64,000 nucleotides of DNA, from contig OZ038450.1 in assembly GCA_964036195.1 (NCBI GenBank), positions 27,902,794-27,966,793 on the forward strand. The letters are read 5' to 3'. Positions 1-64,000 of the stretch are shown here, one piece after another (within the stretch, counting starts at the first letter, position 1; each line of letters opens with the position of its first letter). A program made the position numbers and the translations under genes. Source of the DNA: Sphaerolaimus hirsutus (lineage: Eukaryota; Nematoda; Chromadorea; Monhysterida; Sphaerolaimidae). Below the pieces are notes generated by a model. The model made no database searches and was not told the origin of the DNA. It saw nothing but the letters and a program-made list of their open reading frames with translations.

Positions 1-394
1 AGGAATTCGGGAACTAAAATATCAATAAAAAGTGCAGGGTGTATATAAATTAGATTTTCAAAACCATAAGGCGGGAAATTTCGGGCAAAAATTATTTAAA
101 ACTACAGAATATCATACGAAAAAGTACTGACATTAGACTACAGAAATGGCCAATGGACAAAGTTTTACATGATAATTAAATATTCCAAAAATGATCACTA
201 TTTCTACATTACTACAAAGTAGAAGATAAATGGATAACAGACTACTGTCCCAGAATGAAAAGATGGAAATACAATAGAAAATGTGAGTAACAGAAAGCAG
301 ATGCTATGAAAAATTATATTTAGCTCTCAAAAATAGGAAGACCGGTATCCAACCGACAACAGGATACCCCAGGAATTCTATGCACCGTATATCC

Positions 395-1035
395 ACAAAT
401 AAGACCCCAGGGGAGTTATTTTTTCGTCAGAGTTTTTGAGGGGGAGTTATTCAAGGGGAGAAGTTATTTTTTCCTCAGAAAAGTTGGTTTTAATTCATTG
501 GATGAATGCATTCTGTAAACTCATCCAATCCAAGTTGATGGATTCTCGATGGAACAAAGGAGTATTCCTCGAATAACCCCCCGGGGGTTTATTTTTTCAG
601 AGTGAAAATTTTGAGAGAAAAACGTGAAAAATGCAACAATAACCACCATTTATAAGTTTTTACAGCCTTATATAAGGATGTAGATGGTATAAACGATGTT
701 CTAACGTAACACAGTATATGTTTTGAACGTCTGTTATGCATTTCCCGGACCACAAATTCATAGTGCCCATTTTGGGGGGATGTATTTCGAGGGGGGGGGG
801 TATTTCGAGGAAATACGGTATATACACTGCGTACACGTATTTTATCTGCTGAAGCTGCCATACGTTAACATTCTTTTGCATTTTCATCGATCATTTTTGT
901 AGATCTCGTAGCATATTTCTAACCAAGAGTGGGCAGTTATTCGAGGGGGGTTATTCTTTCATCAGGGTTTTTGAGGGGGGATTTATTCTAGAGGGGTTAT
1001 TTGAGGGGGTCTTATTCGAGGATATACGGTATTTG
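395..1035. repeat. ACCGTATTTCCTCGAA-type G-rich repeat cluster
   Basis: Repeated ggggttattcgaggg and ttattttttcgtcag units, ending in ttcgaggaaatacggt-like tips. This is one of the commonest repeats in the window, with inverted tips reading ACCGTATTTCCTCGAA. Confidence 0.6.
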
Positions 1036-1466
1036 GTTTCTGTAACGATACTTTAAAAATTCTTCGAGAAAAAGCCATCTAAATTCCATGAATCACATTG
1101 CACAGGTGGTGGGAAGCTGTCAGAAATCTGAAGTGACAATTTACAGAAAATACTTATCGCTGGCGGCACAAAAATTATCCATGACACAACAATTTAAGCA
1201 GGGTTTCAGCAGATTTCAGCCATCTGAATGTCTCTATAGATAGCTGGACGATCTATAATCAATTTCAGAGTTTTTACCATTGTCATCAAATTAAAATGTG
1301 TTTTCCATCTATGCTGTGATAATTTCATAGTGATGATGACCAAATATGATAGAATTGACAAGTTCAATTATTGGGGTACACAAAAATTCGTTCAGCTGAA
1401 GCGATAGCCGAAAAATCTTTCTGAAACCCTGCATTTTGGAATAATCTTCTTAGGATTTTCACCTAT
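1036..1466. other. No gene seen
   Basis: AT-rich sequence with no coding signal, just outside the part of the inverted arm whose partner is in the window. Confidence 0.5.
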
Positions 1467-2248
1467 TTTAACCTATTAACGACAAATGATGGGTAAAAAT
1501 TCTTCAAATACTTGTACAATTTAAACAATAGAAAACACAACAATACATCATTTATGTAAATATGTATATAGCATCGCAATCGACAACCAATCAGTGACTT
1601 CATATATAAAAAAAGAAAAAACTCTGTTCTAATACAACAAACTCAGTAGGATTGATTTCATGGCTAAAATACAAATATTGAAGTGTTCCAAATTGACAAT
1701 TTACAGCCAAAATCAACCTCACTCAGCCACTAAAATCACCACAAAATGGCGCTAAGCACACTGAATTTTTGAGTTATGCGCCTGAACGTTTTTTTAGACG
1801 CGGAACTATTTATAATGCGAAAATAAAAAACCTCGCAAAAACAGTTTATGGAAATAAATTGGACTACATGCAAATTACTCAAAGAGCTGAAAATTGCTTT
1901 AAACTTTTTTGTGGTGGCATTTTATACAGAAATTAAAACTTTCAATAAGTTTAGTTCCGCAACCACAACTAAAAATGTTCGGACGTACAGTAACTGCGCA
2001 CGCTAGCTTACTAACACCAGTAACCTCAAATTTGAGTACTCATAAATCCGATTTGAACATATTTCAGTTGACTATTCAATCTTCAGTTCACGGAGTCTAA
2101 TAGCTAACTCAACTACATTCAAACCTGATTTACTGAGTACTCAATCTTGAGTTCACTTGAGTGAATAAACCAGCGCGCGCAGCGCCCTAAACCCAAAATC
2201 CCAGTGCGCGCAGCGCCGTCAACTCCCACTCATAAACCTCCATTCAAC

Positions 2249-4726
2249 CTACTTCACCCTCTCAACATAATTAGCTGGCAACATGCCACGTAGCCCAGTC
2301 CTTCTAATCGTACCTACCATCCAACCTTCGTCAACTGGTTGACAATCGACAATTAAATCACCCTCGACAAAAGTGACTTCGTCTGTGTCCGCGGCAGTGT
2401 AGTCGTAAATAGCTTGGAAAGTGGGCAAATGTTGTTGTTGTTGTTGTTGTTGTTGGGGGTGCATCGGGGGTGCGCCGCCTCTGGGGGCGCCGGAGGGGTA
2501 CCTGCGGGGGGGGGGGGGGGTTTGAGATTTGTTCCAGAATCAAGGACGTAGCCAGGGGGGGGGGGGCGGGGGGGGGCGGCCGCCCCCCCCTTCCCGGGTC
2601 GGACAAGAAAATATACCCGAAATGGTGCTTCCGTAAAGCGATTTTGTCGCCAGTCCGGAAAATTTTGCGCGCGAGCGCGCATTTCGGCGCCGCACAGTAT
2701 ATTTTAGTTATACCTGTGGTTTAGGACCAAAAAAGCACTGAAAATTCGCCCCCGTCGCTGTATATGTATGTAAAATACATACAAGTACAGCACTATTTGG
2801 CGCCAGTGCCAACGCCAATGGCGCCATGGCGTCGCGCCTACGAATGGCGCTGGCGCCATTCCTTTGCCACAGGGGTCAAATTTAGGGGGGGGGGGGGGCG
2901 CCGCCCCCCCCCCGTTCGCCGAGCTCCGTATACAATCCGCCCCCCCCGCTCAAAAATCCTGGCTACGTCCCTGTTCAGAATCATGTAGGGATTTAGAGTG
3001 TTACCAGTTCTCGAATGGGGGGATTATTTGAGACAATTCTGCAATCGCGACAGATGCATGGATTAAAAATTTGCATGGACATATGCATGGACGGTAATCC
3101 GTACATTACAATCTTACACTAACACTACATCTAATAAAAATACAGTAAAACGCCGCATTACCGGCAGAATGTTACCATAATTACTGAAGAAAGACATCTA
3201 AATTCTCATCAAAATAACACACAAAATCTACTAAAAACATTTTAACTACAAAATAATCCATCATTCAAATAACCCGCAGTCGATTTCATCTATCCATCAA
3301 AATTTCACCCCCCCCCCCCCAAAAAAAAAAGGGGGACCCCCTCACCTAGCAGCCTGCTGTGGACTGAGCGGGGGTTGTTGCTGTTGCCCCTGATAATTGT
3401 GCTGCTGCGGCTGCAAATTCGACGTGTTCAGGGCAAGCGGCGATCGTTGACATTTGATAGGGCAACATACATGACTTTTGACACTTTGCCATTTTACAGG
3501 GGATTTTATGACTATCGACCATTGGCATGACATTTTACATTTTACAGCACATTTGACATTTCACATGACTTTTAACACCTTGCATGACATTTTACATTTT
3601 ACAGGTGTTTCACCTGGTGCTGTTGTTGTTGTTGTTGATGTTGATGTTGCTGTGCTTGTTGCAGTTGAGTCGCCGCGCTGCTTCCGCGCCCGTGAACTGG
3701 GTCGTAGTCGGCTATCGAGCCGACCGGCCGCTGACCCACCGGAACTGGGGCGGTTTTTAGAAATTTAGAGTTTTTGAAAAAGATTTTTTTAAAGTAAGTA
3801 GTAAATCGCACGTAGGTAAATAAACCAAACCGATGTAGTCCTGGTTGCAGACTGGTAATGTATATTTTTAGGGGTTACACAAGCAGGGGCCATTCTTGGC
3901 TTTTTTTGCCATTGACAAAACCAATGTGATAAAATATATGCATATAACTGTACACACTGAATGGTATCGTTTTGGAAGGGGGTACCCTAACGCCCCAGAT
4001 GGCGAAATGTCAAAATCTAAACCAGACGTCAATAACCTTTAAAAAATGCCAACAAAAAATCAAACATACCTGGACCGCCCTGTTCCGTGGAATAAATCAA
4101 GGTCGCTTGTTGTTGCCGCGCAGAATATGGAGAAAAGCCATTTGCATTGTCGACTCCGCCCACTGGGTGGAAAATGGAAAATTTAAATTGAATTTGAAAT
4201 TTAAGGGCGCGATAATGCAACAGATTGATTGTGTGCATTTTACTTTTTATAGATCTATTTCATGGTGGAAGTTGTTTCTTGAGACATATTCTTTAAGCGA
4301 AAACCATCCATTAACGACAATAAAAATTATACTTGCCGATAAATTAGTAAGGACCACCTGCAAATCCTCAATAAAACACTGAATACAAACTAAAATAACG
4401 AAAAAAAGTGCAAAAACACACCCAAACGGGGATGGCCGGGGTTTTTTCAAAGGGTTTTCATAAAACCCTTTTTGAAAAAAAGCTTTTTTAAACCCAGGTC
4501 ATTGGAAAAAAAACTCTCCCATCCCTAATCCCAATAAATTTTTTTTAAACTCACCCATTTCCATCGGTGGCCTAGTCTTTTCCATATCTAATTTTCTTTC
4601 CATTTCGTGATGATACGCGGCCTGGGAAACAACGCGCATATTACTCAAATGTCTGGTTGTTTCTGGGTCATCCACAACATCTGTTTTCTTCCCTTTCATT
4701 CGTTCGAAATCGGCATGGTAGTGAGC
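2249..4726 (-). pseudogene. Lasp: Partial inverted copy of Lasp, exons 4-8
   Basis: On the minus strand exons 4 to 8 lie at 4726-4555, 4162-4070, 3744-3614, 3446-3346 and 2501-2249. Coding sequence is nearly identical to the right-hand gene, with two fewer glutamines before the SH3. No LIM or first-nebulin exon is found upstream on this strand, because homology to the right arm stops near 9202, inside what would be intron 3. Exon 7 lacks its acceptor: the right copy reads cttacag-ATGCGATCG, whereas here repeat sequence ending atgtcaa joins directly to CGATCG, a deletion of roughly 190 bp. As assembled it cannot make full-length Lasp. It could be a broken duplicate or part of a second haplotype joined in reverse. 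Confidence 0.8.
2541..2973 (-). mobile_element. Non-autonomous hAT-like element, CAGGGACGTAGCC family
   Basis: The termini are CAAGGACGTAGCCAGG and CCTGGCTACGTCCCTG. It is flanked by 8-bp duplications TCCAGAAT and TTCAGAAT (one mismatch). The right arm has no element at this site. The interior holds G-runs, a GGCGCCA-rich block and GCGCGAGCGCGC. Confidence 0.85.
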
Positions 4727-5797
4727 CTGGGGGGGGGGGGTTAATTGAGTTGACATTTTTGGCTCAGTTCCAGGGAAATGTGTTCTAGCATGGAGAGCTT
4801 TCCAATCAATTTTGGTTTAAGACATGTAATTGCATTTATTGTCGTTGGCCCTGGAATTCTATTTAGTGTAGAATTCTATTTCTAATCAATGTATATATTT
4901 TTATTTATGTTCCCTGAGTTTCATGATGTGATTCAGCCCCCATGTTGCAACAAAAATGCATCACAAAAATTCTCAAATATACACAGTCATAACACATCAC
5001 TTGTTAAAGAAATTGATCATAAAAGGACACTGATGTTACAAAAACCAAGTGTCTTTCAAATACCTTCATGAATGTGTCTTTATGAATAGCATAAGAATAT
5101 GCCACATAAAAGTTTTCTTTTGGGCTGGATGTAAAAAAATGTGTGGTAAGAAAAGTGTTGTGAATGGTTCACAGTCATTTCTTCAAATGTTTTTAAGCAA
5201 GTGTGCAAAATATTGAAATATGCTTGAAGATTGTTTAAAAATTTAGTATTATTAAATTATTATCATTCAAGTATTATTCATTTACATTAAAGTTTGAGGT
5301 TTCATTTCTTTTATGATAGTTTTTTTTGACAAACTTCCATTTCTGCACACTTTCTGTAAAAATAAGCTGTGATGTTTGTAATAAAATTTGGTCAATGTGC
5401 TAATTTTATTCACCTAACAGGGTTTTCGTTTTTACATTCTCAATTACATTTGGCTTGTTTTAATGCAGTGATAAAATGACGCTATCATCTATAAATAATC
5501 TCCTGTTTTATTTGGCTGAATTAATATAGTGGTGATAACGGGGTTTTTTTTGTTTAAACCTGGAACACGACAAGGGCTTAGAACTTTCAAGGAATAGAAT
5601 TTTTTTGCAAATTGACATTTGCACACGTAAATATCATAGTTTTTTCACACACTAATATACTGGATGAACAGAAAGCGACACAGTAAATGATACCATATTT
5701 GGATGAATAAAATCACGTAAATTTTTTCGCCCAAAATTAAATAGAAGTGGGAGCAATGTTATGTGCCTGAAACAATTTAATGTCTGTTCGTTTCTTC

Positions 5798-6226
5798 CAG
5801 GGACGTAGCCAGGATTTTTGAGCGGGGGGGGGCGGATTGTATACGGAGCTCGGCGAACGGGGGGGGGCGGCACCCCCCCCCTAAATTTAACCCCTGTTGT
5901 AAAGGAATTGCGCCTTGGCGACGCCATTCGTAGGCGCGACGCCATGGCGCCAATGGCGTTGGCATTGGCGCCAAATAGTGCTGTACTTGTATGTATTTTA
6001 CATACATATACAGCGACGGGGGCGAATTTTCAGTGCTTTTTTGGTCCTAAACCACAGGTATAACTAAAATATACTGTGCGGCGCCGAAATGCGCGCTTGC
6101 GCGCAACATTTTTCCGGACTGGCGACAAAATCGCTTTAAGGAAGCACCATTTCGGGTATATTTTCTTGTCCGACCCGGGAAGGGGGGGGGGCGGCCGCCC
6201 CCCTGCCCCCCCTGGCTACGTCCTTG
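5798..6226 (+). mobile_element. Non-autonomous hAT-like element, CAGGGACGTAGCC family
   Basis: Begins CAGGGACGTAGCCAGG, ends GGCTACGTCCTTG, flanked by GTTTCTTC and GTTTATTC. The right inverted arm is uninterrupted here (gttcgtttattcag), so this insertion is specific to the left copy. Confidence 0.85.
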
Positions 6227-6756
6227 GTTTATTCAGATGGAATATGGTAGATTTCATTGTAAGGTGTGGCGTCAGTAGACGGTTAAATAATTCGCCCCAT
6301 TTGAGATTCGCACCCCTCCACACAAACAAAACAAAAGCAAACAAAAAAGACAAATATTTAGTCCCAACTTCCTATAACACTTCAACGGAATCATTGCTTT
6401 ATTTACGATTATAAATATTACTTTCTCCCAGTGCCAAACCGCAATCATATTTATGCAATTGAAATTCGACAAAATAAAACCCTTGAAAACACGGGCCGCA
6501 AGTGTGTCACGCATGTTTTCCCATGGTTAAATGTGTAGTAATAGTGTTGGGAAGCGCCGAGAAAATGGCGCCAAAAGTGTGACAGTCACAATTTCGTGAA
6601 ATCAAGTTCAAACATAAATGATTACAATTAACTTCAACTATTAACTTTTTGGTATTTATGTCTCCCAATTTTTTGATAAAAATAATTAATAAATGAAACT
6701 ATAAATCAAGTTTTCCTCAAAATCTGCATTTAAAACATTGGTGTCTCTCATAAATA

Positions 6757-7620
6757 TACCGTATTTCCCTGAAAAAAACCCAGGGGGCTTATTTTTTAGA
6801 GAGTGGAAATTGTGAGGGGGTATTTCAAGGGGGGCTTATTCGAGGGGTGGGGAGTTATTATTTCATCAGAAATTTTCATGAAATTCATATCCTGAAAATA
6901 ATATGAAAATGTACTCTCAAATTCTCACACTTACATTCAATCAAGTTCAATCATTTTCAACATGACCTAAAAGTGGTGTAAGAGAAAGAACAACTACCAT
7001 ATTTCCTCGAAATACCCCCCCCCCCCTTAAAAATGAGCACTGAGAATTTGTGGTCCGGGAAATGCATAACAGACATTCAATACACTTACTAAGTTACGTT
7101 GGAACATTGTTATACCCAGGGGTCTCCAAGATTTTGGCCTTCGCGGGGGCTGGATAGATAGCAAATCACTCGTCCGGAGGGATAGATAGCTGAAAAATTT
7201 TTCTGGGGGGGGGCTGGGGGGGGGCTTGGGGGGGGGGGCTCGCGGGGGCAAAATATATAGGCTTTTTCAGTGCATAGGAGGCCGAAAGGGGAAAAAATCA
7301 CTAATAATCGGTTAAAAGTGTTCAAAAGTAGGTTTAAAATGGCTAAAAACAGGCATATAACCATGCATATAGCCGGAGAGCACACTTTTGAAGGTGAAAA
7401 ACTATAAAAAGGTGCGAAAATTGGCGATTTTGAGCGAAAATTGGGGCAAAATTTCTCAATAACCACTCTAGATAGATAGATAGCTAAGGCTGTAAAAACT
7501 TATAAATGGTGGTTATTGTTGCATTTCTTGTTATGGTTATTGTTGCACGTTTTTCTCTCAAAATTTTCACTCTGAAAAAAATAAACCCCCTGGGGGGAAT
7601 TCGAGGAAATACGGTAAATA
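6757..7620. repeat. Repeat cluster in left arm
   Basis: Holds ACCGTATTTCC-type pieces (6757-7030, 7565-7620) and a fragment of the CAGGGGTCTCCAAG element (about 7118-7480) with gatagatagatagct motifs. No gene. Confidence 0.55.
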
Positions 7621-9202
7621 TTAAATTTCACCAAACCATCATGCACCAATTACACCATGGCGTTTTGATAAAATCGCGCCATAGGAATAAACGCCAAAAA
7701 ATGGCACGAGCGCCATGGCGTAATTCCATCGCTATCCAGATTCCAGATACCCTTTCACATTCCTGGTGAACTTTACCATTCCGCGACAGAAACGTTTCCG
7801 CAATTTTTTGAAGGTTCCCTGCCCCGTTAAATTTCAACGTTTCACAGATAACGTCGCAGCATACGCTGGTTTACTGACACCAGTAAACTCAAAATTAAGT
7901 ACTCATAATCTTTGAATGTATTTCAGTTTGCTTTTTATCTCCAGTTGACGGAAATTGAAAAACAAACCCAAAATGAAAACTCAAATACGTTCAAAGTTCA
8001 TTTGAGTACTCAATTTGAGTATACTGGTGTTAGTAAACTAGTGTGCCAAACGTCAATATGTAGGTTCCATTTTCAAATGATAACGCGACCGCCAAGTGAA
8101 TGTAAAAATGGTGAAACCATAAAATTTTATTGATGTTGGCGCTGTGATTAATACGAATGCAAACAGCGGAATTGCGGTTTTTAAATTTCGCAAACGGTAC
8201 AGGAACATTTTGTTGACGTTTCCAGTGACGACACATTTACAGTTGACGGTTCAAATTTCGGAAACTGATAAATTAGCTGAGAACGCATTTGGGTTTACCA
8301 ATCTAATGAGTTCGTCAACTGTTGTTTACGGAGATCGAAAACGATTCATTCTGGTAAACTTTTGCGTTTAAGACAGAATTACGAAACATACGAAATTTCG
8401 GCCGTATACTGTTTTAAAGCCAGTTTATGAATTTTAAAATGGTAGCTGTCACCTGCAAATTGGGTTCAAACGGGATCCCGATCAGAAGCCAGGAAAAAAA
8501 GTTCATGTTTTTCAAGTACCCACATTTGAAAATGCCCGTCCCGTCAAAAATGTATAGAACCCTAACTATAGACTTGCATTGACATAAACACTAAAAACAT
8601 TGAAAAATCAATTATTTATTCTGACAAATGAGCAACATTTTCATTTGCAGATGAAACGAGTGCATTTTGAGTAGCTTCGCAGCGACGGGAATTATAAATT
8701 GACGCCCATTTTTATATTTTCTTGTTACATTTCGTCCGAAAAAATTGCGAAAATGTCCCCGAAAATGTCCCATCATCAAATGCCTGCTCAAATTTGATGA
8801 GTCAAAACATTTTAGATGCATTTATTTTATCCCCTTTTCACACTAAGTGAAAACCTACACCGCCCACATAAATATGTATGCAAACAGCTGACAAATAGTC
8901 ATCAAACAAGACAATTTACACTTTTTTACAATCGCATAAATATGTATATGTGCTGATTCAAAGCTGAAACTCGGAGAAAGGTTATAGCTTTTGCGGTTTT
9001 TATTTGAGCTCGGAAATGCATTTCTACTTTTTGAGAACGCGTGAAGAATAACGGTTGTAATCATTTGCGGAATGAAATGGGCGGCTTAGCTTAAAACGAA
9101 AATTTGAAACTGGGATATTGAGCCGAAACACTGAAAAGAAAATTTGCAACGAATTATCGAGAAATTTTTTTTCAAAATCAACTTGTGACTAGAATGAAAG
9201 AT

Positions 9203-9367
9203 CAGGGCCGTATCCAGGGGGGGGCGGGGGGGGGGGGGCTGCAGCCCCCTCCCTTCCCGGGGCGAGACCAGAAAGTGACCAGAAAATGCGACTTTTTCAA
9301 CGTCAGCGTAAAAAATAAGGTACTATCATCATTCGCGAATTCTTCACCAGATATAAGGTACTATCAT
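9203..9367 (+). mobile_element. Truncated CAGGGCCGTATCC element abutting the gap
   Basis: Starts CAGGGCCGTATCCAGG followed by a G-run and gcagcccc, like the hAT-like family above. The far end is lost in the N gap. Confidence 0.6.
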
Positions 9368-9567
9368 NNNNNNNNNNNNNNNNNNNNNNNNNNNNNNNNN
9401 NNNNNNNNNNNNNNNNNNNNNNNNNNNNNNNNNNNNNNNNNNNNNNNNNNNNNNNNNNNNNNNNNNNNNNNNNNNNNNNNNNNNNNNNNNNNNNNNNNNN
9501 NNNNNNNNNNNNNNNNNNNNNNNNNNNNNNNNNNNNNNNNNNNNNNNNNNNNNNNNNNNNNNNNNNN
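9368..9567. other. Assembly gap, 200 N
   Basis: Exactly 200 N, a typical arbitrary scaffold gap size. It lies 165 bases past the last base of inverted-arm homology. The motif ataaggtactatcat occurs twice just before it. Confidence 0.99.
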
Positions 9568-10243
9568 AAATAACGTAGCGACAGTCTAACTAACATATCA
9601 TACGTTAAAACAACGCGTGCCAACAACTCAAATAGGCGAAAATACAGCCAATACGACCAAGTGAACAATCGGAAGCGCTAAATGAAAATACAATACGTAG
9701 TAAAATCATGTGAACGTGGCACGTAAGGGACCGCGACGTAAGCAGTCCCCTGTGCCACTAAGCGTTTACATACATAAAAATGCGCAGTAACAATAATAGA
9801 GCATTTGGTATCAATATAGGTTTTGAGGTTTGTTTCATTAGTCCAGAAGTGAGATCTAAGTGAAGATATATACTCATAGTATCAATAATCAGAGAGTATC
9901 AAGTTCACCAGTTTACTGAAGATTGTACCATGTTATCTTGACAGGAAAGAGCCAGCACTCTGCCCCCCCTTCCACCTTCGATGCTCTACGCGAGCCTTCG
10001 GTAGGGAGGAAATATATTGGTACAAAAGAGGTAGATGTTGAAGAACGATGGGCCATAGCACGCAAAGTGACTACTGCTAGTGAGTGAGCTAACATGAGAA
10101 TAAAACAGGTTAAAACCACTACTAGTGCCTATAATGGTCCACAAAGTTCCAACATATGTTTATCCAAATCTCGTATTTTCCTGCTAAAAGTAGCTCTCGC
10201 AGCTTGACAGGTTGAAGATTCCAAGAGACGCCTAAGATCGATT

Positions 10244-11242
10244 TTAGCCTTTTTGTCGCAGCCTTCTGCACAGCAGCCTTTCTTCAATGACCGCAATGTC
10301 TCCGTCCTCCAAGCAATTGTTGTTGTGCCTAACCCCCAGCTTATAATCCAAAAGTGTCGTTGTAACATGCACATATTGCAAATAGCACTTTTGATTGTCA
10401 TATGTCGATTCGAGTGCATCTACAAATCGTTTTGGATAGCCGAAATGGGTCAATTTCCTCCAGAGTCTATCACGCGGAACTCTGTTGAATGCTTTTACCG
10501 CATCAACAAAACAACATGAGAGTTTTCTGCCGCTTGACAAACATCCTTGGATTATGATGTGGTTATCGGTCGTTCGTCTGTGTTTGCGAAAGCCGCCTTG
10601 CATGTCACCAAATCCATTGCAGTTTTTGAAGGCTGTCAGAAGACGTTTGTTTAGGACACTACAGTACAATTTCAAAATACTACATTGTAGTCCTATTGTT
10701 CGGTAATTGTTCACGTCACTCTTTGAGCCCTTTTTGTGTAGCAGTATCAGCTTGCAGGTTTTTGCTTCCGATGGTATTTCCCCCCCGTGAAACCACCTGT
10801 TGAAAATAGAAAGTAATATCTCCAACAGGTGGTTGCCGGGGGTTTGTAGCATCTTGTGTGAAATCCCTGTTGTCCCGCTTGATTTTCTCAGCTTTAGTGT
10901 CCGGCATGCAGCACTTACCTCTCCCAGGGTCAAGTCATGGTGCAGGTACGATTTGTCTTTAGACATAATCGCATTGTGGAGACAGCTGTCGTCTACAATG
11001 TCTGCACTCATCGGGTTCGGACATTGTATTCTGTTCCAGAACTCAACTAATATCTTCTGTAAGTCCTGGATTGACGCAGCAACCTCGCCTGAGTTGAGTC
11101 GTAGCATCGCATATTTAATCCCTGGTTCCCGGAAGCGCTTTGCCAGTTTGTACAGGTCCGTTTCCATACCCAAGCTCTCCAATTCCTTATCCAGTGACCG
11201 CTTCATTCTGTCCCTTTTTGCATCAGACTCTGCCACCAACAT
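10244..11242 (-). pseudogene. LINE reverse transcriptase, internally deleted
   Basis: Has a LILLHKKGSKSDVNNYRTIG region, QGGFRKHRRTTDN and FVDAVKAFNRVPRDRLW, corresponding to RT motifs up to the first catalytic aspartate. Past YDNQKCYLQY the expected segment with the second catalytic pair (usually DD) is missing. The frame then shifts to a tail encoded at 10129-10419 ending HMLELCGPL. Not active. Confidence 0.8.
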
Positions 11243-11311
11243 TTTCGCTTTTTCCTTTAACTTTATTGTTTTGAATTCCTCGTACAGGATCTTACCTTCA
11301 TGGAGACGTCG

Positions 11312-11692
11312 TCATAATCTGTTAATTTCTCGTTTTGCTGACCAAATTGTCCGTTGTGTTTTTGAAGCAGAAGGTTCTCTCATTTTCTTGCTGAAGTGCT
11401 CAACTCCAACTTGCTTCATTGTGGCGTGCAGGTCATGGTAGGAATCAATTGCATCGCCTTCTGATGCAAGAAGTTCCTCCAGTTTGGCTGAGAATTTCAT
11501 CAAGTCGTCTTTCCCCTGCACTAGCCATTTTGGCGTATTTTTGATGTCACGTAGCGGAACATGTCGCATCTGCAGTAATAAATGGAGAGTGTAGTGATCG
11601 GAAAGTAACGACCTACCACCCTCTCCATTCGATAGATGCAGTGTGTACTCGTGAGCTTTTGCTGCATCCAGCAGGGCCAGGTCGAGTAGCAT
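11312..11692 (-). pseudogene. LINE endonuclease C-terminus, frameshifted
   Basis: Contains LLSDHYTLHL, the catalytic SDH region of the endonuclease, followed by a linker with LVQGKDDLMKFSAKLEELL. It continues the upstream frame after the break. Confidence 0.75.
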
Positions 11693-11722
11693 CTTACTAG
11701 CTCCGGACTCGTACGTCCACCA

Positions 11723-12556
11723 CTACAAAGCCTTTTTGTTACAAATCTCTAAACTATCGGCATCTATCCAGCCTCTGACAAGATGTCCAACCTTATTTAT
11801 CTCTGGCCGGTTGCCCCGCACTCCTAAATTATCACTCCCTATGTGACCGTTGAAATCGCCCAGTATGATCACTTCGTCACCAGTGCTGTCAAAGGCCAGC
11901 TTTTGTTTGTGTAGTCCATCGAGTGTTGACATGTTTTCGTGTAGGTACCCAACATCACGGCTTACTTTTCCATGATCATGAAGGTACACTATCATTACAT
12001 GCACTTTTGTACCATTGTCAGTGTCGAACCCTACTGAGAGGACCGCATTTGTTTTGTCGAGGAAGTCACTACCGTCTACCATGGCATGAAGAGATTTCCT
12101 TGCAAACAGTAATAGACCGCCCGTTTCCCTCGCTCCGGTTTTCTTATGTTTAGCAAACGTGTCGAAATTGTTTACGCTGATTATCTCCGCGTTATTTGTT
12201 GTATTCGTTTCTACCAAGCCCAAAATATCATCCAAGGTTTTGTTCATGATTTCCGCTAGTTCTTGTTGCTTGTGTTTGATCGAGTGTACATTTTGGTATG
12301 TAACAGCAATACATTTATTACTGTTCTCGGCAGAATGATGGAATTTTTCCGAATACCCACCTATGGCTGTGCCGTGTTGTTGATGTGACTTGCCGAAGCC
12401 ACATCTTGTCGATTGTCTGTTACCGAGCCCGGAGCTCTCTGGCTGCTGGAGGGCGCCCATCTGCCCCCGAATCAAGGGAGCATTAGGGCCCCCTCCACCA
12501 GCGGAGACGCCTATAGTGAGACTACGGGGCATCTGGCTCTTTCCTGTCATCAGCAA
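11723..12556 (-). pseudogene. LINE AP endonuclease domain
   Basis: The 277-residue frame contains TYQNVHSIKHKQQELAEIM, LGLVETN and VIILGDFNGHIGSDN, the conserved N, E and GDFN sites of exonuclease-endonuclease-phosphatase proteins. The final SDHYTLHL motif lies in another frame at 11312-11692, so the domain is split by a frameshift near 11700. Confidence 0.85.
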
Positions 12557-12844
12557 AAAAAAGAATCAGATTATTTCCGTTTACTGTCACAGTTTTAAAC
12601 ATTTTCACGTCACCGGTCAGCACTGCGTAGCTCAAAAGGATTGTCTTTGTCACACGTCGCGCGATACGGACACAGAAGTAATGCATCCCGTACCAGTGTG
12701 GAGTGTAAATAACGGTTGAAATAGTCAACGCTATTATGACATCAAGTGTTGCGCTTAACATTGGGAAAGTGCCTATGAAAAACACGCTGAAGTAAAGCAT
12801 GTTTATGATAGATGTTTTCCCATACTCACCGCACGAGCTACTCC

Positions 12845-13791
12845 CTAGTCGTACCGCCCACGGTCCTGGCGCCAGTCTTGGTACCCGCCACGCCCTCCGC
12901 CTCTGCGGCCCTCGAACCGGGCGCCGCCCCCGTCGTAGTGGGAGCCGCCGCGCCCCCGATAGCCACCAGACCTGAGCGATCAGTAGAAGTATTCTTAGCA
13001 TCAGCAGATTTACCACCCAGCAGTGCCAGGGGAACTCACCAGTTCCCGTACCCGTTCCCGTTCCCACAGGCCCGTCCATGCGCAACATCTTCTCCTTGAT
13101 GTTGTACACATCCGACGGGAGCGGGCTCATGTGCCTGCCACCTGACGTCATCACACGTGCCTTCAAAAAGCTGTCGGCGCGCTTCGACTTCGCTTCCGAG
13201 GCCTGTGATTCACATATGCAAATAAACTTCGGTGAAACAGTGCCGTACTTCGAGTAAAAGTGCAATATTGAGAATTTTGGACGCATGCCAGCCACCATTT
13301 TCCACCGGCACACCATTTTTCCACAGTACGCAGTAGAGCCCAATAGCCTTACCGCGCTACCATGTATATTACTTCCATACATGGTAGCGTTCCGTCTGTT
13401 TTGCTTGGATTGACGTGGAAATTTTATCGAATTCACCTTCCCATCCCAATAAACACCCCAGAAAGCACTCCCCGAAAAAGTTCCATGGCAATAGATCCAA
13501 ATATCAACCTCCGGGAAAACCAAGCCGGAACACATACCATATCTGCCTAGTTTCCGGGCCGATTCACGCAAATTTTCCAAAAATCCACACTCCCAAAAAC
13601 CGTTGCAAACACCTGTCACCGACCAAGGTTTTAACCCGCTCACGCTTTGATTCCTTTGGGTCCGATTTTTGCTTCGGCTGCCGACGCCCACCGCTGTGTG
13701 TCGAAACGCCCTCAACGATTTTGAGCGCCGAATCGCAGCTTGTGTCGATTGAGTCCAGCAGTGTCGATTCAACGCTCGGGCCACGGTCCAT
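12845..13791 (-). CDS. Small RGG-box protein gene, three-exon model, identity unknown
   Basis: Minus-strand exons are 13791-13620 (starts MDRGPSVESTLLDSIDTSCD), 13202-13040 and 12971-12845. The last encodes a glycine/arginine-rich end with SGGYRGRGGSHYDGGGARF and YQDWRQDRGRYD before TAG, typical of RNA-binding RGG boxes. Exon 2 reads convincingly as ASEAKSKRADSFLKARVM then LPSDVYNIKEKMLRM, with G/C-rich third positions. That frame disagrees by one base with both neighbouring exons; the other frame gives GNGNGYGNW running smoothly into SGGYRGRGG. A one-base error or mutation in the GGGAAC repeat near 13050 would explain the downstream half. I do not recognise the family. The LINE lies just downstream. 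Confidence 0.5.
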
Positions 13792-13799
13792 TTACTGCG

Positions 13800-15329
13800 G
13801 TGTTTTGAGCGGTTAGGGTGGCTGTTCCGCGGACTTAAAGTAACGTCCGCAGAACACCCACCATTTGCACGCCTTCTGACATCGTGATTTGCTTTATCCT
13901 TTTTTCTCTGATGTGCCCCACACTTGTACCCACTGGTAACGTTGTGGTATGCACGTTCAGCTCCCAACTGCTATGTTGCTAGGTAATTGGCCTGGAAATG
14001 ATTTCGCTCAGCTGGCCGACCTAGAAACGCTGTCATTTCGAATGTCCTTTGTCTGCAGCCCGTGTCGATTTCGGTCCATAAAAACACCCGTTCCTCGCAT
14101 TTCGGGTGTACGACACATTAGTATCGGCAATGTGGTCCCAAAAAAGGTAGCCACGCAGCCACAAACACCAATATGGCGGCCTTTGTGACTCTGCGAGACA
14201 ATTTAGCACTCGTCCAGCCCGAGATGTACTCCTCAGGCTGGACCTGCTGCCCCCATCGGGGCCGAAATTCCCCTACCGCGGCATACCAGGTGAACACGTC
14301 TCCACACGGAGTAGGTGTAACACCCTGGATCCGCCCTATGATCGCCGTGTCCTTACCTCCCCCTTTCCTTTGGATTCCCTGGTTTTTCATTTTTATTTAT
14401 TTTATACATTGTTCAGTTAAAATCTTGTGCCTTCAATTGCTTGGAAAAAATACTCAAAAAACATTTCCCTATTTTCTGTGTTTCCATGTTTCCATGTTCT
14501 CCAAAAAAGAACTCATTTGAGTTTCCGTGTTTTTCAAAATTCTTGGGTTTCCGTGTTTCTGTGTTAAACAAAATACAGAAGCTCAATGAGTTTCTGTATT
14601 TAATGTGTGTTTTTGCCATCATTAGATGTGGGACAGCACAGAAGTACCAGTGGTTGCCTACAAGTTTTGAAGCGGTGCATGAAGCAACTGATGAGCGTCA
14701 GAGGAGAGTTGTCAGCTACAAAGTTGGTGCATGTTTGGGCTTTTTCACCAAACTTTGCTACACTAGATTTTATTGACTATTTGGTTGTATTCATTACAAT
14801 TTATAGTTGGAATGTGACCGCTTAACTTGGTGATGACCAAGCCCAGAAACGACCAGCACAAATCAGATGGAAACTACACTTTTTCCATCCCGCCAACTGG
14901 TCAATATTGATGAACACTGTATTTTACTGCCGAACTGAGGACACAGTAAATACATGCAGCGCCCTACACCGAAATCCCTGTCAATCCAGTAGGAATAAGG
15001 AGGACTCATTTCGGCGTGCTGTCTCCAAATTTACTCAAGTGCACGTGCATAACATTTTGGTTTACCATCTACTTCTACCCAAGATCCAATTGTGTTTTTC
15101 AATTCTACATTCAGACTGCAAAATGTATTTTATTTACCAAATATCAATGCGCTTTTAAAGGCACAGCGGCCACGAGCTACTACCCGTGAACGGTATGCAC
15201 ACAATCACGATCAGCAACATAATCAGCGTGGTCATCATCAGAAGGAGTTATCATCACTACCCTCACCCGCGCCTCCAGCCACCTGGAATCAGTGTTTTTC
15301 ATATTCACATTTTTGTGGGCAGTGGCATG
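13800..15329. other. No supported gene
   Basis: GC-rich to about 14350, then AT-rich. Holds a block of gtttccgtgtttc-type repeat (about 14440-14600), also seen at 37660-38480. Short open frames show no recognisable domain. Confidence 0.45.
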
Positions 15330-15825
15330 TAACGATGGCAAACCCTCCAGAAAAATGTATTTAATTTTTTAAGTATTTTTTCTGAAATGACTTTTCAAAT
15401 TTTCAAATTTTTCCCCAAAACAGTTTTTGAATTTAGTTTTCAAATTTTTGAATTTTCGAATTTTTTGGGTACTTTTCAAATTTTTTGGTAGTTTTCAAAT
15501 TTTTTTGGGTAGTTTTCAAATTTTTGAAAATAGTTTTCAAATTTTTTGAAAAAATTTTATTCAAAACCTAATTGAACTCGGAACTAAACGTTTTACGTCT
15601 TTATTGCAGCTCAGACACTGCAAGTCAATTATCAATTGATTTAGAACGTTGAACTTAAGAATACATATCAATGCCTCGAATTACCTAAAAAATTAGAAAA
15701 GTCTTTTAGAAGCTTTTGAAAAAAATCGATATTTATGTATTTTTTTCAGCGCATGCTCAAAAATTTGAAAAGTCCAAAAAATTTGAAAATGTTTTCAAAT
15801 TTTTGAATCTTTTTTGCCATCGTTA
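15330..15825 (+). mobile_element. hAT-like element, TAACGATGGCAAA family
   Basis: Starts TAACGATGGCAAACCCTCC, ends TTTTTTGCCATCGTTA, flanked by GTGGCATG and GTGGCAAG. The interior is TTTTCAAATTTTTGAATTTT-type low-complexity sequence. Confidence 0.82.
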
Positions 15826-15833
15826 GTGGCAAG

Positions 15834-17116
15834 TGGCATGTCACCGATTTTCGCTAGGTATTTGAAAAATACTGGAGCAACACTACTGTATTTCCTAAGC
15901 AAGCTGAAAAGATTGAGTGTCAAAAGCTGGAGGATTTATTTGGGAATAATGGTGTTGCGGCGAGTGTCTCATACAGCCCCAAGTGGGCAATAAATTACGT
16001 CCAAATGGAATGAGAAAAGTTCACGTTTCAGAGGATGTAACAAAGCAACCCCCCTAAAAATACCCCACACTTGGGTTGGTATTATAAAAATTCAATTTAC
16101 CAAATTGTCAAGAAATTGTAAAAAAAATTATTTAAAAATTTGCATTTTAATTTTATTCATGTTTCATTTTATTTTATTTTATACAAAATGTCATAAATGA
16201 AAAAAGAAATCATTTTACAAAATTTTGAATACTTTTTTGCATGTGAGATCGATTTTTACACTGGAAGACATAATAGATGCCATTTTGAAGTGATTATTTA
16301 GTATTTTATAGGAAAATTATATGATTTCTTCAAGATTTCGTTATCTTAGTGACAAAAATTGAACCTTTGAAACTTCATAAATACATTTACTTTTCAAAAG
16401 TATGTTTACAGGTGAGTATGGGTACTTTTTAAAAGTATATGTAAATGTATTTACAAAGTACTTGAGTATATATTTATTTTTCAAGTAAAGTGGGAACAAG
16501 TTCTGTGAATAGACGGGTAGAAACACAAACAATTGGAAAAGTGTTTTACAAAAAAAAGATGATTTTTTATACAATTTGCCAATATTAAATTTTTTTACAA
16601 TTTTACTAAAATTTTACCAAAAATATAGAATTTTTATACTATTTTTATTCTTTAATTTTTAATTTTATTCTTAATTTATTCATTTTTTATTATTTTTTAT
16701 TATTTTTTCTGAGATTTTGCCAACCCTGCCCAGGGCTCAAACTCGACTTGACTTGAATCGTGACTAGCATTGAAAAAATCTCTATCTCAGAAAATCTCAC
16801 AAAATATAAGATTTTCTGAGATTTATATTTTTTCCACGATTTTCCAGAGAGATTTAATTTTATTTTTTTCTGATTGAGAAAATCACTCAGGAAATCTCTC
16901 TAAAAGCGAGTATTTTTGATAACTTGCCCCAATTTTCTCTATAATACCGATTCGTATTATAACTTGAGCCCATTTTCACTTTCAAATTCACTAGTTCATG
17001 TGCTTTTTTGTCTATTTTTAGCTATTTTTGACTATATGTGTGCTATTATGCCCATTTTTGGCTATTTTTCCATTGGCTATTTTACGGTTTTTTATCCCTT
17101 TTTCCCTTCTTTGTAA
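15834..17116. other. AT-rich, no gene seen
   Basis: Contains attttactaaaattttacc and aaatctcagaaaatctc repeats. No coding signal. Confidence 0.45.
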
Positions 17117-17541
17117 AGCCGGAATTACAGCTCAGCAAAATTTGACGTGAAATGATGACGTCGTAAAATTGATTACATCAAAATAGACATAGGTACAGCG
17201 TTGAAATTTCAGAATTTGATAGTTCTAGTAATTGTGCGCAATGTCCTAAAAAAAATTAAGAAAATAATAATTATTTTATAAGTTATTAATTTTACGTCAA
17301 AATTTTCACATTCTACGTCAACATTTCATGTCAAACATTTTACGTCACCAAAAAATTTTGACGTTAAATTAATAACTACTTAAAAATGATTATTTGATAA
17401 AAATTTCTTTGGGACATTACACACAATTACTAGAAATATCTAATTCTGAAATTTCAATGCTGTACCTTTGGCTATTTTGATGTAATCAATTTTACAACGT
17501 CATCATTTCACGTCAAACACCGCTGAGCTGTAATTCCGGCT
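17117..17541. mobile_element. MITE with PIF/Harbinger-like ends
   Basis: Inverted ends AGCCGGAATTACAGCTCAGC and GCTGAGCTGTAATTCCGGCT, flanked by TAA on both sides. The halves are largely complementary, with tgatgtaatcaattttac and gacgtcatcatttcacgtca. A TWA duplication suits Harbinger. Confidence 0.8.
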
Positions 17542-18100
17542 TAACGCTCAAAACAGATTTTTTTTAAAGTTTGAGTCACCTTTTCTGATCGAGTTGGTGA
17601 GTCGTGTTGGCTGAGTCAGTGAACTGACATTGGAGTTGAACATTGGAGGTTTATGTTCACATTTCTTAGTGCTTAGACATTATTTAATGTTAACAAATTT
17701 TTCCTGGACGGGATCAGGATTTGAGGTAAAAATTTCATGACCGGGATTGAGATTACCAAAATTTTGGGATCAGAATCAGGATTGGAATTCATTTTTTAGA
17801 TTTTGGGATTGGGATTGAGGTTTCAGGATTGGGATCCGGACCACAAAAGACCTGAAAATCCTTGAGATTCAGGAATGAGATCCCATTTGAACCCTAGGTA
17901 TTTACTGCTACTTTTTCAGAGCAAACAACAAACCTATCTGAAACACGTATTCCATACTCAAGAAATTTGAAAAAGTATACGTAGAAAACGAGTTCACACA
18001 TATTTTTGTAGGCCATTTTTTTCAAGTCTAATCGTGACTGAGGGTAAAATTGGGTACCGACTCGACTCACCCAACTTGAGCAGAAAAATATGGCCCTGAC

Positions 18101-20367
18101 TAGTGATGTAAAAGCGCCATGGCGCTGGCGCTTGGCGCTAGCGCTAAAGCAAAAAGCGCCATGGCGCTTTTGGCGCTTGGCGCCTTTTTGTTGTGGCGCC
18201 ATTGGCGCTTGGCGCTGTGCTACCGAAAAGCGCCATGGCGCTTTTGGCGCTTGGCGCTATGGTGTCGCGGCGCCATTGGCGCTTGGCGCTAGTGTTTTAT
18301 AAAGCGCCAAAAACACGCCAAGTAGTACAAAAAATAATCATTTTTCTTATGTAAAAGACCTTGCCTGCATGAGTTACATAAGTAACGATGACAAACCCTC
18401 CAAAAAAAAGTATTTTAATTTTTAAGTGTTTTTTCCAAAATGAATTTTCGAATTTTCGAATTTTTCCTGACATTAATTTTCAAATTTCGAATTTAATTTC
18501 CAAATTTTTGAATTTTCAAATCTTTTTTGGCAATTTTCGAATTTTTTGGGCTATTTTTCGAATTTTTTCAAATTTTTTTCGAATTTTTTTTGGAAAAATA
18601 TCGAATCTGAAGCTTTAAACGCAGAATTTGGACTGTTTTGGAAGTGGGTGACACACTGAGTGTACTCAGTGCATACAGTGCTAACTTCACAAGATATGGT
18701 TACTTCTCAAACCAATACTCGAAACCACTCTTATACTCCAGTGACATTACACCTTACAATGAAATCTACCATATCCTATCTGAATAAAAGGACAAACATA
18801 ACATTTTTTAAATTATATTTATCAAATTGTTTTGATAAATATGATGATTTTTTTTAAATTTTGGTTCTTTTATTCAGATGCGATGTGGTAGATTTCATTG
18901 TAAGGTGTGATGTGGCTGGAGTATATCTTTGATCACATCCCTTTTATTTATAAATACCTATGTGCAGTTCCTATAGGCAGTCCCAGACACCTGTAAAATG
19001 CTCTGTGAAATGTCAAGTGTTATGCACATTGTCTAAAGTCATGGAAATGCTGTGGAAAATTTCAAATATGTTAGCCATTTTTTAGGGGATTTTCATAACA
19101 TTTGACACTTGCAAGACACTTCACATCATACATTTCAACGTTTTTGGACGTTTTTTTTGTTTTGTTTCGCTTTTTCATACGCACCGCGTATAATTTGTCG
19201 TTTTATTTAGCACGTTGAACCTATGAGTGCGTTTTTTTGCCTTGAATTCCCTAAAAAATTCAAAAAGTATTTTTGAATTTTCGAATTTTTGAATTTTCGA
19301 ATTTTTTGGAAAATAAATCGATTTTTAAGTGTTTTTTCTAGGGGTGAAATATAAATTCGAAAATTCCGAAAAAATTCGAAAATTCGAAAATGTTTTTGAA
19401 TTTTTGAATCTTTTTTTGCCATCGTTATACATAAGTAAATGTGTTACTGTAAGTGTGTTACAGGAAGAACAAACCCTCTACTTGCTTATTTTGTAAACCA
19501 TGTCCATGCAATTGCAAATATATTAAAAACTTTTACCAAAGAATGGGCCTACACACACTAGTTTTCAACGAAATCTTATGTCAACTGGTTTTCATCCCAA
19601 TTCAAGGCTTGATGACGAGCCGACGAACAGCATTCAAATGCATAGTGTTGCATTATATTGCAAATGAAGTTGTATTGTTGCTGTGGTATGAAGTACCGGC
19701 ATGAAGTACCTTCCGTATTTCCTTGAAATACACCCAGGGGGTTTATTTTTTCAGGGTGCAAATTTTGAGGGGAGTTTCGGGGGAGGGGGGCTTATTCGAG
19801 GGGAATTTTTATTAAGGGTCGTAGTAAAGTATTGTTTTTTGTACCCAAAACGTAATTATATGACTAAATAGGATATATTTTGTTCATATTATCATAGATC
19901 GGTCCGTAAACAAGGCCATGTATAGCTGCTTTGTCAATTCGCAGCTATAAATGTATCATGTTCATTGGATACATGATCTACCAGACGGGGTGTATTTCGA
20001 GGGGGGGTTAATTGAAGGGGGTATTTTGAGGGAATATGGTATATGTGTATACAACACTGGATAGTGTTACTTGTCAGCAAGCTTTGAATTGGGATGGGAA
20101 CCAGTTGACAAACAAATAGATAGAACTGCATTTGCATCGCTGCACTTTATGCAGCAAAATTTTTTGGCGCTGGCGCTGTTGGCGCTTGGCGCCATCATCC
20201 CCTGGCGCCATTGGCGCTTGGCGCCATGGTCTAGAAAAGCGCCATGGCGCTTTTGGCGCTTGGCGCTATTTCGCTGTGGCGCCATTGGCGCTTGGCGCTC
20301 GCATGCCAAAAGCGCCATGGCGCTTTTGGCGCTTGGCGCCAAAAGTCTGGCGCTTTTTACAACACTA
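18101..20367 (+). mobile_element. Composite hAT-like element with GGCGCC modules, 2.27 kb
   Basis: Ends are TAGTGATGTAAAAGCGCC and GGCGCTTTTTACAACACTA, flanked by a perfect GCCCTGAC duplication (18093-18100 and 20368-20375). Dense GGCGCTTGGCGCC modules sit just inside both ends. The TAACGATGACAAA element (18383-19427) and an ACCGTATTTCC-type element (about 19708-20042) are nested inside. No transposase seen. Confidence 0.85.
18383..19427 (+). mobile_element. Nested hAT-like element, TAACGATGGCAAA family
   Basis: Starts TAACGATGACAAACCCTCC, ends TTTTTTTGCCATCGTTA, with perfect TACATAAG duplications (18375-18382 and 19428-19435). The flanks are TTTCGAATTTTCGAA-rich. The core holds gtaaaatgctctgtgaaatgtc-type repeat. 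Confidence 0.9.
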
Positions 20368-22223
20368 GCCCTGACTCAAGACTCGAGGTGTTTGCCTGAC
20401 TTGACTAAAAAATTTGGTAAATTTTGAGTCAGGGTTCCCATTGAATAATGTCAAAAAATTTCAATTTTTGTATGACATATTTTTCAAAAATTTTGAGTAC
20501 AAGTGTACTCAAAAAACATAAAGGTTAGTAGAGCAAACGTGGAAGTCATCGCTTTCCCTACCCGTCGCAACTTTGATCATTGCCGCTGCGATTTTCACAG
20601 CTACTTCAATTCGTTTTGAATAGTTTTCTCTTGTTTTGCACCCCATTTTTTTTTTGGAATTACGTTTGCTGTACTTGCGTACTTTCAAAAAGTACGCGAG
20701 TAAGTGAGTACCGGTATTTTTTTGGGAGGAAACGTAAACGTATTTACGCAGTTTTCGAGTACCTATTAGAGTAAATGCTCTATTAGGACGACCCCCCTCC
20801 AATAAAGCAACCTCTCCAATAGTATGACCCCTTTGGCACATTGTGTAAGTATAACGCGACCCTCTCCAATGATCCGACCCCCAAACAAAAATATTTAAAA
20901 AAACATCATCCAATAAGCCAATAATGAGCGAATTAACTCCAATAAGCCGATTCACAGGCTGCTGATGTGGATGAGTGGATCATACACTTAAACGCGGATG
21001 CATACCTTTTAATGTGGATGGTTTACAATGTCATGCTCATACGAGTTAAATGAAAAGTTGAGATGTCGAGTTGTCGAAAAATACAATGCGACCCTCTCCA
21101 ATAAAGCAACCCCTCCAATAATGTGACCCCCACAAATGTGCTGAAAACAATAAACCGACTGTCGCCTTATTGGAGCATTTACGGTACATGTAAAAGCCGA
21201 GTAAACGTAAATACGTTTTAACAACTATGCTACGGACCCATGTTTCCATGAGCGCAGAACAGCCAAATGCGAACTGACCTGATTGGTTGTTTCCATCAGA
21301 GACAGCGCCGCGCTTGTCCGAAGCGGGCACGCAATGCCACTCTTTGCCTCTCCCCCTGCCACCCTTTGTGCAAATCTCATCAGGCTTGCATTTGTAGTTG
21401 CAGCGACCTGTGCAACAACATGCAGCTGCATTATCTCAGACCATGGTTTTTTTAAAATTCTTTTTACTAAAATTGTATTTTATTTTTATTAAAATTGTAT
21501 ATTTTTTTGTTCGTGTTCCATTTTATTTTATTTTATTCTGAAATGTCATTAAAAAAATAAAATGAAACCATTTTACAAAAATTTTACAAATATTTTACAA
21601 AAATTTTTCAAAAAATCAGAATATTGGGTGGAAGGCCATAAAACAATGTGCACGCTAGAAGTATGCAGATGAGAACAAAAAAAATTTATGTAGACTGGCA
21701 ACACGGTTTGTGACGAAGGTCTCTGTTTGAATTTTTACCTCACAGGGGCCGGATAGATATGTAGCTAATTGCTCTTCCCGAGGGAAAGATAGCTAAAAAT
21801 TTGTAATTTTTGGGGTAAGGGGGGGCTTGCTGGGTACAATATATATATATATATATATATATAGGCTTTTTCAAGGTATAGAACAAAGAAAATGGGAAAA
21901 AATCACATAAATAATAAATTGGTGGCATAGTGCTTGTGCGCTTGTGAATGTCACAAGCAGGATATTAAATGTCACAAGCAAAAATTTCACTGTCACATTG
22001 TGACATTCACACGCGTGTATTGTACAAACAAGTGTGAAAGCTCAAAAGTAACATGAAATTGTTTTAATTGGCTCCATTTTGCCAATTTTCACCTTCATAA
22101 TCAATATTTCCATCTAGGTATATACATATATATCTATTTTTAGCCTATTTTATTTGTATTTATAACGATTTCAAAATTTTTGGCTGGCTGCCAACTTTAA
22201 ATAAGGGCTCCGATAATAAGGTG
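20368..22223. other. Spacer between the two composite elements
   Basis: Contains an inverted-repeat element at about 20770-21183 (agtaaatgctctattaggac against ccttattggagcatttac) with CCCTCCAATAAAGCAACC units. Also attttactaaaattgtatt repeats near 21460-21610, an (AT)n run at 21839-21862 and a gatagatatgtagc fragment. No gene. Confidence 0.55.
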
Positions 22224-24356
22224 TAGTGTTGTAAAAAGCGCCAGACTTTTGGCGCCAAGCGCCAAAAGCGCCATGGCGCTTTTGGCATGCGAGCGCCAAG
22301 CGCCAATGGCGCCACAGCGAAATAGCGCCAAGCGCCAAAAGCGCCATGGCGCTTTTCTAGACCATGGCGCCAAGCGCCAATGGCGCCAGGGGATGATGGC
22401 GCCAAGCGCCAACAGCGCCAGCGCCAAAAAATTTTGCTGCATAAAGTGCAGCGATGCAAATGCTGTTCTATCTATTTGTTTGTCAACTGGTTCCCATCCC
22501 AATTCAAAGCTTGCTGACAAGTAACACTATCCAGTGTTGTATACACATATACCATATTCCCTCGAAATACCCCCTTCAATTAACCCCCCTTCGAAATACA
22601 CCCCGTCTGGTAGATCATGTATCCAATGAACATGATACATTTATAGCTGCGAATTGACAAAGCAGCTATACATGGCCTTGTTTACGGACCGATCTATGAT
22701 AATATGAACAAAATATATCCTATTTAGTCATATACTTACGTTTTGGGTACAAAAAACAATACTTTACTACGACCCTTAATAAAAATTCCCCTCGAATAAG
22801 CCCCCCCGCCCGAAACTCCCCTCAAAATTTGCACCCTGAAAAAATAAACCCCCTGGGTGTATTTCGAGGAAATACGGAAGGTACTTCATGCCGGTACTTC
22901 ATACCACAGCAACAATACAACTTCATTTGCAATATAATGCAACACTATGCATTTGAATGCTGTTCGTCGGCTCGTCATCAAGCCTTGAATTGGGATGAAA
23001 ACCAGTTGACATAAGATTTCGTTGAAAACTAGTGTGTGTAGGCCCATTCTTTGGTAAAAGTTTTTAATATATTTGCAATTGCATGGACATGGTTTACAAA
23101 ATAAGCAAGTAGAGGGTTTGTTCTTCCTGTAACACACTTACAGTAACACATTTACTTATGTATAACGATGGCAAAAAAAGATTCAAAAATTCGAAAACAT
23201 TTTCGAATTTTCGAATTTTTTCGGAATTTTCGAATTTATATTTCACCCCTGGAAAAAACACTTAAAAATCGATTTATTTTCCAAAAAATTCGAAAATTCA
23301 AAAATTCGAAAATTCGAAAATACTTTTCGAATTTTTTAGGGAATTCAAGGCAAAAAACGCACTCATAGGTTCAACGTGCTAAATAAAACGACAAATGATA
23401 CGCGGTGCATATGAAAAAGCGAAACAAAACAAAAAAAACGTCCAAAAACGTTGAAATGTATGATGTGAAGTGTCTTGCAAGTGTCAAAAGTTATGAAAAT
23501 CCCCTGGAAAATGGCTAACATATTTGAAATTTTCCACAGCATTTCCATGACTTTAGACAATGTGCATAACACTTGACATTTCACAGAGCATTTTACAGGT
23601 GTCTGGGACTGCCCATAGGAACTGCACATAGGTATTTATAAGTAAAAGGGATGTGATCAAAGATATACTCCAGCCACATCACACCTTACAATGAAATCTA
23701 CCACATCGCATCTGAATAAAAGAACCAAAATTTAAAAAAAATCATCATATTTATCAAAACAATTTTATAAATATAATTTAAAAAATGTTATGTTTGTACT
23801 TTTATTCAGATAGGATAAGGTAGATTTCATTGTAAGGTGTAATGTCGCTGGAGTATAAGAGTGGTTTCAAGTATTGGTTTGAGAAGTAACCATATCTTGT
23901 GAAGTTAGCACTGTATGCACTGAGTACACTCAGTGTGTCACCCACTTCCAAAACAGTCCAAATTCTGCGTTTAAAGCTTCAGATTTGATATTTTTCCAAA
24001 AAAAAATTCGAAAAAAATTTGAAAAAATTTGAAAAATAGCCCAAAAAATTCGAAAATTGCCAAAAAAGATTCGAAAATTCAAAAATTTGAAAATTAAATT
24101 CGAAATTTGAAAATTAATGTCAGGAAAAATTCGAAAATTCGAAAATTCATTTTGGAAAAAACACTTAAAAATTTAAATACTTTTTTTTGGAGGGTTTGCC
24201 ATCGTTACTTATGTAACTCATGCAGGCAAGGTCTTTTACATAAGAAAAATGATTATTTTTTGTACTACTTGGCGCTTTTTTGGCGCTTTATAAAACACTA
24301 GCGCCAAGCGCCAATGGCGCCGCGACACCATAGCGCCAAGCGCCAAAAGCGCCATG
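22224..24356 (-). mobile_element. Second, inverted and truncated copy of the composite element
   Basis: Begins TAGTGTTGTAAAAAGCGCC exactly at the element tip and is the reverse complement of 18234-20367, almost base for base (2133 against 2134 bp). It carries the same nested TAACGATGGCAAA element (23163-24207, duplication CTTATGTA). It stops inside the GGCGCC module at 24356, without the other tip. Confidence 0.85.
23163..24207 (-). mobile_element. Nested TAACGATGGCAAA element in the second composite
   Basis: 1045 bp, the same length as 18383-19427, with identical target duplications in reverse (CTTATGTA). It therefore travelled as a passenger and did not insert independently. Confidence 0.88.
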
Positions 24357-25064
24357 TCTTTATTCACATTCTGCATGTCTTTATTGCACCCTGGACAGAT
24401 TTCCTTTGTGCTTTCATTCAAATTTCAGTGTGAATGAGTCATTAAATGGTAAACATTTTGAAAAGCTGCATTATCTATCTTTGCCCCACTTTTATTTTTT
24501 TTATTAGTCGTTATTTCATTCACACTTATGCATTAGGTATGTTTGAGTACCATTTCAGCTGCATTTACAAAGGCAGTTTGCACTTTGCACCAGCTGGGGG
24601 GGGGGGGGGGGGGCGGGTACTCTCCACACTTTTCCATGCTCTATAAATTTTGAAACTGCATATTTTGTGTGCTAAGATGGGCTGTCGCATAAGAAGTGAT
24701 TAAACTGGGTGCTCAACATAAATAGAAGAAATATGAGTGTGATTCCGAGTCTAAAAATTCACTTGAAAAAACTGCTACTAAAAACTTTGGACCCCTTGGT
24801 GTAAATTAGACAATTAACTAATCTACCGCGTTGATAAAAACACCATTCACTAACTAACTAAACTGACGTGATGTACACCTGTGAAACTAATTTCGGTGGG
24901 TTCACCATTGTGCGGTTGCAATTAAATCAGTAGTCAGTCTTTTGTTGTTTTACTTTGAAACTCAATCAAGAATGCAGAATGTGAAAACGTAAAAGATCGG
25001 TAAAACTTGGCACAGTGCCAGATTGAAATTGGTTGAGAAAAATTAGTTGGGTGAAAATTCATGA
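24357..25064. other. No gene; possible LTR of the following retroelement
   Basis: Includes an 18-base G-run near 24596. The stretch before 25065 ends ttcatgaca, immediately before a primer-binding-like site, so its 3' part may be a 5' LTR. I could not find its left edge or a matching 3' LTR. Confidence 0.35.
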
Positions 25065-25068
25065 CAAC

Positions 25069-25082
25069 TGGTAGCAGCGAGT
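25069..25082 (+). other. Possible primer-binding site of an LTR retroelement
   Basis: TGGTAGCAGCGAGT lies just after ttcatgaca and about 150 bases before the gag-like frame. TGG plus tRNA 3'-end-like sequence is usual for LTR elements. The tRNA was not identified. Confidence 0.4.
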
Positions 25083-25222
25083 GGTTTGTTTAATATTCCC
25101 AGTGAGTTCAAGTGACTGATCACTGTTTGACAATCGCTGGTGAAAACAAACAAACCACCGCCCGACAGGAGGAACGTTAGGCTACCAGATCAACGCAGCT
25201 GCTAAACGCGGATATTTTTGTT

Positions 25223-25768
25223 TTGGGTCGCGAAGCAGACGAAATAATAAGCGGGAAAAAGGGAAAACAGAACGGTAAGAAGAAGCGAAAATCAGCTCAG
25301 CCTGGTGCGGACGCGCATTGTTCTGTGTTTGGAGCAACTGACATGAGTGACAAACCTATCAATTTTGGCGTCAATGGTGTGGAGCCATTCCCAGTCCCTG
25401 AGCAAGGTGAAAAGGGTGCGGAGGCGCCATTCCTGACCTTCAAGCAAGGTGCAGAGGTGCCATTCCCGACCTTCAAGCGGCACCGAAGCACGAGTGCCAG
25501 GTACCGAAGCGTGTGTACCTCGAGTGTAGTTGAGTCTTTCTGGTGTTGTACTTTGAATATGTCCACAAATGCATCTTCAACATTAGGGCCTGATGTGATA
25601 CAATTGTTGACCATGGCGCGTGGGTTGAATTTGGGTCAGTGTGATGCATCGATAGTAGGAAATTCACCTCATGGACAGGTTTGGAATCTTTATGAAGTGG
25701 TGCGCCTTGGTTTGGAACTGCTCCGCCAGCCGTGGATGAAAATCCCAAAATTGAGGAACAGTGCGTGA
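25223..25768 (+). pseudogene. Gag-like N-terminal frame
   Basis: 181 residues with a basic start (KKGKQNGKKKRKSAQ), a repeated GAEAPFLTFKQ / GAEVPFPTFKR segment and LGPDVIQLLTMARGLNLG. The family is not recognised beyond position and context. Confidence 0.45.
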
Positions 25769-25890
25769 AATTAGATGAACTTTCTCGGCAATTAGAGGAA
25801 ACAGATAAGCATTTGGGCAAGCTTGAGAAAAAGTTGTGAGGCAATACAAAACCGTTTAACAGATTTCGACCACGTAAATTTGATGAGGGG

Positions 25891-25932
25891 TGTTATGTAT
25901 GTGGCGCCAGTGATCATTTTTGTTCTGATTGT
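25891..25932 (+). pseudogene. CCHC zinc knuckle of retroelement gag
   Basis: CYVCGASDHFCSDC fits CX2CX4HX4C exactly. A stop codon follows at about 25966 before the Q-rich segment. Confidence 0.75.
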
Positions 25933-26721
25933 CCAAAATTGTCTGAAGAGAATAGGAATCATTTTTGAGCTTTTCAGCGAGGGCCGCCGCCGCAACAAAT
26001 GAACATTGCTCGGGGGCAAATGAACATGCAACTGAGCATGATGCAAGCGCAGCAACCTGTGTATACCATGCAAGCGGCGCCATATACAATGACTTATTAT
26101 CCCCAACCCGCACAGATGGTGTCAACTAATTGGTCGCCAGTTCAGCAAGCGTCGCAGCTGCAAATGGCCATGACTGCAGCTCCGTCAACTGGAATGACCG
26201 CGCTGAATCCAATGCCAGCATCTGCAAATTCAGTGCATCATGCACAGAGCGTGCATGAAGGTAAAGAGTATGTGCACATGGTTAAGGTAGTGCAGGGACT
26301 TGAAAGTTCAGATGATGAAGATAGCAAACCTTGTAAAACACCTGAAATAATGCCGCAAGAACATCAATTTATGTTGGAACTGGAGTCATGGATCTTGCCA
26401 TCTTACGCGCGTTTGCTAGATAGTCTAATTTTTCGCACCAAATGGTGGGCGCAATTACAGTGTATGGGTTTGCATGGTTTGATTGAACATTAGTGGGTAT
26501 TGTGAACATGCTGATGAGCATCCCATGATGATCCTGAAGACACGTTGACATATGTTAAATTAGAAGCATTGCTGCAATTGACCATGCATATGTTCATGTG
26601 CAACCCGCCGGAAATTAGTTTGGCGCAAACATGAACTGATTCAGAGTTGTATGTTTTGGCTGATTATTGTGAAGTGTGCATGTCGAGCATGGTTAGAACG
26701 TGGTCTGAACCGAGCATGTTG

Positions 26722-26938
26722 CCCAGTGTGTTGAGTTGTGTGTTTTTCCTGTGTTGTCTATTTACGTTTTTTGGGTGTGCTGAAGCTTTGATCGAACCAA
26801 ATCAAGTGACTCAAAATCCAGGTTTCAACCCAGTGTGTTGAGTTGTGTGTTTTTCCTGTGTTGTCTATTTACGTTTTTCGGGTGTGCTGAAGCTTTGATC
26901 GAACCAAATCAAGTGACTAAAAATCCAGGTTTCAACCC
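26722..26938 (+). repeat. Tandem duplication, two copies of about 107 bp
   Basis: The block from cccagtgtgttgagttg to ccaggtttcaa occurs twice head to tail with a few differences, between the Q-rich and protease frames. Confidence 0.9.
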
Positions 26939-27001
26939 AGGTGTGAAGGTTTCATAGCCGGTGTGTGTGCGTTCGTATTTATTTGATTTTTATTTCCAAA
27001 A

Positions 27002-27676
27002 TTGGGTGAATTGGTGATATATTTAATTTTAGAGGTGTGTGACTGGGTGAAACTGAAAATATTGAGATTTCAGTTGAACCGCATGCAAACAAGAGAAAAT
27101 AGACACCCAGCAGTGAGAGGGTTCACAACGCCAAATTTGAACCGAACTAGTTCTATATGTGCGGATATTGAGGACACGCCAGTAGGCGCATTTAAATGTT
27201 TTCTGCCGCTGCGAGTTCCAAAGAAAACTTTGGTCATGGAAAAAGTGAATGCAGTTACCTTGACTAATGAGGAAATTGCGAACATTAAGAGTATCACCGC
27301 AAAACACAAGGAAGTGGTAAATATCTATTATAGTCTGTCGATTACGGTAGAAATTGAGGGGAACACATACAATAGGTGCTTATTGGATACGGCTATGAGA
27401 TCGATGTGTAGCCCGCTGGTGTTGGCAAGACATCGTAATAATGCCATATCGTTTGATCAAGTTACGCCAGTAGGGGGTTTGCAAAGCACATCTCAGTGTA
27501 ACCTGCAAATTGTGGGTCAATTGGAACTTCAAGTGATGATTGCCGGAAAAGCATTTTCTATTGTGTTTCAAGTGATTAGTGGATTGATGGATGACATTTT
27601 GCTGGGCGCGGATGTTTTGATTATGCCCCATTTTGTGCTTGGATTATGCCTGCTTGGATTATGTGCACTTGGATAA
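27002..27676 (+). pseudogene. Retropepsin-like protease frame
   Basis: Contains NRCLLDTAMRSMCSPLVL and, about 70 residues on, DDILLGADVL, the two hallmarks of retroviral-type aspartic proteases. The active site reads DTA, not the usual D-T/S-G, so it is probably inactive. Confidence 0.65.
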
Positions 27677-27679
27677 TGC

Positions 27680-28985
27680 TGCAGACTCCATTTACACTGT
27701 GTGTCAGTGTGAAGCAGAGTTGTTATAAATACTGAACTTTTTTAAAAAGTATATGTGTATGTAAAATACATTTTTACTCACCCCCTAATATAGAAAATGT
27801 AAAATACTTTTTAACTGTACTCATGAGTACATTTGAGTTTATTACTTTTGTCCCCAGGAAAATGTAAAATTGGGTACTTTTTTTGGAAAATGTTAAGCGA
27901 GTACTTTTCTGCATAGAATATTTAAATGTGGGTACTTTTTCAATGGGAACTGTAAAAGCTACTACTTTTTACATGTAAGCAGGGTTGGCAAAATCTCAAA
28001 AAAATAAAAGTAATTAAAATAAAATGGAAAATTGAAGAATATAATAATAAACAATGGAATATTGAAAAAATAAATAAAAATAAAATACAATTTTTATACA
28101 ATTTTACTACAATTTTAGTAAAAAGAATTTTACAAAAACCAATGCTGGTCATGATCTAAAATAAAAAATAAATAAATAATAAACATAAAATGGAAAATTG
28201 AACAAGAAAATAAAAATAAAATGGAAAATTGAGGATTAAAATTTAAAAAAAATACAATTTTAATACAATTTTACTACAATTTTAGTAAAAATAATTTTAC
28301 TAAAATCAACCCTGCATGTGAGAGTCATTTTTATGCTGGAAAAATTTAAAAAGGTTGTTTTGGATGATTTTTTAGTGTATTTTTCAGAAAAATGATATAG
28401 TTTCTTCGAGATTGTCTTATTTTAGCAACAAAACTACATTTTCTGTACACGTGTACATTTCAAAAGTATGCCTACAGGTGAGTACGATTATTTTTTTAAA
28501 GTATATGTATTGTATATATAGTATAAATGTCAGTGATTTTTTGAATACATATGTCAAGTTTTAATAAAATTGTTTCCAAGATTCAAAAATATTTTTCTTC
28601 AAATCAAATTTTATTTTTCATCAAATGAATTTTCACGATGTAACAAAAAAAAATTAACAGCTTGATGGCAAAACAAAGCAGTACATAGCAGTATTTTTTT
28701 TTAAAGAATCGAGCTCGGTAAATGAAAGATATGATTTTTCACAGCTTATATATGTAAACATTTTTTTGTTTAAATTTCATAACAACCATTAAAGTGCTAC
28801 ATGTATAGATTGATACAGAAAAATTTTCCTAACATGTTCCATATAAAATTTGATGAAATGGAAGCATTTCCAAATTTTTAAAATTCAATTTGTAAATTGC
28901 AAAAAAATATTGCAGAATTGACATCAAGAAATACATCAAATGTTTCTGTAGACATTTAGAAGACTTGATATCATTTTGAAATTCA
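27680..28985. other. AT-rich, no gene seen
   Basis: Contains aaaataaaatggaaaattga units repeated (28000-28310) and gtactttttaaaagtatatg motifs. No coding signal. Confidence 0.5.
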
Positions 28986-28991
28986 AAAATG

Positions 28992-31083
28992 TCAATTCAG
29001 CAATTGCACCAGTTTTTTCCATGGCACTCTGCCATCACCATCTTTCATCCACTCCTTGATCTTCTCACGCATGCCCCTCAACTGGCAAATGGCTTCTGCA
29101 GCATGCTGGTCAACCGGCTCTGTTGTCATGTTGTCATGTCATGTCATGTTGTTATGTCAACAGGCTCGATCATGTTGTCGACCACGGCGCGGTAATCGAG
29201 CTGCAGCAGCAGTTGACATTGATCATAAAAAGTAAAATTCAACAAGAAATGTAGAGTAAAATGTAAGTCTCACATTGCGGTCGTGAAGGCAAGGGTGATC
29301 AATCACACCCTGCAGCAGCCCCCTTTCATCGCCATCCTTGTTGAAGTGATCATCGATTGTGGTGCCGCGTGTCACTTGCAGCCAGTTGTGCAGCATGCAC
29401 AACACCATCACCATCCTGCTGACACGGTCTGGTTCCATGCAGATGGTGCCAAGCAAAATACGCCAGCGTGCAGCCAGCATACCAAACAATGCATTCAACC
29501 GTTCTCTGAGCGTGAGACAACCTGAGAAACAAGTATATAAGTAGAGTTAAGTGTATCAGTAGAAATCAATTTGATACAATTTTTTCATTTTTGTATAACC
29601 CATACTTTGTCAACTGAAACAGCAATGTAAGTCCAAATGTGTATGAAAAAAGTTTGCAACTTCCATTACACCCACAAAAAAAGTTGAGCAGTCACCTTGT
29701 ATTGAAGTGCCTGTTGGCAGCGCTAGTTTGAACAACATGGCACCAAACACCAGCAGCTCTACAGGAATGCTTGGTCACCCAAAAAGCAGCTGGGGATGTA
29801 GTTGCTGTGATCATAGGGGTTACTGCCAGGGAGAAGCACAAGTTTGGGCATCAACAATCAGCCATTTCTGAATAATAATAAAAAACAATGTAAAGCACAA
29901 ACTAATTTGTCAAATGAATAAGGGTCAAATAAAATGTATTGATATAAGTAAGCACAATTAAAGTCAACTCACATCAGGTCTTGCCCAAAACTTGGATGTC
30001 AGCAAAACACCTGAATAAGACTGAGCACCAGGAGCATCGATATCCACATACTGGACCTTTAAATCAGCAGATGCAGAAATAAACATTATGGAATAAGTCC
30101 TCTGTAATTGAAGTATTGAGTCCTGCTGCCGCTGCCTGTGTATGAAACGTATTGCATTTGCATGCATAAAAGTACTTTTCTATACACATTTATCCCTAAA
30201 ACAAATTTCCAGTTGAAATTTTTTTATATAAACTGTGTCAACTATGCGTTTGCATCCATTGTATACTAAAAACCTGATGTCAACTGAACTTTTGACATTT
30301 CGGAAAAAAAATATAACTTGATTTTGCACACTTTGAGCACAAAAAGTTCTCTTAGGAAAAATTTGTGTCATAATTTTCTCTTACAGCACCTTTAATTTCA
30401 CAAAATTTGCACACAAACTGCATTTATTAAGTTACTTTTAGTAAGTCAACGTGTGCTGTGTCAACTGCTCAAAATTTGCATATTGTAGCACGTTTTCCTC
30501 AATTAAAATAGTTTGCAACAAACTTGCATCAACTGCAGCAAAATTTGGGTGAAAAATGTTTGCAGAGTACACTTTTCAGTTAGTTGACATTTTTGATACC
30601 CCCAAAAGACATTTTTCACAATTCAAACAAGTCAACTGTAGTTGACATTTGAAGTAATAATGTCAATTAATTTATAACATTTTAATGCTATTTATTATGT
30701 TTGAATGTTGTCAAATGTATCTCAGTTGACATTTATTTTTACACATTGAAATTCTGTGCAGGAAAATTAGGCTCTTTATGCATTTATTTAAATAGAAAAT
30801 GTCAACTGAAAATTACTGAATGTGTGTGTTTTCAAAAATAATAATGAATTGAATTAATAATAAAATATTCACAACACACATTACTATTACAATGCATTGA
30901 TGTCAATTGAGTAATATTTATAAAGTAAGTGACCACTATAAATCTCAAAAACAAAAATAAATAAAAAGGTTTTACACTTACCTGCTGGTTTTCTAATGTT
31001 TAGGTGCTTCCTGTTAAGACTACCAACCATATTTGACATTTTCCAAAGGTGCCAGAAGTTCAACTCCAGTTTGAAGCCAGTTG
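28992..31083 (-). pseudogene. PIF/Harbinger transposase, interrupted
   Basis: The minus strand reads in order as a degraded DDE nuclease: LEFNFWHLWKMSNMVGSLNR then KHLNIRKPAG with a good donor (about 31080-30981), SADLKVQYVDIDAPGAQS (30167-29964), LPGSNPYDHSNY and FLGDQAF (about 29850-29775), LNALFGMLAARWRILL with VLCMLHNWL (29498-29223), and MREKIKEWMKDGDGRVPWKK to a stop at 28992. The usual GSLDGKH reads GSLNRKH, so the first catalytic aspartate is lost. Several stops interrupt it. Confidence 0.78.
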
Positions 31084-31089
31084 CTTGCT

Positions 31090-32310
31090 GGTTTTAGTGA
31101 TTTTTCCAATCAAATCAGCTGTCAATTAATGTATGTAGTCAGCATTATGATTTTTTCAACACATGCTGATTCCCAAAAAAAACTATGCAATCTCATGAAA
31201 ATTTTAGAGTTGTCTAGTTTTTACAAAATTCAAATGATGTCAATCAACCTTGTCAAATTTTTGTTTCTCATTTATTTTTTCTTCATTGAAATTCAAACAT
31301 TCAAACATTTTCTCTAAAATCATTCAAGTTTATTTTTTGCTGTCATAAAAAAGTACAGCAATTGTTTTACTTACTATGTGTGATTTCATTTGACTACATA
31401 TGACATAATTTACTTGTTCTGTAGTCAGTACAATACTTTGCATTTTGCATTGCAAATTATTTTTAGTCTCTTCATTCATTGATGATTTTGTAAAATTTCA
31501 CTTTATTTCATTGTGCATCTATGTGAAGTGATCAATAAAAAATTTAATTAAAAATGAATTTGAAATATATATATATATATATATATTTACATGGAAATAA
31601 AAACCATAAAATGAAAATACATGAGAAATATCACAAAAATCACATATTGAACTTGTAAAATACTTTAAAATTCATAAAATGAACTTTTCATATGTACTTA
31701 TAAACTGAATATCTAATACACTTTTTCAATTATTCACATTTTGCAATTAAAATGGTATATTGTTTAGAAATTTGCGAATGCATTCACGAAAATACTCATG
31801 TGTGCACAGTAAAACGAACGCGTACACTTTTTCGCGAACGTGTGCACAGTAAAACGCACGCGTATGCTTTAGTTGACTTGGACGCTGGCACTAGAATGTC
31901 TACTGCCAAAACATTTCCGTTGACACAAAATTATTGTGCAAGTTTTCAACTAAAAATGTCACTGCGTCAATCACGAAATTGGCAGTTGACTCTGAGTTGA
32001 CATTATCGATACCTAAAAACCAATGTCAATCAGGGTGTGTGGCCCCAATGGACTGTAAATACAGTTTTGAACAATTATATTTTCAAAACTACAAGAAACT
32101 ACCTGACGCCTTTGTCCACATTGTTGAATTTGATGTGTAATTTTTTGCCACTTTTCCAAAATAGAAAAATAAAAGTGGTGAAATATCTTGTCCATGCATT
32201 CGTCCATTTCGAGCACATTTCCCATCATTTTCCTGTTTTGTTTTTTTCTTTTGAAGTTTATAACTCTCAAATTTACGTATCGCAGGGCCATAATAAATTA
32301 TTTAAATATT
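31090..32310. other. AT-rich, no gene seen
   Basis: Has an (AT)n run near 31568-31586. The last part (about 32150-32310) is a duplicate of 42560-42700. Confidence 0.5.
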
Positions 32311-33512
32311 AGGGTGTAAACTAAGTTTCTTATATATTTTTTAATCTCATAGAAATGAACATTCCTGCATCCCATTCTGCTGTACATTGGCCGAATTTGA
32401 TGCCCTTCGAGTATGTTGGGGTTTGGGGTCTGGGCTATGACGAGTTGTTTTGGTTTGCTCAAATAATCCCCCAGTCTCGAGATAAGGGGGGTCTATAAAA
32501 CGGATGTCATTTTGCATGGATGATCTGCACATTGACTTTGAAGCTTGATAACTTGACCATTTCTGGGCCGATTCGGATCGTTCAACACTTAAAATGATCA
32601 AGACAACCTGCAGATTCAATTTTTATGGTCGAATCAGTGATGTCTAAATCCAGTGTGCCGATTTGACCCGGTTTTTGAACATGGAAAAAAGATTTTCTGA
32701 ACATGCTATCATATACTTTAGACAACGAGAATTCATATAAAACAAAAATGAGTTCAATATCTCTTTCCAATCAAAAGTTGTACCACTTTGAACGTTCGCT
32801 TCCTTCTCATAAAATAATCACATGAAGAACAGTACATACAGATAATCAAAACATAAAAATGAAATCTACAGGTCATTATGATCATTTTAAGCATTCATAG
32901 GTGCAAATCGGCTGGGAAATAGCAGAGATGTAAGGTTTTGAATTTGCATGCTATGTACATACTTCATGTGGTAATTTATATTTATGGTTTGGAGGTGGAA
33001 GTTTTAAGTGCTGTAACTTTTGACTGGAAAGAGATATTGACATAATTTTTATTGGCCAGATTAATTCTTTTTGTCTAAAGTATATGACAGCACCTTCAAA
33101 AACACTGTCTTGAAAAATTATTATTACGATTATTTTGGATGTTCAAAAATCGGGTCAAATCGGCATACGGAATTAAGACATCACTAATCCGACCATAAAA
33201 ATTGAATCTGCAGGCTGTCCTGATCATTTTGAGTGTTGAACGATCTGAATCGGCCCAGAAATGACCGAGTTATTAAGCTTAGAAGTCAGTGTGCAGATCA
33301 TCCATGCAAAATGACCACCTTTTTATAAACCCCACTTATCTCGGGACTGGGGGATTATTCGAGCAAACCAAAACAATTTGTCAGAGCCCAGACCCCAAAT
33401 CCCAACATACTCGAATGGCATCAAATTCGGCCAATGTACAACAGAATGGGATGCAGGACTGTGCATTTCTAGAAGATTGCAAAAAATATAAGAGACTTAG
33501 TTTACAGCCCAA
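32311..33512. mobile_element. Foldback element inserted in a duplicated segment
   Basis: Arms of about 490 bp in inverted orientation (32311-32800 and about 33020-33512), with tips gggtgtaaactaagtttctt and aagagacttagtttacagccc. Comparison with 42676-42710, where gggtcataaaaataatagga runs uninterrupted, shows this is an insertion. Flanks are ATTA and AATA. The interior resembles 40130-40740. Confidence 0.75.
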
Positions 33513-33678
33513 TACAAGGATGGATTTTTTCATGTGCGAAATTTAATCAGCCCAAATATTTTTCTCACACACTCTGGTTTGTTGTATCTTGAATTTTGAA
33601 AAGCATTGCCAATTTCATTACTGTTCCTAAACCACATCAAATGAGGAACATATCATACAAAAAAGTTACAACAAATCG

Positions 33679-33933
33679 GGCTGCCTTACAACAAAAAGTT
33701 GGGCCAATTAAAATTGCCCCAGCTCTGTCAGAGTTGGCAACAAGCCAACACTTCCGATGGATCCAAATAAAGTGTCCTATAGTAGATTAGCTTATGAATT
33801 TGACTGTGTGCTGGAGGATGTCGTGATTCCGACGCAAAATGAGCTAAACAATTTTTATCTGCGGCACCAGAATGCCTCCTGGTTTTACGGCATCAAGCAT
33901 CCATTAGTTGGCTGGAATTTTGGGTGTTTTTAG
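33679..33933 (+). pseudogene. Duplicate of an unidentified exon, no intron
   Basis: Reads MDPNKVSYSRLAYEFDCVLE then DVVIPTQNELNNFYLRHQNA and SWFYGIKHPLVGWNFGCF before a stop. It is the same sequence as exons 42830-42986 plus 43177-43269, but continuous, with GAG where the other copy has the 190-bp intron. It lacks the gtaagt donor of the other copy and has a stop upstream near 33703, so it looks like a dead duplicate. Confidence 0.65.
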
Positions 33934-33939
33934 TCCATG

Positions 33940-34470
33940 TGCACTCCCAGACGGTGTAAAATGTCAACTTTCATGCAAAGTGTCCGAAGACATTTAAAAT
34001 GCTTTGTAAAATGCATGCAAAGTGTCAAAAGTCATGCAAAATGTTCTGCAAAACGCGTTTGACGTTTTACTGCATGTTGTAGCAATCGTTAGAATTTTTA
34101 TACCTAAGATTTCAAAACTTCAATTTTCAAAACATCTTGAATTTAAAAACACTGTTTTTTTAAAAACTGGGTCATTCAAAAAACCGTTATCCATCCCCAT
34201 TTGAACCAACTGAATTTAATTAATTATATATTATATACTTATTTAATTATATTTTCTCCAGATTTTTCCAGAGAGATTTAATTATATTTTATTTATGAGA
34301 AAAAAATAATAATATCGCTTGGCGCTCAAATGCTCTGGCGCCATTGGCGCTTGGCACCCGGATCTGGGAAAGCCCCATGGCGCTTTTGGCGCTTGGCGCC
34401 ATTTCTTGTGGCGCTATTGGCGCTGGCATATTAAATGGCGCCAAAAAAGCGCCAACCATGATTATAAAAA
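33940..34470. repeat. Introner-like repeat fragment and GGCGCC module
   Basis: 33947-34065 has gcactcccagacggtgtaaaatgtc followed by AAAGTGTCAAAAGTCATGCAA-type units, matching the 42987 family with one end only. 34315-34460 holds GGCGCTTGGCGCC modules. Confidence 0.6.
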
Positions 34471-34474
34471 TTAT

Positions 34475-35147
34475 TATACTCGGCAGACATGATACTATAC
34501 AATGAGTTGCATGATGTCATATCATGCACGCTGTATCCAACCCGTAGAACTCTGTTTTGGTGACTCGTGCTAACGCATATACGGAATGAAACTATTCAAT
34601 TGTGCCCGCACAATTCAAACCCCCGTCAAACTGTAGTTGAGTTTTTTGGCATGATGCCATCCAAGCGTCGTCTGGATCTGAATAAATACAAAGCGGGAAT
34701 GTTTTCTGAATTCAAAATTTTGAACGTAACAAGTTTTCGTCAAAATGAATCGATAGCGTGTAACTTTACTACATATGAATTAGATTAAACGTAGGTAAAC
34801 GTATAATCAAGAATTTGCAGCACCTATCGGCACAAAAATTGGAGTAAATGAGTGCGTAAAGAACAGCACATTTTTATTTTCCTTCTTACTATCTTTATAT
34901 TTTCTTTTTTACTAAATTCCTTTCTCGTTCGCTCTACAAGAACAAAATATAACTTTCCAATTTTGTAGAATGATATGTCTGTCGACTGTACATATTGACA
35001 TATTTACGACCCACTGTGCACCGTTTTTCTACCGTATTTAAGATGTATCGCACTTCGCTGTTCAGTAAGATGTTGAATTTCATTGACGCTCAGCGAAGGG
35101 AAACATAAGTGGACCAAACTTGTATAATATCATGTCTGCCGACTATA
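34475..35147. mobile_element. Inverted-repeat element, CGGCAGACATGATA tips
   Basis: Left tip tatactcggcagacatgata and right tip atatcatgtctgccgactata are inverted copies. A related pair of tips is at about 36600-36808. Superfamily not assigned. Confidence 0.6.
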
Positions 35148-35289
35148 CAATACAGTGAAAATCCGCAATCCAGCTGATCAATTTTGAGAACAACTGAATA
35201 AATATTGATAAAGATAGGTAAGGGTTAGGGGACATTAATATTTATTAAATATTGATTAGGTAAAATTTGGTGACAAATGTATATAGGTA

Positions 35290-36600
35290 TACCGTATTTC
35301 CTCGAATTATCGCTCCCTTGAATTAACCCCCCTTAAAATACCTCCCATCTTACATTGCCTACATCATGTATGCAATGTACATGATGTATTATTTGCTGCC
35401 ATTTTCCATAGCAAATACATATAAAGTAGTTTGTATATGTATATATGCATACTGTATTACCTCGAAATACCCCCAGGGGGTTTATTTTTTCGCCAGCAAA
35501 ATTTTAGGGGGGGATAATTCGAGGGGGGGTTTATTCGAAGGGGTGGTCTATTATTTCGCCAGAAATTTTTGGAAATTCCCCATACTCAGACATAGAAAAA
35601 TCAAACAATTACATAGATAGATATGTGGTTATAGGCATATATTAATGTAACAACTGTTCAGATACATGAAGTCCCAAAGGTAAATGAAGCAATAAATGGT
35701 ATAAAATTGTGGCTGGTTACAGGTTTCGGGGTCTCTCATCTGACCTGAAACCAGCCGGGGGTGACCCGACCCCATCATCAGAGATGAAGTCACCCCCCAC
35801 ACACCAAACCCCCCCCCCCACTTGTAATATGGGTAATCGGGAAAACGTATGAACCGAAAAACGCCAAGTAAAACTATCTACTCACCCTACTCTGTTCGGT
35901 TGCGTCCACATTTTCTTCAGCACTCGAGGCCATTTCCCTTTGTACCGCTGCCGCTAATCAGTCGCTCGGCGTTAAACGTCTGCGCGGGATTTTGTAATTT
36001 GCCAAGTTGAAGAAGTTTGGTTGGGTGCTCATAATTGTCAAGTCAAATGAAAATCGGCTAAAAAGATCACGTGAAAATGATCGATAAAATTTGAATTACC
36101 GCGCAATTTTTTGTATTTATTCTGAAAATCAAGGTGGTGTCGAAATTCGCTTAGTTTGACGTTTCCAGTTATTTACCCATAATCATTATTATCTAAAAAA
36201 ATGCTATTTTCTTAAAAAGAATTTTTTAGAAAAGATTTTTTACAGTGATATATTTGAAAAAAATTTGTACATGTAATTTAAGAAAAAGAAGTGTCAAATT
36301 GTAGTCACTAATGTTACAATTTCTGAGAACAGTTTTTTATCGCAACATCTTCCCAGACGTAGCAATTCTTTGTCATATAACATATAACTGTTAATACACA
36401 TAAACCCTACCTTAACATCACTCAATCAGCAGTTTTAACGTGTGTTCTGCATTGTACAGATCACAACCCTTTACACTCAATTTTAGGGGGGTATTTCGAG
36501 GGGGGGGTTATCATTTCCTCAGCCGAATTTTAGGGGGGGTATTTCGAGGGGGGGGGGGTTAATTCAAGGGGGGGGATAATTCGAGGTAATACGGTAGGTA
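35290..36600. repeat. ACCGTATTTCC-type repeats and unassigned sequence
   Basis: CCGTATTTCCTCGAATTATC at 35291, gaggggggtttattcg at 35520 and ttcgaggtaatacggt at about 36580 mark repeat pieces. 35550-36470 between them shows no gene. Confidence 0.5.
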
Positions 36601-37215
36601 TATACTCGGCAGACACGATACTCTACAAACAAATGGGAGTTATGTCTTTGGCTGGCAGACGGCCAGCCGAGAACTTGCTGAAGACGTGCTGATGACAAAG
36701 TGATGACGTTATGACGTGATGGCGAAGATGATGATGGCGACGAAAGTGACCACGTCATGATGGAGTGTTTCCTCCAGAAAAATGTACGGCGTAATGTCAT
36801 CCGAGTATACCGTATTTCCTCGAAATATCCCCCTTGAATTTAATTATAATAAACACACATGGGGGTAATTCGAGGTAATATGGTGAATACATTTTAACAC
36901 TAAATTGCTCTGTATAGCAAAGTAAAAATACCATAAATTCTCTAAATAAGTCCTCTCCCTAGAATAACTCCAACTGTTAGCCAAATGAGAATAAAATAGA
37001 CATCCCTTGAATAACTGCGCTTTTTAGCTGTGTGGGGAACAAAGAAGTCCCCATTGAAAGTCCCCCAGTCACAATGTTTGGCTGAAAAATATATCTCTGG
37101 GCATTTTAATAATGTAAACATTGTAGTGGTTGATTGAACTTCAATGGCAGAAGTTTAATCGACCACTACGACATCAGCGGTGCGTCACAGTTATGAATCA
37201 TTATTCTACAAACGT

Positions 37216-37436
37216 ATTGCAGGAAAAAATTTTTGGCGCTGGCGCTATTGGCGCTTGGCATTACCCCCTGGCGCCATTGGCGCTTGGCGCTGAGGTTCAG
37301 AAAAGCGCCATGGCGCTTTCGGCGCTTGGCGCTATTTAGCTCTGGCGCCATTGGCGCTTGGCGCTGGGGGTTAGAAAAGCGCCATGGCGCTTTTGGCGCT
37401 TGGCGCCAAAAGTCTGGCGCTTTTTCCATCACTACC
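37216..37436 (+). repeat. GGCGCC module
   Basis: Dense GGCGCTTGGCGC and GCGCCATGGCGC units ending GGCGCTTTTTCCATCACTA, the tip seen on the composite elements. Confidence 0.7.
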
Positions 37437-37524
37437 CCAGTCTTCAATGAGGTACATCATGTATGCAATGTACATTATGTATTTATTGGGGACAAATTGC
37501 ATCGCAACTGTACATAGAGTAGTT

Positions 37525-39127
37525 TGTATACCGTATTTCCTCGAAATACCCCCCCCCCTGGAAATACTATGGGCACTATGAATTTGTGGTCCGGGAAATG
37601 CATAACAGACATTCAAAACCCTTACTGTGTTACGTTAGAACATCGTTTATACCCAATGGTTGCAAAAACACAGAAATTGAACACAGAAACTCATTGAGTT
37701 TCTGTGTTTTTGTTTTACACAGAAACACGGAAACTCAAAATTTTTGAAAAACTCAAAACTCAAATGAGTTTTTTATTGGAGAACACGGAAACACAGAAAC
37801 ACGGAAACACAGGAAAGTTTTTTTGAGTTTTTTATTGGATTTGAGGAATACTGTGCTGTGTTTAATAAGAAATGTGCACAAGTGCATATCAACAGATAAC
37901 AAATTTTCCAAATTTTATAAAAAGTAACAAAATTCAACCAAGTAACAAAATGGAACCTGGTCATTATGATAATGCTGGGAATTGTGATTGACACTGACTG
38001 ATTGACAAAGACAATTGCTCCCTCCAGCTCACCCCAAAGTTGAGGGCTCAACCCAAAGCTGCCAAAAGAATAAGCTGGTCACTTGTAAGGTATTATTTAC
38101 AACTGTAATGGGTCAAAAGATGAGTTAGTCAAGTGAAACCAGTAAAGTAAAATGTCATCAAAAATGCCAAATGTTAAAACTTTGATTTTACAGTTTGCAT
38201 GACTGTTTACATTTTTCAGCACATTTTACAGGGTCCCTGGACACCCATAAACAAATTTGTAGTGAGAAAACCACTGTATTTGGGTAAAAACTCACATTTT
38301 TTTTAAAAACACGAGTTTTTATGAAAAAACTTGAGTTTTTATGAAAAAACTTGAGTTTTTACAAAAAACACAGAAATAAAAACAGAGTTACTCAAGTTTT
38401 TTTCATGGGAAAAACTCAAAACACAGGTATTCATTTTTGAAAAACTCAAAACACAGAAAGTGTTTTTTTCTGGAGAACTTACCCATCGTTGTTTATACCA
38501 TCTACATCCTTATATAAGGCTGTAAAAACTTATAAATGGTGGTTATTGTTGCATATTTCACGTTTCTCTCTAAAAATTTTCACTCTGAAAAAATAAACCC
38601 CCCGGGGGTAATTCGAGGAAATACGGTAGCTATATCTACGTTTTTATGTTCTAATATGTCCTGTTTTGTGACATTTATTACCGGTTGTGGGTGTGTAAAG
38701 CGCATTCTTTACTACTAACTTTACGAAAATTTCTGACGAAATAATAACCCCCCCTCAAATACGGTAGACACATTTTATTTTTGAGGTCCTTTTATTGGAG
38801 ACATTTAAACATTTGAATGCAACACAGTGTTGCGCGAGTAAATGGAAAAAAAATTAAAACTCCGGGATCAGTCAACGAGTTATGTAAAAGTGAAACCTTT
38901 GGTTGTCGAATTTTGGTTTGTCGCATCCCTGGAATCTGCTGCAAAATTTGTTGCCATGTAAGGTGAGAAATGGCAGGAATGTTATGCTACAAGATTTTTA
39001 CCAGGTTTTTCACACATATGAAGTATTGATGATGGCAAACACCGTAGAGAAAAAGTGTCCTTACTCAATTGAGTTTTCGAACTTTGTTTTAATTCCAGAC
39101 ATAATTTTCCAATTTATTACTACCTAC
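37525..39127. repeat. Mixed repeats, no gene
   Basis: ACCGTATTTCC-type pieces (37530-37560, 38570-38630, 38740-38770), an acacagaaactcattgag repeat block (37660-38480) and a gtaaaatgtcatc piece (38140-38250) of the introner-like family. Confidence 0.5.
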
Positions 39128-39135
39128 CTATATAG

Positions 39136-41199
39136 CAGTGTTGTGAAAATACTGGGTTTTTTGGCAAATGTAAGTGTAAACGAAAATGTAAGTGTAAATA
39201 CCTTTTCACATTTTCACATTTCACGTGAAAAAAATTTATCAAGTGCTCCCACCATCAGAGCATTATTTTACAATTTTATGCATGTCCACATGCTCTCCAT
39301 CAACATTTTCTCCTTTTTTCATACCAAATGATAAAAATCATTGCTTATAAGGCAATTTGTTGGAAAATTTTGATTGCATTCTCCTAACACAGACATTCTC
39401 CTGTCTGGAGCAGTAATTTAATTATGAACAATTGAATTTGCAAAATGATGACATGATAACAATTTATACAAAATACAGTCACTTAAAAGTTTTTTATATT
39501 CTTTGTGTAATGGTCACCATTTCTGTCCACTTGCTAGAAAACAACAAGCTGTAATACACTACCGTGCAGAATAGTTGAGACTTTTTGTGCTGCGTGATTA
39601 ATGTTGCCAGAATTTTGAAATGGTCGATATGCAAAACATTTGGATACTATACATGGGTACCCTTGGGGGTTGACTACACATGCCCGGGATGACCGCCCCT
39701 CAAGTTCAAATCTGCGTATATTCCTAGTGTACAAACATATTAACTCAGTTTGTTCATGTTTCAGAATAGTTGAGACTTTTCTTGTTTTTGACAGTAGCCA
39801 CCCAGTATCTCACTTTAAAGTCTATATCCAATCCCTATGTTCATTTTTTAACAAAATTTTCACCATGGCAACTGCTTGCCTGCATCGCTGAGCTCTGTGC
39901 AGCAAAAACATTCTAAGCATGAACAGCATATGGCAATGCATATATGGAAATGTGACATTTATTTATTTTTGCTGCAGTTTTGAATCCATTGCCAGCAACT
40001 CAGAAATGGGGGTAGGCATACTACTGAGTGGGGCTTTTTGGTGTGTAAATTTGAGGTTTTGGCTTTGCTCTATTAGGGAGAAGAGTTGGCCCAACTGTGA
40101 ATGAGTGATGTGCAATTATTTTGGATGGAATGAAGATTGAAGTTTGTAAGTGCTATAACTTTTGATTGGAAAGAGATATTGAAAAAAACGTTTTTGTCAT
40201 ATTAATTCTCTCTGTCTAAAGTATGTTATAGACTGTTCAATAACAAAATTTTCTTGCTGCAAACCCCAGTAAAAAAAAGCATAAAATCTTTAGACACCAT
40301 TGAAAACTTTGAAGTGCCTTAACTTTTGATTGGAAAGAGATATTGAACTCATTTTTGTTTTAAATGAATCCTCCTTATCTAAAGACTATGATAGCATGTT
40401 CAAAAAAAAATTAATTTTTCATGTTAAAAAACTGAGTCAAGTTGACATACTGAGTTCAGACATCACTAAACACAAAAATAGAATCTGCAGGTAATCCCGA
40501 TCATTTTAAGTGTTGAATCATTCAAATCAGCCCAGAAATGGTTGAGTTATTAAGCTTCAAAGACACTCATCCAGATTGCCCATTTTCTGTATATTTATTT
40601 ACCATCATTTTATAGACCCCCCTTATCTCGGGCCTGGGGGATTATTTGAGCAAACCACAATATTTCGTAGGAGCCCCAGCATCAAACCCCGACATACTCA
40701 AATGGCATCAAAATTGGTCAAGGGACAAGAAATTGGGAAGCAAAAAAGTGTGGTGGACCCCCAGCCTACTGTTTCTCTATGTGTGAAAAGTCTCAACTAT
40801 TCTGCACGGTAGTGTATTTCAATAAATTCAGTATATATTCATGATGAATGCATTCAATGTCTCTTCTCAACTGGCTTCAATACATTTGTCAAAAGGGATG
40901 TTCTCTACTATTGTATTTTTTTTAGAGATGGAAGAAACTTTTTTTTCTCACTCCATTGACACATTTGGGCATTTCACAGGTGCAAGTGAATATTGAGCTT
41001 GTTGTGTTTTCTCTGGCACCTTGGTAAATCGGCCAAGAAAATGTAGCAAATTGTAATGGTATTTTTGGAGAATGTAAATGTAAATGTAAGTATAAATACT
41101 GGAGTACCCAGGTATTTCAGTTAAATGTCAATACATTTTTGCATTATACTGGAGTACCCAGGTATTTCAGTTAAATGTCAATACATTTTTGCAACACTG
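39136..41199. mobile_element. hAT-like element, 2.06 kb, with a nested element
   Basis: Ends CAGTGTTGTGAAAA and TTTTTGCAACACTG, flanked by perfect CTATATAG duplications (39128-39135 and 41200-41207). It contains a 51-bp tandem pair (about 41098-41195) and the nested 39557-40814 element. No transposase seen. Confidence 0.85.
39557..40814. mobile_element. Tc1/mariner-like non-autonomous element
   Basis: Perfect inverted ends, CACTACCGTGCAGAATAGTT at the left and AACTATTCTGCACGGTAGTG at the right, flanked by TA on both sides. A degenerate extra tip lies at about 39761. The interior 40130-40740 resembles the foldback element at 32311. No transposase frame. Confidence 0.88.
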
Positions 41200-41708
41200 C
41201 TATATAGGTATTCAGTTTTTCCAATTTTCTGCACCCTTTTCAATACATCTCATGAGGGCTGTCAAACTGTGACGAGAGACAGATTTCACCTTTTTATATT
41301 TCCCACCATTATCTGGATGAGAAATTGGTGACTTATTTTTTTTATTCCAATGCGCATTTATTTTCAACCAAAAATACTCTTAAATTCTAAAACAATGAAC
41401 TGATTTATGAATTTTCGGACTTTTTGTTGAATGAAACAGATGTTTAAATGCTTTTTGATGATGAAATAAATATTCAAATTTTTGTTTGCCATCGTTTCTG
41501 AGTAGCGAGTGTGTGCCGATCGTGTTTTTCTTGTAAATATGTTGAGGCATACATAATTCGTTCGTTTTTTTTGTTTGAATTCTATTTGGATTTGCATATG
41601 TGCATGAATATGAATTGCCTTCGATTTTTTAGTGTTCTCGCGGAGGCGTAGGCCTTTTCTAGCGTTTCTTATTTAAGTTCTTTTTGCAGACAGATTAACT
41701 GTATTCGA

Positions 41709-42056
41709 AATACCGTATTTGCTTGAATAATCCCCCTGGGGGATTATTATTTCGTCAGACATTTTTGAGGGGGAACTATTCGAGGGGGGGGGAATTATTC
41801 AAGAGGGGGAATTATTGTTTCGTCAAAATTTTCAAGCCTGTTTCTATCAACTTATTTAATGAAATATGGTTAATAAACACAATAACGTGCCGTTTTTGTT
41901 AAAATCAGGTACAGCATATTAATCAAATCTTTAAAGGGGGGGATTATTCAAGGGGGGGGGGGAATTATTATTTCCTCACTCGTCTTACAGGGGGGGGGGA
42001 TTATTCGAGGGGGAATTATTCAAGGGGGGGGGGAACTATTCAAGCAAATACGGTAA
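41709..42056. mobile_element. ACCGTATTTGCTTGAA-type inverted-repeat element
   Basis: Left tip accgtatttgcttgaataat, right tip attcaagcaaatacggta, with G-rich ggggggaattattcaag units between. One of the clearest two-ended copies of this family. Confidence 0.75.
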
Positions 42057-42829
42057 TTACCATTAAGCTCGACGTAAAATTTAAGTGTAAAAAACCGCAA
42101 AATTGATTACATAAAAGTGGCTGCCTGTACAGCTCCCCAATTTGTCATGGACGAAGTACAAATCCATCTCTAAATTGTTCGATGTTCAATATCGATTTTT
42201 CAGTTTTCGTGTCAAAGTAAAATTTCACGTTGTCCACAATTTTGACGTAAAAATCCATTGAAAAAATCTATATGTCCAGGAAAAGTTGACCGTTCACGCT
42301 GAGTTTTGGACACCATCAACAGATGAATTAGTATTTCGTTCATGATAAATTGCGGAGATCATCCACTTTTTTGTAATCAATTTTGCGGTGACACCATAGC
42401 TCATTTAATTGCAATTGCAAGTTATTTTGTGTATTTTGGATGTTTTTTCTCAGTTGAAGATGACATTTTTTGTGCGATTTAGGCATTCCGATTTACTGTG
42501 CTTAAGTATCAAATAGATTTCATACGGTATTTACTCCAAAATGAAAAAGAATAATAGTTTGATAAAAGAAAACTTGCGAAATACCTTGTCCATGAATTTG
42601 TCCGTTTCGAGCACACTTCCCATCATTTTACTGTCTGGTTATTATTTCTTCCATAATTTATTAGTAACAGATTGTCGTTTTCGCAGGGTCATAAAAATAA
42701 TAGGATGGAAGTTACCAGGTGCGAAATTTAATCAGCCAAATTTTTTTCAGAAAGCCCAGTTTATTGTATCTGAATTTATATAACACATTGGCAATTTCAT
42801 TGCCGCTCTTAAAACACATAAAAAAACAG

Positions 42830-42986
42830 CGTCCAACATCAGATACAACTAATCTGGCTGCCTGAAAAAGTCAGGGCAATAAAATTTCGCCCCAGTGATG
42901 TCAAAGCTGGCAATGAGCCAACACATCCGATGGATCCAAACCAAGTGTCATATAGTCGATTGGCTTATGAATTTGACTGCGTGCTG
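42830..42986 (+). CDS. Unidentified gene, exon ending at an introner-like intron
   Basis: After acceptor aaacag it reads VQHQIQLIWLPEKVRAIKF, RPSDVKAGNEPTHPMDPNQ and VSYSRLAYEFDCVL, ending CTG in phase 0 at donor gtgcca. I do not recognise the protein. The acceptor is the best candidate, not certain. A near-copy is at 33.7-33.9 kb. Confidence 0.55.
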
Positions 42987-43176
42987 GTGCCAGTCCCAGA
43001 CCCTGTAAAATGCCCTGTAATATGTCATATGTCATGAAAAGTGTCGAAAGTCACGTAAAATACCCGGTAAAATAGTAACGTTTGCCATTTTACCGGGAAT
43101 TTTATGTGACTTTTGACACTTTGCATGACATTTGACATTTTCCAGGGCATTTTACAGGGTCCGGGAGTTCCCCCAG
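42987..43176 (+). mobile_element. Introner-like element forming a complete intron
   Basis: Starts gtgccagtcccagaccctg and ends cagggtccgggagttccccc followed by ag. It is a 190-bp foldback built of AAAATGTCATATGTC-type repeats. The exon reading frame resumes exactly after it (CTG then GTG GAT GTC). The duplicate at 33830 has no insertion. Confidence 0.75.
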
Positions 43177-43269
43177 GTGGATGTCGTAATCCCGACCAAA
43201 AATGAGCTATACAATTTTTACCTGCAGCACCAGAATGAACCCTGGTTTTACGGTGTCAAGCATACATTG
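43177..43269 (+). CDS. Unidentified gene, exon after the introner-like intron
   Basis: 31 codons: VDVVIPTKNELYNFYLQHQN then EPWFYGVKHTL, ending at a strong donor gtaagt in phase 0. It continues the upstream exon in frame. Confidence 0.6.
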
Positions 43270-43307
43270 GTAAGTTGTGAATTATGGGTGTTTTTAATGC
43301 TGTTCGT

Positions 43308-43534
43308 GTGCCAGTTCCGCAAAATGAGAAGTGAAATGGCAAAGGCGAAGTAAAAGCGCAAAGGCCAAGTGAAATGGCAATTGAATTGGCAAAAGTGAAG
43401 AGAAAACAAAGTGATTTCCCTTCGCTTTCGCCAATTTTCTTCTCAATTCACTTGCCGTTTCACTTCGCCTTTGCGCTTTTACTTCGCCTTTGCCATATCA
43501 TTTCTCACTTCTCATTTTGCGGAACTGGGCCCAG
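43308..43534 (+). mobile_element. Foldback element with introner-type tips, different core
   Basis: Starts gtgccagttccgcaaaatg and ends cattttgcggaactgggccc followed by ag. The arms are AGTGAAATGGCAAAGGCGAA-type repeats, unrelated to the TGTAAAATGTC core. The tips match those of 42987-43176. Confidence 0.65.
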
Positions 43535-43569
43535 GTCACCTGAGATGTCTGACGAACAATATGTCGAAC

Positions 43570-43712
43570 ATTTTGCCATGGCGCTTTTTTTTGGCGCTAG
43601 CGCCAGGCGCCAGCACCAGCCGTTTTGTTCCTGAAGCCACAGAAAAATAGTGCCAAGCGCCATGGCGCTTTTACAAACCGCTTAGCGTCTTGGCGCTTTT
43701 ATATCACTAATC
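43570..43712. repeat. GGCGCC module
   Basis: ccatggcgcttttttttggcgc and gcgccaagcgcc-like units ending GGCGCTTTTATATCACTA, the TAGTG tip. Confidence 0.65.
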
Positions 43713-43756
43713 AGGTGTACACGCCAATTGATGGGTCATAACTGTTGAGCCTATCA

Positions 43757-44150
43757 GGGAGCAGTCCCGAGCCCTGTAAAGTGTAAAGTAAAGTGTCGAA
43801 AGTAAAGTAAAGTGTCAAATGTAAAGTAAAGTGTGAAGTAAAGAGTCAATTGTGTATCCAAATCTTATTTTTCGTTTCCAAATCTTATTTTTCAACATAA
43901 GATTTGGATACAAAAACATAAGATTTGGATACAAAGACATAAGATTTGGATATGAAAAATAAGATTTGGATACACAATTGACACTTTACCTTACACTTTA
44001 CTTTACATTTGACACTTTGCATGACAATTGACATTTGACTTTGCATTTGACTACACATTTGACACTTTACTTTACCTTTGACATTTGACTTTGCATTTGA
44101 CTTTACATTTGACACTTTACTTTACACTTTACAGGGCTTGGGACTGCCCC
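43757..44150. mobile_element. Foldback element of the introner-like family, 394 bp
   Basis: Tips gggagcagtcccgagccctg and cagggcttgggactgcccc are inverted. Inside are AAAGTGTCAAATGTAAAGTA repeats and a palindromic centre with aaatcttatttttc / cataagatttgg. It lies in the intron between 43269 and 44193. Confidence 0.7.
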
Positions 44151-44192
44151 ATGAAAACATTTGAGTTCATTTTCACAAAAGTGGAGCTTCAG

Positions 44193-44369
44193 TGGAGTGA
44201 AAAAGCGCTCCTGCGCTGGCCCCCTGGCTACACCACGGGAGCCAATTGGATCTGGGCCCAGGGCCAATTCCCTCCCCCATCCACGCAGGACCTGTGCTAC
44301 GCGCCCCTGTGCACCCTGTCGACGCGATTGTACGCCCTGCGGCGGGCGGCCATCGCCGCGGCCGCCCTG
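44193..44369 (+). CDS. Unidentified gene, GC-rich exon
   Basis: 59 codons: WSEKALLRWPPGYTTGANWI, WAQGQFPPPSTQDLCYAPLC and TLSTRLYALRRAAIAAAAL, ending CTG in phase 0 at donor gtgcca. Strong G/C third-position bias against the AT-rich surroundings supports coding. The acceptor (gcttcag) is a choice among several. Family not recognised. Confidence 0.55.
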
Positions 44370-44516
44370 GTGCCACTCCCAGACACTGTAAAAAGCCCTG
44401 TAAAATGTAAAATGAACCGAGTTGCCATTTTGCAGGGCATTTTCCATGACTTCAGACAGTTTGCATGACATTTGACATTTTACGGGGCTTTTTACAGGGT
44501 CTGGGAGTGCGCCCAG
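44370..44516 (+). mobile_element. Introner-like element forming a complete 147-bp intron
   Basis: Starts gtgccactcccagacactg and ends cagggtctgggagtgcgccc followed by ag. The coding frame continues on both sides (AAAL then PGSAAHHARQ). The core is AAAATGTAAAATG / CATTTGACATTTTA repeat. Confidence 0.72.
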
Positions 44517-44546
44517 CCCGGCAGCGCCGCCCACCACGCGCGCCAG
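44517..44546 (+). CDS. Unidentified gene, 10-codon exon
   Basis: PGSAAHHARQ followed by gtgccagtccc, the same 11 bases that begin the introner-like elements, so a further such intron may start at 44547. If read on, the frame stays open to a donor-like gtgaga at about 44588. Confidence 0.4.
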
Positions 44547-45054
44547 GTGCCAGTCCCAATTCGTGGCAAAGCGCCGTGTCGAGTGAGAAGTTTTTGTGGG
44601 GTTCTATGTTGCTGGGGGGGGGGGGTTGTTTTTGAGGTGTGGAAGACAAAAACTGAAAGATGAGAAGAATAGCTAAAATGCATGACACTCAACAAATGCT
44701 GTTTTACAGACTGAGTAACTCAACTCTGAGTAACCCCAAAGATTGTTTGAATTTCTCAGTAGACAGCGCTTAACATGTTAAGGGATTGTCAACTGGCTGC
44801 ACTCGAAGAAAGCACATGCAAAAATCTGGCGAAACAGGTTGCTCAGGTGCTGTCCAATTTGAGTATTGCAATCAGATGGATGACATCAAATTGTGCAACT
44901 GATGGTTGGTTTGTCCTTAGAATGTATTTGAGGTGTCCAATTCAACTAGACAAGTACAAAATATGAACACTTCGAGTTAGGCCCGGAAACGTCATCTGGG
45001 GCTACTTCAGCACATTTTTCATCATTTTCCAAAAAAAAATTGACCTATCATACC

Positions 45055-46219
45055 TAACGATGGCAAAAAAAGATTCAAAAATTCGAAAACATTTTCGAAT
45101 TTTCGAATTTTTTCAGAATTTTCGAATTTTTATTTCGCCCCTAGAAAAAACACTTAAAAATCGATTTATTTTTCAAAAAATTCGAAAATTCGAAAATAGT
45201 TTTCGAATTTTTCAGTCAATTCAAGGCAACAAAACGCACTCTTAAGTTCAACGTGCTATATAAATCGACAATTGATACGCGGCGCGTATAAAAAAGCGAA
45301 ATGTAAGAAAAAAACGTTGAAATGTAATCTGCGGTGGAAGATGCAGACTTCGACACATCCGTTTTTTATACCGTATTTCCTCGAAATATCACCCCCTCGA
45401 AATACCCCCTCAAAATTTACACTATGAATTTATAAACACCCCTCGAAATACCCCCCTCCCCAATTTGGTGTATAGAGAATGGAATGTTTTTTGTGATCTT
45501 GGAAACACAGAACACATGCCAAAACCACTGACTGTGTTGTGTTAAAACAGACGTGTCTATAGAGTCTTATAAATGGCAGTTTTTGTTGCATTTTTTGACA
45601 TCTGTGTTACTTACAAACAACAATTTAGTACTGGGATTTTGAAAATTTCAGGCAAAATAATAACCCCCCTCTAAATACACACCCTCGTTTAACCCCACCC
45701 TCCAAGTTTCCACTCTGAAAAAATAAACCTGGGGGGGGGGCAGCCAGCAGGGGGGTTAATTCAAGGAAATACGGTATTTGATACCAATTTTTTATGCCAA
45801 TATTTTATTTGATGTCAATTTTTTAATTGTTCTTGTTATTGGCTTCGCTGTGTTGGTGAATAAAATGAAGAAGCAGCACACTGGTTTGAATAACCCTTCC
45901 GCTTCCACCATTTTTATTGCTAAATTATGGTAAAAATAAGGTTGTTAAAACTGAGCAGAACATCAAGACAGTCCAAATTCTATGTTTTAAGCTTAAGATT
46001 CAATATTTTACCAAAAAGATTCGAAAATTATTTGAAAAAATTCGAAAACTAGCCAAAAAAATTCGAAAATTGCCAAAAAAAATTCGAAAATTCGAAATTT
46101 GAAAATTAAATTCGAAATTCGAAAATTATTTTGAAGAAAAATTCGAAAATTCGAAAATTCATTTCAGAAAAAACACTTAAAAATTTAAATACTTTTTTTT
46201 TGACTGTTTGCCATCGTTA
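45055..46219 (+). mobile_element. hAT-like element, TAACGATGGCAAA family
   Basis: Starts TAACGATGGCAAAAAAAG, ends TTTGCCATCGTTA, with perfect ATCATACC duplications (45047-45054 and 46220-46227). An ACCGTATTTCC-type element (45370-45776) is nested inside. Confidence 0.9.
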
Positions 46220-46902
46220 ATCATACCTATATACGATAGTGCCAAATTTGACATTTTTTGGGTAAAAAATGCAAAAAATTTGGGCAAGAAGGACAAGTCC
46301 ACTTAATTTTGGGCTAAAAGTCGACAAGTCCATCCTTGGTCTTCTTTTTTGTTGGGAAAAAAGCAAGAAATGTGATAAGTCCACTGTGGAAACCGATTTC
46401 TGCAAGTCCATAAATTTCCCATAAGGCAGCTTCGCCGTCGCCCGGAACAAAAATGTTCTCTAGTGCAAGATGGCGACAAGTCCATTTCCCTCCCCAATCC
46501 AGTTTTGGTCTGACCGAATGGAAATTTATGGACACCCCATTTTTCACAGATAGGTTAAGAGCAGGAGCTGAAAATGTGACACTTTATTGTCAACATATGG
46601 AACTTAATGGAAAGCATGAGAGAGCCAAATTGGACACCACGGGCCTGGAATTGGGTCTGAAACTTAAAATGCTATTTACTCAAAATCGCATTTTGTGGAC
46701 TTTTAGAATTAGACGCCTCATTTACATAGTGGCGTGTAACGATGGGATACAAATATTCGAATATGTATAAGAATGATTATTTGGCGCAGATTTATTTAGG
46801 TATTCAAATACTAAAAAACACTTTAAATCGATTCTTTCTAGAAAAATTCTAAAACTATTTTTAGAGGATTTAAATACTCCATTGCCCTTTGTCCCATTTC
46901 AG

Positions 46903-47108
46903 ATAGGCAGCTGTCTACAATAAGTGCCAACTTCCGCAAGGCAAATCTGCTGAAGTCAAGTTTCAATGTGGCCATGCAGCCGGGACTCGGGGAGCACTCG
47001 CCCAAAGCGCCGCTGCAGCACACGGAGCTCACCCAGCTGGCTGGCACGTCCACAAAGGTCTTATGGGGTGTTTTCTTGGGGGCATTCCCAATGGGGGTAT
47101 TTCTCAAG
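46903..47108 (+). CDS. Unidentified gene, exon with a GC donor
   Basis: After acceptor tttcag the frame reads RQLSTISANFRKANLLKSSF, NVAMQPGLGEHSPKAPLQHT and ELTQLAGTSTKVLWGVFLG, ending TTTCTCAAG before gcaagt, a standard GC-AG donor, in phase 0. Phase matches the next exon. It needs one base from the previous exon, so the 44546 exon cannot join it directly. Confidence 0.5.
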
Positions 47109-47209
47109 GCAAGTAAACTCGCAGCGCAAGTAAGCTCTCAGCGCAAGTAAGCTCTCAGCGCATGTAATCTACTCCAAGTCAGGGGTTTGGTGAATTTGGA
47201 CCCCTCCGG

Positions 47210-49190
47210 TAGGGTGTCAAATTTCCGTTTCCGTTTTCCGTTTCCGCCTTTCCGCAGGAAAATTTTTTACCTTTCCGTTTTCCGTTTTCCGGCAGCCAAA
47301 AATTTTTTACCTTTCCGTTTTCCGTTTTCCGGCAGCTGAAAAATTTTTACCTTTCCGTTTTCCGTTTTCCGGCAGCTTAAAATTTTTTACCTTTCCGTTT
47401 CCGTTTTTCCGGCCCATTTTTCCGTTTTCCGGCTGAAAAATTTTTACCTTTCCGTTTCCGTTTTACCAGGCCATTTTTCCATTTTCTGGCTCGATTTTCA
47501 GTTTTCTGGCATTTTTCCATTGTTTTTCCAATCTGTATTTATCTTCAATTGGCTCATCCCATTGTGTTGTTTTTGTCTCTTGGAGCAGCATTGACAACTG
47601 GGATTTCAGGGTCAGTGAAACAGGTGCTGTGAACCCAATTGGGTCATATGCTGACACCAATAATTTATTCAAGTTTCATCTGGTTGGTGTTGTGATGCTG
47701 TCAATTTGCAATTTTGGTGTTGATATTGCCAGCATGTCCGTTCGGTGATTTTATTTCATGCCCATTACTGCGACAATTTTATTCACCTTTGGACTCCTGT
47801 CGTTTTCTGCTATTTCATTCATGACTGATCTGGAGTTTGACAGCCATTCCCTCATGTTCATAGAACATTGGTTAAATCAAGCTTTGACTTTGTAATATAG
47901 TTTTAAAGCTTCAACTTTATTTGTGACACTCATGATGAAGTTATTGACGTAAATGTTGTTTATTATCATCGCCAACTGGTTTTGTTCCCCTTCATTTTCT
48001 TCATATTCATTCATGTTGTTTATTGTCACATTTAAATGGTATTTTATGACTGCTCCCAAAATTGCTGGGCTGCAGACAAGTCCAAACAGTACGTGTTTAA
48101 AACAAAGTACTATTAAGTTATTTTCAGTTACTGGTTTTGAGGCATCTTTCAGCCAGAAAAATCGTGTGTAGTCTCTAGCTTGGTCATGCAATCCTATTTG
48201 CAAAAATGCCTTTTCAATATTGGCAATTAATGCTAGATTGCCTGCACTGAACCTCAGGAGTAGGCCCAGTGCTAATGGTGTTGTAATTGGTCCTCTAAAA
48301 AGGCACTCGTTGAAACTGGGCTTACCTGCCAACCCATCGTACACAATTCTGCATGATGTCGATTTGCCCGGCGTGATTACTGGCTGATGTGGCAGGTAAT
48401 GAATCCCCTTGTTGTCTGTTTTATCGTCACTGATCTCAATTATTCCCTTTTCTAGTTGGTCATCCAAAACTTTCCGGTATTGTTTGAATAAGTTTGGATC
48501 TTTGTTGAATCTTCTTATCAGTGATTTAAACCGCACCGAGGCTTCTGCTTTTCCCGTGGGCAGGTCACTGATACTCTCTTTATACGGCCAGTCAATATAG
48601 TATCATTTGTTGTTGTCGTTGAATTTTATGCTATTTATTATCATCTCCTCTGCAATGTCGCCATCAATTGCATAGGGGTCATCAGTGATTCCCACTGCTT
48701 CTATACTGTGAAATTGTTGTAGTGTTTCCTTTCCTATGGCCACTATGGCTACTTTTTGATGATTTTTTGTTGGTTCAGTTAAGCTTGAACTACAAGTGAA
48801 GTTACAGGCATGATCCATAGTTGCAGAATGTACAGCTACCACAATCAAAGCCAAATAGGCAAACCTGCATGCAGGTTTTCCTTCTGCAAATTTGTCTATT
48901 ACCGTGCTAATTTCACTTTATTTTTTCCGTTTCCGTGAAAATTTTGCTTTCCGTTTTCCGTTTTCCGGCATTTCATTTTTCCGTTTTCCGTTTTCCAGCT
49001 GACAATTTTTTTTTACCTTTCCGTTTTCCGTTTTCCGCTGAGTGAAATTTTGTTACCTTTCCGTTTTCCGTTTTCCGGCAGAAACTTTTTTTTTAACCTT
49101 TCCGTTTTCCGTTTTCCGTAAAGAGAAAAAATTTTACCTTTCCGTTTTCCGTTTTCCGTAAAAAAAAATTTTTGACACCCTACCCTCCGG
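47210..49190. mobile_element. Inverted-tip unit of TTTTCCG satellite enclosing a BEL/Pao fragment
   Basis: Tips GGTAGGGTGTCAAA and TTTGACACCCTACC are exact inverted repeats; flanks share CTCC. Inside, both ends hold arrays of acctttccgttttccgttt-type units, all in one orientation, with the retroelement fragment between. The whole unit lies in an intron. Confidence 0.7.
47463..48854 (-). pseudogene. BEL/Pao retrotransposon polymerase fragment
   Basis: The minus strand has FHSIEAVGITDD (48854-48603), then a 219-residue RT frame (48536-47877) with YLPHQPVITPGKSTSCRIVY, FNECLFRGPITTPLAL, LIANIEKAFLQIGLHDQARD and NIYVNNFIMS, then SAYDPIGFTAPVSL (47672-47463). This is the BEL/Pao order. The catalytic YVDD reads YVNN and the first aspartate region reads ANIEKAF, so it is inactive. 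No integrase or LTR. Confidence 0.88.
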
Positions 49191-49217
49191 TAGATAATAA
49201 ATCGTTATAATTAACAG

Positions 49218-49320
49218 GAAACCAGCAGCAGTTCAGTTACCAAAATGACACAAGTGCCTGCAGATAAAAATAAATCATCAATTATAGCTATTGGCAGTGA
49301 TTCTTCTGCTTCTGGCTCAG
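49218..49320 (+). CDS. Unidentified gene, penultimate exon
   Basis: After acceptor taacag it reads ETSSSSVTKMTQVPADKNK then SSIIAIGSDSSASGS, ending in phase 1 at donor gtaagc. It could alternatively be a first exon starting at the internal ATG (49245). Confidence 0.55.
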
Positions 49321-49745
49321 GTAAGCCCCACTTTGTTAGCGGAAGTTCTGTAAATTTTGGACCCTTGTGTGGCTAGACACAAGGCTGGATGGTATATCTA
49401 AAATGTGTTTTTTTATACATAAATATCTAGCAACTTATACCCACATAATATCCTGGTTTCTCTTCCTGGTCTGATCATGTCCCCAGCAAAGTACACACAG
49501 GTTTTTATCCTTATCCTGACACTTTCTGATTCCCAGTCAAGACATTTTCTCAGCTCTATTGGAGCTTCATAGCTGAATAAAGGCTGAAACTATAATCCTA
49601 GTCCTTTTACTGAAGGCTAAAAACCTGTGCTGAAAATGGTAGGAACCCATGATTTTCAGCAAGAAAGGCACACAAAAAACACATCAAACATGAAAAAAAT
49701 ACATCATCAGAGTGAACAATATTACTCATGGCTGGCATTTTTCAG

Positions 49746-49942
49746 GCACAAATGTCTGCAAATTACAAATTGCACTGCTTCAAGAGAATGACAGGTGTGT
49801 TTTCTGTGATTACAATTTGACCACAGAGGACAAAGATTGGGATCCGGCCTGGAGAAGGGCAAAAATGTTGGGACACCTGCTGCAGCAACATCCAGCTCAG
49901 TTTGCAGATGCTGTGCTAAAAGTGAAAATGAGAGATGGCTGA
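49746..49942 (+). CDS. Unidentified gene, last exon
   Basis: After acceptor tttcag it reads GTNVCKLQIALLQENDRCVF, CDYNLTTEDKDWDPAWRRAK and MLGHLLQQHPAQFADAVLK to a TGA stop. It contains CVFC and a following H, but too little for a zinc-finger call. Phase fits the previous exon. Confidence 0.6.
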
Positions 49943-50088
49943 TTTGAAAATGTGGGATGTTTGATAGTTTCAAACTGATGTTAGATAATTAAGAATGAAA
50001 TTTGCAAGTAAAAATTTTGTGACACAGGGAATGTCTTGCATCAAATCCATTGGATTTTAGAATATTCAGTATTTATATGCTTTTACAT

Positions 50089-52351
50089 ACCGTATTACCT
50101 CGAAATACCCCCATGGGGGTTTATTATTTCGCCAGCAAAATTTGAGGGGGGGGGGTTTATTCAAGGGGGGGGGGGGGTTATTATTTCGTCAGAAATTTTC
50201 GTAAGGATCGTAGTAAATAGTAGGCATTTGCGTACCCAAACTAGGTAATAAATGTGTCCAAACAGGATATATTTGGACATAAAAACGTAGATAGCTACAC
50301 AAACTACTCTATGTGTAGCTGCAATGCAAATTAACAGTAATATACATCATGTACATTGCGTACATGACGTATTTATTATGTACATGATGTACATCATTCC
50401 GAAGGGGGGGGGTATTTCGAGGGGGGGGGGGGGTTGTTATTTCCCCAGCCCATTTTGAGGGGGGGGGTTAATTCGAGGGGGGGGTTAATTCAAGGGGGGA
50501 TAATTCGAGGTAATACGGTATTTAAAAAATTATCAAAATGTACCCACAGTGATCATTCATGCAGCGTGTTTCACATGTGAAGATGCAGCTTCTCTACTCA
50601 TCTATAAGTACATGTATTTATGGAGATGTTATGTATTCATCATTCCACCTGTTTATACCATATACATCCTTATATAAGGCTGTAAAAACTTTTAAATGGT
50701 GGTTATTGTTACATTTTTCACGTTTTTCTCTCAAAATTTTCACTCTGAAAAAATAACCCCCGGGGGGTAATTCGAGGAAATACGGTAAGTACAAAAATAC
50801 AAAAAAAAACAAGGCAAAATTTCAGAGAAAAAATCTAGCGCAGATCTAACCATATTGCCAAAATCAGCATAAATAGAGATAGAAAAACCGTATTTCCTCG
50901 AAATACCCCCGGGGATGATTGTTTCATAGTGCTCCCGAGAGGGGGGGGGGTAAACGAGGGGGGGGTATTTCGAGGGGTGGGGGGGTTAAACGAGGGGGGG
51001 TATTTCGAGGGGTGGGGGGGTTATTATTTCGCCAGAATTTTTTTGAAATGGTAGTACAGAATCATTGTTTGTGATGTGCGCTGGGGTAGAAAAATGCATC
51101 AATAAGTGACATGTATAGACTCCTTTATACTAATATTAGTACGTACGTAGATGGTATAAACACTGCTCTCACGTGATTCCGACTCCGACATTGTTTTAAC
51201 GTGTGTTCTGCACTACGCAGAACACAAACTGCAGCATTTGTAATGTATTTACGTTCTCTTTACACTCAATCTGGGGGGGGGGGGTATTTCGAGGGGGGGT
51301 GATTGTTTCATTCTGGTCTCGAGAGGGGGGGGGGGTCAAACGTGGGGGAGGGATCAAACGAGGGGGGGGGTATTTCGAGGGGGGTATTTCGAGGAAATAC
51401 GGTATATGTTTGGCATGCATATCATACCAGTGCCTTTCTGCTAGAAAATTACGTGTAATGTGACAATGTGTAGTAGTAAAAATGGAAAAATGCAAGTTCA
51501 ATCAAATAGGAAAAACACATTCTAACGTAACATAGTAAGTGTTTTGATCGTCTGTTATGCATTTCCCGGACCACAAATTCATAGTGCCCATTTTGAGGGG
51601 GGGGGGGGGTATTTCGAAGGGGGTAATTCGAGGAAATACGGTATTCTGTATTTTTGTATCTCATTTAATCTTGTTTGTTTTTTCTTCTGATGTCAGTCAT
51701 CTGCAATTCATGTTTTTCACACATTTGATTAAATGTACATTACCCACACCATTTTATCTTTCAGTTCCGTTTATGGCAAGACATTCAACATCAATTCTAA
51801 CCCAGCGTGAATAAAAACAAAACAAAATTCTTGATGATTTCCGGGATCATTCATCGATTTATGTAAAGTATAGACTTAAAAAGTACAGTATATCCTCGAA
51901 ATATCCCCCTCGAAATACCCCTCTCTCGAAATACCCCCTCCCCCAAAATGAACACTATGAATTTATAAACCCCCCTCGAAATACCCCCCTCTCGAAATAC
52001 CCCCTCCCCCAAAATGAACACTATGAATTTATAAACCCCCCTCGAAATACCCCCCCAAAGCAAGTGTAAAGAGAACGATGATTTTGTTACGTTAGAACAT
52101 GGTTTATGCCAATTATTAACATAAATACTTATATACCTAAGTCTATACATTCTTTTACATGGTGCTTATCGTTGATTTTTTATATCTGCGTATGTTACAA
52201 ACAACAAATTGGTACTGGGAGTTCAAAAAATTTCTGGCGAAAAAATAACCCCCCCCCCCCTCGAAATACCCCCTCCCTCGTTTAACCCCCCTCAATATTC
52301 TCACACTGAAAAATTAAAACCTCCTGGGGGTATTTCGAGGAAATACGGAAT
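50089..52351. repeat. Cluster of ACCGTATTTCCTCGAA-type elements upstream of Lasp
   Basis: Several two-ended copies: 50089-50521 (tips accgtattacctcgaaat / ttcgaggtaatacggt), 50887-51403, and pieces at 50650-50787, 51540-51645 and 51887-52351. G- or C-runs and ggtatttcgagggg units fill them. No gene. Confidence 0.65.
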
Positions 52352-52692
52352 TTCAGCGGGACGCGGACGAAGCCAGAATCACACAGCGAATGTTGAAGTG
52401 ATTGGAATAGTTTGATTTGCTATCGTTATGTCGCGCTTGTCCGTATTTTCGTTCACTTCGCTTATGGTTACTATGTATCCAATTATTATTAATCGCTCGT
52501 TTTTATACGATAGAGTCACTTTTCGTATAATTTCGTGCCCGTCGTATATATTCTCACCTCTCTTCGAAAAGGAATTCGCCCTGTGGCTTTGGGCGAACTT
52601 TTCTGTTGATAATGTGTTCACAGATTTTACGCTTTTTTCACAGGTGTATAGCTGCGTAATCTACTTTCAAGTGGAAACTTCTATCAGAAAAA

Positions 52693-52767
52693 ATGAATAA
52701 AAAGTGCGCTCGCCCGGAATGCGGGAAAACCGTTTATCAGCTGGAGGAATTGAAGTGTCTTGATAAG
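52693..52767 (+). CDS. Lasp: Lasp exon 1, start codon and first half of the LIM zinc module
   Basis: The exon encodes 25 residues starting [15 protein letters not shown] and ending LKCLDK, followed by donor gttgga in phase 0. The first two zinc ligands are C5 and C10, giving CX4C where most LASP proteins have CX2C. Upstream I see no obvious promoter element. Confidence 0.9.
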
Positions 52768-55700
52768 GTTGGAATTTTGGCATTCTTCCAAAAACTTTTG
52801 TTTTCGGTTTTGGCTGTGTTAATACGTTTTCTGTACTTGGTTATTCTCGTGAATCACGAGTCGTGATTACTCTAGTCCGGGTGAATTAAAAGCGTACTGA
52901 AATAATTGTCAATCATTGATGTTTTATATTGTGATTTATGAGTTATTTACTCGCTAAATATTATATAGGCTGATTTTTTTATAGACCTGTCCCTCACCGT
53001 CAAAAATGGAGAATGATTTTTCACATGTCATGTAAGTGTGGCATGTTTCATGCAATAGAAAGTATTATCTGGTTCTTTGTATTTTACAAACATTTTACAC
53101 TTGACAATTTTCTCTGACATTCCGTAGTGTATGGAACTGGCCCAGGGACGTATCCAGGATTTTTGAGCGGGGGGGCTGCTTGTTTACGGGGGCCGGCGAA
53201 CGGGGGGGGCTCAGCCCCCACCCTCTAAATTTTTTTCACTATATAGGGACGGAAAGGCGTTTTGGCACTAGCGCCATACAAAGGCGCCACGCCATAGCGG
53301 TATTGGCGTTGGCGCCAGCACCAGGAACCGCTTTTGATGTATGTAAATATGCATGCATTTACAGGGAAAGTCCCAAAAATGTGTTCATTTCGAAGGATAT
53401 TGGTTTACAGGGACCGGTCCGCTGAAAATACAATGAATGGGGAAGAAATTGCGCGCTTGCGCGCAAAATTTTTGAGAATCATGGAAAAATATGCAGGAAA
53501 ATTTCATTTTCCGGGACTTTTTAGATCTCACCCCTGGAAGGGGGGTTGGCTGAGGCCCCCCCCCCCCCGCCCCCCCCGGATACGTCCTTGAACTGGCCTA
53601 AGAAAGTCTTGAGAAAACTGAGAAAACTTGGGATGCATTCTAGTTGCTTTGCGAGATTGCTTCAAAAACTGCTCGGTACTTTCCTTCCATAATATGAAAC
53701 TTTTCCTCACATGGGCCACAATTATGGCTGGCCAGTATATTGATCACTTTAAAATGACTTTTGTCTCCGCACTTTTTAGGTATGGCATAAATTGTGCTTT
53801 AAATGCTCTGTATGCGGAATGGCTCTGAACATGAAGAATTACAAGGGCTACAACAAGATGCCGTATTGTGAAGCGTGGGTTTTAACACTTTTTCTGGAAG
53901 TAAAGTTGTTTGTTCTTCGCGTTGTGAGCGATTGGGTGAATGAATTATGACACTTTGCCAAAAATTCTGGACTCTTTGTGGTTCTTAAAATAAAGCTCAT
54001 GTTATCCAATAATTTAGTGCATCGTTTTCGCATGACATTATCCATAAAATTTGGTTACATTTCTTTGTTGCCGTCTGCCCAGAAAGTTAAATCGATATGT
54101 TTTTTCCATTCCCAAGTTTTTATCAGATAACCCCTCAACCCGACCCCTCAACCCCAACAATTGGTTGTGAAATTTTGGAACTGCACTTGGATTGAGCACG
54201 GTAAAATTTCGTATACAGGGAATCTTTAGGGTGGTGGAATTTACCGTGACGTACGCAAAATGGGCAATTTATCGTACCGTTTACCGCAAATTTATTTTAC
54301 CGTTGCCGCACTAAATTGTGTTGCACGAAAAAGCGTCGGTGAATTGAATTTCTAGTCTCTGTTCTTTGTAAAATCGTTACGGTAAATAGGTACCTAATTT
54401 TGCGGTAAACGGTACAGTAAATTCTGCCACCTTATAAAGCTTATATACTGACACCGAGTCTTATATTTTTTATTAAATTGTTTTCATAATTTTGCATTTG
54501 CTGCAGGCATTATCCGAAAACTGTGGCCACCGTGGTCGCCGATACACCGGAAAGCCGCAGAATAGCCGAAAATACGAAAATTCAGAGCCAGGTTGGATTG
54601 TAATTTTTTGTCGGATTTTTCGAGTGTTTCTTCGTAAGTTTCGGTAAATGCGGTTAATATAAATTCTGTTTTCTCGCGTTAAGGCGCTTCTTTCTGGCCA
54701 TTTAGCTTTTTGGACATTTTACTCAACTCAGTCGGACAGTAATTACTCATCGTTTTATACATTATAAATTATAATATAACCCATCATTAGTACCCCATTT
54801 TTCAATAAAGTAACACCCTACTAGAAAATTTACTGCAAAAAATCTCGCTGCCAAGTAAATATTTAGTATTTTCGCTTACACGCGACCCTTTTGATGCCAT
54901 TCCGCCCGTTCACATTTACTGGCATTTGAAACGCTTCACTATATAAGAAACAGCTGTCATTCAGTTATTGACGCTTGCTGGGTGGTTCATTTATTCGCCT
55001 TTTTCAAATTGAGTTTTTAGTGCGCTAACTGGGGATTTTCATGTGCAAAACCAGTTATGTAGGATCGTAACTACATATCGAGTCATTGCCGAGCTGCATT
55101 TATGTTGACAAGTCATTTTTTACATCTTCAGTCACTTTACATTTTCACGCAACAGTTAATTTGAGTTTATTTATGCGTTTCGACAAAAAAAATCCACCAA
55201 AATGAGACATTTTGTCATAAGCTAACTCTTCCCTGCGCACTTATGTTTTTGCAAAGTGACATTTGCATGTGTAAATGAGCCACCCTGTATTCACGTGCGT
55301 TGTATAAATAGCATTCTCAGGCGGAATTTTGGTGTGCAATGCAACACAGGTGAAGTAATGCGCGCCCGGCGCATATTGTTTTCAATGAGATCACTCTCAT
55401 TTTCTGTTGAAATGCCATTTATTTGCGGCGCACTACATTTGGGGGCGGGGTCAGAAAAAGTGTAATTTTTTAGTTTTATGTGTTCAAATTGATTGTGGCT
55501 CTACACACTATTTTACGGCTAAAATTACGGAAACTGATAAATCGGTTTTGAACACATTTTGAGTTTTCCAGAATGAACCACAATTTATATTCGTCAATTG
55601 CCTCTCATTCCGGTCAACTGAGATACGTTGAAAACTGAGTTTCCAAAGTTCCAACTGCAGGGGTCTCCAAGATTTTGGCCCTCGCGGGGGCTGGATAGAT

Positions 55701-58700
55701 AGCAAATCGCTCCTCCGGAGGGATAGATAGCTGAAAATTGTTCTGGGTAGGGTTGGCCGATGTTTTTTTTTAAACGTTTTTTTTATTTTAAAAACGTTGT
55801 TTTTTTAAAAAAACATGACGTCCGAAATGTTTTTTTTTTAAAAAACATCCGCTGAAATTTTTAATACTAAGCACTAGGTATTTTGCAAAATTTTTGCACG
55901 CAAGCGCGCAATTTCACACACAAATTGACATTGGTGGTTGTTTTCAGGGACGTATCCAGGATTTTTGAGCGGGGGGGGCTGTTTGTTTACGGAGCCTGGC
56001 GAACGGGGGGGGCTCAGCCCCCCCCCCTAAAATTTTACCTGTACAGTGGCGGAATGGTGCCATGGCGCTGGCGCCATTCGTAGACGCCACGCCATGGCGC
56101 CATTGGCGTTGGCGCTGGCGCCATGAACCGCTGATATGTATGTAAATATACATACATATGAAGAGATGGGCACGAAATTCAACGTATTTTACAGATATTT
56201 GAGGGTACAGGTGTCGATTTTCCAAAAATCCCGTGGACGGTGGAAAAATGCGCGCTCGCGCGCAAAATTTTTACATACCACCTTGGAAATTAGTACCGAA
56301 AACGGCATTTTCCTCGATTTTTTCCGGTCTCACCCGGGAACGGGGGGGGCTGCAGCCCCCCCCGCCCCCCCCCTGGATACGTCCTTGGTTGTTTTCATTG
56401 GTTTTGTTGCATTTTTAGTATCAAAACATTCATTTCTATGTGCTACCATGGGTGAATAAGCCGACATGTTGCTGTAATATATAATATTGAGGTAATGTGC
56501 TTCCATGTACCTCCACAATGTGTAACTTCACTCCCAAAGTAACAACCTCCTTTTATAACCTTGTTTGATCACCATTCCGTGCCAAACTTTACCTGAAGTC
56601 ACGAACATTTGACTATAAGGCGATATACGAACGATATGTTGACGAAAAATGGATATTTTTGACACAAATCACCACTTATAATGCTATCCCATGGCTCCAC
56701 AGCCATTATATGGTCATATTTAACATCACAGAGTATTGCCAGTGTCTGATATACCTATATATGTTGACACTAGGTCATATCTGGGAGCTTTAAAAAAAAA
56801 CGTTTTTTTTATAAAAAAAAACGTTTTTTTTATAAAAAACATCGAGTTAAAAAAAACGTTTTTTTCCAACCCTAGTTCTGGGGGGTGAAAATTGTTCTGG
56901 GGGGGGGGGGGGGGTGGTGGCGCGGGCACAATATATCGGCTTTTTCAAGGTTAAGAAGGCAGAAAGGGGAAAAAATCGCTAATAATCAGTTAAAAGTAGC
57001 TTTAAAACGGCTAAAAATAGGTATATAACCATGTATATAGCCGGAAAGCACGATTTTGAAGGTGAAAAACTATAAAAAGGTGCGAAAATTAGTGATTTTG
57101 AGCGAAAATTGGGGCAAAATTTCTAAAAAAACCACTCCAGATAGATAGATAGCTGAGCGATTTGGGCGGGGGGGGGGGTCTTTGGGGGTAGTAGCCAAAA
57201 AAATTTCCTCGGGATAGATAGATAGCTGGCCGATTTGGGGGGGGCAGCCACCTCCCCAGCCCCCCCCCCAGGAGACCCCTGTCCAACTGTAAACTAGCGT
57301 GCGCGGAGGCAATAAATCACGTAAATATTGCTTGAAAGAAATGTGATGTCAATGTGCGTTTGATGCGGAAATGAGAGTGCGGCGTTGAGAAATGAAATTT
57401 ATTTTCCTGATTAAATCTCTACCAACTGGGGCCAAGTCAACATCTTTCATTCTAGTCACAAGTTGATTTTTTTCTGAATTTTTTTTCGATAATTCGTTGC
57501 AAATTTTCTTTTCATTGTTAAGGCTCAATGGCCCTACACACACTAGTTTTCACCGTAACTGATGTGAAAACTGAAATGGCCACATGGCGACATTCAGCCT
57601 ACTCTTATTGTATGCTATATGTTGCTATATGCTTGAAAAAATTTCAGTTTTCACACGAAGTCACGGTGAAAACTAGTCTGTGTAGGCTCAATATCCCAGT
57701 TTCAAATTTTCGTTTTAAGCTAAACCGCCCATTTTATTTCGCAAATGATTACAACCGTTATTCTTCACGCGTTCTCAAAGAAAGAAACGCATTTCCGAGC
57801 TCAAATAAAAACCGCAAAAGCTATAACCTTTCTCCGAGTTTCAGCTTTGAATCAGCACATATACATATTTATGCGATTGTAAAAAAGTGTAAATTGTCTT
57901 GTTTGATGACTATTTGTCAGCTGTTTGCATACATATTTATGTGGGCGGTGTAGGTTTTCACTTAGTGTGAAAGGGGATAAAATAAATGCATCTAAAATGT
58001 TTTGACTCATCAAATTTGAGCAGGCATTTGATGATGGGACATTTTCGGGGACATTTTCGCAATTTTTTCGGATGAAATGTAACAAGAAAATATAAAAATG
58101 GGCGTCAATTTATAATTCCCGTCGCTGCGAAGCTACTCAAAATGCACTCGTTTCATCTGCAAATGGAAATGTTGCTCATTTGTCAGAATAAATAATTGAT
58201 TTTTCAATGTTTTTAGTGTTTATGTCAATGCAAGTCTATAGTTAGGGTTCTATAGGGACTGGCATTTTGAAATGTGGGTACTTGAAAAACATGAAAATTT
58301 TTTCCTGGCTTGGGATCGGGATCCCGTTTGAACCCAATTTGCAGGTGACAGCTACCATTTTAAAATTCATAAACTAGCTTTAAAAACAGTATACCGTCGA
58401 AATTTCTGATACTTATGTTTTGCAATTCGGTCTTAAACGCAAAAGTTTATCAGAATGAATCTTTTCAATCTCCGTAAACAGCAGTTGACGAACTCATTAG
58501 TTTGGTAAACTCAAATGCGTTCTCAGCTAATTTATCAGTTTCCGAAATTTGAACCGTAAACTGTAAATGTGTCGTCACTGGAAACGTCAACAAAATGTCC
58601 CTGTACCGTTTTGTGAAATTTTAAAAACCGCAATTCCGCTGTTTGCATTCGTATTAATCACAGCGCCAACATCAATAAAATTTTATGGTTTCACCATTTT

Positions 58701-61700
58701 TACATTCACTTGGCGGTCGCGTTATCATTTGAAAATGGAACCTACATATTGACGTTGAGCACACTAGTTTACTAACACCAGTAAACTCAAAATTGAGTAC
58801 TCAAATGAACTTTGAACGTATTTGAGTTTTACTTTGAGTTTGCTTTCTAATTTCCGTCAACTGGAGATAAAAAGCAAACTGAAATACATTCAAAGATTAT
58901 GAGTACTCAATTTTGAGTTTACTGGTATCAGTAAACCAGCGTATGCTGCGACGTTATCTGTGAAAACGTTGAAATTTAACGGGGCAGGGAACCTTCAAAC
59001 CAAAAAAATTGCGGAAACGTTTCTGTCGCGGAATGGTAAAGTTCACCAGGAATGTGAAAGGGTATCTGGAATCTGGATAGCGATGGAATTACGCCATCCA
59101 TGGCGCTCGTGTCATTTTTTGGCGTTTATTCCTATGGCGCGATTTTATCAAAACGCCATGGTGTAATTGGTGCATGAAATGATGTTTGGTGAAATTTAAT
59201 ATTTAGTTGTTCTTTCTCTTACACCACTTTTAGGTCATGTTGAAAATGATTGAACATAAGTGTGAGAATTTGAGAGTACATTTTCATTTTATTTTCAGGA
59301 TATGATTTTCATGAAAATTTCTGACGAAATAATAACTCCCCACGCCTCGAATAAGCGAAATTCTGGCGAAAAAATACCCCCTCACAATTTCCACTCTAAA
59401 AAATAAACCCCCTGGGGTTTTTTCGAGGAAATATAGTATATTTATGAGAGACACCAATGTTTTAAATGCATATTTTGATGAAAACTTGATTTATAGTTTC
59501 ATTTATTAATTATTTTTATCAAAAAATTGGAGGACAGAAATACCAAAAAGTTTATACTTGAAATTTATTTTAAGCATTTATGTTTGAACTTGATTCCACT
59601 ATGTCACGAAATTGTGACTGTCACACTTTTGGCGCCATTTTCCCGGCGCTTCCCAACGCTATTCACACATATAAACTACACATTTAACCATGGGAAAACA
59701 TGCGTGACACACTTGCGGCCCGTGTTTTCAAGGGATTTATTTTGCCGAATTTCAATTGCACAAATATGATTGCGGTTTGGCACTGGGAGAAAGTAATATT
59801 TATAATCGTAAATAAAGCAATGATTCCGTTGAAGTGTTATAGGAAGTTGGGACTAAATATTTGTCTTTTTTGTTTGCTTTTGTATTGTTTGTGTGGGGGG
59901 GGTGCGAATCTCAAATGGGGCGAATTATACAACAGTCTACTGACGCCACACCTTACAATGAAATCTACCATATTCCATCTGAATAAACGAACAGACATTA
60001 CATTGTTTCAGCACAACATTGATCCCATTTCTGGTTAATTTTGGGCGAAAAAAATTACGTGATCTTATTCATCCAAATATGGTATCATTATTAACTGTGT
60101 CGCTTTCTGTTCATCCAGTATATAAGTGTGTGAAAAAACTATGATATTTACGTGTGCAAATGTCAATTTGCAAAAAAATCTATTCCTTGAAAGTTCTAAG
60201 CCCGTGTCGTGTTCCAGGTTAAAACAAACAAAAAAACGTTAACACCACTATATTAATTCAGCCAAATAAAACAGGAGATTATTTAGAGATGATAGCGTCA
60301 TTTTATCACTGCATTAAAACAAGCCAAATGTAATTGAGAATGTAAAAACGAGAAACCTGTGAGGTGAATAAAATTAGCACATTGGCCAAATTTTATTACA
60401 AACATCACAGCTTATTTTTACAGAAAGTGTGCAGAAATGGAAGTTTGTCAAAAAAACTATCATAAAAGAAATGAAACCTCAAACTTTAATGTAAATGAAT
60501 AATACTTGAATGATAATAATTTAATAATACTAAATTTTTAAACAATCTTCAAGCATATTTCAATATTTTGCACACTTGCTTAAAAAACATTTGGAGAAAT
60601 GACTGTGAACCACTCACAACACTTTTCTTACCATCATTTTTTTACATCCAGCCCAAAAGAAAACTTTAATGTGGCATATTCTTATGCTATTCATAGAGAC
60701 ACATTCATGAAGGTATTTGAAAGACACTTGGTTTTTGTAACATCAGTGTCCTTTTATGATCAATTTCTCTAACAAGTGATGTGTTATGACTGTATATTTG
60801 AGAATTTTTGTGAGACATTTTTTTTGCAACATGGGGGCTGAATAACATGAAACTCAGGGAACATAAATAAATATACATTGATTAGAAATAGAATTCTAGA
60901 CTAAATAGAATTCCAGGGACAATTACAATAAATGCAATTACATGTCTTATTACACTAAAATTGATTGAAAAACTCTCCATGCTAGAACACATTTCCCTGG
61001 AACTGAGCCAAAAATGTCAACTCAATTAACCCCCTCCCCCCAGGCTCACTACCATGCCGATTTCGAACGAATGAAAGGGAAGAAAACAGATGTTGTGGAT
61101 GACCCAGAAACAACCAGACATTTGAGTAATATGCGCGTGGTTTCCCAGGCCGCGTATCATCACGAAATGGAAAGAAAATTAGATATGGAAAAGACTAGGC
61201 CACCGATGGAAATGGGTGAGTTAAAAATTTTTTTATTGGGATTAGGGATGGGAGCGTTTTTTTCAATGGCCTGGGTTTAAAAAAGCTTTTCTCCTGAAAG
61301 GTTTTAAAAAAACCCTTTTTTAGTTGGTGTTTGTTTTTGCACTTTTTTCGTTATTCTAGTTGGTATTCAGTGTTTTATTGAGGATTTGTAGGTGGTCGTT
61401 ACTAATTTATCGGAAACTAATATTATTCTTGTCATTAATGGATGGTTTTCGTTTTACGAATATGTCTCAAGAAACAACTTCCACCATGAAATAGATCCAT
61501 AAAAAGTACAATGCACACTGTGCAATCAATCTGTTGCAAAATGCGCGCTGAAATTTCAAATTTAATTTAAATTTTCCCATTTCCACCCAGTGGGCGGAGT
61601 CGACAATGCGAATGGCTTTTCTCCATATTCTGCGCGGCAACAACAAGCTACCTTGATTTATTCCACGGAGCAGGGGGGTCCAGGTATGTTTGACATTTGT

Positions 61701-63041
61701 TTTTGTTGACATTTTTTATAGGTTATGGGCGTCTGGTTTAGGTTTTGGCATTTCGCAATGGGGGGGGGGCGTTAGGGTACCCCCTTCCAAAACGAGACCA
61801 TTCAATGTGTACAGTTATATGCATATATTTTATCACATTGGTTTTGTCAATGGCAAAAAGGCCCAAGAATGGCCCCTGCTTGTGTAACCCCTAAAAATAT
61901 ACATTACAAGTCTGCAACCAGGACTACATTTGTTTGCTTTATTTACCTACGTGCGATTTACTACTTACTTTAAAAAAATCTTTTTCAAAAACTCTAAATT
62001 TCTAAAAACCACCCCAGTCCCGGTGGGTCAGCGGCCGGTCGGCTCGATAGCCGACTACGACCCCGTTCACGGGCGGGGAAGCAGCGCGGCGACTCAACTG
62101 CAACAAGCACAGCAACATCAACATCATCAACAACAACAACAGCACCAGGTGAAACACCTGTAAAGTGTAAAATGTCATGCAAGGTGTAAAGTCGTGTAAA
62201 ATGTCAAATGTGCTGTAAAATGTAAAATGTCATGCCAATGGTCGATAGTCATATAAAATCTCCTGTAAAATGGCAAAGTGTCAAAAGTCATGTATATTGC
62301 CCTATCAAATGTCAAATGGCATGCAAAGTGTGAAAGTTATGTTGAGTGCCTTGTAAAATGTCAAATGTCAGGAAAAGTGTCAAAAGTCATGTAAATGCCC
62401 TCAAAATGCTATGTGTCATTCAAATTGTCAAACGTAATGTAAACTGCCCTGGAAAATGTCAAACTCGTTTATCACCTTACAGATGCGATCGCCGCTGGCC
62501 CTGAACACGTCGAATTTGCAGCCGCAGCAGCACAATTATCAGGGGCAACAACAACAACAACCCCCGCTCAGTCCACAGCAGGCTGCTAGGTGAGGGAGGG
62601 GTCCCCCCTTTTTTTTTTTGGGGGGGGGGGGGGGGTTAAATTTTGATGGATGGATGAAATTGACTGCGAGTTATTTGAATGATGAATTATTTTGTAGTTA
62701 AATGTTTTTAAGTAGATTTTGTGTGTTATTTTGATGAGAATTGGGATGTCTTTCTTCAGTAATTATGGTAACATTCTGACGGTAATGCGGCCTTTTACTG
62801 TATTTTTATTAGATGTAGTGTAAGATTGTAATGTACGGATTACCGTCCATGCATATGTCCATGCAAATTTTTAATCCATGCATCTGTCGCGATTGCAGAA
62901 TTGTCTCAAATAATCCCCCCATTCGAGAACTGGTAACACTCTAAATCCCTACATGATTCTGAAACAAACCTCAAACCACCCCCCCCCCCGGCAGGTACCC
63001 CTCCGGCGCCCCCAGAGGCGGCGCACCCCCGATGCACCCCC

Positions 63042-63072
<31 letters not shown>

Positions 63073-63253
63073 TCTGCCTACTTTCCAAGCGATTTACGAC
63101 TACACTGCCGCGGACACAGACGAAGTCACTTTTGTCGAGGGTGATTTAATTGTCGATTGTCAACCAGTTGACGAAGGTTGGATGGTAGGTACGATTAGAA
63201 GGACTGGGCTACGTGGCATGTTGCCAGCTAATTATGTTGAGAGGGTGAAGTAG
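52693..63253 (+). CDS. Lasp: Lasp, LIM and SH3 domain protein, complete eight-exon gene
   Basis: This is an actin-binding cytoskeletal adaptor of the LASP/nebulin family. The exons are 52693-52767, 53780-53874, 54507-54591, 61044-61215, 61591-61683, 62018-62148, 62483-62589 and 62995-63253. Every junction is GT-AG, the phases agree, and the total is 1017 nt, or 338 codons plus a stop. Domains in order are an N-terminal LIM domain (about residues 5-57), two nebulin repeats (about 60-130), a glutamine/proline-rich linker (about 143-280) and a C-terminal SH3 domain (about 282-338). The SH3 carries the ALYDY-like AIYDY and the family ending MLPANYV. The start is the ATG before NKKCARPEC, matching the usual LASP N-terminus. 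Vertebrate LASP1 is 261 residues; the extra length here is the Q-rich linker. Introns 1 and 3 hold several transposons. Family knowledge: the nebulin repeats bind F-actin, LIM and SH3 bind partners at adhesions and Z-discs. Splicing is inferred, not shown by transcripts. Confidence 0.93.
53143..53590 (+). mobile_element. Non-autonomous hAT-like element in Lasp intron 1
   Basis: Begins CAGGGACGTATCCAGG, ends GGATACGTCCTTG, with a perfect 8-bp duplication AACTGGCC on both sides. It shares the interior plan of the copies at 2541 and 5798. Confidence 0.9.
53780..53874 (+). CDS. Lasp: Lasp exon 2, second half of the LIM domain
   Basis: After acceptor ttttag it encodes [20 protein letters not shown] and continues to MPYCEA. 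It supplies the WHK-C, the CX2C pair and the final YC...H ligands, the histidine coming from exon 3. It ends in phase 2 at donor gtgggt. Confidence 0.92.
54507..54591 (+). CDS. Lasp: Lasp exon 3, end of LIM and first nebulin repeat
   Basis: After acceptor ctgcag it completes the A-H-Y junction and encodes [20 protein letters not shown], then TKIQSQ. VADTPE is the hallmark of LASP nebulin repeat 1. Donor gttgga is in phase 0. These first three exons have no counterpart in the left-hand inverted copy. Confidence 0.9.
55748..56874 (+). mobile_element. Middle hAT-like element of the nest
   Basis: Begins TAGGGTTGGCCGATG, ends TTTCCAACCCTA, flanked by perfect GTTCTGGG duplications (55740-55747 and 56875-56882). 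The ends carry runs of AAACGTTTTTTT. The innermost element lies inside. Confidence 0.88.
55945..56387 (+). mobile_element. Innermost hAT-like element, CAGGGACGTATCC family
   Basis: Begins CAGGGACGTATCCAGG, ends GGATACGTCCTTG, with perfect GTTGTTTT duplications (55937-55944 and 56388-56395). It is the youngest layer of the nest. Confidence 0.9.
57530..57684 (+). mobile_element. 155-bp MITE present only in the right inverted arm
   Basis: Inverted ends CTACACACACTAGTTTTCAC and GTGAAAACTAGTCTGTGTA, flanked by GGCTCAAT on both sides. The left arm has one uninterrupted ggctcaat here. Similar ends occur at about 19545 and 23030. Confidence 0.82.
58200..61043. other. Lasp intron 3, distal part
   Basis: Single-copy-like sequence shared with the left arm. 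It has an ACCGTATTTCC-type remnant at 59335-59443. No additional exon recognised. Confidence 0.5.
61044..61215 (+). CDS. Lasp: Lasp exon 4, second nebulin repeat
   Basis: After acceptor ccccag it begins [20 protein letters not shown] and runs through an [18 protein letters not shown] stretch, matching the nebulin pattern (YHxxFEKxKGK...DDPET). It ends in phase 1 at donor gtgagt. The same exon is at 4555-4726 on the minus strand. Confidence 0.92.
61591..61683 (+). CDS. Lasp: Lasp exon 5, start of linker
   Basis: After acceptor acccag it encodes [19 protein letters not shown] and then [12 protein letters not shown], ending at donor gtatgt in phase 1. The phase matches exons 4 and 6. Its minus-strand counterpart is 4070-4162. 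Confidence 0.85.
62018..62148 (+). CDS. Lasp: Lasp exon 6, VGSIADYDP motif and His/Gln-rich linker
   Basis: After acceptor ccccag it encodes [20 protein letters not shown] and then a Q/H-rich tract, ending CACCAG at donor gtgaaa in phase 0. Its counterpart is 3614-3744 on the minus strand, with a small H/Q difference in the repeat tract. Confidence 0.87.
62149..62482 (+). repeat. Lasp intron 6, built of TGTAAAATGTC repeats (introner-like)
   Basis: The whole 334-bp intron, from gtgaaacacctgtaaag to accttacag, consists of imperfect repeats of a roughly 25-bp unit resembling AAAATGTCAAATGTCATGC with AAAGTGTCAAAAGTCATG. The same unit fills the foldback elements at 42987-43176 and 44370-44516. 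It is 167 bp in the left copy (3447-3613), which lost the acceptor end. Confidence 0.75.
62483..62589 (+). CDS. Lasp: Lasp exon 7, Gln/Pro-rich linker
   Basis: After acceptor cttacag it begins [20 protein letters not shown] and ends PLSPQQAA plus a split arginine, donor gtgagg in phase 2. The left-hand copy (3346-3446) lacks the first three bases and the acceptor. Confidence 0.85.
62995..63253 (+). CDS. Lasp: Lasp exon 8, polyglutamine tract and SH3 domain
   Basis: After acceptor cggcag it encodes [15 protein letters not shown], ten glutamines, then the SH3 domain from TFQAIYDY through [11 protein letters not shown] and a TAG stop. The glutamine run is eight long in the minus-strand copy (2249-2501), while the SH3 protein sequence is identical in both. 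Confidence 0.93.
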
Positions 63254-64000
63254 GTTGAATGGAGGTTTATGAGTGGGAGTTGACGGCGCTGCGCGCACTG
63301 GGATTTTGGGTTTAGGGCGCTGCGCGCGCTGGTTTATTCACTCAAGTGAACTCAAGATTGAGTACTCAGTAAATCAGGTTTGAATGTAGTTGAGTTAGCT
63401 ATTAGACTCCGTGAACTGAAGATTGAATAGTTAACTGAAATATGTTCAAAGCTGATTTATGAGTACTCAAATTTGAGGTTACTGGTGTTAGTAAACTAGC
63501 GTGCGCAGTGACTGTGCGTCCGAACATTTTTAGTTTTGTTGTTGCGGAACTAAAATTCTTGAAAGTTTTAACTTTTTTTTTTTAAGACCACCATAAAAAG
63601 TTGACTGCAATTTCTAGTTCTTTGGGTAATTTCATGTAGACCAATTTTTCCGCATTTAAATAATTCCGCGTCCAAAAAAACGTTCAGGCGCATAACTCAA
63701 AAATTCAGTGTGCCCAGTGCCATTTTGTGGTGATTTTAGTGGCTGAGTGAGGTTGATTTTGGCTGTATATTGTCAATTTGGAAGACTTCAATATTTGTAT
63801 TTTAGCCATGAAATCAATCCTACTGAGTTTGTTGTATTAGAAGAGAGTTTTTTCTTTTTTTATATATGAAGTCACTGATTGGTTGTCGATTGCGATGCTG
63901 TATACATATTTACATAAATGATGTATTGTTGTGTTTTCAACTGTTTGAATTGTACAAGTATTTGAAGAATTTTTACCCATTATTTGTCGTTAATAGGTTA
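63254..64000. other. Sequence downstream of Lasp
   Basis: Likely 3' UTR and flank. Contains gcgctgcgcgc motifs and gagtactcaatttgag repeats, also found near 7880-8040 and 58760-58940. Duplicated at 1467-2248. Confidence 0.5.

Follow-up and report, generated by a model that had tools for sequence, protein, structure and literature searches.

A high-copy palindromic transposon with a CWG target whose exonic insertions probably become predicted introns in Sphaerolaimus hirsutus

The origin of new introns is a long-standing question, and it is raised in concrete form by a stretch of 64,000 nucleotides from the nematode Sphaerolaimus hirsutus, analysed here at its full length and referred to as the window. 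A first-pass annotation of the letters alone had described inverted-repeat elements in it that interrupt coding frames and carry their own splice sites. Does a transposon make introns here, and if so, where do the donor and the acceptor come from? We consider it likely that the elements belong to a high-copy palindromic transposon with a CWG target, and that insertions into exons with a GT tip upstream become predicted introns; in effect, an insertion into coding sequence would probably be a new intron, cut out by splicing. The family offers a mechanical case of intron origin, with filled and empty copies of one coding stretch, a defined target triplet, and a route from CTG to CAG. With thousands of copies, it could reveal which of the insertions persist and whether introns arise repeatedly at the same base in paralogous genes.

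The genome was searched for the 15-base element tip, a check that the first-pass annotation had proposed. The search bore out a high copy number: the 348.5-Mb genome contained 4,058 exact matches (2030 forward and 2028 reverse), and the same tip read backward, used as a control, gave 0 + 0 matches in the same genome. Within the window, the only matches with two or fewer mismatches were GTGCCAGTCCCAGAC at 42987 and GTGCCACTCCCAGAC at 44370, against a chance expectation of 0.09, and two matches were reached in 0 of 100 shuffles. The tips of the family are of the GGGGCAGTCCC type. A DNA search with the element at 42987 as the query, in which 40 of 3513 candidates were scored and 80 matches were listed (palindromic places often twice), yielded matches at 85–91% identity besides the window copy and one copy at 100%; the other listed matches over query positions 1–190 were at 86–90%. 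The identical copy lies 78 kb upstream (C1:27867627-27867816), and is either the product of very recent duplication or a haplotype left uncollapsed.

The anatomy of the family was derived from the window and 28 loci (269,120 bases); because the loci were picked for the GT tip, tip frequencies in this sample are biased. Among 96 ends, 37 followed CTG and 31 followed CAG (68/96 CTG or CAG). Paired elements were palindromes of 110–379 bp; 41 were found, of which the 30 with C-N-G on both sides were counted and the remaining 11 left out. The two flanking triplets were an identical CWG in 21 of the 30 (CTG/CTG in 13, CAG/CAG in 8) and differed in W in five (CTG/CAG in 4, CAG/CTG in 1), with other flanks in four. 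The target logo read C-CWG-G, and the duplication was a 3-bp CWG. One GT tip was paired with one GG tip in 20 of these 30 elements, two GT tips occurred in 3, and 7 had other tips; the majority tips were GTGCCA and GGGGCA. Thirteen elements of 175–200 bp yield a majority sequence of 189 bp, running from GTGCCAgTCCCAGACCCTGTAAAATG to CAGGGTCTGGGACTGCCCC; members of a second subfamily measure about 314 bp. A search of Rfam returned nothing. Judged from its sequence, the family is a general, non-autonomous palindromic DNA transposon, flanked by CAG or CTG and not confined to spliceable copies.

In their tips and duplications, the elements fit miniature transposons of the NuwaI type (PIF/Harbinger-like). 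In the text of PMC4482050 on this group, which belongs to the PHIS transposons (PIF/Harbinger, ISL2EU, Spy), NuwaI elements are described as having 5'-CWG-3' duplications and tips that usually start with GGG, with a DDE transposase and a Myb/SANT protein in the autonomous relative, and as reported only from animals; no intron creation by NuwaI was seen in that text. The CWG duplication is found here too, in the 21 of 30 elements noted above (C-N-G-selected from 41), and one tip starts in a GGG-like manner (GGGGCA), whereas the other starts with GT.

The element at 42987 gives the most direct evidence on how such an insertion affects a gene. A BLAST search of its joined flanks against the window and the 28 loci found a match across the join at 33511-33932, and the filled and empty copies lie about 9 kb apart (Table 1). 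The joined segments 42909-42986 and 43177-43271 align with 33736-33908 without a gap, and the 187-bp element is absent exactly at CTG: the empty copy reads GTGCTG/GAGGATG, and the filled copy reads GTGCTG/187 bp/CAG/GTGGATG. Over 57 codons, the copies show 24 differences, distributed 8/4/12 over the codon positions, with dN.090 and dS.472 (dN/dS about 0.19). The exact join at this copy is also more open than shifted joins. A longer alignment of the paralogs covers 426 nt at 78% and includes upstream DNA without an open frame; since the match extends beyond the open frame, the idea that the empty copy is a retrocopy was rejected. The element folds as one long hairpin (RNA MFE -118.7 kcal/mol). 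That the coding sequence was whole before the element arrived is indicated for this copy only, by comparison with its paralog, the direction of gain being read from these two copies. Given the empty paralog, the gapless join, and the conserved frame, the element at 42987 is best read as an intron-generating transposon.

Table 1. Positions of the elements and of the associated coding stretches in the window
Feature	Position	Strand	Remarks
Left-hand coding stretch, GNEPTHPMDPNQVSYSRLAYEFDCVL	42909..42986	+	In-frame match to the paralog at 33736; dN.051, dS.490
Left target triplet CTG	42984..42986	+	Same CTG at the empty site, 33811-33813
Palindromic element, 187 bp, 5' GT tip, 3' C-rich (GG-type) tip	42987..43173	+	Arms of 95 nt, 85% complementary
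Right target triplet CAG	43174..43176	+	Empty paralog has one CTG, then GAGGATG
Right-hand coding stretch, VDVVIPTKNELYNFYLQHQNEPWFYGVKHTL, then GTAAGT	43177..43269	+	dN.125, dS.457
Paralogous empty site, coding uninterrupted, insertion point after 33813	33736..33908	+	86.1% over 173 nt
Second element, 144 bp	44370..44513	+	CTG at 44367-44369, CAG at 44514-44516; 82.6% to the L022 element
Putative coding sequence, 73 open codons, to the left of the second element	44151..44369	+	No Pfam match
Palindrome, 393 bp, other subfamily, GGAGCAGTCCCGAGCC...	43758..44150	+	Flanks CAG/ATG
Palindrome with tip GTGCCAGTTCC, different arms	43308..43532	+	Neighbouring family at most
Lone 12-base tip, CAG before it	44547..44558	+	No partner end found

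The first-pass annotation had placed two elements, at 42987-43176 and 44370-44516, exactly where the coding frame is interrupted, and had proposed that their tips provide both GT and AG. Both elements are real, but these spans include the flanking CAG. The exactness of the interruption is upheld at 42987 by the empty paralog; at 44370, the frame is open on both sides, and a join moved by 1 or 2 bases is just as open as the exact one. The tips do supply GT, but the AG lies in the flanking triplet, the elements themselves ending in ...TTCCCC and ...GCGCC. As read from these copies, only the GT is built in, along with C-rich sequence ahead of the 3' end, and the AG of spliceable copies would come from the duplicated CWG. 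At 43174-43176, a CTG-to-CAG change in the duplicated target probably supplies the AG acceptor. In the simplest history, insertion at CTG would have duplicated the triplet, whose 3' copy would later have acquired its AG by a T-to-A change.

The mechanism that we propose can be stated more generally. The transposon would insert at (C)CWG(G), presumably driven by a transposase, and duplicate the 3-bp CWG. Where it inserts into an exon with its GT tip upstream, the GT would become the donor, right after CAG or CTG, and the 3' target copy would become the acceptor, directly if it is CAG and via a T-to-A change if it is CTG. Removal of the element and one triplet would then restore the reading frame exactly. 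Beyond its GT, GTGCCA is a poor donor when set against the splice-site consensus. A GT...AG pair, with GT first on the strand and AG at the target copy, is offered by 17 of the 30 counted elements, and likewise by 17 of all 41. The other 13 of the 30 have no such pair on either strand; in seven of them, including those at the loci L022 and L023, GT comes first and both flanking triplets are CTG. Such CTG...CTG insertions were rejected as exact GT-AG introns, as there is no AG at the target copy. The earlier designation of an intron-generating family with built-in splice sites thus gives the best reading for the element at 42987, but it goes too far in that only the GT is built in and GT...AG is lacking in these 13 elements.

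Insertions in genes elsewhere in the genome were compared with the copy at 42987. In L019, an element of 161 bp with CAG on either side (CAG/161 bp/CAG) lies within an EF-hand; when the joined protein is aligned with calmodulin (E 9e-19), no gap falls at the join, and the exon appears to start after a TTTTCAG. What L019 shows is exactness of the join at the protein level, not an intron-less ancestor. L025 contains, on the minus strand, a SMYD-like gene whose protein was joined by eye (MYND finger E 1.6e-5, SET below the cut-off). Element 1 of this gene (CAG...CAG) is placed between YSKQ and AGRYLV, within an open frame. A search of the PDB for a homolog covering this join gave no hit, and a large protein database returned a single weak MYND/SET relative (37% over 27%). 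Element 2 lies within the zf-MYND stretch of the joined protein, at the end of the next exon. Its intron seems to extend 56 bases past the element to ACCCAG/TGCC, and element 2 probably sits at an older exon edge. In the copies at 42987, in L019, and in L025 (element 1), the common tips stand exactly at the join with GT...AG, the boundaries being those inferred from the reading frames.

L022 and L023 are paralogs that carry an element at the same CTG (L022:4785-4933 and L023:4315-4629), with AG absent at the join. Their joined frame has dN.113 and dS.539 over 126 codons. The right exon shows 46 differences, 19 of them non-synonymous compared with 30.3 expected (as low in 0 of 2000 placements), and the left exon shows 18, with 6 non-synonymous compared with 11.6 expected (as low in 1 of 2000). 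The L022 element is 149 bp long and nearest to the 189-bp subfamily, and the L023 element, of 315 bp, matches a 314-bp element in L011 end to end (75.8%). A single shared insertion was rejected, the two elements belonging to different subfamilies, and shared descent is not claimed; there were either two insertions at one base, or one element was replaced by another. Because the subfamilies differ, part of the selection signal may be older than the insertions. GGGAG inside the tip is possibly an alternative acceptor, whose use would add three codons in frame. GGGAG/TGCCCCCTG is present in both L022 and L023, and we infer that it may serve these CTG...CTG copies as an acceptor. The intron-generating reading also appears to fit the L019 and L025 copies, and L022/L023 less simply. 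A wider extension of it is tentative and in our view rather doubtful: that the family is a general intron maker through one GGG tip turned GT, that CTG insertions start non-spliceable and are rescued by CTG-to-CAG changes, and that some exon sites are hot spots, where two subfamilies reached one and the same position in a pair of paralogs (L022 and L023).

Pfam searches of ten joined frames near elements gave one match, to the EF-hand, and nine frames without a match. Of ten more proteins, one had a MYND finger with a sub-threshold SET, three others had only sub-threshold matches, and six had none. L023 also contains a 1038-codon open frame (L023:5884-8997) with only a sub-threshold match to NADAR (E.0033).

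Could the elements be ordinary miniature transposons, whose CCWGG target happens to resemble exon edges (CAG/G) and whose filled gene copies are simply broken? We consider this unlikely, though it is the least improbable of the rivals. The target logo C-CWG-G agrees with it, as do the GC-rich insertion flanks (.504 compared with.421 at random CWG sites), the position of L025 element 2 at an existing exon edge, and the 13 of 30 elements without GT...AG. The frame-shift control is on its side too: exact joins did not exceed joins displaced by one or two bases significantly in openness (p.13 and.19, n=30). The joined frames were more open than random CWG sites (p.0001, n 934), weakly so after GC matching (p.034). 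Broken copies are harder to reconcile with the intact frames on both sides of exact joins in L019 and at 42987, and with the purifying selection in one frame on both sides of the L022/L023 insertions, although that selection may predate the insertions.

The polarity of the comparison at 42987 might also be reversed, the element predating the duplication and the empty site at 33813 having arisen secondarily, through intron loss or exact excision. Exact excision is within the ability of cut-and-paste elements; but the match of the paralog to upstream DNA outside the open frame argues against a retrocopy, and the matched CWG flanks elsewhere point to insertion, and we regard a derived empty site as improbable. 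Slightly less probable still is that the elements lie inside pre-existing introns and that their exactness is a coincidence of CAG/GT edges. L025 element 2 would suit this explanation, but the paralogous coding stretch is uninterrupted at 33813, and the other cases do not decide. Insertion of an intron-generating element into coding sequence is the reading that we retain.

Several parts of this picture are already known: inverted-repeat introners, splice sites borrowed from duplications, hairpin introners, and Harbinger remnants in young introns have all been described in the texts available to us. Introners, as presented in the available text of Gozashti et al. 2022 (PMC9860276), are similar introns at unrelated sites; many families bear terminal inverted repeats, the target duplications are short, and the splice site is partly provided by the duplication. 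The present elements resemble them in the inverted repeats, the short duplication, and the partial origin of the splice site, but differ in the 3-bp CWG duplication, in the near-complete palindrome, in the combination of GT and GG tips, and in the CTG...CAG of both window sites, and splicing here is predicted. An introner of Chrysochromulina, described in the same text, carries its 5' site and co-opts the 3' site, with a 4-bp duplication and no inverted repeats. Introner elements of Amoebophrya have inverted repeats through which the intron can form a hairpin, and direct repeats of 3–5 nt at the exon/intron boundary (PMC7789003, available text), and our elements share the hairpin fold and the short boundary repeats. 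The Amoebophrya introns are, however, non-canonical; their splice motifs vary greatly, and an inverted-repeat motif specific to a family was not detected in them, as against the fixed tip sequence and fixed CWG target here. Recently gained fungal introns hold remnants of PIF/Harbinger among several transposon classes, which is similar in placing a Harbinger-type element in young introns; tip-to-tip intron creation and a CWG target are not described in the available text of that study (PMC8476143). No CWG-target element was seen as an intron maker in the accessible text of the mainly open-access literature consulted, including PMC3257199, PMC8476143, and PMC5427498. The predicted route to a splice acceptor, from a non-spliceable CTG to a spliceable CAG, is unusually clear here.

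Coding sequence around the second element, at 44370, is unproven, because there is no Pfam match, a paralog of its flanks was not found in the window and the 28 loci, and shifted joins are equally open. Three translations from the window gave no match in Pfam, and one translation searched against the PDB gave two hits (E.11 and.4) that were judged to be chance. Two further relatives had been proposed in the first-pass annotation. That at 43757-44150 is indeed a palindrome, of another subfamily, but its flanks differ, and it therefore has no intact duplication; that at 43308-43534 has a tip common to the family but different arms. The start reported at 44547 has the tip but stands alone.

Other repeats were observed in the window. 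The segments 18383-19427 and 23163-24207, in opposite orientations, each match pieces of 45055-46219, and each contains an element relative with a tip of the TAGGCAGTCCC or TGGGCAGTCCC type. Several copies of a TACCGTATTTCCTCGAAATA-like repeat, followed by C-rich DNA, occur in 36001-42000 and 45361-45760. In 47225-49202, two tandem arrays of units of about 40 bp, rich in CCGTTTTCC, flank an open frame (47877-48602, minus strand) that we take to resemble a BEL/Pao-type polymerase.
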